From Bacteroidota bacterium (GTDB taxonomy: Bacteria > Bacteroidota > Bacteroidia > 2-12-FULL-35-15): a stretch of DNA of 64,000 nt. Shown here in pieces: positions 1-64,000 of this stretch. Position 1 is the stretch's first letter; each line of letters begins with the position of its first letter. The notes under the pieces were generated by a model. That model searched no databases, had not been told where the DNA came from, and saw only the letters and a list, made by a program, of their open reading frames with translations. The stretch is taken from NCBI GenBank assembly GCA_025963725.1, contig JAOQAE010000007.1, positions 62,001 to 126,000 on the forward strand, given 5' to 3'. The translations under genes were made by a program, and so were the position numbers.

Positions 1-72
1 CGCAGCAGCTCCCACACGCTGGAACATGGGGAGCTGGCTGTAGAGGTAATCTAATGTTTCCTGGTAATTCAT
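1..72 (-). CDS. folC: FolC, dihydrofolate/folylpolyglutamate synthase (N-terminal fragment)
   Basis: Only the first 24 codons lie in the window; the gene runs off the left edge. The ATG is at 72-70, and the visible peptide begins MNYQETLDYLYSQLPMFQRV, which matches the start of Bacteroidetes FolC proteins. FolC adds glutamate to folates and converts dihydropteroate to dihydrofolate in the cytosol. It follows the tonB-like gene by 46 bases on the same strand, so it may be the last gene of that transcript. The call rests on a short N-terminus only, and the catalytic P-loop is outside the window. Confidence 0.6.
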   Translation of the reverse strand, partial: MNYQETLDYLYSQLPMFQRVGAAA

Positions 73-118
73 TTATATTACTTTGCGAAAGAAGAATCTT
101 CACAAAAGTAAAAGAATT

Positions 119-925
119 TTATTCGAGTGTGAATACGAAGGTGTAGGTACCGCGCTGCGTGTCTGTGGAGCCGTCGGTGCGCGGACTGAAGGTTGCCGAT
201 AATGCAGCCTGGCGGGCCTTGGAATATAATTTCGAGCTGAAAGTAGTAGAACCCTTTTGTCCTGCCGTGGCTTTTATCACTTTCCCTTCAGCGCTTACTA
301 TGATCTCTACTACTACTACACCTTCTTCTGTTGCATCGGTCAGGCGGTCGGGCCTGTTCACCAGCGACCTGCCGGAAAGCTCAAAACCACCTTTCCCCTG
401 TCCTATCCCCGGCCTGTTTCCTTTTCCATCATCGTCTCCGTCACCAACCCCTGCGCCTTTACCATCGCCGGACCCGCCTGTATTTCCATTGCCTTCACCT
501 TTGCCACCGTTCTTGTTTTTCAGCTTTGCAAGCGCGTTCAGCAGCTCTGAGCTGGCCTGTTGCTCTGCCGGAGTTTTCACATCCTCCTTCACATCTTTCT
601 TGCTATCGGGATTAGTTTTCATCGGAACCTCCGTTTCAGTAGGATCCGTGATAACATCCGGTGCATCGGAAGCCTGTGTTTTTGTTACCGGCGCAGCATC
701 CATGGCCGTGGCAAGATCTTTCGAATTGTTCCCGCTTCCGCCGGGATCCTGCCCCATACCTTCCATTCCCAGCCCTATCTCTATTTCGGGCACAGGCTTG
801 ATCTCAAATGGCGGGATCGGGGTAATGAATACAACGAGGATAAAAAGCAAAAATAACAATGCGTGAAATCCTATGGTAAACGCCAGTGCGATATACCGGT
901 TCTTGTTTTCGGCTTGTGCTTCCAT
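119..925 (-). CDS. TonB-family energy transducer
   Basis: 268 residues: a short cytoplasmic start, one membrane helix at about residues 13-36, a long Gly/Pro/Asp-rich periplasmic linker with a glycine-rich stretch around 140-180, and a C-terminal TonB-like domain (about 190-268) ending in an aromatic-rich strand. TonB proteins carry proton-motive energy from ExbB/ExbD to outer-membrane receptors. The gene follows exbD by 4 bases, and exbB lies just upstream, so the four genes from 3037 down to 119 look like one operon. Its linker is glycine-rich, unlike the proline-rich linker of the other TonB at 2237-3037, so the two probably are not interchangeable. Family assignment is firm; the receptor partner is unknown. 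Confidence 0.82.
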   Translation of the reverse strand: MEAQAENKNRYIALAFTIGFHALLFLLFILVVFITPIPPFEIKPVPEIEIGLGMEGMGQDPGGSGNNSKDLATAMDAAPVTKTQASDAPDVITDPTETEVPMKTNPDSKKDVKEDVKTPAEQQASSELLNALAKLKNKNGGKGEGNGNTGGSGDGKGAGVGDGDDDGKGNRPGIGQGKGGFELSGRSLVNRPDRLTDATEEGVVVVEIIVSAEGKVIKATAGQKGSTTFSSKLYSKARQAALSATFSPRTDGSTDTQRGTYTFVFTLE

Positions 926-929
926 GATA

Positions 930-1337
930 TTATTTGTTAGGAGGTTTTGTTGCCAGTACCATTTTCACACCTAAACTGTAACCGATCTGCATTACATCAG
1001 CGAGATCCTGTATGGTGAGACTGTTGTCGAATTTCAGAACTACGGTAGCATCGCCTTCCGCAATCTTTGCTATTTCAATCCTGAGCGCATTCTCCAGGTC
1101 AGTAAACGGGATCGGTGTCTTGTTTATTACATATTGGTGATTGCCGTCCACCTCTATGGTGATCTGCTGCTTCTGCATCTGTACGCCCGGCTTGGAGCTT
1201 GGCAGTGTAAGCTTCAGCACGCTGGGGTTGGCAAGGGTGGATATGATAAGGAAGAACAGCAAAAGAAAGAACATAATGTCGTTTAACGACTCTGTACTTA
1301 CTTCAGCTCCTTCTCTGTGTCTGCGTTTTATTTTCAT
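930..1337 (-). CDS. exbD: ExbD/TolR-family biopolymer transport protein
   Basis: 135 residues with a charged N-terminus, a single membrane helix (about 19-37) and a periplasmic domain. Asp20, at the start of the helix in the motif LNDIMFF, is the conserved proton-handling aspartate of ExbD/TolR. The protein works with ExbB to convert proton flow into TonB motion. It lies 35 bases downstream of exbB and 4 bases upstream of a tonB-like gene, as expected for a TonB energising operon. TolR is the alternative name, but a TonB neighbour on both sides favours ExbD. Confidence 0.85.
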   Translation of the reverse strand: MKIKRRHREGAEVSTESLNDIMFFLLLFFLIISTLANPSVLKLTLPSSKPGVQMQKQQITIEVDGNHQYVINKTPIPFTDLENALRIEIAKIAEGDATVVLKFDNSLTIQDLADVMQIGYSLGVKMVLATKPPNK

Positions 1338-1372
1338 GTTAACCGATCATTGAATGTTGATTGTTGTATAAA

Positions 1373-2113
1373 CTATTTTCCCGGCCCATGCAGGATATCC
1401 AGGAACTGAACAGACGCAGTTTCCATTTTATTGATCGTTTTATCGAGCATTGCATTTAAAATATAATAGCCGATAAAAGCGATCAAACCGATCATTAAGC
1501 CGGAAGCGGATGTGATCATTTTCTGGTAAAGCCCTGAAGAGATAACTCCAATGCTGATATTGTCGGTCAATGAAATGTCATAGAAAATTTTAATAACCCC
1601 GGCAATCGTTCCGATGAATCCAAAGATCGGAGCAATGCGTCCGATGAGGCTCAGCACGCTCAGGTTCCTTTCAAGGCGGTTGATCTCCAGCTTGCCCACC
1701 GCTTCCATCGATTCTTCAATTTCCTTGATCGGCTTGCCAATGCGGCTGATCCCTTTTTCGATCATGCGGGCTGCAGGTGCAGTGGTATTCTTACACAATG
1801 CTTTTGCAGCATCGAGGTTCCCGTTGTGGATGTAATCCTTGATATGGTTCATGAAATTCGCATCCATCTTTGAAGCTTTGCTGATGGTCATCAGTCGCTC
1901 AAAGAAAAAATAGATCGTGATGATGGAGAGGATTCCCATCGGGATCATAATGTAACCGCCTTTAACGATGAGGTCGAGCAGCGAGAGCGAATCCTGAGCC
2001 GGCGGAGCTGTTGGCGGCGTAAGCTGCGTGGCGGCGGCATGCACGGTATCAGTAATTTGCGTGGCGGCTGCAGCGCCGTTGGTCACAAGTTGCAATAGAA
2101 TGGAATTGAACAT
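1373..2113 (-). CDS. exbB: MotA/TolQ/ExbB proton channel protein
   Basis: 246 residues with three predicted membrane segments: one around 45-72 after an Ala/Thr-rich N-terminal stretch, and two in the C-terminal half (about 155-180 and 200-222) containing the small-residue-rich GFIGTIAGVIKIF motif typical of the ExbB/TolQ channel. ExbB forms the proton-conducting pentamer around ExbD in the inner membrane. The gene sits between a tonB gene (upstream) and exbD (downstream). The N-terminal region before the first helix is longer and more Ala/Thr/Pro-rich than in E. coli ExbB; this is common in Bacteroidota members of the family. Confidence 0.85.
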   Translation of the reverse strand: MFNSILLQLVTNGAAAATQITDTVHAAATQLTPPTAPPAQDSLSLLDLIVKGGYIMIPMGILSIITIYFFFERLMTISKASKMDANFMNHIKDYIHNGNLDAAKALCKNTTAPAARMIEKGISRIGKPIKEIEESMEAVGKLEINRLERNLSVLSLIGRIAPIFGFIGTIAGVIKIFYDISLTDNISIGVISSGLYQKMITSASGLMIGLIAFIGYYILNAMLDKTINKMETASVQFLDILHGPGK

Positions 2114-2236
2114 TTTTATCTGGATTTAATGTTAACAAAAAAAGCAATCATGAGTGTATTAACTCACGATTGCTAAATTAATTATATGCCAGCGCGCTTT
2201 TTTAAGCATGCGGGCGATTTATAAACACCCGATTGT

Positions 2237-3037
2237 TTATTGCTTCAGGCGGAACCGTACGGGAAGATTGATCACTACGCGCACCGGCTCGCCCTTATTA
2301 CTGCCGGGTTTCCATTTTGGCATCGAGTGGATCACTCTCATCGCTTCTTCTGTACAGCCATCACCTACTTTATCTTTTTCCTTTCCAAGCATTTTCACTT
2401 CTGTTACCGAACCATCCTTTTCAATAATGAACGAAAGATAAACGGTTCCCTGTGTGCCGTTCTCAATGGCTATCTGCGGATATTGAAGATGGTCGCGCAC
2501 AAATTTGTAAACATCTCCGATAAACTCGGGCATCACCTCCGCAATGGTTGTTGGGGTAAGATTTACAGGAGGTGCCGTAGCTACCGCAGGAGGAGCTTCC
2601 CCCGGCTCCGGGTCATGGCCCCTGGATCCGGAATCAGTCTGTATAGCGCCCGGATTCATCTCCTCGGCTGTTTTGCCAAGTAATTTTGTGGGATCGTCTG
2701 TTGCTTCCAGGTTTGGGTTGTCTGTTTTTGGAGGCAGCGGGTCGTGCTGCTCTTCCACCTTCGGCTTGGGCTCATCGGGTTTCTGAAGTATAACTTCAGG
2801 TCCCCAGTAGTCGGACATTACCGGAGTGGACAGATCCACAGGCGGAACTTTACTTCCGGTATTGCTTACATATACTGTCACGGCAAGCAGCAGGCTCACT
2901 GCGGTAAAGGTGATGAGCATACTTTTGGCTACCGTGTCCTTGTAAGTGCTGCGGATGGCATAGGCACCATAATCTTTGTGGCGGTTTTCGAATACGAGCT
3001 CGTTAAAGTCGGCATCGGAGTTGAATTGGGTTGTCAT
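2237..3037 (-). CDS. tonB: TonB energy transducer (first gene of the tonB-exbBD-tonB block)
   Basis: 266 residues. The N-terminus has the motif ENRHKDYGAYAIR that precedes the membrane helix in many Bacteroidetes TonB proteins. A helix follows at about 40-58, then a proline/acid-rich linker (about 90-165) and a C-terminal TonB domain containing GTVYLSFIIEKDGSVTEV and ending with the VRFRLKQ strand. It transfers energy to TonB-dependent outer-membrane receptors. It is the first gene of the run, with 123 bases before exbB. Upstream is a 300-base gap holding an inverted repeat element, so a promoter in that gap likely drives the block. Confidence 0.88.
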   Translation of the reverse strand: MTTQFNSDADFNELVFENRHKDYGAYAIRSTYKDTVAKSMLITFTAVSLLLAVTVYVSNTGSKVPPVDLSTPVMSDYWGPEVILQKPDEPKPKVEEQHDPLPPKTDNPNLEATDDPTKLLGKTAEEMNPGAIQTDSGSRGHDPEPGEAPPAVATAPPVNLTPTTIAEVMPEFIGDVYKFVRDHLQYPQIAIENGTQGTVYLSFIIEKDGSVTEVKMLGKEKDKVGDGCTEEAMRVIHSMPKWKPGSNKGEPVRVVINLPVRFRLKQ

Positions 3038-3252
3038 GGCTATATAGTTTTAGGGTTAACAAAGACTATATAAGCGGGGATGAGAACGCATGAACGTTCC
3101 TGGACTTATAATGCAATACGAATTACGGGGATGTAAAACCGGGGATGATTTGGATAATTAACGAAGGTGATTGTGTTTTATTGTGTCGAATAAAAACGGG
3201 GAAAAAATTCCACCGGAATCGTTAGCCGTTGTCTTGAAGATTACAGAGAAGG

Positions 3253-3327
3253 TTTGTCATGCTGAGGTACGAAGCATCTCTTTTTATGAGATTCTTCGCT
3301 GCACTGCGTTTCGCTCAGAATGACAAA
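3253..3327. repeat. Dispersed inverted repeat, family B copy 1
   Basis: The ends tttgtcatgctgag and ctcagaatgacaaa are inverted repeats of 14 bases with one mismatch, so the 75-base unit folds as a hairpin. The same ends recur at 59905-60005, and half-copies with the same wording occur at 57490-57582. It fills the centre of the 300-base gene-free stretch 3038-3337; the rest of the gap is AT-rich and shows nothing else. No coding potential. Confidence 0.7.
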
Positions 3328-3337
3328 TAATCAATTC

Positions 3338-4441
3338 TCAAAGTTTATTCTTCATGATCACCGTAGTGGTTGGATAAGCGAAGGAAGCGCCGTTATTTTC
3401 AACGATCTCCATGATGCGGTAATTGATCTCTTCACGCACATCGAGGTAGATGTCGTACTCCAGCGTATCCACGAAATAAAGCACCATGATGTTGAGCGAG
3501 CTGGAATCAAATTCGAAAAGGCGCACGCGGGTCTCATTGGGCAGCACATGCGGATGCTTCTGTATATACGCCTGGATCTCGGAGATGATATTTTTGAACT
3601 GCGAGGCTTTTGTATCATACGTTAAGCCGATGCTGAACTTGGCTCTGCGCTGGATGCGGAGCGAAAGATTATCGAGCTCGCTGTCCACTAATTTTTTATT
3701 CGGAACGGTCACAAAGCTCTTTTCGAGCGTGCGGATGCGTGTGCTCCTGAACCCGATCTTCTCCACATGCCCTTCAATGCCGCCAATACGGATCAGGTCG
3801 CCGATGATGAATGGCCGGTCAAGAAAGATGGTGAACGAGCCCAGCAGGTTTTCCAGCGATTCCTTCGCGGCAAGCGCAATTGCCAGTCCGCCGATCCCAA
3901 GCCCCGCGATGAGCGAAGCGATGTTGAGCTTGAATACTGCGCCCAGCATAAAGAACACTGCAAAGATCACGATGATCACCTTGATCGATTCTTTTACAAA
4001 AGGCACCAGCTGGTCGTCGGATTTTGATTCGGTGAGCGAAGCGCGGTACATCATCACCAGCCCGAGGAAATCGGTAAGGCGCAGCAGCACCCAGGTAAGC
4101 GCGCCTACAATGGCGATCTGGAAGAGGCGGTACAATACGAGACGGATGCCGAAGCGGTCCGTCGCGGCCATGTGCCATTCGGCAGGGAAATCAAGCCTGT
4201 TAAAGGCAAGATAAAGTGTGATAAGGAGGATGACTGTATTAAGCGGCTTTTTGAGGAGGAACATCAGTTTGTCGGAGCCCACGCCGGTGGAATACTTTTT
4301 GACAAAACGAAAAATGAATAGTGTAAGAAGCCTTGAGAGTAATCTTAAAAATATCAGCCCGATAAATATGATCCCGGCAAACCAGCAATAGTTTTCTAAA
4401 GTGTTTCCAAGAAATGTACGTTGTAAAGTTTCGTAGATCAT
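3338..4441 (-). CDS. MscS-family small-conductance mechanosensitive channel
   Basis: 367 residues. Four N-terminal hydrophobic segments lie before about residue 165, then the MscS pore helix with Gly/Ala-rich GLGIGGLAIALAAKESLEN (about 182-200) and the beta-domain signature FIIGDLIRIGGIEGHVEKIG, followed by a soluble C-terminal domain. Such channels release solutes on hypo-osmotic shock. The length and single pore module suggest a member with extra N-terminal helices, not the minimal E. coli MscS. The gene stands alone between the tonB block and the divergent small gene at 4629. Confidence 0.88.
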   Translation of the reverse strand: MIYETLQRTFLGNTLENYCWFAGIIFIGLIFLRLLSRLLTLFIFRFVKKYSTGVGSDKLMFLLKKPLNTVILLITLYLAFNRLDFPAEWHMAATDRFGIRLVLYRLFQIAIVGALTWVLLRLTDFLGLVMMYRASLTESKSDDQLVPFVKESIKVIIVIFAVFFMLGAVFKLNIASLIAGLGIGGLAIALAAKESLENLLGSFTIFLDRPFIIGDLIRIGGIEGHVEKIGFRSTRIRTLEKSFVTVPNKKLVDSELDNLSLRIQRRAKFSIGLTYDTKASQFKNIISEIQAYIQKHPHVLPNETRVRLFEFDSSSLNIMVLYFVDTLEYDIYLDVREEINYRIMEIVENNGASFAYPTTTVIMKNKL

Positions 4442-4485
4442 TTTTTAAAGACAGGCTGTTTAAATAATCGGTAAATAGTCGGGAA

Positions 4486-4493
4486 CAAAGGTA
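4486..4493 (-). promoter_or_regulatory. Candidate -7 box for the mscS-family gene
   Basis: On the minus strand this reads TACCTTTG, an exact fit to the Bacteroidetes -7 consensus TAnnTTTG, 44 bases before the ATG at 4441. No clear TTTG -33 box sits at the usual 19-21 base distance, so it is only a candidate. Confidence 0.35.
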
Positions 4494-4551
4494 ACATACC
4501 TGAAAGATTTTTTGAATTATTTTTTTGTTTCAAAAATAATTTTTTACGAGA

Positions 4552-4585
4552 TTTGTATAAAGCGTAAGGTCATTACATAATTTAG
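4552..4585 (+). promoter_or_regulatory. Candidate promoter for the 80-residue charged protein
   Basis: TTTG at 4552-4555 and TAATTTAG at 4578-4585 are 22 bases apart, close to the Bacteroidetes spacing of 19-21. The -7 box deviates in its last two bases. The ATG at 4629 is 43 bases downstream. Confidence 0.3.
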
Positions 4586-4628
4586 CTAAAATTAAAACCA
4601 AATTTTTTAAAACGAATTTTCATTACAA

Positions 4629-4871
4629 ATGAAAAAAGCAAGCACACCAAAAAAGAGTCCTGTCAAGAAGCTTGATAAATCAAAGGACTCGGGGGAGTTG
4701 AGAAAGCCAACAAAGCTGAAGCCTCTCAAGGAAAAGGAAAAGAAAAACTGGAAGAACAATTTGGATGAGGAAGAGGCCGATGATTTCAACATTGAAGATG
4801 ATGACCTGAAGCTCGACGATGGTTTTGCAGATGATGACGACGACGATGCATTTTTCGATGATAATTTTTAA
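4629..4871 (+). CDS. Small charge-segregated protein of unknown function
   Basis: 80 residues with no recognised family. Residues 1-44 are dominated by lysine, with Ser/Thr/Pro (starts MKKASTPKKSPVKKLDKSKD). Residues 45-80 are dominated by aspartate and glutamate, with a run of six Asp and a DDNF end. There is no hydrophobic segment, so it is probably cytosolic and intrinsically disordered, either folding on itself or bridging partners through charge. It has its own upstream candidate promoter and a strong terminator 12 bases after the stop, so it is an independent transcription unit. Its biased composition might suggest a chance reading frame, but start, stop, promoter and terminator fit a real gene. 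Function cannot be named. Confidence 0.7.
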   Translation: MKKASTPKKSPVKKLDKSKDSGELRKPTKLKPLKEKEKKNWKNNLDEEEADDFNIEDDDLKLDDGFADDDDDDAFFDDNF

Positions 4872-4883
4872 TTGATGCCAAAC

Positions 4884-4923
4884 AACAAAGCCGCCCTTTC
4901 TGAAAAGAAGGGGCGGCTTTGTT
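4884..4923. terminator. Bidirectional hairpin terminator
   Basis: The arms aacaaagccgccc (4884-4896) and gggcggctttgtt (4911-4923) are perfectly complementary and end in A-rich/T-rich flanks. It lies between the convergent ends of the 80-residue gene (4871) and anmK (4935), so it can serve both. Confidence 0.85.
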
Positions 4924-4934
4924 TTATCACCGCT

Positions 4935-6014
4935 TTAAAACGTATAAACAGCGCCTCCGCAATTGTCTTCCCGCGCACCCGTCACACTTTTCAGGCAATT
5001 CACCTCATTCCGCATTCTCAGCACGCCCAGGAAAGCAAAGATCAGCGCTTCCTTGAACTCGATGATCTTTTTCTCCGGGATCACGATCTCCAGCGGCACC
5101 AGCGCACGGATGCGCTCTACGAGAAAATCGTTATACGTTCCGCCACCCGTGATCAGCAGCCGCCCCGATGATTTCGATTCCAGCGTTCTCGCCACCTGCA
5201 CGGCCACATGCTCGCACAGCGTGCAGAGCAGGTCGTTCGGATCCAGCTCGTATTGCTCCAGCAGGGGATCGATATTCCGGAGCACCCATTCTTTTCCCAG
5301 TGATTTCGGGCTGTCGGGCGCCTGACGGAAATACGGCAATCCATTCAGCTCGTTCAGCAGGTAATGCCCCACCATGCCTTCCCTCGCCATTGCCCCTCTG
5401 TCATCATAAGGCTTTCCGAGCTGCTCCGTAATGGCATTCATCACAATGTTCACAGGGCAAATATCATAGGCAATGCGCTTTCCCTTGTGCTCGTATGAGA
5501 TATTGGCAAAGCCGCCAAGGTTCAGGCAGTAATCATATTCACGAAAAAGCAGCTTATCGCCGATGGGCACCAATGGCGCTCCTTGTCCGCCGAGGGCTAC
5601 ATCCAGCGAGCGGAAATCGCATACCACCGGCATTTTGCAGGCGGCTGCAATTGCGCTGCCCGCTCCAACCTGCACAGTGAAGCGGTTCTCCGGCTGGTGA
5701 AAAATGGTATGGCCATGCGATGAAACGAAATCGGCCTTTATCCTGTGTGTGAGTATAAAATCGGATACGAGCCGGCCCGTGTAAGTTCCGTAATCGTGGT
5801 GGGCCTGCTGGAAGCTAATGGCGTCAGCCGTTTCGAGCGACAATAACCGCTGCTTCCACTCTTCCGGGTAAGCCTTTGTTTCAGCGTGGATGATCTCGAA
5901 ATCCCAGGCATTATTGTCAACGGTAAACCTGCAAAATGCCAGGTCCAGCCCATCGAGGGAAGTGCCCGACATAAGGCCGATCACATTATACGTCTGCCGG
6001 TTTAAATTTGTCAT
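4935..6014 (-). CDS. anmK: Anhydro-N-acetylmuramic acid kinase AnmK
   Basis: 359 residues, the usual AnmK length. The N-terminal ATP-binding signature GLMSGTSLDGLDLAF is at residues 13-27 with the catalytic Asp in SLDG; the second phosphate loop LNLGGFANIS is central; and LLITGGGTYNDFL is near residue 285. AnmK cleaves and phosphorylates 1,6-anhydro-MurNAc to MurNAc-6-P in peptidoglycan recycling in the cytosol. It is divergent from the acyl-CoA dehydrogenase gene. The 116-base gap carries two 12-base direct repeats. No murQ neighbour is visible. Confidence 0.93.
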   Translation of the reverse strand: MTNLNRQTYNVIGLMSGTSLDGLDLAFCRFTVDNNAWDFEIIHAETKAYPEEWKQRLLSLETADAISFQQAHHDYGTYTGRLVSDFILTHRIKADFVSSHGHTIFHQPENRFTVQVGAGSAIAAACKMPVVCDFRSLDVALGGQGAPLVPIGDKLLFREYDYCLNLGGFANISYEHKGKRIAYDICPVNIVMNAITEQLGKPYDDRGAMAREGMVGHYLLNELNGLPYFRQAPDSPKSLGKEWVLRNIDPLLEQYELDPNDLLCTLCEHVAVQVARTLESKSSGRLLITGGGTYNDFLVERIRALVPLEIVIPEKKIIEFKEALIFAFLGVLRMRNEVNCLKSVTGAREDNCGGAVYTF

Positions 6015-6057
6015 AAAACAATTAGCAAAATCTGAATATAAAATTTACATTTGCGTT

Positions 6058-6099
6058 CCGGCCAAAAATGGTGTCGCGCAATGCATACCGGCCAAAAAT
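6058..6099. promoter_or_regulatory. Pair of direct repeats in the anmK/acyl-CoA dehydrogenase divergent gap
   Basis: The 12-base sequence ccggccaaaaat occurs at 6058-6069 and again at 6088-6099, exactly 30 bases apart (about three helical turns). Spacing and location between two divergent starts suggest a regulator binding on one face of the DNA. No regulator gene is adjacent. It could also be a small tandem duplication. Confidence 0.4.
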
Positions 6100-6130
6100 A
6101 AAGTAATTATTTAATATAAATTTATATCTC

Positions 6131-7270
6131 ATGTTTTTTGATTTAACTGAAGAGCACTTAATGATCCAGAAGGCGGCACGCGATTTCGCAAACGATGTTT
6201 TAAAGCCGGGAGTGATCGAGCGTGATGAGCACCAGAAATTTCCTGCAGAGGAGATCAAGCAGCTGGGCGAGCTTGGATTCATGGGAATGATGGTGGACCC
6301 GAAGTACGGCGGAGGCGGAATGGATTGCGTTTCCTACGTGCTGGCAATGGAAGAGATCTCGAAGGTGGATGCATCCTGCTCCGTGGTAATGAGCGTGAAC
6401 AACTCGCTTGTATGCTGGGGGCTTGAAAAATTCGGCACCGAGGAGCAAAAGCAAAAATATTTAGTGCCTCTTGCAAAAGGGGAGATCATCGGCGCATTCT
6501 GCTTATCAGAGCCCGAAGCAGGCTCCGATGCAACATCGCAGAGAACCACCGCCATCGACAAAGGTGATCATTATTTGCTGAACGGCACCAAGAACTGGAT
6601 CACGAACGGAAGCACTGCCTCCGTATATCTCGTGATCGCGCAAACCGATGTTGCCAAAGGCCACAAAGGGATCAATGCAGTGATCGTGGAAAAAGGAATG
6701 CCCGGATTTGTGGTGGGGCCAAAGGAAAATAAATTAGGCATCCGCGGATCGGATACGCATTCGCTCATGTTCACCGATGTAAAAATTCCGAAAGAGAACC
6801 GCATCGGCGAAGATGGCTTCGGATTTAAATTCGCGATGCAGGTATTGTCGGGCGGACGCATCGGGATCGCTTCACAGGCATTGGGAATTGCATCCGGCGC
6901 ATACGAGCTTGCGCTGGCATATTCAAAAGAGCGCAAAGCATTCGGCAAGCCGATCAACCAGCACCAGGCCATCCAGTTCAAGCTGGCGGATATGGCAACG
7001 CAGATCGAAGCGGCGCGCTTACTGTGCATGAAAGCGGCATGGATGAAGGATCAGCACATGAACTTCGACAAGGCAAGCGCGATGGCGAAAGTATTCGCTT
7101 CTAAAGTAGCGATGGATACAACCATTGAAGCGGTGCAGGTTCACGGCGGATACGGCTATGTGAAGGAATACCATGTAGAGCGTTTGATGCGCGATGCCAA
7201 GATCACGCAGATCTACGAAGGAACCACAGAGGTACAGAAGATCGTTATTTCAAGGGCCTTGCTGGCATAA
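6131..7270 (+). CDS. Acyl-CoA dehydrogenase (short/medium-chain type)
   Basis: 379 residues, the standard size. Visible marks are the FAD/substrate motif AFCLSEPEAGSDA (about 119-131), the loop NGTKNWITNGS and the C-terminal YEGTTEVQ, where Glu363 is in the position of the catalytic base of short-chain enzymes. It oxidises acyl-CoA to trans-2-enoyl-CoA, passing electrons to ETF. Substrate cannot be fixed from sequence; butyryl-CoA or a branched short-chain acyl-CoA is most likely. No ETF or beta-oxidation partners are adjacent. A hairpin terminator follows the stop. Confidence 0.92.
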   Translation: MFFDLTEEHLMIQKAARDFANDVLKPGVIERDEHQKFPAEEIKQLGELGFMGMMVDPKYGGGGMDCVSYVLAMEEISKVDASCSVVMSVNNSLVCWGLEKFGTEEQKQKYLVPLAKGEIIGAFCLSEPEAGSDATSQRTTAIDKGDHYLLNGTKNWITNGSTASVYLVIAQTDVAKGHKGINAVIVEKGMPGFVVGPKENKLGIRGSDTHSLMFTDVKIPKENRIGEDGFGFKFAMQVLSGGRIGIASQALGIASGAYELALAYSKERKAFGKPINQHQAIQFKLADMATQIEAARLLCMKAAWMKDQHMNFDKASAMAKVFASKVAMDTTIEAVQVHGGYGYVKEYHVERLMRDAKITQIYEGTTEVQKIVISRALLA

Positions 7271-7292
7271 GCAACATCGCATATAAAACAGG

Positions 7293-7321
7293 AAGCCTTC
7301 GCAATTGCGGAGGCTTTTTTG
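7293..7321 (+). terminator. Factor-independent terminator of the acyl-CoA dehydrogenase gene
   Basis: aagccttcgc and gcggaggctt pair (one G-T pair) around an AATT loop, followed by a T run. It is 22 bases after the stop codon. Confidence 0.85.
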
Positions 7322-7334
7322 TTTTAGAAGCTCT

Positions 7335-7478
7335 GTTCTCGATACGCTCGTACCTCGCTACTCGAACTGACGCCAATGTCACTTCGAGTTCGACCGTAGG
7401 GAGAGTATCGAGAAGTGGTGACCGAATTGTTGGAAGCTTGTTCCCGATACGCTCGTACCTCGCTACTCGAACTGACGC
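7335..7478. repeat. Dispersed repeat, family A: three copies
   Basis: Two forward copies (7335-7373 and 7439-7478) share tcgatacgctcgtacctcgc and ctactcgaactgacgc, and an inverted partner at 7382-7418 reads cttcgagttcgacc...gagtatcgagaag. Further copies are at 12087-12169, 36841-36886, 40800-40832 and 43020-43126. The last copy here runs into the end of the DUF3592 gene and supplies its stop codon (7463-7465, minus strand). Confidence 0.8.
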
Positions 7479-7933
7479 TTCTTCAACTCTGCACTTCCCT
7501 TTTCCTTCCTGAAGAACGGATACTTCAGATCGATCAGCACCTTTTCATTCTTCTGCACATAGCTCAGCGAGAAGGCCGCCCAGATCAGGATAGGAAGGAT
7601 AATATAAAACAAGGGATACAGCCAGAAGGATGTCAGGGTAAATACCATCGGCTTGCCGGGATCATGATCCTGCAAAAGCACAGGAACGCGCTCATCCACC
7701 TCGAAAGCAGTGCCTTCACGCCCTTTGAAGCGGTACGCGCTGTCCTTCACCGCATATTCGATCACCGGATACACCAGCGCACCTTCGGTGGTATCATTCT
7801 CCGAAACATAGAACACGAACTTCCCTTTCACCTTATCTGCATTCACAATGTACCTGCTCCTGTTCAATACATAGAACAGGCAGATGATCCCGATCCCAAG
7901 AAAAAAACACTGAATCCTGCCGAGCTTTATCAA
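7463..7933 (-). CDS. DUF3592-type membrane protein
   Basis: 156 residues. An N-terminal helix (about 8-24) and a second hydrophobic hairpin (about 100-128) flank a soluble beta-rich part. That part contains VYPVIEYAVKDSAYRFKGREG, followed by a hydrophobic/aspartate stretch with DHDPGKPMVF, the pattern of DUF3592 proteins (unknown function, bacterial envelope). It follows murF by 24 bases on the opposite side of the same strand and may be co-transcribed from nadE. The last codons (RQFE-stop) lie inside a dispersed family A repeat, so the native C-terminus may have been replaced when the repeat arrived. The family call is by pattern only. Confidence 0.7.
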   Translation of the reverse strand: MIKLGRIQCFFLGIGIICLFYVLNRSRYIVNADKVKGKFVFYVSENDTTEGALVYPVIEYAVKDSAYRFKGREGTAFEVDERVPVLLQDHDPGKPMVFTLTSFWLYPLFYIILPILIWAAFSLSYVQKNEKVLIDLKYPFFRKEKGSAELKKRQFE

Positions 7934-7957
7934 TATGAGAATTTTTTAGAATGGGTG

Positions 7958-9268
7958 TTACAGCACCTCAACAACCTTTTCGAGCTTAATGCCCCTCGAG
8001 CCCTTGATGAGGATCGCCGTGTCTTTCACGGGATGCTCCTTTAAATAATTCAAGGCCTCTTCGCTGGTGGCGAATGTTCTTGCATTGCTTTTTTTACCGG
8101 CTTGCACAAACAAAGGCCCTACGAGTATGGTATTGACAAGGTTCTTCTGCTGCAATAATTCAACGATGGCATCATGCTCCTTTGCGCTTTCCTCGCCGAG
8201 CTCCAGCATATCGCCGAGGATCACCATTTTATTGGAATGCCCGAGGCCTGCAAAGTTCTCGAGGGCAAGGCTCATGCTCGAAGGATTGGCATTGTAATAA
8301 TCGAGGATGAGCGTATTGCGGCCTGTTTTATGCAGCTGCGAGCGGTTATTGGAAGGCGCGTATTCGCTTAATCCTTTATTGATCTCCGCATCTTCCACCT
8401 TGAAATAATTGCCCACGCAGGCAGCGCAAAGCAGGTTGTAATAATTATAAACCCCGACGAGCTGCGTGCTTACCATTTCGCTGCTCTTCAGGCTTGCCGC
8501 GTTGTAGCGCGTTGCCCATTGAAAGGAGATAAATTCGCTTTGAGCCGGAGGCGCCATGCTGCCGACAATATCATATAGTTTTTTTGTCCCGTAGGTAATT
8601 TTATCGTTGGCTGCCGACAGCTCTATCAGCACCTCATCATCGCCATGAACAAACACTTTTCCTTTTTTCTGCTGGATGAATTTATACAATTCGCTCTTCC
8701 CTTTTTTCACGCCTTCAATTCCGCCAAAGCCTTCGAGATGCGCTTTGCCAATGTTGGTGATGATCCCGAAATCAGGCTCCGCGATGTTGCTTAACAATTC
8801 GATCTCCCCCTGGTGATTGGCGCCCATTTCAATGATGGCCATCTCGTGGCTGGCATCGATCGACAGCAGCGTGAGAGGAACACCGATGTGGTTGTTGAGA
8901 TTCCCCTTCGTTGCCAGCACCTTGTATTTACGGCTGAGCACGGCATTCACCAGCTCCTTTGAAGTGGTCTTCCCGTTGGAGCCCGTAATGCCGATCACCG
9001 GGATGTTCAGCTGCCTGCGGTGATGGTTCGCCAGCTGCTGCAATGCAGTAAGCACATCCTCCACAAGGAAATAACGCTCATCCTTTTTATAGGCTTCCTC
9101 ATCGATCACTGCCAAAGAGCATCCGCTTTCAAGCGCCTGTTCAGCAAACTGGTTGCCGTTGAAGTTGCCGCCTTTCAGCGCAAAAAATACAGAGCCGGGG
9201 ATGATGCCGCGCGTGTCGGTGCAAACAAGCGGATGATCTTTGAAATGCGAGTAGAGCTGTTCGATCAT
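7958..9268 (-). CDS. murF: UDP-N-acetylmuramoyl-tripeptide--D-alanyl-D-alanine ligase MurF
   Basis: 436 residues with the Mur ligase order: N-terminal substrate domain (1-88), central ATPase with P-loop GITGSNGKTT (93-102) and the EMGANHQGEI motif (about 147-156), and C-terminal domain with LILDYYNANPSSM. MurF adds D-Ala-D-Ala to UDP-MurNAc-tripeptide in the cytosol, the last soluble step of peptidoglycan precursor synthesis. Its start overlaps the end of nadE by 4 bases (ATGA), indicating translational coupling. Other mur genes are not in the window, so it is outside the usual dcw cluster, as often in Bacteroidota. Confidence 0.94.
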   Translation of the reverse strand: MIEQLYSHFKDHPLVCTDTRGIIPGSVFFALKGGNFNGNQFAEQALESGCSLAVIDEEAYKKDERYFLVEDVLTALQQLANHHRRQLNIPVIGITGSNGKTTSKELVNAVLSRKYKVLATKGNLNNHIGVPLTLLSIDASHEMAIIEMGANHQGEIELLSNIAEPDFGIITNIGKAHLEGFGGIEGVKKGKSELYKFIQQKKGKVFVHGDDEVLIELSAANDKITYGTKKLYDIVGSMAPPAQSEFISFQWATRYNAASLKSSEMVSTQLVGVYNYYNLLCAACVGNYFKVEDAEINKGLSEYAPSNNRSQLHKTGRNTLILDYYNANPSSMSLALENFAGLGHSNKMVILGDMLELGEESAKEHDAIVELLQQKNLVNTILVGPLFVQAGKKSNARTFATSEEALNYLKEHPVKDTAILIKGSRGIKLEKVVEVL

Positions 9269-10047
9269 GATTTTAATTCTTTGGGGATCTCACAAACCGG
9301 GATCGGGTTCATCTTATGCTGGTTTGCCTTATGCATGCGTGTGTAAATTTCGAGCACCGTTTTCTGGCGACCGCTTAGCTGGCTTGTATCCTGCCTGTTC
9401 TCGAGGAATGTCATCGCCCATTCGAGCTCATCGTATGTGGCGCCGATCTGGTCCTCGTCGCTCCTGCCATCCGAGAACAAGCCATCCGTAGGCTTTGCAG
9501 CGCGGATGGAATCCACTATGCCGAGCTCCTGCGCAAGCATGAACACTTCCGATTTCATGAGCCCCGCGATCGGACTAAGGTCCACTCCTCCATCACCATA
9601 CTTTGTAAAAAAGCCGATGCCGAAATCCTCCACCTTATTTCCTGTACCGGCCACCAGCATTTTATGGTGACAGGCAAATGCGTACAGCGTGGTCATGCGC
9701 AAACGCGCGCGTGTGTTGGCCATGGTGAGCCAGTCCCGGATCCCGGCAGGAAATGTTTGCTCCATTGCCTGGAAGGTTTGTGTAAGCTCCACTTCATGCG
9801 AGCTCACATTACCGTATTGCTTTTTCAGCCAGCCGATGTGCTCGTGCCCCCGGTCGTATTCTGCTTTCTGCTGCAGGATGGGCATGTTAAGGCAGATCAC
9901 CTGTTTCCCTGTTTTTGCGCAGAGCGTGGAGGTAAGCGCAGAATCGATGCCGCCGGAGATGCCAACCACAAATCCGCTTGTATTGCTTTTATCACTGTAG
10001 TCTTTCAGCCAGGCTACAATATGATCGATCACTTCTTTCTTTTTCAT
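9265..10047 (-). CDS. nadE: NAD+ synthase, ammonia-dependent
   Basis: 260 residues, one synthetase domain without the glutaminase (CN-hydrolase) part, so it should use ammonia. The ATP pyrophosphatase loop GISGGIDSALTS is at 29-40; later motifs AGTGNKVEDFGIGFFTKYGD and SPIAGLMKSEV bind NaAD. It makes NAD+ from deamido-NAD+. It overlaps murF by 4 bases. In Flavobacterium nadE is reported near gldB/gldC; here gldB-gldC begin about 1 kb away on the opposite strand, so the neighbourhood is kept but rearranged. Confidence 0.94.
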   Translation of the reverse strand: MKKKEVIDHIVAWLKDYSDKSNTSGFVVGISGGIDSALTSTLCAKTGKQVICLNMPILQQKAEYDRGHEHIGWLKKQYGNVSSHEVELTQTFQAMEQTFPAGIRDWLTMANTRARLRMTTLYAFACHHKMLVAGTGNKVEDFGIGFFTKYGDGGVDLSPIAGLMKSEVFMLAQELGIVDSIRAAKPTDGLFSDGRSDEDQIGATYDELEWAMTFLENRQDTSQLSGRQKTVLEIYTRMHKANQHKMNPIPVCEIPKELKS

Positions 10048-10052
10048 TACTC

Positions 10053-10091
10053 AAAAATAAAAATCCCGGCCTCATCATTGTGAAGCCGGGA
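10053..10091 (-). terminator. Terminator of the outer-membrane barrel gene
   Basis: On the minus strand tcccggc/gccggga pair around a 14-base loop, followed by TTTTTATTTTT. It lies 23 bases after the stop of the gene at 10115 and just upstream of nadE, separating the two transcripts. Confidence 0.8.
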
Positions 10092-10114
10092 CTAAATTTA
10101 CTAACTATTTGCTG

Positions 10115-10981
10115 TTAGAACAAAACACCAACAGTTAAGCCGATGCTGTTCGATTTCAGGCTTTGCTTCAAAGGAGCGCCGTAACCCGGGCCGCCTTCCG
10201 TGAATTTCTGCAGGTAGCTGGAATTGTTTTTTACAACATTTGTAAATCCGAGCAGGTAATTTGCCCCGATCACAAGCGATGTTGATCCGGAAAGGTTCCA
10301 CTCCACTCCTAATCCCATGTTCAGCGCTTCGTTGAACAGGTTCACATCATTTTTAACATCTGATTTGGAGATGGTTTCGGGGCTCAACCATGTGCCGGTT
10401 GATATAGAACGCTTCTGCACTTCGTCGGTTGCCTTTGCAGCCACCCTGAACGATGAATTAACACCGAACATTCCGAAATAGGTAAGCGCGCCGATCTCCT
10501 TGGTCCTTAATTTAAGCGTTAAAGGCAAGGTAACATACGTGATGGTGTATTTACGCTCGTTGATCAGGCAGGCATCATAGCGCGTAGGACCTGTGCTTGT
10601 TTCAGTATACGCATCGTATGCCGGCTGGAATTCGGCGATCTCCTCATTTTCCTTATCGTAAAAATACTTGATATAGCTTGAAGAAGGGTTTCCCGACAGG
10701 TCATTCCTGTATCTCACCTTTCCGCCGCTGGTATTGATCATAAGCCCGGTAGCAAACACAGCTACATTGGTGAGCCTGAACTCCAGCCCGAGCCCTCCGC
10801 CGAATTTCATTGCCGCACCGTTCTTCTCAATGATCTTCTCTCCCGATTTCAGCCAGTTCACTGAGGGTGATACCATTAAGCCAAAACGAACGTTTTTAGA
10901 TGCCGCATCGTCCTGCCCGAAAGCAAAAGAAGTTGCAAGCACTAATGCTGATAATGTAAGTACCTTCTTCATATTTTTCAT
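10115..10981 (-). CDS. Secreted outer-membrane beta-barrel protein (PorT-like size class)
   Basis: 288 residues. The signal peptide ends near FAFGQ (about residue 23); an alternative start is Met4. The rest is rich in alternating hydrophobic/polar strands with Gly and aromatic residues and ends in LTVGVLF, a C-terminal aromatic typical of barrel proteins recognised by BAM. It resembles the broad outer membrane beta-barrel/PorT family of Bacteroidota, but no specific function can be given. It is divergent from gldB with a 75-base gap. Confidence 0.65.
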   Translation of the reverse strand: MKNMKKVLTLSALVLATSFAFGQDDAASKNVRFGLMVSPSVNWLKSGEKIIEKNGAAMKFGGGLGLEFRLTNVAVFATGLMINTSGGKVRYRNDLSGNPSSSYIKYFYDKENEEIAEFQPAYDAYTETSTGPTRYDACLINERKYTITYVTLPLTLKLRTKEIGALTYFGMFGVNSSFRVAAKATDEVQKRSISTGTWLSPETISKSDVKNDVNLFNEALNMGLGVEWNLSGSTSLVIGANYLLGFTNVVKNNSSYLQKFTEGGPGYGAPLKQSLKSNSIGLTVGVLF

Positions 10982-11056
10982 ATTTTTGGGTTTTAATTTT
11001 TAATGTGGTAAGCCGTCATAATTTAGCCCCCACAATATTAAGTATAATTTTTTTAT

Positions 11057-12076
11057 ATGAAAAATTTTAATTTCTGCGCACTGCTCCTCATCCTGCTTGT
11101 CTTGCTAAGCTCCTGCGGCGGCGATGCGCTTCATGTGGATGTAAGCGATGTGAACGTTCCGGGCTTTACCATCAAACGCCTCGAGCAGGACCTCTTCACA
11201 ATGGACACGTCCGATATTAAAAACACAACGGAGAAGCTCCAGGCGAAGTACGGAAGCTTTTATCCTGTGTTTTTCAGCAGGATCATCAACAACGGCGATG
11301 TGCGCGACTCCGCTTATGCCGTTCGCCTGAAGCAGTTCATTTACGACAGGGACATGCGCGAAACTTTTGAGACGGTAAAAAAGGTGTATCCCACAACGGA
11401 TGCATTAAAGGAAGAGCTTACCGGCGTATTCAAACACTTCCGCTATTATTTTCCGGAGAAGAAGATCCCGGCTATTGTTACCATGATCTCAGGATATAAC
11501 CAGTGGATCGTCCCGGTAGACAGCACATTGGGCATAGGGCTGGAGATGTACCTTGGCAGCGATAATAAATTCTACCAGATGCTGGCGCTGCCCCGCTACA
11601 AAACGCTGTTCATGAACAAAGAGAATATTGTGCCGGATGCCACCCGCGAATTGCTGGTTTCCGCCTTTCCGTATAATATGGACAAAAGCGATTTCCTCAG
11701 CGAGATCACCTACATGGGAAAGATCCTGTACCTTACCGATGCAATGCTCCCGGATGTGCATGACACGATCAAGATCCGGTATTCAGCGGAACAGATGGAA
11801 TACTGCAGGCAAAATGAGTTCAACATCTGGAGCTATTTCGCAGCACAGAAATTATTATACACCACCGACCAGGCGGAGATCATGAAGTTCACCGCGGAAG
11901 GCCCTTTCACGAGCGCCCTGAGCAAGGAATCGGCGCCGCGGATCGGCTACTGGATGGGCTGGCAGATCGTGAGGCAGTACATGAAGGCCAACCCGAAAGT
12001 GACCATCCCGGAGCTGATGGCGGAAAAGGATGCCCAGAAGATCCTTCAGAAAGCAAAGTATAAGCCTTCGAAGTGA
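11057..12076 (+). CDS. gldB: Gliding motility lipoprotein GldB
   Basis: 339 residues. Lipoprotein signal with lipobox LLSSC, lipidated Cys20. The body contains LKQFIYDRDMRETFETVK, ISGYNQWIVPVDSTLGIGL and LFMNKENIVPDATREL, features I recognise from GldB. GldB is a lipoprotein needed for gliding in Flavobacterium, whose family also occurs in non-gliding Bacteroidota with T9SS. gldC follows 136 bases downstream on the same strand, with a family A repeat in the gap. The biochemical role is not established in this organism, and gliding itself cannot be inferred from this gene alone. Confidence 0.88.
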   Translation: MKNFNFCALLLILLVLLSSCGGDALHVDVSDVNVPGFTIKRLEQDLFTMDTSDIKNTTEKLQAKYGSFYPVFFSRIINNGDVRDSAYAVRLKQFIYDRDMRETFETVKKVYPTTDALKEELTGVFKHFRYYFPEKKIPAIVTMISGYNQWIVPVDSTLGIGLEMYLGSDNKFYQMLALPRYKTLFMNKENIVPDATRELLVSAFPYNMDKSDFLSEITYMGKILYLTDAMLPDVHDTIKIRYSAEQMEYCRQNEFNIWSYFAAQKLLYTTDQAEIMKFTAEGPFTSALSKESAPRIGYWMGWQIVRQYMKANPKVTIPELMAEKDAQKILQKAKYKPSK

Positions 12077-12086
12077 TAAAGTCAAT

Positions 12087-12169
12087 CGTGTTCGACCAAG
12101 GGAAGAGTATCGAGAAGTAGGCCAGTTCTCGATACTTTCGCCCGAAAAGGCGAAAACTCGAACTGACAT
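12087..12169. repeat. Dispersed repeat, family A, inverted pair between gldB and gldC
   Basis: An inverted half (gttcgaccaagggaagag then tatcgagaag) is followed by a forward half ttctcgatactttcgcccg and ctcgaactgac. The forward half differs from other copies by an inner hairpin ttcgcc/ggcgaa replacing gctcgtacctcgcta. It may weaken read-through from gldB into gldC. Confidence 0.7.
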
Positions 12170-12212
12170 TACCTATCAACAAGTATCTAATATTTAAACT
12201 ACACATATCAAT

Positions 12213-12548
12213 ATGAAACAATCAGAGATCAAATTTACAGTTACGCTTGACGAGAACAATTTACCGGAGAAGATCGACTGGAGCGCCGAGGACGGCATGG
12301 AAAAAAGCGCGAGCAAGGCCGTGATGATCGCCCTGTGGGATGCAAATGAGAACAATACGCTGCGGATCGACCTCTGGACCAAGGACATGATGGTGGACGA
12401 GATGAAGCAGTTCTATCACCAGTGCCTGCTCTCGATGGCCGACACCTTCGAAAGGGCAACAGGAGAAGGCGATTCGGCAAAAGAAATGCGCGCATACGCC
12501 CAGCATTTTGCCGAGAAGCTGAACCTGATCGAAAAAACGGGAAATTAG
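12213..12548 (+). CDS. gldC: Gliding motility protein GldC
   Basis: 111 residues, soluble, without a signal peptide. It starts with a beta-rich part (IKFTVTLDENNLPEKIDW) followed by helices (KASKAVMIALWDANENNTLR region, then MKQFYHQCLLSMADTFERAT), the GldC pattern. In Flavobacterium johnsoniae gldC lies beside gldB and helps but is not strictly required for gliding. Position directly after gldB supports the call. Partner and mechanism are unknown. Confidence 0.88.
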   Translation: MKQSEIKFTVTLDENNLPEKIDWSAEDGMEKSASKAVMIALWDANENNTLRIDLWTKDMMVDEMKQFYHQCLLSMADTFERATGEGDSAKEMRAYAQHFAEKLNLIEKTGN

Positions 12549-12653
12549 GGGGATTTTAATAATCTTCCCTCAAATTTGGATTGTACTCTTTTTTTCACTT
12601 AATTTGTTATTGGTACGGGCTATAGTTTTACAGCCTGAATTAAATCTCCGGAC

Positions 12654-14492
12654 ATGAATAAAACGACTACTCCAAAACACAGCTTGGGAAAAACCATCGG
12701 ATTGCTTGCTATTGCAGGCTTAACAGGTTTTCCTGCCATCTCCCAGAACATACTGTTCAACAACGGCGCAATGGTATACACCGCTCCTGCCGCTATTGTG
12801 CAGGTGAACGGCGGTTTCCAGAACGACGGCGCTGCGGGGACAACACCTGTATTCGAGAACAACGGCACCATGACCATCGCCAACAGCGGAACCCCGGGAA
12901 GCGTACTGCTGACCAACGGATCCACGCTGCAGGGGAATGGTACCTATAAAGTGGAGCAGGACTGGACAAACGATGCAACCTTCTCCGCAGGCAGCAGCAC
13001 AGTGATCCTGAACGGCAACCTTCAGCAGTTCGTTACCAGCACCATCGGAACTGTAACAACCTTCAATAACCTTACACTTACCGGTACCGGCGTTGCCGCA
13101 AACCGCAAGAAAACCCTCCAGCTCGTTAATGCCAATATCGGCCCTAACGGTGTGCTGGACCTTACCGACCGCGAGCTTGAAACAAAAACAAATACCATGT
13201 TTGTCCTCAACCCTGCAGTTGCAGCGGTTACCGGCGTTACCACATTCGGCGGCGAAGGATATGTAAGCAGCGATGTAGGCGGATCCTTATCAAGGGCTAC
13301 CAACTCCAATTCGGCATACGTATTCCCAACAGGCTCAAGCAACGGAACACAGCGCTTCCGTGCCGTGCAGCTCACACCCGGCTCATCGGCGCCTAACACA
13401 TTTACTGCACGCCTTGGAAACAATACGGCTACGCTCGATGGATTCAACGTGCTGCAGATCGATACTTCGATGTGTAAGGTGACCAGCAAATTTTATCACC
13501 AGATCAACCGTACAGCGGGAGCCGATAATGCCAATATCGATATTTTTTACAACCAGGCTGCTGACGGGCCCTGGGACGGACTTGCACAATGGAACACTCC
13601 GGCCGGCGCACTGTGGAACAACATGGGAGCCGTTACCGCAACTACAAGCGCAACTTACAATGATAACCTGAAAGCAAGCTGGTCGGATTTCTCAAATGAC
13701 CCTTACATCTTATCCCGCGCAAAACTTGCTGATCCCGTATTCGCATGTAATGATGTATGCGCATTTTCCAGCGGTAATACATTTGTAGCTTCCGGCGCAC
13801 CTGCCGGCTCCACTTACGTATGGTCAACTCCTGCAGGAACCACAATTACATCAGGCGCAGGCACCAGCACCATCAGTGTTGACTGGGGCGCAGTATCTGG
13901 CCCGATCACTGTGGTAGATACCAACTCTGTAGGATGCTTCTCCGACCCTGTTTCCTGTACCGTAAACGTTTCATTTCCTCCTGTAGCAAATTTCGATACC
14001 ACTTCTACAGGCTTTAACTACAACTTTACCGACCTGAGCACAGGCGGAGCAACGTCATGGGCATGGGATTTCGGCGATGGCGGTTCATCCGGACTGCAGA
14101 ACCCTTCTCACGGCTATACCGGCAACGGCCTGCAAACAGTTTGCTTAACGGCAAGCAACAGCACAGGCTGCGCCGATACTTCCTGCATGGTGATCGATGT
14201 GGATGTGCTTGAGTTCATCAACATCCCGAACGTATTTACACCGGATGGCGATGGCGTGAATGATTTCTTCTTCGTGAACAGCTCCGGAATTAAGGAATTC
14301 CAGCTCGATGTATTCAACCGCTGGGGAACAAAAGTATTCACCTCCACCGATGCAGGCGTGAAGTGGGATGGCCGCACCTCCGCAGGTGTCGAGCTGAGCG
14401 ACGGAACCTATTATTTCATCCTGAAAGCAGTGTCGGTAACTTCCAAGGATAACAGCACCGCAGGCTTTGTAACATTGCTGAGAAGCAAGTAA
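12654..14492 (+). CDS. Secreted PKD-domain protein with T9SS type B (gliding-associated) C-terminal domain
   Basis: 612 residues. A long N-region signal peptide ends near FPAISQ (about 31). Residues 32-370 are a Thr/Asn/Gly-rich beta region. A PKD-like domain lies at about 440-505 with WAWDFGDGG. The C-terminal domain (about 523-612) has IPNVFTPDGDGVNDFF and NRWGTKVF, the type B sorting signal that directs export by T9SS and attachment or release at the surface. It is a single-gene unit ended by a strong terminator. The cargo is probably an adhesin or surface structural protein; no enzyme motif is visible. Confidence 0.85.
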   Translation: MNKTTTPKHSLGKTIGLLAIAGLTGFPAISQNILFNNGAMVYTAPAAIVQVNGGFQNDGAAGTTPVFENNGTMTIANSGTPGSVLLTNGSTLQGNGTYKVEQDWTNDATFSAGSSTVILNGNLQQFVTSTIGTVTTFNNLTLTGTGVAANRKKTLQLVNANIGPNGVLDLTDRELETKTNTMFVLNPAVAAVTGVTTFGGEGYVSSDVGGSLSRATNSNSAYVFPTGSSNGTQRFRAVQLTPGSSAPNTFTARLGNNTATLDGFNVLQIDTSMCKVTSKFYHQINRTAGADNANIDIFYNQAADGPWDGLAQWNTPAGALWNNMGAVTATTSATYNDNLKASWSDFSNDPYILSRAKLADPVFACNDVCAFSSGNTFVASGAPAGSTYVWSTPAGTTITSGAGTSTISVDWGAVSGPITVVDTNSVGCFSDPVSCTVNVSFPPVANFDTTSTGFNYNFTDLSTGGATSWAWDFGDGGSSGLQNPSHGYTGNGLQTVCLTASNSTGCADTSCMVIDVDVLEFINIPNVFTPDGDGVNDFFFVNSSGIKEFQLDVFNRWGTKVFTSTDAGVKWDGRTSAGVELSDGTYYFILKAVSVTSKDNSTAGFVTLLRSK

Positions 14493-14511
14493 ACAGATTA
14501 CTATAAAAGCA

Positions 14512-14543
14512 AAGGCCCCATGCATATCGCGTGGGGCCTTTTT
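14512..14543. terminator. Bidirectional terminator between the T9SS cargo gene and engB
   Basis: aaggcccca and tggggcctt pair around an 11-base loop with A-rich and T-rich flanks. It lies between convergent ends at 14492 and 14545. Confidence 0.85.
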
Positions 14544-14544
14544 G

Positions 14545-15168
14545 TTATTTAAGCAGCTTGTTTGTATCTGAAATAAACAGCTTGTTCGTATCTGAAATAA
14601 AATCGAGGATCTCTTTCCTGCCTTCCTTCTTTTCTGCCGAAGTATAAAAGCAGGGAGGAAGCTCATCCCAGCTCCGGCCCATCTCCTCCTTGTAGCTGGC
14701 AATATTCCTGGCGGTTTTTGCCTTCGAAAGCTTGTCCATTTTTGTAAATACCATCACGAATGGAATGTTGTTCTCCCCCAGCCAATCCATGAACTCGAGG
14801 TCCACCTGCTGCGGGCTCAGGCGTGAATCCACCAGCACGAACATGCACATGAGGTTCTGTCGGTTGAGGATATAATCCCTGATGAATTGCTCCCACTTTT
14901 CTCTTTTGTCCTTCGACACCTGCGCGTAGCCATAACCCGGAAGATCGACGAGGTACCAGTTCTCATTCACTATAAAATGGTTGATGAGCTGCGTTTTGCC
15001 GGGCTTGCCGGAGGTTTTGGCCATGTCCTTACGGCTCACCAGCATATTGATGAGGGATGATTTCCCAACATTGGACCTCCCGATAAATGCATATTCGGGC
15101 AGGGTTGGCGCCGGACATTTTGTAATGTCGGTATTGCTGATAACGAATTGTGCCGAGCGGATCTCCAT
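14545..15168 (-). CDS. engB: Ribosome biogenesis GTPase YihA/EngB
   Basis: 207 residues. G1 loop GRSNVGKSSL (30-39), G3 DLPGYGYAQV, G4 FTKMD and G5 TSA near residue 180 define the EngB/YsxC subfamily. It is an essential GTPase that assists assembly of the large ribosomal subunit. The C-terminus is odd: the last residues repeat as FISDTNKL-FISDTNKL-LK because of a 24-base tandem duplication (14554-14601). Otherwise length and motifs are normal, and the core fold should not be affected. Confidence 0.94.
   Translation of the reverse strand: MEIRSAQFVISNTDITKCPAPTLPEYAFIGRSNVGKSSLINMLVSRKDMAKTSGKPGKTQLINHFIVNENWYLVDLPGYGYAQVSKDKREKWEQFIRDYILNRQNLMCMFVLVDSRLSPQQVDLEFMDWLGENNIPFVMVFTKMDKLSKAKTARNIASYKEEMGRSWDELPPCFYTSAEKKEGRKEILDFISDTNKLFISDTNKLLK
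14554..14601. repeat. 24-base tandem duplication in the engB 3' end
   Basis: cagcttgtt(t/c)gtatctgaaataaa is present twice in a row (14554-14577, 14578-14601) with one difference, adding eight in-frame residues to EngB. Confidence 0.9.
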
Positions 15169-15305
15169 TGTTGGACTGTGTTATTATTTAGAAAAAATAA
15201 AGGTAGCATTTTTTTATAAAAGAAGCGGCCATCCCCCCAAGGAACGGCCGCTCTCTATCTGATAAGAACCCTAAATCCGATCAGACCCCATAAACTATTT
15301 CTTCT

Positions 15306-17069
15306 TTATTTTACGATCAGCGTTTTGCTGAAATTGCTTTTTTGCGATGTGGCAGTGATCAGGTAAATACCTGGCTCCAGCCTGTTCTGCGGATCGATCG
15401 CAAATACATTTTCTCCTTCCGCTTCCATCACCATCACTTTTGAATAGCTCTCTCTTCCCATCACATCATATACTATTACCAGCATCTCTTCGCCTAAGCC
15501 AGAACTGATCGCTACATTAATATCGGATCCGTTACCCGGGTTAGGATATACATTGAATGTTTCGGCTGCCGCTGCTGCAACAAATGACCGTGTAACAAAG
15601 ACTGAATCATTCACCTCTGCCATTGCTGTATCAAGCAGGTTGCTGTCGAGGCCCGGCTGAATAGATGCGCTGTTAACATTCAGCGCTTCGCTGGAGCAGA
15701 TCACACGCAGCTGTTCCGCCACCAGTGAATCGGGGCATACAAGCGAGCAGCTGTTTGCTATCGACGAGCCGCCCGATAAGAAGCTGGCACTTACTGCCGC
15801 TTCGGCAAATGGCGCCATGCCGGTGGCAGACATGGTGATCTCTGTATTGCATAATGTATTTCCGCTTGCATCGGTTTTAATAATGTATGTTTCCATTTTT
15901 CCCATCACGAAATTCTCTGTGCTGCCGATCACTGCAAACCCACCGTCATTAGTACTTACCACTGCTGTTGCCATATCATTGCCATCGGCACCATACGCTT
16001 TGCTCCATTTAAAATTTCCCGCGCTGTCGGCCTTTACAAGATAAAGGTCCGAGCTTTCCACTCCATAGCTTGTTGTGGAACCTGCAATAAGGTATCCTCC
16101 GTCGGCAGTGGGCTTCACGCTGTAAGCATTCTCAGTTTTGATGCCGCCGTAGGTTTTTGACCAGGTAACATCCCCGTTTGCATTTGTATGAACGAGGTAA
16201 AGATCTTCCGCACCTTCACCATAGCTTAGTGTAGATCCGGTGATGATAAATCCGCCATCATTTGCCATCCTCACCGATACACCTGTTTCAGCATCCGTAC
16301 CGCCAATTGCTTTTGTCCACAGCTCAGTGCCGTCAGAAGCAATCTTCAGCAGGTACAGATCCGACAGGCCGGCGCCGAAGCTGTTTGTTGTGCCCAGCAC
16401 CAGCAGCTTGCTGCCCGGAAGTTCAATCACCGAGCTGCCGCTGTCGTCGCTGCTGCCGCCGTATGTTTTCGCCCATGCAAGCTCGCCGCTTGTATCTGCT
16501 TTCATTACATAGATATCCATATCGCCTGCGCCAAAGCTTTTGCTCGTGCCTGTAATAACATATCCGCCATCGGCTGTGATGCACAATTCCTCTCCGTTAT
16601 CATCGCCTGCACCGCCAAAGGTTTTTGTCCACTGCTCATTGCCAAGCGCGTCGGTTTTTGTGAGCACTACATCAGATCCGCCAACGCCGAAGCTTTTTGT
16701 AGAGCCTGTAAATGCATAGCCGCCATCAGCCGTCTGACGTACCGATTTCCCGATATCATCGGAGGAGCCGCCGAATACTTTTTCCCAGGTGATCCTGCCA
16801 TAGCTGTCGGTTTTTGAAAGCCGGATATTAAGGTCGTCTGAAAAGCCTTTTTCCGGAGAGAGCTTAATGTATCCGCCGTCGGTGGTTTGCTGAAGGGAAT
16901 ACGTAAGGTTCTCAGAAGGTGCAGCAAGGGTTGAATCAGGGTGTGAAACCATGATCACCTGTGATGCTGAAAGGGTAGCTTTACTTGCATACGCTTTTTG
17001 AAATGTGATCTGCTGTGCTTCACTGTTAGCGATTAGGGCGCTAAAGGCAATGATTAAACATTTTTTCAT
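15306..17069 (-). CDS. Secreted seven-repeat (delta-60-like) protein with type A sorting domain
   Basis: The start chosen is the Met at 17069 (MKKCLIIAFSALIANSEAQ, a clear signal peptide) rather than one 33 bases upstream. 587 residues. About seven repeats of roughly 52 residues follow the pattern DGG(Y/F)xITGSTxSFGxGxxDxYLxK, then W(S/T)KTYGG; the fourth lacks the DGG. They form a probable beta-propeller surface domain. A type A CTD (about 505-587) has VYPNPG and PGIYLITATS. T9SS should export it. This CTD shares an unusual YSKVM(V/I)ME block with the cargo at 20290, unlike the other CTDs in the window. Function is unknown; surface adhesion or sugar binding is possible. Confidence 0.8.
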   Translation of the reverse strand: MKKCLIIAFSALIANSEAQQITFQKAYASKATLSASQVIMVSHPDSTLAAPSENLTYSLQQTTDGGYIKLSPEKGFSDDLNIRLSKTDSYGRITWEKVFGGSSDDIGKSVRQTADGGYAFTGSTKSFGVGGSDVVLTKTDALGNEQWTKTFGGAGDDNGEELCITADGGYVITGTSKSFGAGDMDIYVMKADTSGELAWAKTYGGSSDDSGSSVIELPGSKLLVLGTTNSFGAGLSDLYLLKIASDGTELWTKAIGGTDAETGVSVRMANDGGFIITGSTLSYGEGAEDLYLVHTNANGDVTWSKTYGGIKTENAYSVKPTADGGYLIAGSTTSYGVESSDLYLVKADSAGNFKWSKAYGADGNDMATAVVSTNDGGFAVIGSTENFVMGKMETYIIKTDASGNTLCNTEITMSATGMAPFAEAAVSASFLSGGSSIANSCSLVCPDSLVAEQLRVICSSEALNVNSASIQPGLDSNLLDTAMAEVNDSVFVTRSFVAAAAAETFNVYPNPGNGSDINVAISSGLGEEMLVIVYDVMGRESYSKVMVMEAEGENVFAIDPQNRLEPGIYLITATSQKSNFSKTLIVK

Positions 17070-17217
17070 GATTGATAGTTTAGGGTTTATTAACAGGAGC
17101 AAAGGAACGCCACTCCGGAGGTGGTTAATAACCGAACTAAATGAAAAACGGGCAGATGTAAGATTTTTGGGTTATTTGTAAAATAACCGGGCAGGGAAAA
17201 ATGCGGTAAGAAAGGCG

Positions 17218-18141
17218 TTACTTCTTATAGGTAGCGAGATGCCGCTCTTTTTTAGTATCGTAGATGTCCGCGATGGTTACCAGGATGCCGGTCTCTTCCA
17301 CTTCGCCGAAATGCGAATTGATGGAGGTGCCGAATGTTTTCATGGTAGCGGAAAGGTTCATATACGCATTCACCAGCGGAGGAATATGCTCGCCGCGCTC
17401 ACGTACGTTCTGTCCGAGAATGCGGTGCGCTTCCTTATAAGAAAGGCCTTCAATGGAGCTGATAAACCCGGATACATCCGTTTTCAGGTGCAGGGGCTCA
17501 AGCGGCTTTACAAGGTGCTCCGGATCGGGGAAGAAGTGGTTCATGAACGCAAGGATCATATCACGGGCTTCCACATTAAAGTCGGTATACATGGTTACCT
17601 TGCCGAAGAAATGCTGAATGTCAGGATTGTCTACTACAATGGCGCCAAGCCCGTCCCAAAGGTTATCCAGCGAGAACAGGCCTTTGCGGTTATCCACGGA
17701 AGGCTGGTATTTCGGCTGCACGAATGAACGGCCGAGCTCTATGGTAAAAGGAACATACTCCTTCATGAATTTCTCCGAGAACTGAAAAAGCTCGGTGGTA
17801 GCCACCTGCACAATGCCGTTTTCAAGAGGCGCATCCTTCAGCTTGATAAAACGGTAGCCTCCTACAATTTCCTTTTCTTCGGGATTCCATACGATCAGCT
17901 GCTTATAAGGAGCATCCGCCACATCAAACTCATCGATATCGATCTCGTGGCCTGTGCCGCCGCCCGCAGCGCGGAAAGTAAATTCACGCAGCCGCCCGAT
18001 CTCCTTCATAACATTCGGCGAATCGTGCTGTGTAATGATGTAGATCTCGTTGTGACCGTTATTGGTATCACGCACAAAACGCTCAGGGCTCAGCTCTGAT
18101 TCTAATACTTTCTTATCAACCGGTTCTATAATGGCTTGCAT
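17218..18141 (-). CDS. glsB: GNAT acyltransferase, GlsB/OlsB-like (aminolipid N-acyltransferase)
   Basis: 307 residues. Recognisable segments are IGRLREFTFRAAGGGTGHEI (about 45-64), IVWNPEEKEIVGGYRFIK and ELGRSFVQPKYQ, as in the hemolysin/OlsB-type GNAT family. In Bacteroides thetaiotaomicron a protein of this type, GlsB, puts a 3-hydroxy fatty acid on glycine (from acyl-ACP), the first step of glycine-lipid synthesis. It lies 11 bases after the partner acyltransferase gene on the same strand. The amino acid used (glycine, ornithine or serine-glycine) cannot be read from sequence. Its 3' end is followed by an intergenic stretch without a clear terminator. Confidence 0.72.
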   Translation of the reverse strand: MQAIIEPVDKKVLESELSPERFVRDTNNGHNEIYIITQHDSPNVMKEIGRLREFTFRAAGGGTGHEIDIDEFDVADAPYKQLIVWNPEEKEIVGGYRFIKLKDAPLENGIVQVATTELFQFSEKFMKEYVPFTIELGRSFVQPKYQPSVDNRKGLFSLDNLWDGLGAIVVDNPDIQHFFGKVTMYTDFNVEARDMILAFMNHFFPDPEHLVKPLEPLHLKTDVSGFISSIEGLSYKEAHRILGQNVRERGEHIPPLVNAYMNLSATMKTFGTSINSHFGEVEETGILVTIADIYDTKKERHLATYKK

Positions 18142-18152
18142 ACGTTCAGTAA

Positions 18153-19064
18153 TTATTTTGAAGCACCCTGATGGCCTTTAACGGTGGGGAGCATTTTGGA
18201 CTTGTCACCCGACTTTAAAGCATACACATGCTGTTTCACCATTTCCGACCAGTACTCGGCCGGCTGATCCTTTGTAAATGTTTCCCAGGAGATCGCTTCT
18301 CCGAAAATAAAGGTAATGGTTTTTCCTTTTTGTTTGTACATTTCGTCTACAAGGTAGAACATTTCGAGGTTTGCCTTGATCCCGATCTTTTTTCTCCAGT
18401 AGGCGAGGTTATAAAAAAACTTAGAGTTATTCCCGTCAATAAAAACCGGTACCACATTCTTTTTATATTGGACAGCCTTTGTAATAAAGCTTTTCCGCCA
18501 TACGAGGTCCTGGATAATATTGCCTTCCTGCCTTCTTGAGACCAGTCCTGCAGGAAAGATCAGCAGGCAGTTGTCGGATGCGTACGTCTCTTCAAATCTC
18601 TGCATGTAGTCGGCAGAGTTCCTGCCATGCTTGTTCACGGGGACAAAGATAGAACCGAAGTTCTGAAGTGCCATTAAGAGGTCGTTCACGAAAAAGCGGA
18701 TGTCCTTCCTGTACATCCCCGCCGCCTTCATAAATGCAATGCCGTCGAGCCCGCCCAGCGGATGGTTCGCCGCCATGATCACGCCTCCGGCTTTTGGTAT
18801 GTTCTCCGCTCCCTGTACATTGATATTGGCGCCAAACTCTTCCATGGCCGCATTCACCAGTTCTATCTCATGATGGTCGCGGTAGCGGTAAATAGCATCA
18901 TTCAGCTCATCTTCATGGATCGTCCGCTTAATGTAACGCAATAAAAACCCTGGTAAAAATTTAAGGAGTTTCGGATTCTTTGAAGCGATCGCTTTTTCAA
19001 TATTTATAAACTTCTCCGACTCAGGTATGCTGCTTTTTTTCTGATCTTCAATGGCCATATTCAA
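18153..19064 (-). CDS. glsA: Lysophospholipid-type acyltransferase, GlsA-like
   Basis: 303 residues. A PlsC-type domain with the motif NHPLGGLDG (about 107-115). His and Asp are five residues apart instead of the usual four, a variant I recall from Bacteroidetes GlsA-like proteins. IFPAGLVSR and FIDGNNSKFFYN follow. In Bacteroides GlsA adds the second acyl chain to N-acyl-glycine. The pairing with the GNAT gene downstream is the main support; a phospholipid acyltransferase role is the alternative. An alternative start at Met3 (19058) is possible. A TACCTTTG -7 box lies 25 bases upstream. Confidence 0.72.
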   Translation of the reverse strand: MNMAIEDQKKSSIPESEKFINIEKAIASKNPKLLKFLPGFLLRYIKRTIHEDELNDAIYRYRDHHEIELVNAAMEEFGANINVQGAENIPKAGGVIMAANHPLGGLDGIAFMKAAGMYRKDIRFFVNDLLMALQNFGSIFVPVNKHGRNSADYMQRFEETYASDNCLLIFPAGLVSRRQEGNIIQDLVWRKSFITKAVQYKKNVVPVFIDGNNSKFFYNLAYWRKKIGIKANLEMFYLVDEMYKQKGKTITFIFGEAISWETFTKDQPAEYWSEMVKQHVYALKSGDKSKMLPTVKGHQGASK

Positions 19065-19089
19065 TATTCATTGTTTCTCACAATGGCTG

Positions 19090-19097
19090 CAAAGGTA
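19090..19097 (-). promoter_or_regulatory. Candidate -7 box for the glsA-glsB pair
   Basis: Minus strand TACCTTTG, a perfect TAnnTTTG, 25 bases before the ATG at 19064. A TTG lies 24 bases further upstream, slightly too far for a good -33 box. If used, the acyltransferase pair is transcribed apart from the START gene. Confidence 0.4.
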
Positions 19098-19120
19098 AAT
19101 TTTTATTTGTTAACGCCATT

Positions 19121-19789
19121 TCAATTTTTTATTAAGGGAACCACAGCTTTCTGGTATTTTTCCTTCATCACCCATTGCTTGAAATTGAGCGTGGTTTCAT
19201 AAGGGCCGTCCACCACAGCGAGGTTCACGAGCCATGCAGGCACATATCCCCCGGGATTTACAAGCAATTGGTAGATCACCTCTACGGTACCGTCCTTTTG
19301 CGGCACGAGGGTCCAGGAAGCGCTGAACTCGGTGATCCGCACATAGCCGGCCACCTTGGGGATATAATCGGGCTTGCAGGTGGATACGATCTTCACCACT
19401 TTGGAAACAGGATCCTGCGAAAGCCGCACATTTACCACAAAATCGCGGCTGTCGACCGGCCAGGGCGCCACCACCGTCTGGTAATGGACCAGCTCACTCT
19501 CACTGATCTTTTTCAGCGTGGTTGATTTACCGCATTTATAAACCCATTGCGGATAGGTATCCCAATCATTCAGCAGGGCAACAATGCTGCTCAATGAAGT
19601 TTTCAGGGTGCAAACCGATTTCAGCTCCTTAAAATCGGAACCGGGCGAATTGCGGGTATAGACCAAAATCCCGCCCTCAGACTTTTTAAGGTGCCAGCTA
19701 TTGTCAGATTGTGAAAAGGCAGATAAAAAAGCGGCCAGAAGAAGAAACAGCGAAATCTTATACTTTGGGATCAATTTTTTTTGAAACAA
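19121..19789 (-). CDS. Exported START-domain protein
   Basis: 222 residues: a signal peptide ending near FLSAFSQ, then a START/StAR-like lipid-binding domain with WHLKKSEGGILVYTR and VAPWPVDSRDFVVNVRLS. The tail has GPYETTLNFKQWV. START domains hold one hydrophobic ligand in a cavity. In bacteria their ligands are mostly unknown. It lies 56 bases upstream of the GlsA/GlsB-like pair on the same strand, so a role in handling or sensing an aminolipid or its fatty acid is a reasonable guess, though it may have its own transcript. Confidence 0.8.
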   Translation of the reverse strand: MFQKKLIPKYKISLFLLLAAFLSAFSQSDNSWHLKKSEGGILVYTRNSPGSDFKELKSVCTLKTSLSSIVALLNDWDTYPQWVYKCGKSTTLKKISESELVHYQTVVAPWPVDSRDFVVNVRLSQDPVSKVVKIVSTCKPDYIPKVAGYVRITEFSASWTLVPQKDGTVEVIYQLLVNPGGYVPAWLVNLAVVDGPYETTLNFKQWVMKEKYQKAVVPLIKN

Positions 19790-19965
19790 TATTTTGTGAA
19801 TGTGCGTAGAAATGTTTTTAAACCAGAACGTTGTAAGGATTTAATTAGGACAAATGCAACTTTTTTGCTTATTTTTGTATCTACACAAAGATAAGTAACT
19901 ACTCCTTACCACTCTTAAATTATTGCTAAAACTTGCCCGGCTGAAGGGCGCATAATTAAATGCAC

Positions 19966-20283
19966 ATGAAGAAGTGTTTATTTTTTGCGATTATGCTATT
20001 CTTTTCCGCGTATACCAGGGCCCAGACCACCACCGGCCCCATCATCTACAAAATGAAGATCAATGGCGTTAACACTGCCGTTACCGCCAAAGACATCAGC
20101 CCCGCGCTGGAGGCCATGTTTGATTCGAATGAACAGACATTTTCCGCTGCCGACAGTACTATCACTCTCAAATCGGCCTATGATGGCCAGGAATCCCGCT
20201 TTATTTTCAAGCTTACCGAATTAGGCTACGTACCCCGCTATTTTCAGAAAATTTCGCCTGCACCAACCAGCTTAGAACGATAA
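19966..20283 (+). CDS. Small exported protein of unknown function
   Basis: 105 residues from the Met at 19966 (MKKCLFFAIMLFFSAYTRAQ signal peptide); two extra residues are possible from 19960. The mature part of about 85 residues is polar, with no family I recognise and no cysteine. It is 6 bases upstream of a large T9SS cargo gene and probably shares its transcript. A TATTTTTG -7-like box lies at 19870-19877. It may be a companion of that cargo. Function is unknown. Confidence 0.6.
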   Translation: MKKCLFFAIMLFFSAYTRAQTTTGPIIYKMKINGVNTAVTAKDISPALEAMFDSNEQTFSAADSTITLKSAYDGQESRFIFKLTELGYVPRYFQKISPAPTSLER

Positions 20284-20289
20284 AAAGAT

Positions 20290-21864
20290 ATGAAGCTAAC
20301 GAGGCATATCATTTTCTCTTTCCTGCTCACTTTACTGTGCGGTAAAGGTTTTGCCCAGGGCAATACTCCCTGCGCCGCCACATTAATGACTGTAAACTCA
20401 GGCATTTGCGGAACGTATACAGCCGGCACCACTGTTGGCGCGACCTATCAGAACACTGCTGCTAACGGCGGCACACCAACCTGCCCGAGCAATGCCGGCC
20501 GCGGAAGCCCTGATGTATGGTACAAGTTTGTGGCCCCGGCAAGCGGACAGATCATTATTACTACAAATGCAGGTACGATCACCGACGGTGTAATGCAGAT
20601 CTTCAGCTCTTCCGACAATACCTGCTCGGGAACACTTACCAGTTTATCCTGCGATGATGACAGCGGCCCCGGAGCAATGCCCCAGTTCTCCTTTTGCGGC
20701 CTTACCCCCGGCAATACTTATTTCGTCCGGTTCTGGGAGTTTGGTAATGCTGCTGCAGATGTGGGAACCTTCTCCATTTGCTTTTACATTCCTGCCCCCG
20801 GCGCTGCCCTGCAGAACTGTAATGGCGGCACACAGGTTTGCAGCAATGCTTCCTTCGTGGGAAACAGCAGCGGAAGCGGAACACAGGAATTGAACGTATG
20901 TAACCAGGGATGCCTCTCCACGGAGCATAACTCCTCCTGGTATTATATAAATATCGGCAGTACCGGAACCCTGCAGCTTACGATCGCCCCAAGCGTCAGT
21001 TCGAATGATTATGATTTTGCGTTATGGGGGCCTACAAACGTCTGCCCTCCGCCAAGTGACCCTATCAGGTGCTCCTGGGCGGCATCCAGCGGCAATACTG
21101 GAATTAACAGCGCCAACAATGCGCCTGCAACGGATAATAGCGAGGGTGCAGGCGGCAACAGGTGGGTGCAGGACCTTCCAGTTACGGCAGGCGATGTATA
21201 TATTCTCCTCGTGGATGGATACACCGCAAGTGCAGCGTCTTATACGCTCAGCTGGAATTCCGGCGGCGGATCGTCAACGCTGAGCTGTGTTCCTGTTGTT
21301 CTTCCCGTTGAGCTGCTTAGCTTCGAGGCCAACCTTGATATTGACAAAGTACGTGTGAAATGGGCAACCGCCACCGAAACCAATAACGATTATTTTACAC
21401 TTGAAAAAAGCAGTGACGGCACTACATTCGAAGAAGTGCTGAAGGTGGACGGACAAGGCAGCAGTAGCAGCATGCACGAATACATGGATACGGATTATCA
21501 TCCGTATGAAGGTGTTTCCTATTACCGCCTGAAACAAACAGACTTTAACGGCGTGTTCGTTTATTCGGGCATCGTGCCTGTTGAATACCATGCAAACGGC
21601 GAGTTCGGATTCTCCATCTTCCCGAACCCGGGAGATGCAAAGGACATCAAGATCGAGCTGAATGCAACGAAAGGACAGGAGATCCTCGTGGTGGTGCGTG
21701 ACCTTACAGGACGTGAATTCTATTCAAAAGTAATGATCATGGAAACGGCAAACGGACAGATCGAAGCGATCGACAATAACCATAATATTGCTCCGGGAAT
21801 TTATCTTGTAACGGCTTCCAGCAAGAATGCCTTCTACAGCCAGCGGCTCATCATAAAGCCTTAA
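20290..21864 (+). CDS. Secreted cysteine-rich beta-domain protein with type A T9SS sorting domain
   Basis: 524 residues: signal peptide to about GFAQ (23), then two beta-sandwich modules resembling bacterial pre-peptidase C-terminal domains (about 25-165 and 175-320). The second contains the DYDFALWGP pattern shared with the partial protein at the right edge of the window. A fibronectin-like linker with LPVELLSFEANL follows, then the type A CTD (about 435-524) with IFPNPG and PGIYLVTASS. Many paired cysteines fit a surface location. Its CTD shares the YSKVM(V/I)ME block with the cargo at 15306. Likely binding or adhesion; no catalytic motif. Confidence 0.82.
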   Translation: MKLTRHIIFSFLLTLLCGKGFAQGNTPCAATLMTVNSGICGTYTAGTTVGATYQNTAANGGTPTCPSNAGRGSPDVWYKFVAPASGQIIITTNAGTITDGVMQIFSSSDNTCSGTLTSLSCDDDSGPGAMPQFSFCGLTPGNTYFVRFWEFGNAAADVGTFSICFYIPAPGAALQNCNGGTQVCSNASFVGNSSGSGTQELNVCNQGCLSTEHNSSWYYINIGSTGTLQLTIAPSVSSNDYDFALWGPTNVCPPPSDPIRCSWAASSGNTGINSANNAPATDNSEGAGGNRWVQDLPVTAGDVYILLVDGYTASAASYTLSWNSGGGSSTLSCVPVVLPVELLSFEANLDIDKVRVKWATATETNNDYFTLEKSSDGTTFEEVLKVDGQGSSSSMHEYMDTDYHPYEGVSYYRLKQTDFNGVFVYSGIVPVEYHANGEFGFSIFPNPGDAKDIKIELNATKGQEILVVVRDLTGREFYSKVMIMETANGQIEAIDNNHNIAPGIYLVTASSKNAFYSQRLIIKP

Positions 21865-21878
21865 AATCTCATAAAATA

Positions 21879-21909
21879 AAAATCCCGGTTTGATACAAAC
21901 CGGGATTTT
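21879..21909. terminator. Bidirectional terminator between the T9SS cargo gene and hemH
   Basis: aaatcccggttt and aaaccgggattt are perfect inverted repeats around a 6-base loop with A-rich and T-rich flanks, between ends at 21864 (plus) and 21911 (minus). Confidence 0.88.
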
Positions 21910-21910
21910 T

Positions 21911-22927
21911 TTATGCCTTTTCCAGCACCATGTCCTTTAATGCATTGATCCAGACGGGAGAGTCATTCAGGCTTTCCACGAGCTGCACTTTTTCGCCGCC
22001 ATGCTCATGAAAGATCTCCTGGTATTCGGTGCCGATCTCGTAAATGGTCTCGAGGCAATCGGCAACAAATGCCGGCGAGAACACAAGGATGTTCTTTTTG
22101 CCTTCCTTTGCTTTTTCAGCAACTACCTTATCGCTGTATGGCTTGATCCATTTGTCATTCAGCCTCGACTGAAATGTGGTCTCATATTTTCCTTCCGGGA
22201 TGTTCAGGCGCTTCACCAGCTGCCGTGTGGTTTCAAAGCAATTGGCGCGGTAACAATATTGATTTTTTTCGGTGATCACATCGCAGCAGCTTCCCAGCTT
22301 GCAGGAGTTGCCGCCGTAATGCGCAGCGCCTTTCATGATGTGCCTTTCGGGGAGCCCATGATAGCTGAACACCACATGATCGTAAGCGGCAATGTCGTAT
22401 TTCTTTGCGCGGTCGACACAGGCATCAATAAACCCGGGCTGATCGTAAAATTTGGAGATGACCTTTACGGAAGGCGTTACTTCCCATTTGCCCAGGATGC
22501 GCATCGCCTCTTCCACGGACGAACCTGTGCTCGAAGATGCATATTGCGGATATAAGGGGATCATGATGATGTTGCTCACCTGCGCGGCGCGGAGCTTATC
22601 CAATGCCGATCCGATAGACGGGCTCTGGTAGCGCATGCCGAGTTCCACGATGAATCCGTCGCCCAGCTCCTGCTGCAGCTTTTCCTTCACCTTGTTGCTG
22701 TTCACCAGCAGCGGCGATCCTTCCTTCGTCCAGATCTGTTGGTACAGCTTTGCGGATTTGGATGCGCGGAAAGGCACAATGATCCCGTTTACGAGGATAA
22801 AGCGGCCCACAGGGCTGATGTCGATCACACGCGGATCGTTAAGAAATTGTGTAAGGTATTTACGGACATCCGGCGTTGAGGGGCTGTCGGGCGTTCCGAG
22901 ATTTATTAAGAGTACTCCGGTCTTCAT
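21911..22927 (-). CDS. hemH: Ferrochelatase HemH
   Basis: 338 residues. The signature FSYHGLPERH has the catalytic His190, and the C-terminal ferrochelatase glutamate lies in SPAFVADCLETIYEIG. HemH inserts Fe2+ into protoporphyrin (or coproporphyrin) at the inner membrane. A notable insertion holds C209, C214, C215, C225 and C230, a spacing that could bind a [2Fe-2S] cluster as in some bacterial ferrochelatases with internal clusters. It lies 80 bases downstream of lpd on the same strand but ends at its own terminator. No other heme genes are adjacent. Confidence 0.92.
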   Translation of the reverse strand: MKTGVLLINLGTPDSPSTPDVRKYLTQFLNDPRVIDISPVGRFILVNGIIVPFRASKSAKLYQQIWTKEGSPLLVNSNKVKEKLQQELGDGFIVELGMRYQSPSIGSALDKLRAAQVSNIIMIPLYPQYASSSTGSSVEEAMRILGKWEVTPSVKVISKFYDQPGFIDACVDRAKKYDIAAYDHVVFSYHGLPERHIMKGAAHYGGNSCKLGSCCDVITEKNQYCYRANCFETTRQLVKRLNIPEGKYETTFQSRLNDKWIKPYSDKVVAEKAKEGKKNILVFSPAFVADCLETIYEIGTEYQEIFHEHGGEKVQLVESLNDSPVWINALKDMVLEKA

Positions 22928-23007
22928 TAATTTCAGATTTTTTGATTTGTAGAATTTTAGAATTGAAGGTAAAAGCTCAACAAATCAGGAATTCTAAAAA
23001 TCTAAAA

Positions 23008-24411
23008 TTATATATGCAATGCACGTTTTCCTGTTGCATCGAGGCAGGCTTCCTTGATGGCTTCCGTGAACGTAGGGTGCGCGTGGCTCATGCGGGAGAT
23101 GTCTTCCGCGCTTGCACGGTATTCCATCGCTACCACCGCTTCCGCGATCATATCCGCAGCACGCGGCCCGATCATGTGTACGCCGAGGATCTCATCGGTA
23201 GCCTCATCGGCAAGCACCTTTACGAAGCCGTCTGTATCCATGGATGCACGGGCTCTTCCGCTCGCCTTGAACGGGAAGCTTCCCGACTTGTACTTTTTTC
23301 CCTGTTCCTTCAATTGCTCTTCGGTATATCCTACCGCTGCAACTTCGGGCCATGTGTACACCACACCCGGGATAAGGTTATAATTGATGTGCGGCTTTTG
23401 TCCCGCCATTGTTTCTGCAACATACACTCCTTCTTCTTCCGCCTTGTGAGCGAGCATAGCGCCTTTCACCACATCGCCGATCGCGTAGATGCCGGCAACG
23501 TTTGTTTGAAGATGATCGTCTGTCTCCACTTTTCCGCGGTTGTCTACCTTCACGCCTGCTTTATCAAGCCCGAGGTTTTCCGTATATGGCTTTCTGCCAA
23601 CCGATACGAGGCAGTAGTCGCCTTTGATCTCCACTTTTTCACCTTTAGCATTCTCTGCGGTAACGGCTACTTCTTTTCCTTTTACGGATGTGCCTGTTAC
23701 CTTGTGATTGAAATAAAATTCGAAGCCGAGCTTCTTGAGGCTCTTCTGCAATTCCTTGCCAAGTGCGCCATCCATAGTGCTGATGATGCCGCCGGTGAAT
23801 TCCACCACTGAGATCTTTGCCCCGAGGCGTGCATACACCGATCCGAGCTCCAGCCCGATCACGCCGCCGCCAATGATGACCATGTGCTTCGGCACTTCGG
23901 TAAGCTCGAGCGCTTCTGTTGACGTGATCACTCTTTTTTTGTCGATCTCGATCCCCGGTAATGAGGAAGGCTTGGATCCCGTTGCGATAATAGTTTTCGC
24001 CGTTTCGATCTCGGTTGTTTTGCCATCCGCGGAAGCGATGGAAATTGTATTTTTATTTACGAAAGATCCATGTCCGGTGAATACGGTGATCTTGTTCTTT
24101 TTCATGAGGAAGGTGATCCCGTCGCAGGTTTGCTTTACCACATCGCCTTTTCGCTTGATCATCTGCTTGAGGTTCACTTTCACATCCTTTACATCGATGC
24201 CGTGCTCGGTGAAGGTATGTGTTGCATTGTGATAATGCTCGGAAGAATCGAGCAGCGCTTTCGAGGGGATGCAGCCTACATTGAGGCAGGTGCCGCCCAG
24301 CGTATTGTATTTTTCAATGATCGCGGTTTTCATTCCGAGCTGCGCGCAGCGGATGGCGGCAACGTATCCTCCGGGACCCGAACCTATAACGGTAACATCA
24401 AATTTTTCCAT
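23008..24411 (-). CDS. lpd: Dihydrolipoyl dehydrogenase (E3)
   Basis: 467 residues. N-terminal FAD motif GSGPGGYVAA, redox disulfide in GGTCLNVGCIPSK (Cys42, Cys47), NAD-binding GGGVIGLELGSV and the C-terminal catalytic HAHPTFTE complete the set. It reoxidises the lipoyl group of pyruvate, 2-oxoglutarate or branched-chain dehydrogenase complexes. No E1/E2 genes are nearby, so its complex cannot be named. It is separated from lnt by 141 bases holding a nested hairpin. Confidence 0.95.
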   Translation of the reverse strand: MEKFDVTVIGSGPGGYVAAIRCAQLGMKTAIIEKYNTLGGTCLNVGCIPSKALLDSSEHYHNATHTFTEHGIDVKDVKVNLKQMIKRKGDVVKQTCDGITFLMKKNKITVFTGHGSFVNKNTISIASADGKTTEIETAKTIIATGSKPSSLPGIEIDKKRVITSTEALELTEVPKHMVIIGGGVIGLELGSVYARLGAKISVVEFTGGIISTMDGALGKELQKSLKKLGFEFYFNHKVTGTSVKGKEVAVTAENAKGEKVEIKGDYCLVSVGRKPYTENLGLDKAGVKVDNRGKVETDDHLQTNVAGIYAIGDVVKGAMLAHKAEEEGVYVAETMAGQKPHINYNLIPGVVYTWPEVAAVGYTEEQLKEQGKKYKSGSFPFKASGRARASMDTDGFVKVLADEATDEILGVHMIGPRAADMIAEAVVAMEYRASAEDISRMSHAHPTFTEAIKEACLDATGKRALHI

Positions 24412-24479
24412 GGCGTAAAATTACTATTTTTTAGCAATTGGGGATTTGTAGGTGTTAATTATATAACCAATAAGGAGAG

Positions 24480-24553
24480 GGGAATGTTTATTATAGCGAG
24501 ATGCCGTGTCGGAGCACGGCATGACGATGAACATGGTAAAATTTTACATTCCC
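24480..24553. repeat. Nested inverted repeat between lnt and lpd
   Basis: Outer arms gggaatgt (24480-24487) and acattccc (24546-24553) enclose an inner perfect hairpin atgccgtg/cacggcat around tcggag. The right outer arm ends at the first base of the lnt stop codon. The inner part resembles the gtcattgcgag-type repeats elsewhere in the window. It may act as an mRNA 3' structure for lnt or be a small mobile element. Confidence 0.55.
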
Positions 24554-26181
24554 TATACCTTCCGGATCTTTCTGAACCGCAGCAGCAGCGCATACAGCAG
24601 CATGGCAATGGAAATGCAAAGCGCGGCGCGTGCAATGTAATCGCCGTAGCGTGTGTAAAAGGTAAGCCCGTTATGCAAGGCGATCCGCTGGCTGATAACG
24701 GCAGGCACCCAATAGCCGGTGGCCTGCTGGATTTCCCCGGCAGGACTGATGAAGCAGGAAATGCCTGTATTTGCGGAGCGAACGATCCACCGGCGTGTTT
24801 CGATGGCGCGCAGGCGGCCGTATTTCAGATGCTGCTTATAGCCCGGGGTATCGCCCCACCAGCCGTCGTTGGTGATGATGGCGATGAAGTTTGCGCCATT
24901 TCTTACATACTCGCTCACATATTCGCCGTACACGCTTTCGTAACAAACCACGGGTGCAGCAGCGGCGCCGTTATCATCCGGCGAAACAAACACGGTACGC
25001 TCTTCCTGTGTTCCCAAGCCGCCGGTGGTGCCGCCAAGGTCGATCGCAATGCTTTCGAGGTGCTTGAAAATAAAGGGGAAAGGCATCTGCTCCACTCCCG
25101 GCACCAGCTTCGATTTGTGATACACCTGGATGCGGCCGGAATGATCTACCTGCAAGGCTGTATTGTAGGAATCATAATACGCATCCTCATTTGTGAATTT
25201 GCGGGCGGTAACGGAAAGCTCTTCTCCGGGCGCATACAGCTTGTTGGTGGAAGCGCCGGTAATGATCTTCAGCTTCGGATATTTCTGCAGAAAAATTCTC
25301 AGCATCTGGATGCTTCCGCTCTGCTCCATTTCACTCTCCCACATTTCCTCGGTAAGGGCTGTTTCAGGGAACACAAGGTAGTCGGTGAACTCATTCACCT
25401 TCTGCGAAGCGAGCTCCAGCATTTTCTGCAGCTGCCCTTCAAAAGGCGCATCAAATTTTTCGTTGTAGGGATCGATGTTCGGCTGCACCAGCACCACGCT
25501 GATGCCGCCTTTTTCAAACTTCCCCGCCAGCGCCCCTGCACACAGGGAAAGCAGCATGGGAACGCCCAAGGCCGAAGCAACCACCAGCGCATTGCGAAGG
25601 TGCATGCGTGTTGTTTTTTCCCTGAAGTTTTTTATAGATTCATACACAAGCACATTTACAAACAGGATCCAGAGGCTGCCGCCAAACACGCCTGTGTATT
25701 CATACCATTGTATGATCCCCGGCGCATCCGCAAGTCCGTTGCCAAGCGTGAGCCATGACCAGCTCAGCTCCCAGTTGGAATGAATAAACTCAAAGGAAAG
25801 CCAGAAGCAGATGAACAGCACAGCGCCCCATTGCGCGCCGATGCGTTTCTTGGCGCGGTGGAACAGCAGGAATGGAAGGCACATCAGCAAAGCATTGCAA
25901 AAGATCGCCAGCGCGGCGCCACCGAAAGACGCATTTTTCACCCACCAGGTGGTTAAGATATTCCATGTGAAGAAACCGAGGTAGGCAAAAAGGAAAAGTA
26001 AGCGCGGACTTAATGCATCCCGGTTGCTGAAAAAATGATCTTCCACCATCAGCAGCGGAACAAATGCAATGAACAGGAAAGGAAAAAAGCCCTGCGGGAA
26101 CCAGCCCAGCGAGAACAGCAGGCCGCTGAGAAGCGAAAGTAAAAGAAGCTGGTATTTTTTCAATGTGATTTTTTTTGTCAA
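24553..26181 (-). CDS. lnt: Apolipoprotein N-acyltransferase Lnt
   Basis: 542 residues, usual length. The first 215 residues are membrane helices. The nitrilase-type domain carries the triad: Glu273 in FPETALTEE, Lys358 in YHKSKLVPG and Cys413 in VVCYESVYGE. Lnt transfers the third acyl chain to the N-terminal cysteine of lipoproteins such as GldB. It starts 10 bases after the DUF6973-like gene and is probably co-transcribed from porV. Bacteroidota Lnt proteins of this kind are standard. Confidence 0.93.
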   Translation of the reverse strand: MTKKITLKKYQLLLLSLLSGLLFSLGWFPQGFFPFLFIAFVPLLMVEDHFFSNRDALSPRLLFLFAYLGFFTWNILTTWWVKNASFGGAALAIFCNALLMCLPFLLFHRAKKRIGAQWGAVLFICFWLSFEFIHSNWELSWSWLTLGNGLADAPGIIQWYEYTGVFGGSLWILFVNVLVYESIKNFREKTTRMHLRNALVVASALGVPMLLSLCAGALAGKFEKGGISVVLVQPNIDPYNEKFDAPFEGQLQKMLELASQKVNEFTDYLVFPETALTEEMWESEMEQSGSIQMLRIFLQKYPKLKIITGASTNKLYAPGEELSVTARKFTNEDAYYDSYNTALQVDHSGRIQVYHKSKLVPGVEQMPFPFIFKHLESIAIDLGGTTGGLGTQEERTVFVSPDDNGAAAAPVVCYESVYGEYVSEYVRNGANFIAIITNDGWWGDTPGYKQHLKYGRLRAIETRRWIVRSANTGISCFISPAGEIQQATGYWVPAVISQRIALHNGLTFYTRYGDYIARAALCISIAMLLYALLLRFRKIRKV

Positions 26182-26191
26182 AGATAAAATT

Positions 26192-26815
26192 TTACTCCTT
26201 ACTAAATGTGATGAGGCATTTCGGGATGTTCCATTTACCCTGCCATTCGTTCATATCGATAGGAGAATCATCACAACGCACATAATTCCCCTTTGCATCT
26301 TTTTTGATCGTATACAAGTACCCCGCCTCTGCTTTTTTCAGAAGCATTATCTTAATATTACCCAGCGGCGACACGGGATTTATACGCACTGCGCTAAGTC
26401 CCGCTTCATTGTTCTTTTTATCCATCAGGCAGCTTACGGAATCGGGCAGGATGCTATCCTCGAGCTCACGTTTTTTATACTGCAGGTAATTTCCTTTTTC
26501 ATGTGCCATTCCCAGCTTTTTCGCCTGTTTCCTGCCAATGCCGCAGCTAAGGGAGGCCATCCAGTAAGCATGCTTGAATGCATCCAGCTTTCCGCCGGCA
26601 ATATCAGTTCCGATGATCCCTGAGCTTTTTACCGTATCAACCACGGCCAGCACCTCCGCAGTGATCCGCATCGCTTTTTTTGCCCTGAAGGGATGCGCAA
26701 GCACCCAGCATTTTTCGGGGCGGGAAAGCTTTCTGAATTTATGAAGCGCGGATTGGGCAACCGAAGGCGCCGAAGAAAGAATAAAAATGAATATGCACAG
26801 CCGGATCTTCATCAC
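26192..26815 (-). CDS. Exported DUF6973-like protein
   Basis: 207 residues with a signal peptide (about 20 residues ending SVAQS). The body contains the pattern DAFKHAYWMASLSCGIG (about 73-89) followed by AKKLGMAHEKG, reminiscent of DUF6973 domains of unknown function that have conserved His/Tyr/Glu. Start overlaps the end of the PorU2-like gene by 4 bases (ATGA), showing tight coupling, and lnt follows after 10 bases. The His-rich core could be catalytic, but nothing is established. The domain label is from memory of the motif and needs a profile search. Confidence 0.55.
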   Translation of the reverse strand: MMKIRLCIFIFILSSAPSVAQSALHKFRKLSRPEKCWVLAHPFRAKKAMRITAEVLAVVDTVKSSGIIGTDIAGGKLDAFKHAYWMASLSCGIGRKQAKKLGMAHEKGNYLQYKKRELEDSILPDSVSCLMDKKNNEAGLSAVRINPVSPLGNIKIMLLKKAEAGYLYTIKKDAKGNYVRCDDSPIDMNEWQGKWNIPKCLITFSKE

Positions 26816-29800
26816 CTCATCAGGTACATTTTGCCCCAGCCTTTTTTGAAATACTGGTCGGCTGCGGTTTCCCTTTTTTCAATATCGCTTCCATTGATGC
26901 GTGTGATCACATGGTACAGGTACACGCCGTTCGCAAGCCGGTCGCCGAACTCATCCTTTCCATCCCAAGCAAACTCGGTGATGTTCCTGCCGATGTGGAT
27001 CGGGCCGAGCTCATCCTGGTAAATCTCGCGCACCACCTTACCTGTGATGGTCATGATCTGAATCTTAAAGTTGGTAGGCTCTTCGGAGCCGGTAAGCGTA
27101 AACACAAAGCGTGTGGAAGTGGAAAAGGGGTTCGGGTAATTCATCACTTCCGTGATGGTGGAGCGGTTCACCACTTCAAAATTTATTTTGTAATCGATCG
27201 CCCCCGACTGGTTATCGGATTTATCCTTCGCCTGCACCAGCAGCTGGTAAGTACCGTCCTCAAAGAGCACCGGCGTATAATTGATCCTGCAGCTGTTGTT
27301 GGGCAGCACTGCCGGGATGAAGCTCATCGTGCTTCCGAAATAGATGCGCTGTGCAATTGCTGCGGAAGGCTTTTTGATGAACACTTTAAAATCGTTGGTA
27401 TCGTTGAGCGCGAGGAACCTGTTCTCGTCCTTCAGCTGGATCAGCACGTTGGGCTTTGCGGAAACAATATCGTTATTGAGAATGTGCATGCCGTCGAAGG
27501 TAACATCCAGCAAGGGATTGGTGTGGTCCACATTGGTGCGGAACGGGATGCGCACAATGTTATTGAAGTGGTACTGTTCCAGCTGTGAACGGCTTTGTCC
27601 GACAGGGTTCACCTCCACCCACAGCGCGCTGTTCCCTTCATAGCCTGTTGTGTTCACACGAATGGTATCGATGAGCAGCTCGGAAGGATTGAATGGTTTT
27701 TTCTTAAGCTTTGATGGCAGCGGATGATTCTGCCTGTCATGGTCTTCTACCCAATAGGTCACCAGCAGGCTGTCCTGCGTGAACGGGTATTCGCTGATGT
27801 TCTGGATCGGCAGCCTGATGATGATGTTATCGCCTTCCTGCAACGTATCGTTCGCGAAACTATAGCCTACGGCAGGATTGATAGCCGCTTCGGGCACAGG
27901 CGTGTAGATCACCTGCCAGCGCTCCAGCTGCGGGGGCGTATGCAGGCTGTCGTCCTTCATGTAGGCAACAAGACGAATTTTAGGGTACGCCGCAACATTC
28001 ACCAATGCACCGAGGGCAGCCACATCGTGCGTGGCGCTGTCGAAATTCGCAAGCACCGTCTCATTGCCGGCCGCATCTATCCCGATAACGCGTACGTTAA
28101 TGCTATCCTGTGTTGTGAGCCCTTCCACCGTATGAAAATCCCAGGAGAGGGAATCCCAGCTTGCCGCAGGGCCGATCACTGGAGAAGAAACAGATCCTTC
28201 ATTCCAGTTGGTGCTGAATGTTGTATTCAATACAGGAACTGAGCTGAAGGAAGTTCCCTGGATCTCGGTGGCAGTGCCGGGAACGGGTGTTGAATTTTTC
28301 ACACCCCAGATAATATACGGCAGCGAATCGGGCAGCGCGTTCATATCCGCAGCGCCTATTTTCTGAAAAGCATTGTTCAGCGTTGCATTGTAGGAGCCGA
28401 AACGCGGATGCCCTTCGCTGTAGCCCAGCACGAGAAATCCATCGGGCAGGTTATTCAGGAATGTCGCCATTGTATCCTGCCACATGGTATTGGTATCAAA
28501 GAACTCGATGGCATCCCAGGTAGCATTCGCGCAATGATAATCGTAGTACGTTCCGGAGAGCGTTCCCGTGATCTGCGAGCTTTGCAGGGGAATGCCGGTA
28601 ACAGGATTGATCGCTACGAAGGTAAATCCTGAGCCCGGATCGAGGCAGGTATACACGCTGCGGACATAGCCGTCGAACTTATACGTGATGTTCTCAATGG
28701 AGGTATACGGATAGATTCCCGTGGAGCAGAACAGGCTTACAAGGTCGTTCTGGAAATCGAACCTGCGCTGCGCCCTGTTGAGCTTTACAAACTGGAAGCC
28801 GTCGTTCTTGAACTGGAAGAGATGCGCCTGCTCCCAGCCTCTTTTGCCTGCAATGTACTGGAAAGAGCTTTCTCTCCAGTTGAAGCCGGTTGTATCCACC
28901 GAATCGGGGCTCACACGCCAATAATACACAGTACGGTTTGAAAGTGAAAGCGGTGGCCGCCAGCTGAGCACGCCGCCGCCGGATGTAATGACCGTATCGG
29001 CAAGCGGACTAATGAACGTATCGGTGGTGTCCACCTGGAACCTGTAATTCTTCACTGCCGCGAAGGGGTTGGCTGTAGAGGCTTTCAGCGTTACCACATT
29101 ACCGGGCACTATCGCAAACTCATAGGGATATACCGGCACAATATCGCCGCCGCTGATGAGCAGGTCGATCGCGGTGGTGCTGTTGTTACCTTCATTGAGC
29201 TCATCCACATTGCTGAACCAGTCGAGGCTTACAATGATCTTGTTGAGGCCTGTGCCATTCACAAAATCGAAAGGCACTTTAAATGAAATGGTGTCTTTAA
29301 ATTTCGGCGCTTTGATGTGCACAAGGTAGCGGAGGCTGTCGCCATTCGGCAGGATGCGGATCAGCTGGTCTACGATCGAATCGTTCACGGCCATCCCGAT
29401 ATTTTTTCTTACAGCATACACGGTGAATGAATCAAGGTCTGTGGTAAGGTCGAAATACACATCGCTGTTCGTAATGGTGTAATCCGGCTTACCGAACATG
29501 TGCAGCTTCAATGCAGGATCGCCCTGCAGGTTCATCTCGTAGCAGGTCTGGCGCAGCAGCGAATCCACCTGTGTAAGCGCTGTGGGCTCTATGGCTGCAA
29601 TGGTTCTCTGGATGGAGCTTCCCACGCTTTTATTGTAATTTGTCCTTGCGATCTGCGTATAAAATTCGGTGGAGAAATAATTCAGCGCAAAGGGAACGCC
29701 AAGCCCGACGGAGCCCAGATAACCGATCACGCCATTGTTGTTGAGGAAGGTGTAGGTTTCGCTGGAGCTCGGACTGTCGGAATGAAAATCGCCGGCATAG

Positions 29801-31830
29801 CAGGAGTTCGCAAGCAGGAAGGGGTAGCGCCCGGGAGCCGGACTGTAGGTGCTCCAATCGTCGATGCTCTGGTCGAAGCCGCTGCCGGAAGCATGCCCGA
29901 AAAAGGTCATTAAGGTAACGCCGTTATTGATAAGGTCGCGAAGCGTATCGGAGGAGTTGATCGTAATGGGCGCCGTTGTATTCTTGAAAAACTCTTTGAT
30001 CACCGTACCTCCGAAATTCACATCCTGGATAATGTTCTTATAATTATTCAGGAAGCTTTTGAAGGAGATCTGTTCGGCAAGCGTTGTTCCCCCGCCAAAA
30101 TGCAATACATACTTCATCCATTCTTCGGGCATTGTCAGCGCTTCATACTGCACCATCTTGTTCTTATACATGAACACACCGGCATCGTCCTTTGCGGAAA
30201 GGCGTCCGGTTGGAATGGCGGGTGCAAGGTTTGTCCCGTTCAGGCCTGCTGTGAGCAGGTTATCGCTGGAAGGATAGCCGAAGGATGGAACAAGGCATGC
30301 CGCATAATTTGCAGGATCCTGTCTGCAATAGTTCAGGTGAATGGATTTCCCGAGCAGGAACAGGTTATGCGGCGGCGTTGGAAATACATCGAGCAGGTAA
30401 TCCGCAAAGCCACGGATGGCAAGCGGACTTTTTACAATTCCAAATGCGAACTGGTCGTAGAGCTCATCCACATCGGCCAACAGCACGCTGTGCATTCCGC
30501 CGGAAGCCGAGCTGCGGTAATTCCCGTAATCTGCCGCAGAAACCATCAGCGCCTTATGGCTTACGATCACAAATGCAGAATCAAGCGCCAGCGCGCCATA
30601 ATTTGTAAACTGTGCCGAAGGTGTTACAGGCTGCAGGGAAGCAACGCTCATGATGTTTGCATCGGAAGTGATGTAACATTTTTTTTCTGCGCCGCTGTTC
30701 GGTACAAGCGCACGGTAATTCGCAGCCGATTGCACAACATCGATCCTCTTTCCATTGCTGAGATCGTACAGGTGCACTGTTCCGCCCGCGCTGAAATTGC
30801 TGAGGTCGAGATAAGATTTGGCAGAAAGGGAATTGTCGGGAAGAAAGATGCTGAAGCTGCTTTTTCCTTCGAGGTCGGCCGTATGCGGGTACTTCACATA
30901 AATATAAGAAACTGCGGTGCGGTTGGAGCTGAAGCCCGGATCGGCAATGCTTGAGAATTTAAAATCGGTGTAGGTGTTCCCGAGCGAATCCACCGGGAGC
31001 GACCGGATAAACATGCTGGCCGCATAGCCGTAGAAAGCAGTATCCTTCATGGTGCGGTAAGAGCCGGAGCTGCCTTTGTATTCTATCAGCAGGTGATGAT
31101 CGGGGTTTGGCAGCAGGTGCACATCCTTTGAAGCGCCTACAGCTACTGTGCGGATAACAGCGTTGGGCCCGCCCAGGTACCTGTTGGAAGTATTCACAAG
31201 GCCTGTGTACTGATTGTTACCTCCAAGGTCGATGGTATTGTAATCGAACCAGCCTTCAGCTTTTGTATAGCGCGCGTCGGTACCGCCAACATTATCGGTT
31301 TCGCCTGCATAATAATCCGTGTGAAAATCGTGGATCTCTTCCTTGAAAAAATAATTTACCGCCGGTCCGTATGCGCTGAATGCAGTATCGCTTTCGGGGA
31401 TCATGCGGCTGCCTGCAAGGGCATTGTTCCAGGTAAGGTAATAAACGGCGGTATCGTTTACGAGGCTGTAATACGGGTTGGGAATAAATGCGCTGTTTCT
31501 GTACAGCATGGCATCCAGTGTTCCATCATTTTTTTCTGCATAGAACTCGATGTAATCGCCGGCGTTGAGCACATTGTCGGCCTCGCCGCTGATGTAGATC
31601 TTCTGCTCCGTGCCCTTATTGAACAGCTGGAAATGATGTGGATCGATGGCGCTGAGATCGATCCCGGCTGCGGCAAGCGTGGCTGAGTCGATGCGGTAAA
31701 CGCCGTTCTGCGTGATCTTTATTTTGTAATACTGCTGGGTGTAGCTGATCCATTCATTCCCATAAGGCTGGGCCCTTACGCTAATAAACACAAATAATAA
31801 GATGCAAATCGCGAGTAGGCGTTTTATCAT
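26812..31830 (-). CDS. porU2: T9SS sortase-like protein, long PorU2-type (family C25 peptidase)
   Basis: 1672 residues: signal peptide (about 1-20, ending SVRAQ), a beta-rich N-terminal region (to about 415), the C25 cysteine peptidase domain (about 420-800) with His646 in MTFFGHASG and Cys677 in LLANSCYAGDF, then long beta-sandwich regions including CARDB-like VDELNEGNNS (about 880), and a C-terminal FlgD-like domain (about 1580-1672) with NYPNPFSTSTRFVF and DGKDEFGDRLANGVY. PorU cleaves cargo CTDs and joins them to A-LPS. Canonical PorU is about 1100-1300 residues; this fits the longer PorU2 class. It starts 20 bases after porV. Confidence 0.8.
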   Translation of the reverse strand: MIKRLLAICILLFVFISVRAQPYGNEWISYTQQYYKIKITQNGVYRIDSATLAAAGIDLSAIDPHHFQLFNKGTEQKIYISGEADNVLNAGDYIEFYAEKNDGTLDAMLYRNSAFIPNPYYSLVNDTAVYYLTWNNALAGSRMIPESDTAFSAYGPAVNYFFKEEIHDFHTDYYAGETDNVGGTDARYTKAEGWFDYNTIDLGGNNQYTGLVNTSNRYLGGPNAVIRTVAVGASKDVHLLPNPDHHLLIEYKGSSGSYRTMKDTAFYGYAASMFIRSLPVDSLGNTYTDFKFSSIADPGFSSNRTAVSYIYVKYPHTADLEGKSSFSIFLPDNSLSAKSYLDLSNFSAGGTVHLYDLSNGKRIDVVQSAANYRALVPNSGAEKKCYITSDANIMSVASLQPVTPSAQFTNYGALALDSAFVIVSHKALMVSAADYGNYRSSASGGMHSVLLADVDELYDQFAFGIVKSPLAIRGFADYLLDVFPTPPHNLFLLGKSIHLNYCRQDPANYAACLVPSFGYPSSDNLLTAGLNGTNLAPAIPTGRLSAKDDAGVFMYKNKMVQYEALTMPEEWMKYVLHFGGGTTLAEQISFKSFLNNYKNIIQDVNFGGTVIKEFFKNTTAPITINSSDTLRDLINNGVTLMTFFGHASGSGFDQSIDDWSTYSPAPGRYPFLLANSCYAGDFHSDSPSSSETYTFLNNNGVIGYLGSVGLGVPFALNYFSTEFYTQIARTNYNKSVGSSIQRTIAAIEPTALTQVDSLLRQTCYEMNLQGDPALKLHMFGKPDYTITNSDVYFDLTTDLDSFTVYAVRKNIGMAVNDSIVDQLIRILPNGDSLRYLVHIKAPKFKDTISFKVPFDFVNGTGLNKIIVSLDWFSNVDELNEGNNSTTAIDLLISGGDIVPVYPYEFAIVPGNVVTLKASTANPFAAVKNYRFQVDTTDTFISPLADTVITSGGGVLSWRPPLSLSNRTVYYWRVSPDSVDTTGFNWRESSFQYIAGKRGWEQAHLFQFKNDGFQFVKLNRAQRRFDFQNDLVSLFCSTGIYPYTSIENITYKFDGYVRSVYTCLDPGSGFTFVAINPVTGIPLQSSQITGTLSGTYYDYHCANATWDAIEFFDTNTMWQDTMATFLNNLPDGFLVLGYSEGHPRFGSYNATLNNAFQKIGAADMNALPDSLPYIIWGVKNSTPVPGTATEIQGTSFSSVPVLNTTFSTNWNEGSVSSPVIGPAASWDSLSWDFHTVEGLTTQDSINVRVIGIDAAGNETVLANFDSATHDVAALGALVNVAAYPKIRLVAYMKDDSLHTPPQLERWQVIYTPVPEAAINPAVGYSFANDTLQEGDNIIIRLPIQNISEYPFTQDSLLVTYWVEDHDRQNHPLPSKLKKKPFNPSELLIDTIRVNTTGYEGNSALWVEVNPVGQSRSQLEQYHFNNIVRIPFRTNVDHTNPLLDVTFDGMHILNNDIVSAKPNVLIQLKDENRFLALNDTNDFKVFIKKPSAAIAQRIYFGSTMSFIPAVLPNNSCRINYTPVLFEDGTYQLLVQAKDKSDNQSGAIDYKINFEVVNRSTITEVMNYPNPFSTSTRFVFTLTGSEEPTNFKIQIMTITGKVVREIYQDELGPIHIGRNITEFAWDGKDEFGDRLANGVYLYHVITRINGSDIEKRETAADQYFKKGWGKMYLMR

Positions 31831-31850
31831 TTATGAATGTTGGATTCCCA

Positions 31851-32936
31851 TTATGATTTTGGCTTTTTCCTGTTGATGTCGATCTTCAGTGAAAAAACAT
31901 TTGAGTAAAGTGCAACCGACTGATCGCCAATGTCTGTTAAAGCATAGTCGATGTACACTGATTTTATGCGGATCCCCACGCCGATGTTCGGCTGGAATGT
32001 CCTTATTTTTTTGCCGTCGGGATCGGTATAGCTTTGTATATTCCCGAAGCCTCCGCGCAGGAAGATCATGTTCATGTAACCTGCTTCCAGCCCGATATGC
32101 GGGTCCATGCTGATGGCTTTGCTTTTGATCAGCACATTCCGTTTTCCATCAAAGGTGTTATCGAGGTCAAACTCTGCAAGCAGGCTAATCTTCTTAGTAA
32201 TATCAAACTGGCGTGCCACCCCGAGGATGAGCTTCGGAAGGGTGATCTCCACTCCGTTCTCCGGGATCTCATTCCCTGTTTGCAGGAACACGGCCTTTGT
32301 TTCATCGGAAAGGTTATAGCTCCAGGCGTTGAAGGTAGAAGTTACATCGCGCGCCATTGCCGCGAATTTCCATTTTTTATAATCGTATTGTGCGCCTGCA
32401 TCCAGACCAAAGCCCCAGGCGCCGGCGAAATCGCCCACTTTCCTGCGGATGATCTTTACGTTTCCGCCTACATGCAGGCCGGGAAATTTCAGGTCCTTCG
32501 CGTAGGAAACGAGGAAACCCCAGTCTACAGCGGAAAATGTTGTGATACGGTCGTAATCCACATTTCCGTTCGCATCAATAAGCTCGGTGGTATTCGGGAT
32601 ATCATCCACACCAAAGCGGATGAGGCTGACGCCAAGCACGCTGGAGCTATCGAGCCGCGTGGCAAAGGCGCCGTAATCGTATTTTGCAATGCCGGCGAAG
32701 TATTCGCTGTGCATCAATGCCACCTGGTGCTGGTTGCCGATTCCGTGAAGTCCGGCCGGGTTCCAGTAGCCTGCGGTTACGTCGTTCACGGAAGTGATGT
32801 ATGCATTGGACATCCCCAAAGCCCTTGCCCCTACTCCAATATTCAGAAATTCGTTACTGTATTTGGGCGCCTGCGCAAAAGCAGAGATACCCAGGCCGAA
32901 AACGGCCAGTGAAGCAGTGATAAAGTTCTTATTCAT
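31851..32936 (-). CDS. porV: T9SS outer-membrane protein PorV
   Basis: 361 residues with a signal peptide (to about GISAFAQ, 22) and the FadL-like start NIGVGARALGMSNAYIT, followed by NPAGL, features of the PorV/PorQ family. PorV shuttles cargo from the translocon to the PorU sortase at the outer membrane. It is directly upstream of the PorU2-like gene, as in T9SS organisms where porU and porV are paired, and is the first gene of the run with a well-formed promoter. PorQ is the alternative but is less likely given the neighbour. Confidence 0.86.
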   Translation of the reverse strand: MNKNFITASLAVFGLGISAFAQAPKYSNEFLNIGVGARALGMSNAYITSVNDVTAGYWNPAGLHGIGNQHQVALMHSEYFAGIAKYDYGAFATRLDSSSVLGVSLIRFGVDDIPNTTELIDANGNVDYDRITTFSAVDWGFLVSYAKDLKFPGLHVGGNVKIIRRKVGDFAGAWGFGLDAGAQYDYKKWKFAAMARDVTSTFNAWSYNLSDETKAVFLQTGNEIPENGVEITLPKLILGVARQFDITKKISLLAEFDLDNTFDGKRNVLIKSKAISMDPHIGLEAGYMNMIFLRGGFGNIQSYTDPDGKKIRTFQPNIGVGIRIKSVYIDYALTDIGDQSVALYSNVFSLKIDINRKKPKS

Positions 32937-32945
32937 AATTGGTTA

Positions 32946-32977
32946 TAAAATTAAACTAATTTGGACTTAAATGCAAA
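32946..32977 (-). promoter_or_regulatory. Promoter of the porV-porU2 operon
   Basis: Minus strand TTTG (32977-32974), a 20-base spacer, then TAATTTTA (32953-32946), matching the Bacteroidetes TTTG-N19-21-TAnnTTTG pattern except for the last base. The ATG at 32936 follows within 10 bases, so the leader is very short or absent. Confidence 0.5.
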
Positions 32978-33049
32978 CCTTTAGCCAACGGATTTAAGCG
33001 GATTTTATTGCCGCTGCAGCAAGATTTACCGCCTTTTTATGGGAAAGGC

Positions 33050-33673
33050 CTATTCCACATCCTTCCTGACAATGATCACAAATTCGTATTTGGGATAATC
33101 GTGGAGGAGGGAAACGTATTTTGAGAAGTGCTTTTTACAGTAATCAAAGAGGAAGGCGGGATCGGGATAATACAGGTGATCCTTCATCAGGTGTGCATCG
33201 GAATAGCTGGTAAGGCTGTTGAAGGCAAAGCCTTTTTTGCTGACCGCATTTATTTTCTGAAGCGTTTGCAGGGTATGCTCCTGCCATTCGGCTGTGGGAA
33301 TGTCGAGCTTGATGCTGAAGATCCCGCAGGCGATCACATAATCGTACAGCGCGTTTTCGGGCAAGCGGCCGATCCACTCCGCATTTTCGGCAGCATGCAG
33401 CTTTTTAGCATGCGAGAGCATTTCTTCTGAAATATCAAATCCGGTGTAACGTGTTTTCAATTGGTGCTCTTTGAGGAAATCATACAGCGCGCCGTAGCCG
33501 CAGCCATAATCGAGCAGGGAAGGATCTTCCGCCGTAATCAGCCTGCTTAGCTGCCCGAAGCTGATCTGCTGCGCCTGCAGCGAACCCCAGTCGGCGCCTT
33601 TGTAGCCCGGGCCATGCAATTTCAGTTTTTCGGAATAATAGCCGTTGAGCAGCTTTTGAATCTGTTCGTTCAT
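33050..33673 (-). CDS. SAM-dependent methyltransferase
   Basis: 207 residues with class I motif LLDYGCGYGALYDFL (about 55-69) and a following acidic YTGFDISEEM. No signal peptide or membrane helix. It overlaps the WbqC stop by one base (TGATG). In this setting it may methylate a sugar of a surface glycan, or a WbqC-linked product; the substrate is not readable. No terminator is seen before the porV leader. Confidence 0.8.
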   Translation of the reverse strand: MNEQIQKLLNGYYSEKLKLHGPGYKGADWGSLQAQQISFGQLSRLITAEDPSLLDYGCGYGALYDFLKEHQLKTRYTGFDISEEMLSHAKKLHAAENAEWIGRLPENALYDYVIACGIFSIKLDIPTAEWQEHTLQTLQKINAVSKKGFAFNSLTSYSDAHLMKDHLYYPDPAFLFDYCKKHFSKYVSLLHDYPKYEFVIIVRKDVE

Positions 33674-34404
33674 CAGCTGAGAATGAGTTCGGGAATATCC
33701 TGCGATACAAGCTCAGCATGACCGGGCTTTAAATACAGTGCGGCATCCGGGCCCGTGTTAAAGATGAGGTCGAGCACGGAAAGCTCTGCGCTTAGCACTC
33801 CCTGCCGCCGCGGATAAGGCTTGTAAGCTGAATAATCGAAATAGTGAATGTTCACCCCCTGGCTCCTGAAGAGCTCTTCATCGAGATAGTTCTTTGCTGC
33901 GGGGCCTGAATAATAATCGGTGGCGCCGGCTTTTTTGCAGATCGCAAGAAGTCGCTCCGAGCGGTTTCCAGGGGGCAGATCGGGCGAGAACGTGATCTTT
34001 GTTTTTATTTCCAGTATAAAGCAGATGAGCTCGATGAAATCATAATTTACTTCCCTGAGCTGCGTGTATTCCTTCCCGAGGTAAAGCGCTTTGAAAAGCG
34101 GCGCGTATGTTTTGAACCATGGGCTTTTAGCGTAGTTGGTCTGCAGTGTTTTCCAGTGGTTGCGCGCCCAGCTGCTGTCGCTGATCCTTGCCTCCGAAAT
34201 TTTCTGGTGGAACCTGTTCTTTACTTCTACCGGGATGCTGAGCCAGAGATCACCGGCAGGTGTTGTGATCCTGTTCCTGTTCCTCCAGTCGCGGCGGGTA
34301 TACTGCACTTCGTCGTATACAATGAACTCATCCACGGAGCTGATCGCATGAAAATATCCCCGCCAGGGAATGTAATTCGACTGTGAGATAAATACCTTTT
34401 TCAT
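33673..34404 (-). CDS. WbqC-family protein
   Basis: Start taken at the Met of MKKVFISQSNYIPWRGYF (34404), because that N-terminus is the family signature; longer frames lack it. 243 residues. Other marks are YDEVQYTRRDWRNRNRI and a C-terminal SVLDLIFNTG. WbqC-like proteins occur in O-antigen and nucleotide-sugar clusters, with function not proven. Downstream methyltransferase is translationally coupled. The role is inferred as surface-glycan or amino-sugar modification. Confidence 0.85.
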   Translation of the reverse strand: MKKVFISQSNYIPWRGYFHAISSVDEFIVYDEVQYTRRDWRNRNRITTPAGDLWLSIPVEVKNRFHQKISEARISDSSWARNHWKTLQTNYAKSPWFKTYAPLFKALYLGKEYTQLREVNYDFIELICFILEIKTKITFSPDLPPGNRSERLLAICKKAGATDYYSGPAAKNYLDEELFRSQGVNIHYFDYSAYKPYPRRQGVLSAELSVLDLIFNTGPDAALYLKPGHAELVSQDIPELILS

Positions 34405-34504
34405 TGCCTTGATTACAGGGGATTCAGTACATTTACAGCAGTGCTGCCGCACTAACAAATTTACTAAAGAAATTCAAACCATTCAATAATTCAGCATAAA
34501 TCTG

Positions 34505-35446
34505 ATGCCCGGACTGAGTATCGTAATACCTGTTTACAACAACGAGCACAGTCTTGAGCCGCTTGTTGAAGGCATTACAAAGACATTACGGGGAAAGCTG
34601 ATGTATGAGCTGATCCTTGTGAATGACGGCAGCACCGATAGCAGCTGGCAGGTGATCGAAAAGATCGTTTCAGAATATCCCGCAGATGCCGATCCCATCA
34701 TCGCTTATAACCTTTCAGAGAATTACGGGCAGGAAAATGCGAAGATGGCCGGACTGAGCCACGCTTCCGGCGAATACATAGTTTTCATGGATGCCGATTG
34801 CCAGCACGATCCCATACATATTTTTGCGATGCTGGAGCAATGCATGAACGGGGCCGATGTATGCTATGCAAACTTCAATAACTCCCCGGCGAACCCTTTC
34901 AAACGCCTTGGCAGCAGCGTTTACAATTATCTTGCATATAAGCTGCTGCGAAAACCAAAAGGCATTTATCTTTCCTCCTATACCATGATGAGCCAAAGCA
35001 TGCGGAAGAAAGTGAAGCGGTATACAACGCCGCTGATCAACATCGACGCATTGGTTTTGCAGCATACGCAGAATGTAACGCAGATCTTCGTGGAGCAGCG
35101 GAAAAGCCTCAATAAAAAAACCAACTACACGCCGCTGAAGCTTGTCGCACTGTTTTTTAAACTGCTACCGGGATTTTCAATTATTCCTTTGCGGATCATC
35201 TTCCTTTGCGGGCTCACATGCAACTCGGCTGCGATGATCCTTGGCGTGATAAAATGGACCATTCACTTTTCGGAGCCTTCCGCACACTTCATCGGAACAG
35301 GCAAGCTGATGATCCTTGGCATGGGCGGAATTATTTTAACTGCGCTGGGAATCATTGGTGAATACGTTGGGAAGATCTATGTGATGCTGAGCGGGAACAA
35401 GGCATTTGAAATACGAACCGAAATCTCTTCGGATGATAAAAAGTAA
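34505..35446 (+). CDS. Family 2 glycosyltransferase with C-terminal membrane hairpin
   Basis: 313 residues. N-terminal GT-A fold with IVIPVYNNE, NDGSTDSS and the DADCQHDP metal-binding motif (about 98-105), then two membrane helices at about 230-252 and 265-290. This is the layout of polyprenyl-phosphate sugar transferases (DPM/ArnC/GtrB group), which make lipid-linked sugars for GT-C enzymes. The next gene, a multi-pass membrane protein, overlaps by 14 bases and is a natural consumer of such a donor. Confidence 0.88.
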   Translation: MPGLSIVIPVYNNEHSLEPLVEGITKTLRGKLMYELILVNDGSTDSSWQVIEKIVSEYPADADPIIAYNLSENYGQENAKMAGLSHASGEYIVFMDADCQHDPIHIFAMLEQCMNGADVCYANFNNSPANPFKRLGSSVYNYLAYKLLRKPKGIYLSSYTMMSQSMRKKVKRYTTPLINIDALVLQHTQNVTQIFVEQRKSLNKKTNYTPLKLVALFFKLLPGFSIIPLRIIFLCGLTCNSAAMILGVIKWTIHFSEPSAHFIGTGKLMILGMGGIILTALGIIGEYVGKIYVMLSGNKAFEIRTEISSDDKK

Positions 35447-36839
35447 TTACATACTGTACGCTTCTTTTCTTGTGCTTACGGGTGTCACGCTCTTTTCAGG
35501 AAGCATCCCGTTCTTCTGGGACGGCACTTTTTTTTCCGAATCGGCCTGCGGAATGTTTGACGGCAGCTTCGGCCCCTTTGATTTTCCTGACAACATTGAT
35601 AACGTAACTTTTCCTGTATATAGCACTTATCTCTGCCTTGCATGGAAGCTGTTTTCTAAATCGCTGCTGGTCTCACACCTTGCAATGCTTCCGTTCCTGC
35701 TGGGGATCTGCTATGAATTTTATAAGCTGGCAAAGAAATTTCTTGACGACAAACTTGTGTCACTGGCATTGATCCTGCTCCTTGCCGAGCCTACTTTTAT
35801 GACGCAGGGCATGATCATGGCGTACGACATTCCGTTGCTCTACCTCTTTTTGCTCGCGCTCAACTTATTGCTCAGCGAACGCTATACATTGTATGCATTC
35901 ATTGTCCCCGTGATCGCGCTGTACAGCATCCGCGGCCTGGTGCTCGCGCTCTCATTACCTGCAATTCATTTTTTTCTGTTGTTCCCCAAGCACAGGTATG
36001 GCTCTTTTCTCATTGTCCTCAGACAGCATGTGCTTTGCATTTTTCTTGTAGCGGCGTGGTTCATGTATCACAAAAGCAAAACAGGCTGGTACCTTGTTTC
36101 GCCGCTGCATGCAGAAACGGATGAGCAGCTTCTGCCTTTCTCCATGATGCTGAAACAGGCGATGTTCATTACCTGGAAGCTGATCGATTTCGGCAGGATC
36201 GCGGCATGGCTGCTGCTGCTTACGGGAATGTATATTGCACTGCGGAGAAATGACGAGTCGGAAAAGCTCAGGAGGCTTTTGCTGATCCTTTTTGTGCCGC
36301 TTGCATTTACCGTATTATTCATGATCCCTTTTTCCAACCCGGCCGGCCACCGCTATTTCATGTTTACATTTGCGGCCCTGCTCATCGGAGCCTGTTACAT
36401 GCTGCAGGAATACATTCCGCAGAGATGGCAAAAGGCAAGCGCTGCAACGCTGCTCATAGCGCTGCTGAGCGGTAATTGCTGGATGTACCCTGAACGCTTC
36501 GGCAACGGCTGGGATTCGTCCTTAAAAGTGATCCCGTATTTTTCATTGAAGGAGCAGATGGATCAATACATTTCGGAAAACAATATAGATCCCGCAACAG
36601 TTGGCACGCAATATCCATTGATCGCCGACAAGCGCTTTACACACCTCACTGATACATCGTTTGCCTACACAAACGTATGGAGAGGCCCGCTGAAGAATTA
36701 CGCTTATTTTTTGCAGAGCAATGTGATCAATACCGACATACCGGAACAGGTGGAAGAGGTAAAAAAGGGCTGGATCCTTGTAAAGAAGCTTGAATCCGGG
36801 CAGGTGTATATTTCACTGTATAGAAATCCGGGGAAGTAG
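35433..36839 (+). CDS. Multi-pass membrane protein, probable GT-C glycosyltransferase
   Basis: Start chosen at 35433 (MIKSNYILYASF), nine codons inside the longest frame, because it directly begins the first helix. 468 residues and about 10-12 hydrophobic segments. An early periplasmic loop has acidic residues (FFWDG, DNIDN), as in GT-C enzymes with a catalytic Asp/Glu after the first helix. It overlaps the GT2 gene by 14 bases and may accept its lipid-linked sugar. No family motif is definite. Confidence 0.62.
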   Translation: MIKSNYILYASFLVLTGVTLFSGSIPFFWDGTFFSESACGMFDGSFGPFDFPDNIDNVTFPVYSTYLCLAWKLFSKSLLVSHLAMLPFLLGICYEFYKLAKKFLDDKLVSLALILLLAEPTFMTQGMIMAYDIPLLYLFLLALNLLLSERYTLYAFIVPVIALYSIRGLVLALSLPAIHFFLLFPKHRYGSFLIVLRQHVLCIFLVAAWFMYHKSKTGWYLVSPLHAETDEQLLPFSMMLKQAMFITWKLIDFGRIAAWLLLLTGMYIALRRNDESEKLRRLLLILFVPLAFTVLFMIPFSNPAGHRYFMFTFAALLIGACYMLQEYIPQRWQKASAATLLIALLSGNCWMYPERFGNGWDSSLKVIPYFSLKEQMDQYISENNIDPATVGTQYPLIADKRFTHLTDTSFAYTNVWRGPLKNYAYFLQSNVINTDIPEQVEEVKKGWILVKKLESGQVYISLYRNPGK

Positions 36840-36840
36840 T

Positions 36841-36886
36841 CAGGCTTGTTCTCGATACGCTCGTACCTCGCTACTCGAACTGACGC
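36841..36886. repeat. Dispersed repeat, family A
   Basis: caggcttgttctcgatacgc and the following ctcgtacctcgctactcgaa match the copy at 43081-43126 almost base for base; that copy lacks one T. It starts two bases after a stop codon and lies between convergent genes. Confidence 0.8.
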
Positions 36887-36901
36887 CATTTCAAAAAGGC
36901 T

Positions 36902-38380
36902 TTACCTCAATTCATCCATCACATCCGACAGATCATCCTTCGCCTCTGCTTTCGCGATCCTGAAAAGCTCCTTCAGCTTTTTCTCATCCAGCATGAGGAA
37001 GCAGGCCGAAGTAAGGAACAGCAGGCCGATCGTCCGGTATCTCACCATTCCGCCAATGGCAGGCGTAGTGATCCCGACCAGCACAAAAATGATCACAGAA
37101 AAAAACAGGCAGAAAAAAAGGATCTCCTTTTTTTGAAGCACAGTCCTGTCGAAAAAACAAACCGTAAGAATGATCAACAGCAGGATCCAGCAGTTCTCCA
37201 CGAGGGCGGCCAGCTCCAGCCATGAATCTGCTTTACCGAATGTGGGCTGCATCAGGGTTTCATAAAAAGCGATAGGCGCATACGCGATGTAATCGGCAGG
37301 CAAAGGCCTTAATTTTTTCACGTCTCTCACCGAACGTGCCGGAACCACTGAGTAAAGCCAAGTGTAGACGGAAGAATCTTTGGAATTCTGAATGTATGAA
37401 GTATCCGCCATGTTGTTCTGCTGCCATAACAGGTAAGAGCTTCCGTCCCTGATCCTGTAAGTGCTGTCAGGCTGTAATTCCAGGATACTACCTGAGTTAT
37501 GATAATTTACCGAAATAAAATTCTTTTCGCTGGCAAGGAATACGCCGCCCCTGGCTTCACTGATGGCTTTTGCCTGCTTGTCGGAAATGATCCGCAGCAC
37601 ATTATAACGCGGGCTGAAATAAGCAGCCGCGGCAGCCAGCAACGCGAAGCTTCCAAAAATAAGCAGGTAGCTTCGCGCCAGCTTCCTGCCCGGAGTCGAT
37701 ACTACAATGCCATTTACAACTAACAATGGCACCAGAGCACAAAGCACATAGATCTTCAGCCATGCGATGAACACCAGCAGGAAGCACGTAAGAAAAAGCC
37801 CCCTTTTCGAATAGCTTAGCTTCAACCCAAAATCCGTAACCCATACCAGCAGTCCGCAGGCACCGATGATCACACACTCTTTTACAGGTGCAGAGCCCCA
37901 GAACCAGATGCCGGGGATAAAGAACAACGCGATGACGATGCTTTTCTTTTGGGGAAAATGCTTATTGAATGCCTTCAGCAAGCAGGTTAAACCGGTGAAT
38001 GAAAAGAAGCAGAAGAATACGGCATGCACATAAAAGTTGCCGAAGGAGAACAGGTGAAGCAACATATTGATGCCGATCATGAGCGCTGCGCCATCAAAAA
38101 CAGCATCATCATCGAAACGCGGGTTCCATGTAACCGCTTGTGGCTGGTCGGGATGAAAAAAGTTGTGGATGTGCGCGGAACTGTCCCTGAAATAAACTGA
38201 AAAATCGGAAATACCGTAATAAGATGTGAAAATGAGCCACGCACAGGCTGCCGCCAGCAGCTTAAACACAAACAAGCCTGCCATTGCCTTTTTCGGGAGA
38301 AAAGGAAGCCTGAAAAAATCCATCCTGTAAATCAAAAAAATGAACAGCGCGGAATAGAAAACAGGTAATATGAAGGACAT
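36902..38380 (-). CDS. Multi-pass membrane protein of unknown function
   Basis: The Met at 38380 (MSFILPVFYSALFIFLIY) begins the first helix and is preferred over a start 84 bases upstream. 492 residues, about 10 membrane helices, with charged periplasmic loops after the first helices (FRDSSAHIHNFFHPD, FDDDAVFDG). The C-terminal tail is cytoplasmic and charged. It may be a polymerase, flippase or GT-C enzyme in glycan assembly given its neighbours, but I recognise no family motif. Convergent with the GT-C-like gene and divergent from pssA. Confidence 0.55.
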   Translation of the reverse strand: MSFILPVFYSALFIFLIYRMDFFRLPFLPKKAMAGLFVFKLLAAACAWLIFTSYYGISDFSVYFRDSSAHIHNFFHPDQPQAVTWNPRFDDDAVFDGAALMIGINMLLHLFSFGNFYVHAVFFCFFSFTGLTCLLKAFNKHFPQKKSIVIALFFIPGIWFWGSAPVKECVIIGACGLLVWVTDFGLKLSYSKRGLFLTCFLLVFIAWLKIYVLCALVPLLVVNGIVVSTPGRKLARSYLLIFGSFALLAAAAAYFSPRYNVLRIISDKQAKAISEARGGVFLASEKNFISVNYHNSGSILELQPDSTYRIRDGSSYLLWQQNNMADTSYIQNSKDSSVYTWLYSVVPARSVRDVKKLRPLPADYIAYAPIAFYETLMQPTFGKADSWLELAALVENCWILLLIILTVCFFDRTVLQKKEILFFCLFFSVIIFVLVGITTPAIGGMVRYRTIGLLFLTSACFLMLDEKKLKELFRIAKAEAKDDLSDVMDELR

Positions 38381-38463
38381 GGGATAAAGATAGAAAAAGA
38401 TCGCTCCGCTCCGGCAGATCACATTGTATGGTGGATTCCGCAAAAAATGGTAATTTCGCAGCA

Positions 38464-39237
38464 ATGAACATCAAAAAGCACATTCCGAATGCGATCACCT
38501 GCGGCAACCTTCTTTGCGGCTGCCTTGCCATTGTTTCAGCGCTTAACGGCGACCTCGTATGGAGCGCCTTTCTTGTTGGCTTAGCGGCGATCCTCGATTT
38601 TTTCGACGGCTTTGTGGCCCGCCTGCTGAAGGTTGGCGGCGAGCTTGGCAAGCAGCTCGATTCACTTGCCGATATGGTAACATTCGGCGTAGTGCCCGGA
38701 ATGATCATGTTCCAGATGCTTTCGCCGGAAGCCACATTTACATTCAATGATTCAACGCTGATGATCGAAAGGCCTGAATACCTTCAATACCTTGGCTTCC
38801 TGATCACCACATTTTCGGCCATGAGGCTTGCGAAATTCAACATTGATACACGCCAGAGCAATTCCTTTATCGGGGTGCCCACTCCTGCCAACTCTATCCT
38901 CATTTGCTCCCTTCCGCTGATCCAGCATTTCCAGCCGGTGGTACTGGGCGTAAACACCTTTATGGCCATTAATAACACCTGGTTCCTGGTGATCCTTACG
39001 CTGCTCATGAGCTACCTGCTGGTGGCAGAGCTTCCTCTATTTGCCTTAAAATTCAAGAACTTCGGCTGGGCCGATAATAAGATCCGTTATTCCTTTTTAA
39101 TAATTTCCGTGATTTTGTTAATACTATTTCAGTTCATTGCAATCCCTTTTATTATATTTTTGTACATCTCTTTTTCAGTTGTAAACAATGCCACAGCGGG
39201 AAAAGACAAGGAAGCAACAGCTATAAACAACCATTAA
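38464..39237 (+). CDS. pssA: CDP-diacylglycerol--serine O-phosphatidyltransferase PssA
   Basis: The start at 38464 (MNIKKHIPNAITCGNLLCGC) gives 257 residues, normal for Bacteroidota PssA; upstream codons are not family-like. The CDP-alcohol phosphotransferase motif D-G-x2-A-R-x8-G-x3-D-x3-D is visible at FDGFVARLLKVGGELGKQLD and the Asp that follows. Seven or so membrane helices. It makes phosphatidylserine, the precursor of phosphatidylethanolamine, at the inner membrane. purS follows after 12 bases. No psd gene is adjacent. Confidence 0.93.
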   Translation: MNIKKHIPNAITCGNLLCGCLAIVSALNGDLVWSAFLVGLAAILDFFDGFVARLLKVGGELGKQLDSLADMVTFGVVPGMIMFQMLSPEATFTFNDSTLMIERPEYLQYLGFLITTFSAMRLAKFNIDTRQSNSFIGVPTPANSILICSLPLIQHFQPVVLGVNTFMAINNTWFLVILTLLMSYLLVAELPLFALKFKNFGWADNKIRYSFLIISVILLILFQFIAIPFIIFLYISFSVVNNATAGKDKEATAINNH

Positions 39238-39249
39238 AATATCATTCAA

Positions 39250-39501
39250 ATGAAATTCAGAGCAGAAATTGATGTAATGCCTTTAAAAGCACTATTGGAC
39301 CCACAGGGAAAAGCCGTAACAGGAAGCATGAAGAACCTGGGCCTCCCCGAGATTGAGAATGTACGCATCGGCAAGCACATCACGCTGGAGATCGAAGCGG
39401 ATTCAAAAGACATCGCGAAAACAAAAGTGGATGAGGCCTGCAAAAAGCTGCTGGCAAACCAGATCATGGAATCATACGAGTTTGAATTGTTTGAGAATTA
39501 A
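39250..39501 (+). CDS. purS: PurS, small subunit of phosphoribosylformylglycinamidine synthase
   Basis: 83 residues: starts MKFRAEIDVMPLKALLDPQG, has the (V/I)RIGKHITLEIEAD core and ends with the YEFELFEN strand, all family features. PurS forms a complex with PurL and PurQ in the fourth step of purine synthesis. It is translated 12 bases after pssA, an unusual neighbour, probably by operon convenience. It ends at a strong terminator. Confidence 0.92.
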   Translation: MKFRAEIDVMPLKALLDPQGKAVTGSMKNLGLPEIENVRIGKHITLEIEADSKDIAKTKVDEACKKLLANQIMESYEFELFEN

Positions 39502-39522
39502 GCTCAAACTACAGGAATAAAA

Positions 39523-39557
39523 AAAGTCCTTTCGGAAACGAAGGGACTTTTTTGTTT
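39523..39557. terminator. Bidirectional terminator after purS
   Basis: aaagtcctttcg and cgaagggacttt pair with one G-T pair around gaaa, with A and T flanks. It lies between convergent ends at 39501 and 39574. Confidence 0.85.
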
Positions 39558-39573
39558 TTATACAAACGATGAA

Positions 39574-40017
39574 TTAATCATCACCCGGCTCCGGCGCTTT
39601 TTCAAAGCCCGCTTTTTTAGGTTTGATCTTTTTGATGAACAGCACATTGATGAGCTCATCTTCCTTGGTAACAATGGTGCTCGACATGCCATTGGTCACA
39701 GTAACAGGGATCTTATCGTATTTTGATTTTTTCTTCACCGCCTCGTACGAGCCGTCTTCCATTTTCAGGTACATCGCGATCACTTTGCCATCCTTCACTT
39801 CCACTTTTCCGTTAAAGCATTCGGCATCCCCGCCATTTCTGAATGTAATGATCACGTCCGTGTAAACTCCGTCGGTTACATCATCCGCGCCGCGTGATTC
39901 AAATTTCTGAGCCCATTTCAGGTAGCAGTTGGTCTCATCATCTGCCTTTTTTGTTGTTTGTGCAGTTGCCGCAGCAATACTAATAACAAAGCTTAATAAA
40001 GTAAGAGTTCTTTTCAT
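39574..40017 (-). CDS. Small secreted protein of unknown function
   Basis: The start at 40017 ([20 protein letters not shown]) is a clean signal peptide; longer starts add nothing. 147 residues. The mature part has a beta-rich centre with [20 protein letters not shown] and two cysteines, and ends in KAPEPGDD. No family recognised. Monocistronic, ends at the shared terminator with purS. Likely periplasmic or outer-membrane associated. Confidence 0.65.
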
Positions 40018-40144
40018 GTGAGGATGTATTTCCGATTGCAAAATAAGAATTTTTCACATAATATTTGCATAAAAGCTGTGGTTTTTTTGCTGCCTCCGCC
40101 CGTTTCCGGCTCCGCCCGAACTGACAGAGCGCGTCAACAATTCC

Positions 40145-40198
40145 TAATTCGCAGATTCGTACAAATTCGTATTTCGCAGATTCGTATCTTCGTAAAAA
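40145..40198. repeat. Family D repeat upstream of gmhA
   Basis: cgcagattcgta occurs at 40150-40161 and 40175-40186 (period 25) with further aattcgta units between and after. It lies in the gmhA leader, so it may influence transcription or be neutral intergenic repeat. Confidence 0.5.
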
Positions 40199-40212
40199 TT
40201 ACCACCGCTGTT

Positions 40213-40785
40213 ATGAAACAGATCATCGAACAAAATTTCAGGGAAGCGCAGGATGTGCTTGCAACATTCATTGCCGGCCCTAACAACATTGCTGCAATTG
40301 AAAAAGCGGGAAATATAATGACGGCCGCGATCAAAAACGGTGGTAAGATCATTTCCTGCGGTAACGGCGGCTCTATGTGCGATGCCATGCATTTTGCAGA
40401 AGAGCTGAGCGGAAGGTTCCGCGACGACCGCAAAGCACTGCCCGCAGTATCCATTTCCGACCCTTCCCACATTTCCTGCGTTGGCAACGATTATGGATTT
40501 GATAAAATTTTCTCCCGGTACATCGAAGCGCTGGGCAACAAGGGCGATGTGCTGCTTGCCATCAGCACCAGCGGTAATTCCGCGAACGTGATCAATGCGG
40601 TGAATGCTGCGAAGGAAAAAGGAATGATGGTAGTTGCGCTAAGCGGAAAAGATGGCGGAAAGATCGCTTCCTTATGCGATGTGGAGATCAGGGCGCCGCA
40701 TAGCCAGTACGCCGACAGGGTGCAGGAGATCCATATTAAGGTGATCCATTCGTTGATCGCAGTGATAGAGAAAGCTGTGTTTTAA
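40213..40785 (+). CDS. gmhA: Phosphoheptose isomerase GmhA (SIS domain)
   Basis: The start at 40213 gives 190 residues, the standard GmhA length; upstream codons in the same frame run through repeat DNA. SIS motifs [20 protein letters not shown] (about 54-73) and [19 protein letters not shown] are visible. GmhA converts sedoheptulose-7-P to glycero-manno-heptose-7-P for LPS inner core. It stands alone between a family D repeat and a terminator-repeat cluster. Confidence 0.92.
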
Positions 40786-40799
40786 CAGGTCAATCGGAT

Positions 40800-40832
40800 G
40801 CGTAACAGAGTGAAGCGTATCGAGAAGCCGAC
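40800..40832. repeat. Dispersed repeat, family A, partial copy after gmhA
   Basis: gaagcgtatcgagaagccgac matches the inverted arm of family A (gtatcgagaag). It is a degraded half-copy 15 bases after the gmhA stop. Confidence 0.5.
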
Positions 40833-40846
40833 CAGGTCCAAATAAA

Positions 40847-40880
40847 AAAGGCCCTCATTCCTGAGAGCCTTTCTTTTTTT
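40847..40880. terminator. Terminator between gmhA and the Omp28-like gene
   Basis: aaaggc-ctc and gag-gccttt pair with one mismatch, followed by ttctttttt. It lies between convergent ends at 40785 and 40893. Confidence 0.75.
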
Positions 40881-40892
40881 ACTTATTGATTA

Positions 40893-42923
40893 TTATTCTT
40901 TGATCAGCTTTAAAACAGTAAGCTGTCCGTTCACACTCACTTTCACAAAATAAATCCCTTTTGCATATTCCTGTGTGTCGATCGGCAGGTTGTAAGCACC
41001 GTTCAGCTTGCCGTATGCTTTTGAAGCAACCAGCTTGCCATTTGCAGTATACACTTCCATGCTTACTTCCGAGTCGTTTTCCAGGCTCAGGGCAACATTG
41101 GTAAGTGCGCTTGCAGGGTTTGGCATCAGCTGGATCGCATCAGGCGCATCTGCAATGGTGTTCACACCAACAGATACTCCCGGAAGCCAGCCATTTGTTG
41201 TTGCTTCCGCGATGGTTGCAGTACCGGCATTGTTGATCACGCCGGATGGCTCAATCATCATACCAATGATGTGGATCTGGTTGGCATCCCATGCAGCAGG
41301 CAATGTAAAGCTGAAGTTATGCGTAAATACCTGTCCTGCTGTTGCGCTTACTCCATAAGCATTCGCCATACCTGCGAAGCTTGGGCTTAAGGCGCGCGCT
41401 ACGTGGTTGTAGTTCATCATCGCTGCAGGAACCGGGTTCGGTAATGATTCAAATCCGCCCATCGGGCCGGAGGCACCGCCGGCGTATGCATTCGACTGGT
41501 TGTATGCGCTTGTGGTCCCGGAAACGCTGTCTTCGGTAAGCACGCAAGCCACTTTGTAATTTCCTGAAATGTTCGCCGCCAGTGTAGTAGTGATCGATAC
41601 TTTCAGCAAGCGTGTGGAAGAATTATAGATCGCGCCATTCACGATCATGCCTTCCGGTGCGATCACGATACGGTTTAAGAAATCATCTTCAATACCGCTT
41701 GGATCGATCACAGCTCCCCTGTCAACAAGTGCGCTCGGGTAACCGGAGATCAACGCGCCGATAGCTGCATCATAGGCAGTAACCGTCATCGGATCGGAGT
41801 TGTGAACTGCGATACCGGCATAATATGCATCGTATTTCGCAGTCATCATATCCATATACACAGCACCACGCGGGCACCACTGGCACCATGTGCCGGTGCC
41901 TTCTTCAGCAACCACCACTTTTCCGGCAGCAGGCTGAACAGGCGTTAATGTCTGTGTGATCATATCATCGCTTCCATCGCCATCCGCACCAGCGCCATTC
42001 ACGTTGCTGATAGTAGCTGTAAAAGTGTTGACACCTGCAGCCAGCGTAAAAGGAGCAGGATAGTTCACCGTGTATGTTGCAAGCGAAGCAATGCTCACAC
42101 CTGTTACATTCTGAACAACAGGAGCTCCGCCGTTCTGGCTCACGCTCATGTCGAATGAAGTGATGGTTGTGGTTCCGAGGTTGCGCATTTTTACCGCTAA
42201 GGCCCTTTGCTGGCCAACAAGCCCGTTGGTAACGGAGATCAGGTTGTTTGCACCGTTCACCGCAGGCAGTGTATAAGGAACAACGTTGTAGGAAACATCG
42301 TCCACCCAATATTTCGCGCTTGCATCGGCAGGATAAATATCAATTGCATACACCTGGTTGTTAGCGTTCGACCATGTACCCGCAGATACTCCGTCTACCA
42401 GCAATTCCCATGTATTGGTGTTCAGGTTGGCGTTGATCGTCAGCTCGAACCATGCACCGAACGGGTGCGTAGCTGTTAATACCGTGGTTCCGCTGTTCTG
42501 GATCGCGATGTTACCCGCGTTGTCCATAAAGCAATCCAATGTGTACATATTACCCATTGTCGCATTTCCCTGGAAGTTAAAATAAGCTGTTTTTCCGCTC
42601 GGGATCTTGAACCATGATGTAAAGGAGAACTGCCCGGTTGTTAATGGCGATGCGCCAAAAGGCAATACCACATCGGAAGGCCCGCCCGTTGCGCTGGTGG
42701 ATTGAAAGTAAATGGATTTGGTTCCGCCTGTGGTGTGATTGTCGGTTGTTACCACGTTCACATCATCGGCACCGCCTCCCGCACCGCTCCAGGTTCCCCA
42801 GTTCGGCGACTGCGGTCCTAATTTGATCCCTGACGTATAGGCTTCGAAATCGTCGGAGAAGGTTTGAGCATTTGCCCCGAAAGCAAAACAAATGCAGGCA
42901 ATCAATAGTGTAGCTTTTTTCAT
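40893..42923 (-). CDS. Omp28-like protein with type A T9SS sorting domain
   Basis: 676 residues: signal peptide (to about FGANAQ, 20), an N-terminal lectin-like beta domain (about 25-215), a CARDB-like segment (about 225-330), and an Omp28-type domain beginning around 335. That domain carries a CxxC redox motif, C347-Q-W-C350, in EEGTGTWCQWCPRG, as in thioredoxin-like Omp28 proteins. A type A CTD (about 595-676) with LMPNPASALTNV and GIYFVKVSVNG ends the chain. It is exported by T9SS. Possible role: disulfide handling or thiol chemistry at the surface. Monocistronic. Confidence 0.85.
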   Translation of the reverse strand: MKKATLLIACICFAFGANAQTFSDDFEAYTSGIKLGPQSPNWGTWSGAGGGADDVNVVTTDNHTTGGTKSIYFQSTSATGGPSDVVLPFGASPLTTGQFSFTSWFKIPSGKTAYFNFQGNATMGNMYTLDCFMDNAGNIAIQNSGTTVLTATHPFGAWFELTINANLNTNTWELLVDGVSAGTWSNANNQVYAIDIYPADASAKYWVDDVSYNVVPYTLPAVNGANNLISVTNGLVGQQRALAVKMRNLGTTTITSFDMSVSQNGGAPVVQNVTGVSIASLATYTVNYPAPFTLAAGVNTFTATISNVNGAGADGDGSDDMITQTLTPVQPAAGKVVVAEEGTGTWCQWCPRGAVYMDMMTAKYDAYYAGIAVHNSDPMTVTAYDAAIGALISGYPSALVDRGAVIDPSGIEDDFLNRIVIAPEGMIVNGAIYNSSTRLLKVSITTTLAANISGNYKVACVLTEDSVSGTTSAYNQSNAYAGGASGPMGGFESLPNPVPAAMMNYNHVARALSPSFAGMANAYGVSATAGQVFTHNFSFTLPAAWDANQIHIIGMMIEPSGVINNAGTATIAEATTNGWLPGVSVGVNTIADAPDAIQLMPNPASALTNVALSLENDSEVSMEVYTANGKLVASKAYGKLNGAYNLPIDTQEYAKGIYFVKVSVNGQLTVLKLIKE

Positions 42924-43019
42924 TTTTATGATATTAAAATTATTTACGAAAGCTAATATACCATTAAACAGGAAAAAAAAGAAGCAAAAAGGGAATTATT
43001 ATTAGCAATTGATGGCAAT

Positions 43020-43126
43020 GTACTTCGACCCGATAGCTATCGGGTTCGACCGGAGGGAAAGTATCGAGAAGTGCTGACTGCAGGCTTGTTCTCGATACGC
43101 TCGTACCTCGCACTCGAACTGACGCG
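43020..43126. repeat. Dispersed repeat, family A, inverted pair
   Basis: An inverted half (gttcgaccggagggaaagta then tcgagaagtgc) preceded by the palindrome cccgatagctatcggg (43029-43044) is followed by a forward half at 43081-43126 that is nearly identical to 36841-36886. Most of the 289-base gap between the divergent Omp28-like gene and yifB is this element. Confidence 0.8.
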
Positions 43127-43148
43127 ATTTAAAACCCGTTAAAAATAT

Positions 43149-43178
43149 TTTGTTATGTAATCTGCTTTTGTATTTTTG
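43149..43178 (+). promoter_or_regulatory. Promoter of yifB
   Basis: TTTG at 43149-43152, an 18-base spacer and TATTTTTG at 43171-43178, an exact TAnnTTTG. The yifB ATG is 35 bases downstream. The spacer is one base short of the usual range. Confidence 0.55.
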
Positions 43179-43212
43179 CCGCTCTGCTCCAAAACTGTTT
43201 TAAGAATGACCT

Positions 43213-44751
43213 ATGCTTATAAAAACATTTGGAAGCGCCGTTTACGGTATCAATGCCACCACCGTAACCGTTGAAACGAACATCAATCCCGGGATTAATT
43301 TTTTGCTTGTAGGCCTGCCCGACAGCGCCGTGAAGGAAAGCCAGCAGCGCATTGATGCCGCGCTTAAGAACAATGGATACCGGATCCCCGGCAAAAGCAT
43401 TGTCATTAACATGGCCCCGGCCGACATCCGCAAGGAAGGCTCGGCATACGACCTTACGCTTGCCGTAGGGATCCTTGCCGCTTCCGGACAGATCCCCTCC
43501 GAAAAGGTCGGCGAATACATCATCATGGGCGAGCTTTCGCTGGATGGCGGACTGCAGCCTATCAAGGGCGTGCTGCCCATTGCCCTCAAGGCACGGCAGG
43601 AAAAGTTCAAGGGTATCATACTTCCCCTGCAGAATGTAAAGGAAGCTGCGATCGTAAGCGGGCTGGATGTATACGGCGTGGAGAACATCAGCGAAGTGAT
43701 CGGCTTTTTTAATGATACTTCGAGCCTCACACCTACAGTGATCAACACTGAAGACGATTTTTACACGAAGCTCAACGAAGCGGAATTCGATTTCGCGGAT
43801 GTGAAAGGACAGGAGAACATCAAGCGCGCACTCGAGATCGCGGCGGCGGGCGGACATAACGTGATCCTCATCGGCCCGCCCGGAGCAGGAAAGACGATGC
43901 TTGCAAAACGCCTGCCCACCATTTTGCCGCCGATGAACCTGCACGAAGCGCTGGAAACAACAAAGATCCACAGCGTTGCCGGGAAGATGGGAAAGAACAC
44001 AGGCCTCGTATCTGTAAGGCCATTCAGGAGCCCGCACCATACGATCAGCGATGTTGCGCTTGTTGGCGGAGGAAGTGTTCCGCAGCCGGGCGAAATCTCG
44101 CTTTCACACAATGGCGTGCTGTTCCTCGATGAATTGCCGGAGTTCAAGCGAACGGTGCTGGAAGTGATGCGTCAGCCGCTGGAAGACAGGATCGTCACTG
44201 TTTCCCGCGCAAAATTTTCTGTGGAGTATCCTGCGAGCTTCATGTTGATCGCCTCGATGAACCCTTGTCCGTGCGGGTTCTACAATCATCCCGAAAAAGA
44301 TTGTGTTTGTCCGCCGGGCGTAGTGCAAAAGTACCTGAACAAAATTTCCGGCCCGCTGCTCGACCGGATCGACATTCATGTAGAGGTAACGCCGGTATCC
44401 TATTCGGAGCTGGCGGCTGAGCGTGTTTCAGAAAAAAGTTATTCCGTACGCGAACGCGTGATCAAGGCAAGGGAGATCCAGAGCAGGCGCTACGAAAGCA
44501 ATGAAGGCGTTCACTGCAACGCACAGATTAGCTCAAAGCAATTACGCGAAGTATGCAGGATTGATGAAGCGGGAAATCAATTATTGAAAACGGCAATGGA
44601 GCGTTTGGGCCTGTCGGCACGGGCATACGACCGCATTCTAAAAGTGGCGCGCACTGTTGCCGATCTCGATGCAAGCGCGAATATTGAAACCAGCCATCTG
44701 GCGGAAGCGATCCAATACAGAAGCCTTGATAGGGAAGGTTGGGCGGGCTGA
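43213..44751 (+). CDS. yifB: YifB/ComM-family Mg-chelatase-like AAA ATPase
   Basis: 512 residues. N-terminal ChlI-like domain (1-190) begins MLIKTFGSAVYGINATTVTV and has GLPDSAVKESQQRI. Walker A GPPGAGKTML (221-230) and Walker B VLFLDELPEF, then SMNPCPCGFY and DRIDIHVEV. YifB/ComM is a hexameric helicase that promotes branch migration during natural transformation and perhaps repair. Its promoter sits just downstream of a family A repeat. No competence genes are adjacent. Confidence 0.93.
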   Translation: MLIKTFGSAVYGINATTVTVETNINPGINFLLVGLPDSAVKESQQRIDAALKNNGYRIPGKSIVINMAPADIRKEGSAYDLTLAVGILAASGQIPSEKVGEYIIMGELSLDGGLQPIKGVLPIALKARQEKFKGIILPLQNVKEAAIVSGLDVYGVENISEVIGFFNDTSSLTPTVINTEDDFYTKLNEAEFDFADVKGQENIKRALEIAAAGGHNVILIGPPGAGKTMLAKRLPTILPPMNLHEALETTKIHSVAGKMGKNTGLVSVRPFRSPHHTISDVALVGGGSVPQPGEISLSHNGVLFLDELPEFKRTVLEVMRQPLEDRIVTVSRAKFSVEYPASFMLIASMNPCPCGFYNHPEKDCVCPPGVVQKYLNKISGPLLDRIDIHVEVTPVSYSELAAERVSEKSYSVRERVIKAREIQSRRYESNEGVHCNAQISSKQLREVCRIDEAGNQLLKTAMERLGLSARAYDRILKVARTVADLDASANIETSHLAEAIQYRSLDREGWAG

Positions 44752-44880
44752 TAAAGCGCAGAGATAAGAGAAACATGAAAACCCTGCTTAAGTTTCTCAT
44801 TTCTTCATGCCTTGGCACAACTGGTAATGCAAGTAATACCATCAATAATTCCATTCATATAAGTTTTACGTTCATCATAC

Positions 44881-45105
44881 ATGAAATATAAGAGGAATGA
44901 TAAAGGAATTAAGGCTTTTGGGAAAAACTTAAAAAAGATCAGACAAGCAAAAAAAGTTACTCAAGAACAATTAGCGTTTGCCACAGGATTAGAGCTCAGT
45001 CAAATTGGGAGAATTGAAAGAGGAGTAATAAATACAAGTATCAGTAATGTATTTGAGATCGCGGAAGCCTTAGAGATAGAGCCCATTGAGTTATGGAAAT
45101 TTTAG
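44881..45105 (+). CDS. XRE-type helix-turn-helix regulator
   Basis: 74 residues consisting of one HTH_3 domain: FGKNLKKIRQAKKVTQEQLA, then GLELSQIGRIERG and the final LEIEPIELW. It probably binds DNA as a dimer. The gene is AT-rich and uses AGA/AGG and other codons unlike neighbouring genes, which suggests recent gain. Downstream, a 16-codon frame (45106-45156, MSKKREYDYEHKLRSI) starts right after its stop and could be a remnant. No toxin, phage or modification gene is next to it. Confidence 0.82.
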   Translation: MKYKRNDKGIKAFGKNLKKIRQAKKVTQEQLAFATGLELSQIGRIERGVINTSISNVFEIAEALEIEPIELWKF

Positions 45106-45167
45106 ATGTCTAAAAAGCGCGAATACGATTATGAGCACAAATTAAGAAGCATTTAAAAAAGTAAGAG

Positions 45168-46586
45168 TTATTTAAGCAAGGTTACAAATCCCGTCGATTG
45201 CAGCTGTTCATCACAGGCTGTATAATCGATAACCCAGAAATAGATACCTTCGGGGCAAGCTGCCTGGTTATTATAACCATCCCAGCCGTGTAACGGTTCG
45301 CCCTGGAATACTTCCTCTCCCCACCTGTTGTAGATCCGCAACGATGTGTTAGTAACATCCCTGAATTCCACCGGGATAAAATCATCATTTACACCATCCT
45401 TATTCGGCGTAAAAACATTGGGAAAGCCAAGTGCCGGCTTACATCCTTCATCCGGCACACAGGGAACGCCATTCCTGTAATTATAACTGTCAATAAAATT
45501 GGTGATCCCATACCATGCATTATGGCCGAGGGCAATGGCATGGCTCGTATAATTACAGGCCGTCCCTGCGGCATTGGGATCATTTATAACATCCATATAA
45601 GTTAAATTCACGATATATATTTTTCCGTTGTTGGCCAGCTGCATACCTGCCATGGGCAAAGAATTATGGAAGATCAGCGTTTTGGATGCTGCAATCGCCG
45701 CCGGAGAGCCTGCCGACAAGTTGTACTGGAACACGGAGGCCGTATTCAATGTGGAAGTATACAATTTGGAATTGTCAGGCGAAAAAGAAACACCGTATTC
45801 GCCGCCTTCTGCGGGCAGGTTTACATAACCCGAAACAATCCCGGTGGAATTATCAAAATCATACAGTTCGGTAACGGAAGGAGCGGTATTGCTATACACC
45901 AATGCAAGGCGGCTTCCGTCAGGCGATATTTTCAGCTGCCCGATCGCAGATCCTGTACCGGGATTATTCGGCTGGTACGATCCGATATGTGTTATGACGG
46001 TATCGATTATTCCGCCCGGGGAAATGCGGAAGGCATAAAATGCATCTGAGTAAAATTTGTGTGTTACCAGCCATACATCCGTTCCATTGGAATGGCAGGT
46101 GCCTGCCATTTTCTCTGCAACCGTATCGAGAAGCAGTATGTTTTTTTGTCCGGGAATCACATCGCCCAATCCATTATCGAGGCACATATCAATAACCGAA
46201 TATCTCAATCCGTTTGCGAGGCCATTCTGGAATTCATCGGTTGTAAAAAGATAAAACAAACTGTTGCTTCCGGGCTTTGGAACGATGAACGCGCCCTGCG
46301 TGGAGGATGCTCCACCCTGTATGCCGCTGCCGTTAGGCATCACCCGGTGCTCCTTATTCCACGCTGTGGTGGCATTTGCATAGAACAGGAGCGCGCCTGA
46401 GCTATCGCAGATAGTAGCGGTTCCCTCGGTTCCCGTTGGTGTATAAATGTTACCATCCGTTAATGCAACCGGGATTCCGCTGCTGAAATCCAATCCGCAT
46501 GAATCACCAAAATACCATACGTTTCCCTGCTTTTGTGCAAAAGCGCTCATGCAAATAAGAAAGAAACAAACGGTAAGAGTCCTCAT
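45168..46586 (-). CDS. Secreted beta-propeller protein with type B T9SS domain
   Basis: 472 residues. Signal peptide to about SAFAQ (17). Beta-propeller-like repeats with WYFGDSCGLDFSSG, then KISPDGSRLAL and VSFSPDNSKLYTS (PD40-like) cover about 20-375. The type B CTD (about 385-472) has LGFPNVFTPNKDGVNDDFIP and NRWGEEVFQG. It is exported by T9SS, perhaps as a surface adhesin. Its start overlaps the stop of the DUF1801 gene by one base (TAATG), so it may be co-transcribed with that gene and the CbrC-like gene, an odd mixture. Confidence 0.83.
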   Translation of the reverse strand: MRTLTVCFFLICMSAFAQKQGNVWYFGDSCGLDFSSGIPVALTDGNIYTPTGTEGTATICDSSGALLFYANATTAWNKEHRVMPNGSGIQGGASSTQGAFIVPKPGSNSLFYLFTTDEFQNGLANGLRYSVIDMCLDNGLGDVIPGQKNILLLDTVAEKMAGTCHSNGTDVWLVTHKFYSDAFYAFRISPGGIIDTVITHIGSYQPNNPGTGSAIGQLKISPDGSRLALVYSNTAPSVTELYDFDNSTGIVSGYVNLPAEGGEYGVSFSPDNSKLYTSTLNTASVFQYNLSAGSPAAIAASKTLIFHNSLPMAGMQLANNGKIYIVNLTYMDVINDPNAAGTACNYTSHAIALGHNAWYGITNFIDSYNYRNGVPCVPDEGCKPALGFPNVFTPNKDGVNDDFIPVEFRDVTNTSLRIYNRWGEEVFQGEPLHGWDGYNNQAACPEGIYFWVIDYTACDEQLQSTGFVTLLK

Positions 46587-46963
46587 TATCTTTTCTTTTT
46601 GGATTCTGCTTTCTCCCGGTTCTCCTTCACCTTGAATTTCACCATCTTCGTGATCAGCCCTACAGGCAACCGCTTATCCAGCGGAAACTGCACCGCGCCT
46701 TTCGAGTTTTTGTACGCTGCTATCTCTTTTTTAAAGGCGGCGATAACGGTTCCCGTAGGATAAAACCCGATGTGCTTAGCATAGCCTGCGAAATAAACAA
46801 TCATGCCATCCTGTTGGTAGGCAGGCATCTTGTAGCTGATCACTTCTTCTGCCTGTGGCGCTGCCTTTCGTATGATCGCCCGCAGTTGCTCTAAAAGCAC
46901 CCGGGTTTCAGGCGGGAAAGAAGCGATGTAATTGTCGACGTCTTTAGATTTAGTTGTCATCAT
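46586..46963 (-). CDS. DUF1801-domain protein
   Basis: 125 residues, cytosolic. Pattern includes EVISYKMPAYQQDGMIVYFAGYAKHIGFYP, spread over about 40-69, and a lysine-rich tail. It resembles YdhG/DUF1801 proteins, some of which share a fold with frataxin-like iron chaperones, but function here is unknown. An alternative start is Met2. It sits between the CbrC-like gene (5 bases upstream) and a T9SS cargo gene (one-base overlap). Confidence 0.82.
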   Translation of the reverse strand: MMTTKSKDVDNYIASFPPETRVLLEQLRAIIRKAAPQAEEVISYKMPAYQQDGMIVYFAGYAKHIGFYPTGTVIAAFKKEIAAYKNSKGAVQFPLDKRLPVGLITKMVKFKVKENREKAESKKKR

Positions 46964-46968
46964 TACTT

Positions 46969-47577
46969 TTAGTCACAATCCCAAATAGTTATAATTTTAT
47001 CAGAGTTCAGACTTTTAAACACATAAAAAAGAACGCTGTAGCTGCTGCTGTCTTCATAATCTTTCACTTCTTCATCAGGCAAAAGTTCATCCCATAATCC
47101 TTCATCGCTTACATCCTTAACACTGTAATAAAAAGAATCTGCAAATATTCTTTTGCCGTTGCCATCAGGAGCAAGCCTGTTGTAAAAGGGCCGCGAGCCA
47201 TAGCCGATAAACCTGCAATAATCCCCATCTGCACAGGGCCAGCTCCAATCCTGCCAGGAAATGATCTTCGGCGTTGTTTTTTCCAATTCTTTTGTCTTCT
47301 GTCCCGCCAGCTCTTCAATTTGTGATCCGGTCAATGCAGGCTCTGTTATTTTCAACTGGCGCTTCAGTTCTTCTGCGTCACCTTCACAGGTAAAAACATT
47401 AAGATCATACAACTCTCCATTTGCAAGGCATTCCGGGCATACGGAACTCAAATTACTGCCTCCATAGTAGGCTTCCGCATCAAAGCAAAACTTTTCTTTC
47501 TTACAGGTATCGCACTGGGTTTTGTTCTTACGTAACCCGGTAATAACTTCGGGATTCTCAAAATATTTAAATAACAT
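46969..47577 (-). CDS. CbrC-family (UPF0167-like) protein
   Basis: 202 residues. Zinc-like cysteines: C22-x2-C25, C31, then SVCPECLANGELYDLNVF (C-x2-C). The tryptophan motif ISWQDWSWPCADGDYCRFIG is typical of CbrC. In E. coli CbrC is linked to colicin E2 tolerance through the CreBC regulon; that function is not proven here. It looks more AT-rich than surrounding genes. It heads the short run to 45168 and has a TATATTTG -7 candidate 49 bases upstream. Confidence 0.7.
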   Translation of the reverse strand: MLFKYFENPEVITGLRKNKTQCDTCKKEKFCFDAEAYYGGSNLSSVCPECLANGELYDLNVFTCEGDAEELKRQLKITEPALTGSQIEELAGQKTKELEKTTPKIISWQDWSWPCADGDYCRFIGYGSRPFYNRLAPDGNGKRIFADSFYYSVKDVSDEGLWDELLPDEEVKDYEDSSSYSVLFYVFKSLNSDKIITIWDCD

Positions 47578-47625
47578 ACGATTACTGTTGGTTACACGTA
47601 AGAACCCGCCGGTTTTCCTCTATTT

Positions 47626-47633
47626 CAAATATA
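47626..47633 (-). promoter_or_regulatory. Candidate -7 box for the CbrC-like gene
   Basis: Minus strand TATATTTG is an exact TAnnTTTG. The nearest TTTG-like -33 is 29 bases away, so support is partial. Confidence 0.3.
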
Positions 47634-47732
47634 AGGAATTAAGTATCAACACTTCCCTGTTACAAAGCTTTTTCTGTAAGCAGCAATTTGCAGCAGAATT
47701 TTTATACTTTTGAATAAGCCAAATACAAACTA

Positions 47733-49361
47733 ATGTATAAAACCAGCCTTCTTACATTCTTCTGCATTTGTATCTGCACAGCTGCCTTTTCCCAGAAGCC
47801 GAAGGACGGTGATGAGCTTAGCCCGAAAACCTATTTCAACATCAACGATTACAACCGGGCGCTTGCAGGCTACCTGAAGCTCTGGCCGAAGGATCAAAGC
47901 AACATCGAGATCAACCGCAACATTGCCATCTGCTACCTGAGCGTGAACGAGGACAAGGCAAAAGCGCTGCCCTACCTGCATTACCTCGTGAGGGAAGGCG
48001 TGAATGACGAGGAAGTGATCTTCATGCTGGGGCAAGCCTACATGTACGCTTACAAATTTGACGAGGCGCTGAAGTACTTTAATTCCTTCCGCTCCAAAAC
48101 AAATCCGAAGAACTATGAAATGGCGGACCTTTTTATTGCCTACTGCAATAACGGGAAGGAAATGGTGGCGCATCCGCTGAATGTGACCTTCGAGAATTTA
48201 GGCAAGGAGGTGAATTCCAAATACCCTGATTATTATCCTTTTGTGATCCAGAGCGAAGGCATCCTGTATTATACATCCCGCAGGGAAACCAATACCGGGA
48301 ATATCAGCAGCTGGGAAGGCTATTACACTTCCGATATCTGGTCGTCGCGCGTGGTGAACGGCGTTTTCACGAAGGCGCATAACCTCGGAACGCTTGTAAA
48401 TACGCCCGAAGATGAGCAATGCGTGTATGTAACGCCCGACGGCAGAAACATGATCGTGTACCAGGACAATGAACGGCTTCATATCTCCGGCGATCTTTTT
48501 TTGACCTCGCTTGGAAAGGGTAAAACATTTCCTAAGCCTGTCGGATTTGATGAGCCGCTGAACACCGACGACCTCGAGCTTGAAGGCTGCATCACCGCCG
48601 ACCTGAAAACAATGATCATCTCCAGCGACCGGAAAGGCGGGCTCGGGGAAACCGACCTGTATCTTCTGAAGCAATTGCCAAGCGGCAAATGGGCGGCTCC
48701 GCTGAACCTCGGGCCGAACATCAATACAAAATACCGCGAAGCATTTCCGGTGTACGACGAAGAAAGCCATACGCTTTATTTTGCATCCGAGGGACCAAAC
48801 AGCATGGGCGGGTTCGATATCTTTAAATCCGTTTACGACTCTACCAGCAAAAGCTTTGAGCCGGCAGTGAACATGGGCTACCCGATCAACACGCCGGAGG
48901 ATAACATGCAATTCACTTTCGCCGGTAACCGCCGCGACGGCTATATTTCGGCGGTTCGCCCCGAAGGATACGGCGATCTCGATCTTTACAAGGTCACATT
49001 CAATGATGTGGAGATCCGCCAGACGATCCTGAAGGGAAGGATCACAACCGAAGACTCGCTCAAAAGCCTGACAGCCACAATTACTTTGTATGATGCTACA
49101 GGCAATACGGAGATCGCTTCCAAGGATATTGACGGTGAAAACACGAAATACATCTTCCTGCTTAAGCCGGGCAAATACATCCTTAAGGTGGTGGCAGAGA
49201 ATTTTAGTGAATACAGGGAAACGGTTTCGATCCTCGACAAATCCGATTATGTGATGGAAAAAGAGAAGAACATTGTGCTGCTGCGCCCCGGATCGCAGGG
49301 CGGCAAGCCCGACCCTAAAAAAGGCAAGCCCAAGGCAGGCGCTAAAAAGCCAGTGAAATAA
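47733..49361 (+). CDS. PorE/OmpA-family-like protein without the OmpA domain (TPR + PD40)
   Basis: 542 residues: signal peptide to about AFSQ (21), TPR-like helices (about 30-140), PD40/WD40-like beta-propeller (about 165-430) with repeated YTSRR, SSDRKGGLGETDLYL and FASEGPNSMGGFDIFK, a carboxypeptidase-regulatory-like domain (about 440-520), and a lysine-rich tail (PDPKKGKPKAGAKKPVK). The architecture matches T9SS PorE-type proteins but lacks their C-terminal OmpA peptidoglycan-binding part. The basic tail may take its place, or the gene is a shorter relative. A TACTTTTG -7-like box lies 20 bases upstream. Confidence 0.75.
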   Translation: MYKTSLLTFFCICICTAAFSQKPKDGDELSPKTYFNINDYNRALAGYLKLWPKDQSNIEINRNIAICYLSVNEDKAKALPYLHYLVREGVNDEEVIFMLGQAYMYAYKFDEALKYFNSFRSKTNPKNYEMADLFIAYCNNGKEMVAHPLNVTFENLGKEVNSKYPDYYPFVIQSEGILYYTSRRETNTGNISSWEGYYTSDIWSSRVVNGVFTKAHNLGTLVNTPEDEQCVYVTPDGRNMIVYQDNERLHISGDLFLTSLGKGKTFPKPVGFDEPLNTDDLELEGCITADLKTMIISSDRKGGLGETDLYLLKQLPSGKWAAPLNLGPNINTKYREAFPVYDEESHTLYFASEGPNSMGGFDIFKSVYDSTSKSFEPAVNMGYPINTPEDNMQFTFAGNRRDGYISAVRPEGYGDLDLYKVTFNDVEIRQTILKGRITTEDSLKSLTATITLYDATGNTEIASKDIDGENTKYIFLLKPGKYILKVVAENFSEYRETVSILDKSDYVMEKEKNIVLLRPGSQGGKPDPKKGKPKAGAKKPVK

Positions 49362-49370
49362 AGGCTTGTC

Positions 49371-49438
49371 TGATACCCGTTCGTTAATGCTGACAATAGC
49401 GAAGCGGCCTCATCATTAACGTTTATTAACAGGTATCA
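49371..49438. repeat. Nested inverted repeat in the intergenic stretch before msrB
   Basis: tgatacc (49371-49377) pairs with ggtatca (49432-49438), and cgttaatg (49382-49389) pairs with cattaacg (49414-49421), giving a long imperfect hairpin. It could be a terminator-like structure for the upstream gene, or an operator for msrB. No U-run follows. Confidence 0.5.
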
Positions 49439-49525
49439 TTAAAACCGCCGCAACATTCATTACGAATATATGTTTGGTTAAGAGATGTAATCGCGGAACC
49501 GTAGTAAAATTAAAATCAACCGGAC

Positions 49526-50017
49526 ATGAGAAATTTAATCGTATTGGTAATTGCATTCAGCTTCATTGCCTGCAATGGCAACAGCCAGAACCCTTCAACA
49601 AGCACACAAAAACCTAAAAGCACCATGAGCGACAAAGTAGAAAAAACAGAAGAAGAGTGGAAAAAGGTACTGAGCCCCGAGCAGTACGAAGTATTGAGAG
49701 AGAAGGGCACCGAGCGGCCTTTCAGCGGGAAATATTACCTGCATACCGAGAAAGGCATCTATGTATGTGCGGCCTGCGGGGCTGAACTGTTCCGTTCCGA
49801 CACAAAATTTGATGCGGGTTGCGGATGGCCGAGCTTCTCGGATGTGGTGGATTCCACTAGGGTAGTGTATACCAAAGATAAAAGCCATGGCATGGTGCGT
49901 ACCGAGATCACCTGCGCAAAATGCGGCGGGCACCTCGGGCATGTATTCGATGATGGCCCCGCCCCTACCGGCCTCCGGTACTGCATTAACTCCGTCTCCA
50001 TCGACTTCAAAAAATAA
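49526..50017 (+). CDS. msrB: Peptide-methionine (R)-S-oxide reductase MsrB, lipoprotein form
   Basis: 163 residues. A lipoprotein signal ends FIAC (Cys16), so the enzyme is exported and membrane-anchored. MsrB domain: zinc cysteines C81/C84 and C130/C133, the GCGWPSF motif with Cys99 in the resolving-cysteine position, and catalytic Cys153 in RYCINSVS. It reduces methionine-R-sulfoxide in envelope proteins, with electrons expected from a thioredoxin-like or DsbD-type partner. No msrA is adjacent. Confidence 0.93.
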
Positions 50018-50094
50018 ATGGTATAATTTGTGAACAGAAAGGCTCCGCAATACGGGGCTTTTCTGCTTTTCGATACCTGTCAGAAAGCCCATCC

Positions 50095-50157
50095 CTGTTG
50101 AAACATTAAAAAAAACAACAAAACTGTTGTAACATTATATGTATATACATATATTTG
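50095..50157 (+). promoter_or_regulatory. yceI promoter with candidate operators
   Basis: The -33-like TGTTG (TTG 50127-50129) and -7 TATATTTG (50150-50157) are 20 bases apart, a good match. The 18-base palindrome tatatgtatatacatata (50136-50153) fills the spacer and overlaps the -7 box. acaaca/tgttgt is an inverted repeat (50115-50130) over the -33, and ctgttg(a/t)aacatt appears twice (50095-50107, 50124-50136). The layout suggests repression by a dimeric regulator. The -7 box lies 31 bases before the ATG at 50189. Confidence 0.6.
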
Positions 50158-50188
50158 TGCCGTGAAAATCAAAACCAATAAAAAAAAT

Positions 50189-50794
50189 ATGATCAGAAAA
50201 ATTACCATGGGCTTTATTGCAGCAGCTGCAGTAACAGCATTTGCATTTACAACTGCAAAAAAAGGAAGTACAACGTATAACGTTGACACCAAATCAACCA
50301 CAGCTACCTGGGTAGGCAAGAAAGTAACCGGCGAGCACACAGGCGGCATCAGTGTTTCCAAAGGAAATATCATCAGCGACGGAAAGAACATCACCGGCGG
50401 AACGCTTGAGTTCGACATGACTTCGATCACCTGTACCGACCTTACGGATCCGACCTATGCCGGCAAACTGGTGGGACATTTGAAATCGGATGATTTCTTC
50501 TCGGTAGAGAAAAACCCGACTTCAAAATTCGAGCTTACCAAAGCCACACAGAAAGATGGTAACAATTATGATGTGACCGGAAAGCTTACCATTAAAGGGA
50601 TCACCAATGAGATCACGTTCCCTGCAATGATCAAAATGGATGCAAAAACACTGGTTACCGTTGCAAAGATCATTGTGAACCGCACCAAATTCGATATTAA
50701 ATACGGCTCTGCATCGTTCTTCGAAAGCATCGGCGACAAAGCGATCAGCGACGATTTCGAGCTGAACGTGAACGTAGTTGCTTCAGCGAAATAA
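50189..50794 (+). CDS. YceI-family exported lipid-binding protein
   Basis: Start at 50189 (MIRKITMGFIAAAAVTAFAF signal region); a GTG at 50162 would lie near or before the transcript start. 201 residues. The YceI lipocalin-like fold shows as TWVGKKVTGEHTGGI, GTLEFDM, LKSDDFF and KFDIKYGSASFF. YceI proteins bind polyisoprenoid-type lipids in the periplasm; some respond to stress or high pH. A well-structured promoter precedes it and a hairpin terminator follows, so it is a single regulated gene. Confidence 0.9.
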   Translation: MIRKITMGFIAAAAVTAFAFTTAKKGSTTYNVDTKSTTATWVGKKVTGEHTGGISVSKGNIISDGKNITGGTLEFDMTSITCTDLTDPTYAGKLVGHLKSDDFFSVEKNPTSKFELTKATQKDGNNYDVTGKLTIKGITNEITFPAMIKMDAKTLVTVAKIIVNRTKFDIKYGSASFFESIGDKAISDDFELNVNVVASAK

Positions 50795-50816
50795 TTTTAC
50801 AAACGATTGGGTTATG

Positions 50817-50849
50817 CGTCCCGTGGATTTATCCCGGGGCGCTTTTTTA
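50817..50849 (+). terminator. Terminator of yceI
   Basis: gcgtcccg and cggggcgc pair with one G-T around an 11-base loop, followed by tttttt. It lies 22 bases after the yceI stop. Confidence 0.85.
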
Positions 50850-50898
50850 TTTACGGTTGGAGAAAGGAATTTTATTATCTTTAAAATAAAAAAGCATA

Positions 50899-52551
50899 AT
50901 GAAGAAGGTTTTACTCACTATATGGCTGCTGGGCAGCTTTGTTTTTCTGAAAGCACAATCTTTTACCCTTCAGCTCGGCCAGGATACCCTTCACATCGGC
51001 ATGGGGCAAACGGATACGGTCTCGTTGGGGGTAATACCTTCAGGCGGATTTTCAGCTTCTGTATTTCTATCTGTAGAGAGCTTTCCAACGGCGCTCCCGG
51101 CTATCTCGCCTTCCATTTTGAACGCACCTTACACCAACTGCTATGTTACGGTTCCAACATCAAATCTGAACATCGGTATTCACCGCCTCGTGATCAAAGG
51201 TGAACAGGGTGCACTCATAGCATACGACACCTGCTATGTTGCAGTTACATTCGATCCTGCCCTCAAGTGGTTCCAGTTCAAAAGAGAGAACTCGGGACTC
51301 GTATCAAACGTAAATGCAGTGATCGCTATCGATAGAAACGGTGATGTATGGACTTCCTCCTCACCTTTTACCACTGCCGAAAAGGGGGTTGCAAAATACG
51401 ATCATACCAATTGGTACCAGTGGGTAAACACCACGTACACCCGCACGGATTTCCTTGGCAATGTACTCAGCCAGCAGCCAAATATGATTTTCACCGACAC
51501 TACAAGCGTTTTATTCTCTACCGCAATCGCCTGCGATTCCGCAAACAACAAATGGATCGGGACCAGCAACGGGCTCGTTAAGTTTTCCGACCCGGGATAC
51601 ACCACACTTTTTCCCGGTGAAGTGATCACAGCTGTTGAAACCTATAACGATAAAATATGCGTTGGTACTTCAGGCAACGGTGTACACTATTTCAACGGCA
51701 GTTCGTGGATAACGTATACTACTGCAAACTCATATTTGCCGAATAATGAGATTCATTGCATTGCAATGGAGAACGATACTAATCTCTGGCTGGGAACAAA
51801 CGGCGGACTCGCACATTTTGATACGCATTTCTGGGCAGTGTATAATCCCTCGAACTCGATCATTTCTCACAATTACATCACCAGCGTAACTGTAGATGGG
51901 GCTCATAACAAATGGGTGGCCGCACTTGGCACGGGTCTGATCAAATTCGACAACGCAACATGGCAGCAATTCACTCCTCCCTGCGTCGAGATCTCAGCTA
52001 TCTGTGCCGATCATGCCAACAACATCTGGCTTGGCTTTCAGTCGGGTGAAGTTACAAACGGGTTAGTGAAATACGACGGCACTTCATTCACTCTCTATAA
52101 TTCTTCCAACTCAGGATTTAGCTCCGACCCATCAACACCCGGTTATGGCAGGATCTCCTCTATCAAGGAAGATCCATACGGAGTGCTTTGGATTGCGACA
52201 TTCGGCGACGGCGTATTCGCATATAAGGAAGAAGGCATTTCTCAGGTGCTGCCTTCCTTCCTGGTTACCGGTATGCATTCCATTCCCGTAAAAACAAGCG
52301 CTTCAACCGAAATTTTTCCGAATCCGGGCAACGGTAATTTCACGTTTCGCTCGCAGCTGTTCCTGGATGAAAGCTGCACGGTTATCGTGAGCGACCTGCA
52401 GGGCCGAGCTGTGTACAGCAATTCGTTCCAGGGGAACGGTACCGCTATGCGTAACTTTAGCCTTGATGGAGTAACGCCTGGAATTTACCTTGTTTCGATA
52501 TTCACGAACAACAGCAGCGAAACCTGCAAACTGGTTATTTCCGGCAAATAA
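50899..52551 (+). CDS. Two-component-regulator-propeller surface protein with type A T9SS domain
   Basis: 550 residues: signal peptide to about KAQ (19), a beta domain (about 20-120), then repeats of the Reg_prop type such as NNKWIGTSNGLVKFSDPG, NLWLGTNGGLAHFD and HNKWVAALGTGLIKFD (about 150-430), forming a beta-propeller. The type A CTD (about 470-550) has IFPNPGNGNFTF and PGIYLVSIFTNN. Exported by T9SS; it lacks any kinase or HTH part, so it is likely a binding protein, not a sensor. The ydeI-like gene begins 2 bases after its stop. Confidence 0.82.
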   Translation: MKKVLLTIWLLGSFVFLKAQSFTLQLGQDTLHIGMGQTDTVSLGVIPSGGFSASVFLSVESFPTALPAISPSILNAPYTNCYVTVPTSNLNIGIHRLVIKGEQGALIAYDTCYVAVTFDPALKWFQFKRENSGLVSNVNAVIAIDRNGDVWTSSSPFTTAEKGVAKYDHTNWYQWVNTTYTRTDFLGNVLSQQPNMIFTDTTSVLFSTAIACDSANNKWIGTSNGLVKFSDPGYTTLFPGEVITAVETYNDKICVGTSGNGVHYFNGSSWITYTTANSYLPNNEIHCIAMENDTNLWLGTNGGLAHFDTHFWAVYNPSNSIISHNYITSVTVDGAHNKWVAALGTGLIKFDNATWQQFTPPCVEISAICADHANNIWLGFQSGEVTNGLVKYDGTSFTLYNSSNSGFSSDPSTPGYGRISSIKEDPYGVLWIATFGDGVFAYKEEGISQVLPSFLVTGMHSIPVKTSASTEIFPNPGNGNFTFRSQLFLDESCTVIVSDLQGRAVYSNSFQGNGTAMRNFSLDGVTPGIYLVSIFTNNSSETCKLVISGK

Positions 52552-52552
52552 T

Positions 52553-53125
52553 ATGAAGCCTGTTTTTTTCGCAAAACAATCCGATTTCAGGAAATGGCTT
52601 GAGAAAAACCACCTGAAAGAAAAGGAGCTGCTTGTAGGTTTTTACAAGGTAGGCAGCGGCAAACCGAGCATCACCTGGCCCCAGTCGGTGGATGAGGCGC
52701 TCTGCTTCGGCTGGATCGACGGCATCCGCAGGTCGATCGACGAGGAAAGCTACTCCATCCGCTTTACACCGCGCAAGCCCAAGAGCATCTGGAGCTCGGT
52801 GAACATTAAAAAGATGGCGGAGCTGAAGGAAAAAGGATTGCTCTGGCCTGCCGGTATCGCTGCCTTTGAAAAGCGCGAGGAAAAGCGCTCCGTGATCTAC
52901 TCTTATGAAAAAGCGCCGGTGGAGCTATCGCCGGAGTTCGACAAAAAATTCAAAGCAAATAAAAAAGCATACGCCTTCTTCAAAACGCTTCCCCCTTCCG
53001 TACAACGCGTATCACTGCACTGGGTAATGGCCGCAAAGCAGGAAAAAACGCGAATCTCGAGGATGGAAAGCCTCATCCGCGACAGTGAAGCCGGCCGCAA
53101 GATCAAACCGCTCAGCTACAATTAA
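52553..53125 (+). CDS. YdeI/OmpD-associated family protein
   Basis: The start at 52553 is chosen because the family begins MKPVFFAKQSDFRKWLEKNH; a longer frame adds residues from the previous gene's region. 190 residues with EALCFGWIDGIRRSIDEESY (about 51-70), the YdeI signature, and FTPRKPKSIWS. Function is uncertain; cytosolic. It begins 2 bases after a T9SS cargo gene, probably in one transcript. Confidence 0.88.
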   Translation: MKPVFFAKQSDFRKWLEKNHLKEKELLVGFYKVGSGKPSITWPQSVDEALCFGWIDGIRRSIDEESYSIRFTPRKPKSIWSSVNIKKMAELKEKGLLWPAGIAAFEKREEKRSVIYSYEKAPVELSPEFDKKFKANKKAYAFFKTLPPSVQRVSLHWVMAAKQEKTRISRMESLIRDSEAGRKIKPLSYN

Positions 53126-53250
53126 CTGCTTCTCAGCCGGAACTTCTGTCCGCCTGCCTTTACAAACCAATACCAGAGCCATTTTCAGGCTGTGGCTGGC
53201 ACGGCCTTTTTATCCTGTATACGAAAAAACAGTTTAAGAAATTGAGGGTC

Positions 53251-54216
53251 ATGAAACCAACGTTTAAATTGCTCGTCCTGCTCATCGCAGCATCTATTGC
53301 CTACAGCCTTGAAAGCTTTACGTATATAGATGCCGAACGCCTGCAGGATTCTTCCCTGTTCAAAACGAAGGAAGGAGAAAATCGGTATCTCGAAGCATAC
53401 AAGAAAGCGCTGGCTTTGTGGCCTGTGGAATACAGGGAAGTGGATCTTAAAACAAGTTTTGGAAAAGCACATGTGATCATCAGCGGGGCGGAAAGAGGAA
53501 ACCCGCTGGTGTTGCTGCATGGAATGAATGCCAGCTCAACCATGTGGTACCCGAATGTACAAGCGCTCTCGGCAACCCACACGATCTACGCAATTGATTT
53601 TATTGGAGAGCCTGGAAGATCAGTCCCGGTAAAGAGCCTGAAAACAAGTGAAGACATTGTAAAATGGTACGATGAGGTTTTTGACAAGCTGAATTTAAAC
53701 ACGATCGATATCGCGGGGGCATCGCGCGGCGGCTGGATCGCGCTGCAGCTGGCCCTGCACAGCACAAAGAAAATAAAGCATGTGGTATTGCTCAGCCCGG
53801 CCCAATCGCTGGTGCATGTGAAGCCGAAAAAAGCAGTGGTTAAAAACCTGTATTTTATGTTGAGGCCGCAGCGGGAAAAATTAAGGAGCACGCTCAAAAC
53901 CGTTTCCTCCGATGTGGATAAGCTGGAAGATCCTTTTGTGGAGCAATATTACCGCTGCCTCGAGAATATGAAGGTGGATCCTGATTTCCTTAAAATGGAT
54001 GTGTATTCCGACAAGGAGCTGGAAGCCTTGAAAATGCCGGTATTGGTGCTGATCGGGGATGATGATATTTTCAACAGCAGTAAAAGTATCAGCCGTGCAA
54101 AGCAGCACATTCCGTTGATAGAAACCGGGGTGGTCAAAAATTCAGGGCACTTCCTTTCCATCGACCAGGCGGAAACTGTGAATCAGCAGATCCTTGCTTT
54201 TCTTAGCAAGGGATAA
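53251..54216 (+). CDS. Alpha/beta hydrolase
   Basis: 321 residues from the ATG at 53251; a TTG three codons earlier is possible. A hydrophobic N-terminus (about 5-20) suggests export or a membrane anchor. Catalytic layout: oxyanion region LVLLHGMNASS, nucleophile Ser158 in GASRGGW, acid in LIGDDDIF and His in NSGHFLS. A serine hydrolase such as esterase or lipase; the substrate is not readable. The stop (54214-54216) directly abuts the stop of the convergent TPR gene (54217). Confidence 0.88.
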   Translation: MKPTFKLLVLLIAASIAYSLESFTYIDAERLQDSSLFKTKEGENRYLEAYKKALALWPVEYREVDLKTSFGKAHVIISGAERGNPLVLLHGMNASSTMWYPNVQALSATHTIYAIDFIGEPGRSVPVKSLKTSEDIVKWYDEVFDKLNLNTIDIAGASRGGWIALQLALHSTKKIKHVVLLSPAQSLVHVKPKKAVVKNLYFMLRPQREKLRSTLKTVSSDVDKLEDPFVEQYYRCLENMKVDPDFLKMDVYSDKELEALKMPVLVLIGDDDIFNSSKSISRAKQHIPLIETGVVKNSGHFLSIDQAETVNQQILAFLSKG

Positions 54217-54978
54217 TTATTTCTGTCCCTTTTCCTTTTCAGACAATGCCCATACGAGATTATTCTTTGCAAGCTGGTTCCCCGGCTCCAGCTCAAGCGC
54301 TTTCTTATACAATGCTATCGCATCATCCACCTGCTTTTTCATCATGAATGCCGTACCAATGCTGTTGAGTGCTCCCGCATTCTTTACATCCAGCTCAAAG
54401 ATCTTATTCCAGGCCTCAATGCTCTTATCATACTCCGCTATCTTAAAATAATTCAGGCCGTATTCCGACCAGAACGCCACATCCCTTTTGTGTTGAGGTA
54501 CCTGCTCCTGCGCTTTGATCGCAGACAGCACTTTATTTTTTTCATCGCTCGCCCATTTCAGGTTGTTCTTTGCAAGCTGAAAGGTTGAATCGAGCTGCAG
54601 CGCTTTGGTGCAGGCGTCTACCCCGTTCTGGTATTGCTGCATCATGGTGTACGCCACGCCTAAATTGTTGTAGGCAATGGCGCTCGCGGGGTTCAGCTCT
54701 ATCGCCCTGTTCAGGTGCTCGATGCTTTTGCCCGGCATCTTATTATTGATATACGCCATCGAAAGATTAACGAGGTTATCGAACGTAGGTTTTTCCGCTG
54801 CCGCTTTTTCAAGCGACGCGAGATCTGTTGCAGGTGATTGAACCGCCGCAGCTTCAACCGGAATGGCATTTTCCGGGAGGTCCTTTGTTTTATAAAAAAG
54901 ATAGATCAGCGGAAACAACAGCAGGACCACAAGTGCCGCGATCCCTATTTTTCCTGCCAGAGCTTTTTTCAGTTCCAT
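54217..54978 (-). CDS. TPR protein with N-terminal membrane anchor
   Basis: 253 residues: one membrane helix (about 10-29), then TPR repeats with YNNLGVAYTMMQQYQNGVD and AKNNLKWASDEK. Repeat module EKPT..NLSMAY..AKNN is very similar to two modules at the C-terminus of the divergent 789-residue protein (55087-57456), so the two genes share an ancestor for this part. Likely scaffolding at the inner membrane together with that protein. Stop shares a border with the alpha/beta hydrolase gene. Confidence 0.82.
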   Translation of the reverse strand: MELKKALAGKIGIAALVVLLLFPLIYLFYKTKDLPENAIPVEAAAVQSPATDLASLEKAAAEKPTFDNLVNLSMAYINNKMPGKSIEHLNRAIELNPASAIAYNNLGVAYTMMQQYQNGVDACTKALQLDSTFQLAKNNLKWASDEKNKVLSAIKAQEQVPQHKRDVAFWSEYGLNYFKIAEYDKSIEAWNKIFELDVKNAGALNSIGTAFMMKKQVDDAIALYKKALELEPGNQLAKNNLVWALSEKEKGQK

Positions 54979-55086
54979 TTGATGATTGAGTTAACTATAG
55001 AATTCATGGCCGGAACAAATATCCGGGCCTGCCGCTAAAATAGTTTATTTTTAGTAATTTTAGCGGGAAGAACGCAAAACAGGAAC

Positions 55087-57456
55087 ATGATCCGGCAACT
55101 CTCTGAAGGCTTATCCATTCGCAAAACAATTATTTACCTGCTGGTGCTGGTGCTCGTAACCACCATCACCTACTCCAACCATTTCGGGAACTCATTTCAT
55201 TTCGATGATTCACATACCATCCAGAACAACCTCTACATCCAGGATGTAAAGAACATTCCTTTGTTCTTCAAAGATGGCAGTACTTTCAGCTCATTGCCTT
55301 CAAACCAGTCGTACCGCCCGCTTGTGAGCGCTTCGCTTGCTATCGACTATTGGATGGGAAACGGGTTCAACTTGTTTTACTTTCATCTTTCTTCCTTCAT
55401 CCTTTACCTGCTGCAGGGCATTCTCATGTTCTTCCTGCTGTTCAGGCTGTTTGAACGGGCGTATAAGAATGACTGGAACTTTTTTATCGCCTACGCTGCA
55501 ACGGCCTGGTACCTGCTTCATCCTGCAAATGCGGAAACCATCAATTACATTATTGCGCGCTCCGATCTCCAGTCTACCTTTTTTGTGATCCTCGGGTTTG
55601 TGCTTTATATCTTTTCTCCATTTTGTAAAAAAACGTTTCTTTATCTCATCCCGGTAGGGATCGGTGCCCTGGCAAAGCCGCCAGCGGTGATGTTTGCGCC
55701 CATGCTCTTCTTTTACATCCTGCTTTTTGAGCAGGGGCTCAGCCTCATGGATGCGTTCAGGCAACAGCATTTCCCAAAAGTATGGCAGGCTATTAAAGCC
55801 GTGATCCCTGCCTTTGCATTCTGCGCCGCCATGTACCTGCTGATCGACCATTTTACGCCGCCTTCCTGGCAGTCGGGCGGAACCTCCCGCTTTCATTTCA
55901 TGATCACGCAGCCATTTGTGATCCTGCACTATTTTATCACATTCTTTTTGCCGTTCGGCCTGAGCGCCGATACCGACTGGACACCGCTTGATTCCATCAT
56001 GGACCTCCGTTTTTTTGCCGGCTGCGCCTTCATTGCCTGCATGATCTTTATCGCATTCCTATTCTCACGCGATGCGAGATTACGCCCTGTGAGCTTCGGG
56101 ATCGCCTGGTTCTTTCTTGCGCTCATTCCTTCCTCCAGCATCATTCCTTTCGCGGAAGTGCTGAACGACCACCGGATCTTTTTCCCTTATGTGGGGCTGG
56201 TGATCAGTGTTTCCTGGGTAGCCGGGCTTGCGCTTTTGAAGTACAGGAAGCATGCCGCCTCATTGAAAAAATACAGCATCGCCACCGGAGTCGCTGTGAT
56301 GGTGCTGCTTTCGGGTTATGCCTACGGCGCCTATTCCCGCAACAAAGTATGGAGCACAGAAGAAACCCTGTGGAAGGATGTGACCATCAAAAGCCCTAAG
56401 AATGGCCGCGGACTAATGAATTACGGGCTTTCGCAGATGTCGGAGGGAAATTACAAGGACGCGGAAAGCTACTTTTTAAAAGCGCTGCAGATGTGGCCTA
56501 CCTATTCGTTCCTGTACATCAACATGGGCGTTTTAAAGGAAGCCACCGGCGATAAGGTGAGCGCTGAGAATTATTTAAAAAGCGCAATGCAGTATGGCCC
56601 CGGTTATCCCGACACATGGTATTTTTACAGCCGCTTTCTCGTGAACCAGGGGCGTTATGCTGAAGCTATCCCGATGCTCACAAAAGTGATAGAGTTATCT
56701 CCTGCACACATCGGCGCGCATGAGCTGCTCATGAAAGCATACTCGGATACGGGCGACTGGCAAAAGCTGCGTGAGCTTGCCGAAAGCACGCTGCAGATCA
56801 ACCCCGGAAACCAGAATGCATTGAGCTACCTGGATGCGTCCGGGAACAAAGCCGCGAATGCCGCTGCTCCGCAGGTCTCTGAAGAAGAGGTAAAAAAATC
56901 GCCCAGTGCGGAAAAATACCTCAACCTGAGCCTCGCTTATTATCAGTCGGCCGATTACAACAAATGCATCGAAGCTGCTGCGGAAGCGCTCAAATTAAAA
57001 CCCGACTATCCGGAGGCTTACAACAACATCGGCTCTTCGTACAACATGCTGAAGCAATATGACAAAGCCATAGGGGCCTGCCAGAAAGCGCTTGAACTGA
57101 AGCCGGATTATACGCTTGCAAAGAACAACCTGCTGCTTGCGCTCAACAACCGCGAAGCCCTTGCCATTGCAGAAAAGGCGGCAAAAGAAAAACCGACTGC
57201 GGAAGGCTATCTCGACCTGAGCTTAAAATATTACCAGCAGGGATTGTATGAAAAGTGCATCGAAGCCTGCGGCAATGCGCTTAAATTAAAGCCCGATTAC
57301 GCCGATGCATACAGCAATATGGGCGCATCCTACAACCAGCTGAAGCAATGGGATAAGGCTATAGAAGCTTGTAACAAAGCATTAGCGATCAACCCGCAGC
57401 ATAAGCTGGCAAAGGGAAACCTCAACTGGGCGAAGGACGAGAAGGGAAAACAATAG
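55087..57456 (+). CDS. TMTC-like multi-pass membrane protein with TPR tail
   Basis: 789 residues: about ten helices in the first 430 residues, then TPRs (about 435-789). The first loop has HFDDSHTIQNNLY and a later loop has LLHPANAETINYIIARSDLQ, the pattern of animal TMTC and related bacterial membrane proteins (O-mannosyltransferase type, GT-C fold). A catalytic acidic pair after helix 1 fits. The C-terminal TPR modules (about 600-683 and 703-786) are near-duplicates. It may attach sugars to proteins or help surface glycan assembly; the substrate is unknown. Divergent from the TPR gene it resembles. Confidence 0.72.
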   Translation: MIRQLSEGLSIRKTIIYLLVLVLVTTITYSNHFGNSFHFDDSHTIQNNLYIQDVKNIPLFFKDGSTFSSLPSNQSYRPLVSASLAIDYWMGNGFNLFYFHLSSFILYLLQGILMFFLLFRLFERAYKNDWNFFIAYAATAWYLLHPANAETINYIIARSDLQSTFFVILGFVLYIFSPFCKKTFLYLIPVGIGALAKPPAVMFAPMLFFYILLFEQGLSLMDAFRQQHFPKVWQAIKAVIPAFAFCAAMYLLIDHFTPPSWQSGGTSRFHFMITQPFVILHYFITFFLPFGLSADTDWTPLDSIMDLRFFAGCAFIACMIFIAFLFSRDARLRPVSFGIAWFFLALIPSSSIIPFAEVLNDHRIFFPYVGLVISVSWVAGLALLKYRKHAASLKKYSIATGVAVMVLLSGYAYGAYSRNKVWSTEETLWKDVTIKSPKNGRGLMNYGLSQMSEGNYKDAESYFLKALQMWPTYSFLYINMGVLKEATGDKVSAENYLKSAMQYGPGYPDTWYFYSRFLVNQGRYAEAIPMLTKVIELSPAHIGAHELLMKAYSDTGDWQKLRELAESTLQINPGNQNALSYLDASGNKAANAAAPQVSEEEVKKSPSAEKYLNLSLAYYQSADYNKCIEAAAEALKLKPDYPEAYNNIGSSYNMLKQYDKAIGACQKALELKPDYTLAKNNLLLALNNREALAIAEKAAKEKPTAEGYLDLSLKYYQQGLYEKCIEACGNALKLKPDYADAYSNMGASYNQLKQWDKAIEACNKALAINPQHKLAKGNLNWAKDEKGKQ

Positions 57457-57489
57457 GCAGTTAATCAGTTGGCAGCAGGCAATCAGAAC

Positions 57490-57582
57490 GTCATTGCGAG
57501 GGTTTCGCCCGAAGCAATCTCTTAAACGAAGTACATTGTTTGTCATTCTGAGCGAAATGAAATCCAGCGAAGAATCTCAACG
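57490..57582. repeat. Family B repeat between the TMTC-like gene and the SDR gene
   Basis: Two half-copies: gtcattgcgagggtttcgcc... and tgtcattctgagcgaaatga followed by gaagaatctcaacg. They share wording with the elements at 3253-3327 and 59905-60005. Confidence 0.65.
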
Positions 57583-57611
57583 TAAAACTTAAAATAAACA
57601 AGAAGAACACA

Positions 57612-58295
57612 ATGATCATCATCACAGGCATCACAGGCGGGATCGGAAATTACCTCTTCAATGCGTTTTCGGAAAAAGGCGAAGAAGTGCTTGGCACCTA
57701 TCACCTGAACAAGCCGGAAGGCAGTAAATACAGCAGCTGCAAACAGCTCGACATCACCGATACGAAAGAAGTGGAAGCATTTGTTAAAAGCATTCCGGCC
57801 ACTGCAAAAAACATTACGCTGATCAACTCTGCGGGAATTTCCTACAACTCATTTGCTCATAAATCCGATGCTGCCGAATGGGCGCAGGTGATCAATGTAA
57901 ACCTTACAGGCACTTTCTACCTACTGCGCGCCATCCTTCCGCTGATGCGCGAACAAAACTCCGGCAGGATCATCAACCTCTCCTCCGTTGTTGCGAATAC
58001 CGGCGTGATCGGCACCAGCGCTTATGCTGCTTCCAAAGCGGGCATCAACGGGATGATCAAAAGCATCGCGCTCGAAAATGCGCAGAAGAACATTACCATC
58101 AACAATATCAACCTCGGTTATTTTAAAGTGGGAATGATCGATACTGTTCCGAAAGAGATGCAGGAACAGATCAAAAACAAGATCGCGAAAAAAGAATTCG
58201 GTGATCCCGAAAATATCCTCAACACTATTCAATACATCCGGGAAACGGAATACTTAACCGGATCGTGCATTGACCTTAACGGGGGCCTTGTATAA
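57612..58295 (+). CDS. Short-chain dehydrogenase/reductase
   Basis: 227 residues. The Rossmann glycine motif TGITGGIGNYL is at 5-15, then NSAG, the catalytic Ser in INLSSVV, and YAASKAG with catalytic Tyr/Lys (about 142-146), and a C-terminal GSCIDLNGGLV. NAD(P)H oxidoreductase; FabG-like 3-oxoacyl reductase or sugar/alcohol reductase. The SET-domain gene follows 11 bases later, so they are probably co-transcribed. Confidence 0.9.
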   Translation: MIIITGITGGIGNYLFNAFSEKGEEVLGTYHLNKPEGSKYSSCKQLDITDTKEVEAFVKSIPATAKNITLINSAGISYNSFAHKSDAAEWAQVINVNLTGTFYLLRAILPLMREQNSGRIINLSSVVANTGVIGTSAYAASKAGINGMIKSIALENAQKNITINNINLGYFKVGMIDTVPKEMQEQIKNKIAKKEFGDPENILNTIQYIRETEYLTGSCIDLNGGLV

Positions 58296-58306
58296 GCTGA
58301 TCTGAA

Positions 58307-58738
58307 ATGGCACTGTTAATCAAAAAATCCCGGCTGCCGGGAGCCGGCAAAGGATTGTATACCACAAAAGCTATCCGCAGGGACTCCAGGATCATCGAAT
58401 ACCGTGGTGAGATCATAGGCAACAGGGAGTATCGCCGCCGTACAAGAAGAGAAGAAGACCAGTACCTGTTTTACCTCCGGCGCGACCTGTGTATCGATGC
58501 CCTGCATACGCCGCAATACAAAGCCCGGTACGCCAACGATGCCGCAGGCATTACCCGCGTGAAAGGGATCCGCAACAACAGTGATTACATGACCTTCGGC
58601 GACAAATGTTTTATTGTAGCCTCACGCGATATAAAAGCCGGGGAGGAAATATTTGTCAATTACACTAAATCATACTGGGACAGCATGCGTAAACGGCTGA
58701 AAAAAAGGGAAAAGCGGAACATTCAAAAAAGGCACTAA
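58307..58738 (+). CDS. SET-domain protein (putative lysine methyltransferase)
   Basis: 143 residues, the whole chain is one SET domain. Starts KKSRLPGAGKGLYTTKAI, contains IEYRGEIIG, the RYANDAAG pseudoknot segment at the place of RFINHS, NNSDYM and GEEIFVNYTKSYW at the C-terminus. SET enzymes methylate lysine using SAM; bacterial members are sparse, with substrates mostly unknown (ribosomal or DNA-binding proteins are possible). Highly basic tail (RKRLKKREKRNIQKRH) may bind nucleic acid or acidic partner. Gene follows the SDR gene by 11 bases. Confidence 0.85.
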   Translation: MALLIKKSRLPGAGKGLYTTKAIRRDSRIIEYRGEIIGNREYRRRTRREEDQYLFYLRRDLCIDALHTPQYKARYANDAAGITRVKGIRNNSDYMTFGDKCFIVASRDIKAGEEIFVNYTKSYWDSMRKRLKKREKRNIQKRH

Positions 58739-58753
58739 GGCATCTGCACCGGC

Positions 58754-59086
58754 TTATTTCAATTTCTCCTTCATCAGGGCGATCTCCTGCGCCAGCTGCT
58801 TATTCTGCGAATGCAGCTTCGAAACCACCACCGATAAATGCAACAGGTAAATGAACACCGCGAAGATAGCACCGGTGAACACAAGGTTAGGCGCTTCGTA
58901 CACACCAACGAGATGCGCCATCACTTCCAGCCCATCGCGCCAGAATGAGAATACGATCAGCACCAGCGTGCATGCGATCCAGATGATGGAATACTCTTCG
59001 CGCAGTTTCCCTTTTATAATAAGCCGGACAATATAAAGCAGGAAGAGCAGGCTGACTGCAATTGCAATGATCTGGATTTTTGCCAT
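58754..59086 (-). CDS. DUF2304-domain membrane protein
   Basis: Start at 59086 (MAKIQIIAIAVSLLFLLYIV) is preferred over a start six codons upstream that begins in polar residues. 110 residues with three membrane helices (about 3-22, 34-53, 62-85), the DUF2304 layout. These proteins commonly accompany GT2 polyprenyl-phosphate sugar transferases, exactly the gene upstream here, and may give it a membrane domain. Ends 15 bases from the convergent SET-domain gene. Confidence 0.85.
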   Translation of the reverse strand: MAKIQIIAIAVSLLFLLYIVRLIIKGKLREEYSIIWIACTLVLIVFSFWRDGLEVMAHLVGVYEAPNLVFTGAIFAVFIYLLHLSVVVSKLHSQNKQLAQEIALMKEKLK

Positions 59087-59095
59087 GTGATTTTG

Positions 59096-59165
59096 TTTTA
59101 CCACAGATTACACAGATCTCACAGATTTTATTTTGCCTCTGTGTAATCTGTGCTATCTGTGATGT
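59096..59165. repeat. Family C inverted repeat between the GT2 and DUF2304 genes
   Basis: cacagattacacagatctca and tctgtgtaatctgtgctatc form an inverted repeat, with tgtgctatctgtg as a related unit, each built from the acagat(t) motif. It fills the whole 80-base gap. Confidence 0.65.
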
Positions 59166-59166
59166 T

Positions 59167-59883
59167 TTACCTTCTGAATTTAATTCGTATAAATGTATAA
59201 ATAATTGCGAGCGTAACCTTAAACATGTAATACACCGAAGCAAGCGCACCAATGGATGAAACGCCCCCCTGCCTTTCCAGCATGCTCACCGGCACCTCCA
59301 CTATCTTAAAGCCTTTCAGCGAATATAAGATGATCGATTCCGGCTCCGGGTATTCATCCGGGTAATACACGCTCACCGTTTCAAGCACTCTCCTGCTGAT
59401 CAGGCGAAGGCCGGAAGTGCTGTCGCTGACGGTGATCCCGACCAGCATCCTGTTCAGCTTCTTGAAATAATTGATCCCGAACCTGCGCAGGGCCGAGGAC
59501 TGGAATCCTTCCTTATCGATAAAGCGCGAGCCGATCACCACATCCGCCTGCTGCTCAATGGCTGCTTTCAGCATTTTGGGGATTTCCGAAGCGGGATGCT
59601 GCCCATCGCCATCCACCTGGATCGCATAATCAAAACCGTTCTCAAATGCATACATGAAGCCTGTTTGAACGGCACCGCCGATGCCGAGGTTGACCGGCAG
59701 GTTCAACGCTACGCAATTTAATGTTGAGATCACTTCGGAGGTTGTATCGCTGGAGCAATCGTTCACTACGACCACCTGCAGGTTGAGCTGATGCTCTTTC
59801 GCAATAGCGTTCAGGCCCTGCACCACCGCCGTAATGGCTTTTTCCTCGTTGAATGCAGGGACTATGATTGCGATGCGGATCAT
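59167..59883 (-). CDS. Family 2 glycosyltransferase, polyprenyl-phosphate type
   Basis: 238 residues without membrane helices. IVPAFNEEKAI, VNDCSSDTT and QVDGDGQHP (about 91-99) mark the GT-A nucleotide and metal sites; GSRFIDKEGFQ follows. It probably makes a lipid-linked sugar at the cytoplasmic face. The DUF2304 protein downstream would provide the membrane part. The acceptor gene is not obvious nearby; the GT-C-like gene at 35433 is over 20 kb away. Confidence 0.88.
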   Translation of the reverse strand: MIRIAIIVPAFNEEKAITAVVQGLNAIAKEHQLNLQVVVVNDCSSDTTSEVISTLNCVALNLPVNLGIGGAVQTGFMYAFENGFDYAIQVDGDGQHPASEIPKMLKAAIEQQADVVIGSRFIDKEGFQSSALRRFGINYFKKLNRMLVGITVSDSTSGLRLISRRVLETVSVYYPDEYPEPESIILYSLKGFKIVEVPVSMLERQGGVSSIGALASVYYMFKVTLAIIYTFIRIKFRR

Positions 59884-59904
59884 CTGTTCTTTGAATGTTG
59901 TTTG

Positions 59905-60005
59905 TTTGTCATCCTGAGTGAAATGAAATGGAGCGAAGGATCTCAGTCTTTAATGTATTATCAGTTAACCGGTGAAGATGCTTCGGCTTCGCTCAGCATG
60001 ACAAG
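59905..60005. repeat. Dispersed inverted repeat, family B copy 2
   Basis: Ends tttgtcatcctgag and ctcagcatgacaag are inverted repeats matching those at 3253-3327. The element ends immediately before the kdsD stop codon (60006). Confidence 0.75.
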
Positions 60006-60974
60006 CTACATGATCCCTTCCTTCAGCAGATCATGCAAATGCACAAAGCCGTGGTATTTCCCATTATCAGTAACGATCACCTGGCTGATGTTGTATTTTT
60101 CGAGCAGCTGCATTGCATTTACCGCCAGCTCTGAGGCATCGATCTGCTTCGGTGTTTTATTCATAATATCGGATGCTTTCAGCGAGCTGATCACATCCGT
60201 TTTTTCGAGCATCCTTCTTACATCGCCATCCGTGATCACGCCAACCAGCACATCATTATCCACCACAGCCGTTGCACCAAGGCGCTTGGAGGAGATCTCG
60301 CCGATAACGGCCTTGATCGTATCATCCGCTTTCACCTGTGGCTTCTGATGCTGTGAAGCAATATCGCCCACCTTCAGGTACAGCTTTTTGCCCAGCGCAC
60401 CGCCGGGATGATATTTCGCAAAGTCGCTGCTGCTGAAGTCCCTGCAGTCGAGCAGGCAAACCGCCAGCGCATCGCCCATCGCCATCTGCGCCGCCGTGCT
60501 GGATGTAGGCGCGAGATTATTCGGGCAGGCTTCTTTTTCCACGCTGCAATTCAATATATGATCGGCCTGCTGTGCAAGGTATGAATCGGCGTTGCCTACA
60601 AGGGCGATCAGCTTATTTCCGCCATGCTTTAACAGGGGCACCAGCACTTTGATCTCCGGTGTATTTCCGCTCTTGGAAATGCAGATCACCACATCTTCCT
60701 GCTGAATGGTGCCAAGATCGCCATGAATGGCATCCGCAGCATGCATAAAAGTTGCCGGTGTGCCGGTGGAGTTCATTGTTGCCACGATCTTTTGTGCAAT
60801 AATGGCGCTTTTCCCGATGCCGGTTACCACTACCCTTCCCTTTGAAGCGTAAATAAGTTTCACCGTTGCAACAAAGTCGTCATTAATGAAATTCTGCAGG
60901 TTCCGGATCGAATCCGCCTCAATAATTAAGGTGGTTTTTGCGAGCTCAATTATTTTATCGATGGATTTATTCAC
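60006..60974 (-). CDS. kdsD: Arabinose-5-phosphate isomerase KdsD (SIS + CBS)
   Basis: 322 residues: SIS domain (about 35-175) with VVVTGIGKSAIIAQKIV and ICISKSGNTPEIKVL, then two CBS domains (about 205-260 and 270-322) with VGVITDGDVRRMLE. It converts ribulose-5-P to arabinose-5-P for Kdo synthesis in LPS. Divergent from recQ with a 182-base gap. Stop codon abuts a family B repeat. GutQ is the alternative name, but without sorbitol genes KdsD is better. Confidence 0.93.
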   Translation of the reverse strand: MNKSIDKIIELAKTTLIIEADSIRNLQNFINDDFVATVKLIYASKGRVVVTGIGKSAIIAQKIVATMNSTGTPATFMHAADAIHGDLGTIQQEDVVICISKSGNTPEIKVLVPLLKHGGNKLIALVGNADSYLAQQADHILNCSVEKEACPNNLAPTSSTAAQMAMGDALAVCLLDCRDFSSSDFAKYHPGGALGKKLYLKVGDIASQHQKPQVKADDTIKAVIGEISSKRLGATAVVDNDVLVGVITDGDVRRMLEKTDVISSLKASDIMNKTPKQIDASELAVNAMQLLEKYNISQVIVTDNGKYHGFVHLHDLLKEGIM

Positions 60975-61156
60975 TTCGTAGAATATTTGATTTAAAGTAG
61001 AGAAATGTTTGACTTTGTAACAATTTTTTATTATATATTTACAGTAGAAATCAGGACAAACTCCATTTATAGTTTATCGGTTATAAATTTAGTTTTTTTA
61101 CACGAACCATCACAAAACAATATTAATTTTTAAAACGAACGAACACATTGAAAACA

Positions 61157-63364
61157 ATGCTCGAGGTAGAATCATCGCTTCACGAATGCTTACAAAAATT
61201 TTTCGGATTCGATAGCTTTAAGGGACAACAGGAAGCGATCATTACAAGCTTACTTGAAGGAAAGGACACATTTGTGATCATGCCTACAGGCGGGGGAAAA
61301 TCATTATGCTACCAGCTGCCTGCACTGGTAAGCGAAGGAACGGCGATCATCATTTCACCGCTCATCGCATTAATGAAGAACCAGGTGGATGCATTGCGCA
61401 ACTTCGGGAACGAGGACGGCATCGCACATTTTTTAAACTCATCATTAACCAAGGCGGAGATCGCCACCGTTAAACAGGATATCAAGGCAGGAAAAACAAA
61501 ATTACTGTACGTTGCCCCTGAAAGCCTCACCAAGGAAGACAATATCGCTTTCTTCAACGAGATCAAGATCTCATTTTTTGCGATCGATGAAGCACATTGC
61601 ATCTCGGAGTGGGGACATGATTTCCGCCCTGAATATAGGCGTTTGCGCCCGATCATCGAACAGATCGGCAAAGTGCCTATCATCGCATTAACTGCAACGG
61701 CAACTCCAAAGGTGCAGCAGGACATCCAGAAGAACCTCGGGATGACCGCCGCCAATCTTTATAAATCATCTTTCAACCGCTCCAACCTGTACTACGAGGT
61801 TCGCCCGAAACAGAACGTGGTGAAAGAGGTGATCAAATACATCAAGGGACAGCAGGGTAAATCAGGGATCGTTTATTGCCTCTCCCGCAAAAAAGTGGAA
61901 GAGCTGGCTGAAACGCTCCGCGTGAACGGCGTGAAGGCGCTTCCTTACCATGCAGGCCTTGAAGCCAAAGAGCGCGCAAAAACACAGGATGCTTTCCTTA
62001 TGGAGGACATCGACGTGATCGTTGCCACGATCGCATTCGGAATGGGCATCGACAAGCCGGATGTGCGCTTTGTGATCCACCACGACATTCCTAAATCGCT
62101 CGAAGGATATTACCAGGAAACAGGCCGCGCAGGCCGCGATGGCGGAGAAGGAAACTGCCTCACCTTTTATGCCTACGACGACATCGTGAAGCTGGAAAAA
62201 TTCATGAAGGGAAAACCTGTTGCAGAGCAGGAGATCGGCAAGCAATTGCTGCTCGAAACTGTTTCTTACGCGGAAACGTCCAGCTGCCGCAGGAAATTCC
62301 TGCTGCACTATTTCGGCGAAGAATACGACGAGTCGGGATGTGGAGGAATGTGCGACAACTGCCGGAACCCGAAACAAAAGTTCGAAGGAATGGACGACAT
62401 CGCACTTGCAATTGAAGCGGTGCTGGATGTAAAAGAGAAATTCAAAACAAAGGATGTGATCAACGTGCTGCTTGGCAATGTTACATCCACAACCAAATCA
62501 TACAAGCACAATGAGCTGGAATGTTTCGGCAAAGGCGCTGAGGATGACAAAACCGAAAAATACTGGAATGCGGTGATCCGACAGGCATTGGTATCCGGCC
62601 TTTTAGCGAAGGATATTGAAAACTACGGATTGCTGAAGGTGACCAAGGAAGGCAAAGCATATCTTGAAGAGCCTTACAGCATGATGGTTACCAAGGATCA
62701 TGATTACGAGGGAAGCGAAGCCGACGATGATGAAGAAGGCGGCGGAAACGGAGGCAAAGGCGGATCAGGAGCTGATGAAATATTATTCTCTGCGCTGAAA
62801 GACCTGCTGAAGCAAACGGCTAACAAGCTGAAGCTCCCTCCATACGTGATCTTCCAGGAAGTTTCCTTAGAGGAAATGGCGATCCAGTACCCGATCAAAA
62901 TGGATGAGCTGGTGAACATCACCGGCGTAGGACAAGGGAAAGCGCAGAAGTTCGGCAAGCCCTTCCTCGACCTCATCTCTAAATATGTGGATGAGAATGA
63001 GATCGAACGTCCACTCGACATGGTGGTGAAATCCATCATTAATAAATCAGGATTAAAAGTGTATGTGATCCAGAACATTGACCGCAAGCTTCCGCTGGAA
63101 GACATTGCAAGCTCCAAAGGCCTTTCCCTGACCGACCTGATCACCGAGATCGAAAGCATTGTGCATTCGGGAACCAAGGTGAACATCAACTATTATATCA
63201 ATGATATTATAGATGAGGACAAGCAGGAAGAAGCTATGGAATACTTTAAGGAATCGGACAGCGATTCGGTAGCTACAGCGCTGAAAGAATTAGGTGAAGA
63301 TGAGTATACCGAAGAGGAAATCCGCCTGATGCGCATCAAATTCATGAGCGAGTTCGGCAATTAA
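61157..63364 (+). CDS. recQ: ATP-dependent DNA helicase RecQ
   Basis: Start at ATG 61157 (a TTG three codons upstream is less likely). 735 residues. Walker [11 protein letters not shown] (42-51), DEAH box [20 protein letters not shown] around residue 145, GRAGRDG motif VI, and the zinc-binding C-x-G-x2-C-x2-C region (about 398-404). The RQC domain is followed by an acidic/Gly-rich linker (about 514-532) and an HRDC-like domain (about 540-610), then a C-terminal extension (to 735) common in Bacteroidota RecQ. It unwinds recombination and repair intermediates. Confidence 0.95.
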
Positions 63365-63383
63365 AAAATGGTTCAGTTTTCAT

Positions 63384-63417
63384 AAGCCTTCCGGGAATCC
63401 CGGGAGGCTTTTTTTTG
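63384..63417 (+). terminator. Terminator of recQ
   Basis: aagccttccggga and tcccgggaggctt pair around a short loop and are followed by eight T residues, 19 bases after the recQ stop. Confidence 0.9.
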
Positions 63418-63466
63418 CTTTTCTCCGGGATTATCTTATATTTGGTATACTAAAAAACTCCGCGAC

Positions 63467-64000
63467 ATGAAAAGAATTTACTCGCTGCTTTTAGTGTTGA
63501 TCGTATTTACAACACAAAGCTCCAAAGCTCAGAACGATTGCTCCAGTCCTTACCTGTTCATGAGTAGTACCACCAGCGTGTATCCGCTGGTAACTTCCAT
63601 GTCTAATGCCGAATTTGGCAATGATTATGGATGCCTCTTCTCACAGTCGAATGTGACATGGCTGTACTTCGAGGTTTGTAACCCCGGATCGATCAGTATC
63701 ACGATTACCGGCTCCGGAAGCGGCAGCTCCGGAACAGACATTGATTTTGTGGCCTGGGGACCTTTATCTGCCTCAACCGACTGCGGACTTGATTCTTCGC
63801 AGGTAGTGGATTGCAGCATGTCGACGAGCTCTTCGGAAACTGCTGATTTCACGAGTGTTGTTGCAGGACAATATTATAAGATCATGATCAGCAATTTTTC
63901 CGGCATGCCAGGAACGGTGACGATAGCACAGACAGGGGGAAGCGGATCTACCTGCTCTACCGGCTGTTCCGCTGCTGTTGTAAGTCCACAACCGATCTGC
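63467..64000 (+). CDS. Secreted protein with a pre-peptidase-C-like beta domain (N-terminal fragment)
   Basis: Starts at ATG 63467 (MKRIYSLLLVLIVFTTQSSK) and runs off the right edge; 178 codons are visible. Signal peptide to about SSKAQ (22). The next region has paired cysteines and the DIDFVAWGP pattern matching DYDFALWGP in the T9SS cargo at 20290, with VVAGQYYKIMISNFSG like GDVYILLVDGY there, so the two share a domain. It is probably another T9SS cargo whose sorting domain lies beyond the window. Confidence 0.75.
   Translation, partial: MKRIYSLLLVLIVFTTQSSKAQNDCSSPYLFMSSTTSVYPLVTSMSNAEFGNDYGCLFSQSNVTWLYFEVCNPGSISITITGSGSGSSGTDIDFVAWGPLSASTDCGLDSSQVVDCSMSTSSSETADFTSVVAGQYYKIMISNFSGMPGTVTIAQTGGSGSTCSTGCSAAVVSPQPIC

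Follow-up and report, generated by a model that had tools for sequence, protein, structure and literature searches.

Gene content of the locus

The window, i.e., the whole stretch of 64,000 nucleotides analysed here from a Bacteroidota bacterium, carries a run of four genes on the minus strand: porV2, porU2, a DUF6973 gene and lnt (Table 1). The run had been noticed in the initial annotation together with its close spacing, and both are borne out by the coordinates: 20 bases separate porV2 from porU2, the overlap between the DUF6973 gene and porU2 amounts to 4 bases with the GTG at 26815 as start and to 1 base with the ATG at 26812, and lnt begins about 30 bases or less after the DUF6973 gene. 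The start of lnt is probably the TTG at 26163, as in several relatives, rather than 26181; by its TIGR00546 score the gene product is an ordinary Lnt. The two downstream neighbours that recur in the genus and in the named loci presumably encode, judging by their sequences, a dihydrolipoyl dehydrogenase and a ferrochelatase (hemH).

Table 1 Features of the locus, with positions counted from the first nucleotide of the window.
Feature	Position	Strand	Basis
porV2, PorV/PorQ-family outer-membrane barrel	31851..32936	-	NF052325 (PorVQ2), 525.6 bits, cut-off 325
porU2, C25 cysteine peptidase, putative T9SS sortase, 1672 aa	26812..31830	-	NF052324, 737.5 bits, cut-off 450
PorU2 C-terminal FlgD-like / T9SS type A sorting domain	26815..27138	-	residues 1565-1672, ending GWGKMYLMR
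DUF6973 gene	26192..26815	-	PF22322, 51.7 bits, cut-off 27
TATCTTTG, Bacteroidota -7 promoter-like box before lnt	26179..26186	-	consensus match
lnt, apolipoprotein N-acyltransferase	24553..26163	-	TIGR00546, 243.4 bits, cut-off 132.9
dihydrolipoyl dehydrogenase-like gene (presumed), recurrent downstream neighbour	23008..24411	-	tblastn in genus and named loci
hemH-like ferrochelatase gene (presumed), recurrent downstream neighbour	21911..22927	-	recurrence in genus and named loci
pssA, CDP-diacylglycerol-serine O-phosphatidyltransferase	38428..39237	+	TIGR00473, 107.6 bits, cut-off 107

The first gene of the run had been named porV, a name that has to be changed to porV2: its product scores 33.3 bits against canonical PorV (NF033710, cut-off 250) vs 525.6 bits against NF052325. 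The PorV2 and PorU2 families are already in NCBIfam, with putative names only, and the window proteins are full members of NF052325 and NF052324 by score and gene order. Our literature searches returned no paper using the word PorU2 and no true match for PorV2 combined with "type IX secretion". The initial annotation had also suggested a search for a second, canonical porU, and one is found in the same genome (L051:2368-6270, G000:C6; 1300 aa; NF033707 1353 bits), with the canonical porV as the next gene. PorZ (628 bits), SprA (2655 bits) and at least 150 matches of the type A sorting domain (all 150 scored of 335 candidates) are present as well.

PorU2 stands apart from canonical PorU

PorU2 contains a C25 peptidase domain (PF01364, 161.3 bits, residues 420-776) and scores 177.6 bits against canonical PorU (NF033707), under the cut-off of 420. 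The catalytic pair His646/Cys677 had been numbered correctly and is invariant in 12/12 aligned PorU2 proteins and in all 113 full-length ones; this full-length set comes from 121 loci, less three with an identical PorU2 (118) and five without a PorU2 frame of 1400 aa. The named loci are the top-ranking 80 among at least 526 confirmed relatives; cultured porU2 carriers include Crocinitomix algicola (L085), Taishania pollutisoli (L107) and Terrimonas ginsenosidimutans (L128). Two other features that had been pointed out as peculiar turn out to be ordinary. The length of 1672 aa, described as much greater than that of canonical PorU, is normal for PorU2 (1525-1910 aa, median 1686, n = 113), and the FlgD-like end is not an addition, the canonical PorU of the same genome having the same kind of terminal domain (TIGR04183, 24.3 bits, residues 1207-1289). 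In PorU2 this match is a bare pass (23.0 bits at residues 1565-1647, exactly at the cut-off of 23), and the FlgD_ig (22.9 bits) and Pfam Por_Secre_tail (12 bits) scores are under their cut-offs of 27; the terminal motif of the window protein recurs among relatives. A structural model of residues 881-1672 (pLDDT 83.9) matched Ig-array proteins at low TM-scores and the latent PorU 6za2 (E 3.5e-10) in Foldseek, with nothing specific among the matches of this C-terminal half.

In a C25 tree of 42 rows, 25 PorU2-type and 16 PorU-type sequences, assigned to type by the better-matching of the two domains, are separated by a branch with support 100/97. Among the PorU2-type rows, four (L046-L049) score under the NF052324 cut-off, the single outgroup row (L166) is very long, and a partial PorU-type sequence (L159) as well as C25 loci without a match (L164, L165, L168, L169) were excluded. 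This phylogeny, which had been proposed as a check on whether the C25 protein is of the T9SS kind, places PorU2 apart from canonical PorU; membership in the T9SS is suggested by the pairing with a PorV-family barrel and by the borderline sorting domain. A porV2 gene is found upstream of porU2 on the same strand in 94 of the 118 distinct PorU2 loci, within 200 bases in 92, at a median distance of 3 bases, and the two genes look like one operon.

Compared with the PorU/PorV system (gingivalis), PorU2 has the C25 His/Cys dyad, a PorU-like N-terminal region, its own C-terminal sorting domain and a PorV-family barrel gene next to it. It differs in its separate position on the C25 tree, in PorU2 and PorV2 scores that fall well short of the cut-offs of the PorU and PorV equivalogs, in a longer, Ig-rich C-terminal half and in the occurrence of PorV2 without PorU2. 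We infer a T9SS function for PorU2, and the locus most likely encodes a second surface sortase. PorU2 might instead be a plain C25 protease, which cuts the sorting domain with water as acceptor and frees the cargo without attaching it: the dyad is silent about the acceptor, and according to PMC10202324 some effectors of the T9SS may be set free after processing by PorU. We regard such a protease as unlikely, given the kinship of PorU2 with the PorU sortase and its pairing with a PorV-family barrel.

PorV2 without PorU2 and its neighbours

PorV2 is commoner than PorU2. In a draw of 148 genomes, selected independently of PorU2, PorV2 is over the cut-off in 28 and PorU2 in 15; 12 of the 28 have PorU2 and 16 are without it. 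Three PorU2 genomes have no PorV2 over the cut-off (G049, G079, G146), and in two (G045, G064) PorU2 and PorV2 are on separate contigs. Within the genus of the window, four of 26 genomes have no PorU2 over the cut-off and have kept PorV2 beside pssA, with lnt directly after it in three. These four sit inside the genus on the PorV2 tree; PorU2 can be lost while PorV2 stays.

The neighbours of porV2 in the 16 PorV2-only genomes are often lipid and lipoprotein genes: pssA is divergent and within about 1.1 kb in 12, and the gene directly after porV2 is Lnb in ten and lnt in one; lnt lies just beyond pssA in one more, and in four the 10-13 kb read contain no Lnb or lnt. All ten Lnb-slot proteins carry Lnb_N over the Pfam gathering score, and the three scored against the strict NCBIfam equivalog are below its cut-off of 550 (196-250 bits). 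The porV2-Lnb spacing between open frames is -3 to 33 bases in eight of the ten and 230 and 350 bases in the other two. While lnt is over the cut-off in 124/148 drawn genomes, this holds for only 1/10 Lnb-slot genomes, G084, which has Lnb in the slot after porV2 and lnt elsewhere. One sister pair, L182/L184 (SH-aLRT 99), has the same flanking gene order on both sides of an exchanged gene: porV2 is followed by Lnb in one genome and by Lnt in its sister, and the two enzymes are unrelated (best match between them E 0.69). We know of no link of Lnt or Lnb to a PorV-family barrel.

Over 116 PorV2 loci, Lnt lies downstream in 28, Lnb in 10 and neither of them in 62, with 16 undecided; 66 loci have pssA, 26 lack it and 24 are undecided. 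In this count L176 is scored as "none" although its lnt lies just beyond pssA, and a shorter limit for "none" applies to L170-L187. Over the 113 full-length PorU2 loci, the yes, no and undecided counts are 46, 46 and 21 for pssA and 25, 64 and 24 for lnt; here both states of the window were entered manually (an antisense ORF had taken the place of lnt in the choice of ORFs, and pssA lies beyond the 6 kb limit), and for several genus loci a "no" for pssA reflects only that the sequence read stopped short of the gene. In the window pssA is about 5.5 kb from porV2; in many relatives it is the divergent neighbour. Among the 12 drawn genomes with both PorV2 and PorU2, the stretches read have pssA or lnt near porV2 only in the window's own genome. 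Other lineages do not have these neighbours: in L035, L036, L037, L040, L044, L128 and L130, a tyrS-like gene (one member family-scanned) is beside porV2 instead. pssA has one strong match in each of 26 genomes, over the cut-off in ten, and looks like a single-copy housekeeping gene. We had considered whether pssA hints at a phospholipid as the acceptor of PorU2 and set this low, because pssA adjoins porV2 in the PorU2-less genomes of the draw.

With pssA and a lipoprotein N-acyltransferase beside porV2 in part of the tree, PorV2 probably takes part in lipid or lipoprotein assembly, or is co-maintained with it; the evidence for a link of PorV2 to lipoprotein acylation is gene order. Conservation of neighbours can be inherited gene order. 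It is possible, if rather doubtful, that nothing but descent keeps pssA, porV2, porU2 and lnt together with the housekeeping genes downstream, with no functional link and the Lnb/Lnt swap being an accident of local recombination. The loci with pssA or Lnt/Lnb do cluster on the PorV2 tree (116 rows; fewest changes 13 for the acyltransferase label and 11 for pssA), many other PorV2 loci have neither, housekeeping genes also recur downstream, and just one clean swap was seen. However, the replacement of one enzyme by an unrelated one with the same activity between intact flanks is not predicted by inherited order alone, and neither is the tight porV2-Lnb spacing.

A promoter-like box before lnt

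The initial annotation tied lipoprotein acylation to the sortase genes through co-transcription from porV to lnt. The tie as a neighbourhood recurs outside the window, as described above; the shared transcript is not supported. Between the DUF6973 gene and lnt, 23 bases upstream of the re-assigned lnt start, lies the box TATCTTTG, which matches the Bacteroidota -7 consensus as given in PMC7366714 and PMC2483708. A -7 box occurs within -90 to +6 of lnt in 14 of 28 loci and at -21 to -24 in ten of these; the corresponding figures are 5/113 before porU2 and 5.2% for random stretches. Of the boxes at -21 to -24, nine belong to the window's genus, so they are not independent; many of the loci are close kin. 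Across the whole window TANNTTTG is at chance level (41 found, 41.0 expected), and therefore only its position before lnt carries weight; a scan for sigma-70-type promoters was also at chance level (9 found, 11.8 expected). The initial annotation had named internal promoters as a finding that would refute the shared transcript, and the sequence, by this consensus match, points to a putative one before lnt.

Since lnt has its own promoter-like box, common to relatives, a single transcript through lnt is unlikely, and we have set it aside as the best reading. One transcript from porV2 to lnt, joining sortase and lipoprotein acylation, would agree with the short spacings within the window, with the absence of a TANNTTTG box before porU2 and the window's DUF6973 gene, and with the Lnb loci, where no box precedes Lnb in 6/10 and Lnb may therefore share the porV2 transcript. 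Against it stand the box before lnt and an opposite-strand gene that parts porU2 from the DUF6973 gene in 6/13 genus loci with a DUF6973 gene, and we consider it very improbable. A promoter-like box of its own before lnt also agrees with plain inheritance of the gene order.

The DUF6973 protein

The DUF6973 protein has an apparent signal peptide (by eye) and a Wnt/Lipocone-like helical domain. Its structural model (pLDDT 82.7) gave VIA Z scores of 14.6 with BteO (9uu0), 11.4 and 10.7 with Wnt and 5.2-6.3 with serum amyloid A, where values under about 13 can reflect a common arrangement in helical bundles; by these scores the model has a five-helix core of Wnt type. Foldseek alone gave BteO at E 9.1e-3 and nothing at 0.001, and by profile BteO is the closest solved relative (E 1.1e-7). 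Residues H81, E105, D131, N134, N135 and G138 are invariant in 13/13 relatives. The helical core and the structural matches to Wnt and serum amyloid A are likenesses to the SAA-Wnt clade of the Lipocone superfamily as outlined in PMC12419801. H81, E105 and D131 in successive helices and NNxxG in the fourth, matched by eye, may correspond to the His/Glu/Asp active site and the sNxxGR motif of that clade, but the Arg of the motif is absent in all 13 relatives (NNEAGL in the window vs NNQIGR in BteO). The main text of PMC12419801 has no mention of DUF6973, and our literature search found no paper on DUF6973 and none on BteO with Bacteroides. In short, the model resembles Wnt/Lipocone lipid-head-group proteins.

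The nearness of BteO, a T6SS effector, also allows DUF6973 to be a stray toxin-type domain without a role in the PorU2 module, a reading that fits its occurrence in only 14 of 26 genus genomes and the lack of a profile match in the loci read outside the genus. On the other hand, those 14 genomes all have PorU2 (14/22 vs 0/4 without PorU2), in 13 of the 14 the gene shares a contig with PorU2 and is no more than about 2 kb away from it, and the protein is a single domain with an apparent signal peptide; we find a stray toxin possible and not probable.

Proposed role of the porV2-porU2 module

Our preferred reading is a paralogous T9SS-type module, porV2-porU2, beside the canonical set, with PorV2 tied to lipid or lipoprotein assembly; taken as a whole, we give it a probability of roughly 0.55. 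PorU2 would be made with a signal peptide, exit via the SprA translocon by its own C-terminal sorting domain and, once at the cell surface, dock on the PorV2 barrel. There, its Cys677/His646 dyad would cut sorting domains from a subset of cargo, which PorU2 would pass, sortase-like, to a surface acceptor, as PorU does with A-LPS. Also where PorU2 is missing, PorV2 would serve the assembly of outer-membrane lipids or lipoproteins, or be co-maintained with it, PorU2 being an optional component between porV2 and lnt. DUF6973 may be a genus-level periplasmic accessory of the lipid-head-group (Lipocone) type, and lnt would start from its own promoter.

A sorting enzyme gene near a phosphatidylserine-synthase gene is also found for archaeosortase ArtA with PssA/PssD (PMC7157517); enzyme and route differ from those of PorU2, and the parallel is loose because pssA adjoins porV2 also where PorU2 is missing. 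At the speculative end, and with very little chance of being right in full, lipoprotein N-acylation in some Bacteroidota could have PorV2 as its partner in the outer membrane, one that takes over triacylated lipoproteins or the lysophospholipid that remains after Lnt/Lnb have acted; PorU2 could then be a sortase feeding on this lipid pathway, with a phospholipid amine (e.g., phosphatidylethanolamine) and not A-LPS as the attachment point for T9SS cargo, and the DUF6973 Lipocone enzyme could adjust the head group.

If the link between PorV2 and acylation is functional, it would join T9SS-type barrels and lipoprotein maturation, two fields that have been kept apart, and the role of the uncharacterised PorV2 barrel family would become testable by single gene deletions.

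The four genes and their identities

The initial annotation described a run of porV, a long porU2 with an added FlgD-like end, a DUF6973-like gene and lnt, and this run is present in the window with all four genes on one strand. The barrel gene was correctly located, and its score assigns it to the PorV2 family rather than to PorV. The His646/Cys677 pair proposed for PorU2 is invariant in 12 of 12 aligned sequences and in 113 of 113 full-length PorU2 (5 of the 118 distinct loci being excluded from this count). The length thought unusual is normal for PorU2 (median 1686 amino acids), and the FlgD-like end is no addition, as the canonical PorU of the same genome has an end of that kind. Comparison with relatives points to a TTG as the likely start of lnt.

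Features of the locus and a nearby exported protein, in window coordinates
Feature	Position	Strand	Family or sequence
porV2	32936-31851	minus	NF052325, 525.6 bits
porU2	31830-26812	minus	NF052324, 737.5 bits; C25 domain at residues 420-776
DUF6973 gene	26815-26192	minus	PF22322, 51.7 bits
TAnnTTTG box	26186-26179		TATCTTTG
lnt	26163 (TTG, likely start)-24553	minus	TIGR00546, 243.4 bits
Exported protein	20290-21864	plus	524 aa

A second module beside the canonical T9SS

The source assembly (4.79 Mb, 7 contigs) also holds a canonical porU, the second copy that the initial annotation advised looking for, with canonical PorU and PorV adjacent, together with PorZ (628 bits), SprA (2655 bits) and, with 150 of 335 candidates scored, 150 proteins matching the type A sorting domain. 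Because these canonical parts are also present, porV2–porU2 is a second module and does not replace the canonical set. In a tree of the C25 cysteine peptidase domain with 42 rows, a branch supported at 100/97 separates 25 PorU2-type from 16 PorU-type sequences; the one row left over is a very long outgroup. The genome encodes a further PorV-family barrel (G000:C4:38730-39704, 144 bits), preceded by a gene with an apparently FlgD-like end (judged by eye), possibly a barrel/cargo pair again. The exported protein of the table appears by eye to end in a type A sorting domain and is likely a T9SS substrate.

PorU2 as an optional partner of PorV2

Within the order of the source genome, 26 genomes were compared, all at least 90% complete and from a single genus, and PorU2 exceeded the cut-off in 22; three members of this genus (L053–L055) are unclassified Bacteroidetes MAGs. 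The other four genomes (L133–L136) keep PorV2 beside pssA (CDP-diacylglycerol-serine O-phosphatidyltransferase), with lnt directly after porV2 in three. Since these four nest within the genus on the PorV2 tree, loss of PorU2 is the simplest reading. When 148 Bacteroidota genomes were sampled evenly, 15 had PorU2 and 28 had PorV2 over the cut-off; 12 had both, 16 PorV2 only and three PorU2 only. Two genomes carry two PorU2 genes each, about 6 kb (G091:C5, L037) and 28 kb (G126:C76, L039 and L041) apart, one of each pair lacking the GKMYLMR end; in another (L036, G115:C3), PorU2 is split into four open pieces by stop codons or frame shifts and PorV2 is open.

Neighbors of porV2

In 12 of the 16 PorV2-only genomes (L170–L185), a divergent pssA lies no more than about 1.1 kb from porV2. 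In 10 of the 16 (L171–L173, L177–L180, L182, L183, L185), the gene immediately downstream of porV2, in the same orientation, belongs to the Lnb family, all ten products scoring over the Lnb_N gathering score; it takes the place held by lnt in some other genomes. In L184 lnt directly follows porV2 and in L176 it lies just past pssA; neither Lnt nor Lnb was found within the stretch read in L170, L174, L175 and L181. By their Pfam and NCBIfam family names, Lnt and Lnb are lipoprotein N-acyltransferases with the same activity and unrelated folds. Over the cut-off, lnt occurs in 124 of the 148 genomes, yet in only one of the ten Lnb-slot genomes (G084), where it is on another contig. On the PorV2 tree, obtained by a short search, L182 and L184 group as sisters (SH-aLRT 99). 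They share flanking gene order, except that porV2 is followed by Lnb in the one and by Lnt in the other, with no similarity between these two genes (best E 0.69), and that L182 has one additional gene beyond pssA, missing from L184. To our knowledge, no PorV2 neighborhood with a swapped lipoprotein N-acyltransferase is in print; NCBI had already named the PorU2 and PorV2 families, and the literature available for searching had nothing under PorU2, DUF6973 or, combined with "type IX secretion", PorV2.

Over 116 PorV2 loci, the downstream stretch holds Lnt in 28, Lnb in 10, neither in 62 and is undecided in 16, and pssA is present in 66, absent in 26 and undecided in 24. Two observations speak against the link of PorV2 with pssA and the acyltransferases and confine it to part of the tree: of the 12 sampled genomes that carry both PorV2 and PorU2, only the window's own showed either pssA or lnt close to porV2 within the stretches read, and seven loci (L035–L037, L040, L044, L128, L130) have a tyrS-like gene by porV2 instead. 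Past pssA, on the side away from porV2, a gene recurs that we take from its sequence to encode an LptB-like ABC ATPase (L171–L173, L177, L180, L182, L184, L185). Just upstream of porV2 in L057, L058, L069 and others are a weakly DltB-like gene (127 bits in one member, cut-off 375) and a very weakly DltD-like one (16 bits), perhaps another acyl-transfer pair.

Probable transcription units

In 94 of the 118 distinct PorU2 loci, porU2 is preceded by a same-strand porV2, at a distance of at most 200 bases in 92 (median spacing, 3 bases); several of the other 24 have short upstream sequence. We scanned from −90 to +6 of mapped starts for TAnnTTTG, the Bacteroidota −7 box consensus (PMC7366714, PMC2483708), against a random-stretch background of 5.2%. 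The box precedes lnt in 14 of 28 loci, ten of these at −21 to −24 (nine from one genus, hence not independent), porV2 in 19 of 97, pssA in 16 of 59, porU2 in 5 of 113 and the DUF6973 gene in 3 of 13. The last three (L011, L013, L015, from the window's genus) have an opposite-strand gene between DUF6973 and porU2, as do three further loci of the genus without a box. From this box distribution and the opposite-strand genes, we read porV2–porU2(–DUF6973) as a probable operon and lnt as separately started, so that of the single porV-to-lnt transcript first suggested, the operon part is probable and the inclusion of lnt unlikely.

The DUF6973 protein

DUF6973 occurs in 14 of the 26 genus genomes, all with PorU2, and in 13 the two genes are no more than about 2 kb apart; in the remaining one, an assembly of about 540 contigs, it is on a different contig. 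Its profile had no match among the compared loci outside the genus. A profile of 13 relatives matches BteO (9uu0), a B. fragilis T6SS effector (E 1.1e-7), and the structural model (pLDDT 82.7) matches BteO with Z 14.6, Wnt with Z 11.4 and 10.7, and serum amyloid A with Z 5.2–6.3. Since middling Z values are frequent among helical proteins and the BteO sequence match agrees, we rest the structural relation on BteO. Wnt and serum amyloid A are placed in the Lipocone superfamily, with predicted action on lipid head groups (PMC12419801). Matched by eye, H81, E105, D131 and NNxxG of DUF6973 lie in successive helices, as would be expected of a Lipocone active site; the Arg of the Lipocone sNxxGR motif is absent.

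Possible role of PorU2

Canonical PorU transfers cargo onto an amine of A-LPS (PMC10202324). A lipid amine as the PorU2 acceptor would fit the porV2 neighborhood and recalls an archaeosortase adjoining pssA (PMC7157517); we consider it quite improbable, because pssA adjoins porV2 also without PorU2. In our main reading, PorU2 would be exported through its own C-terminal sorting domain, dock on PorV2 and serve as a sortase for part of the cargo.
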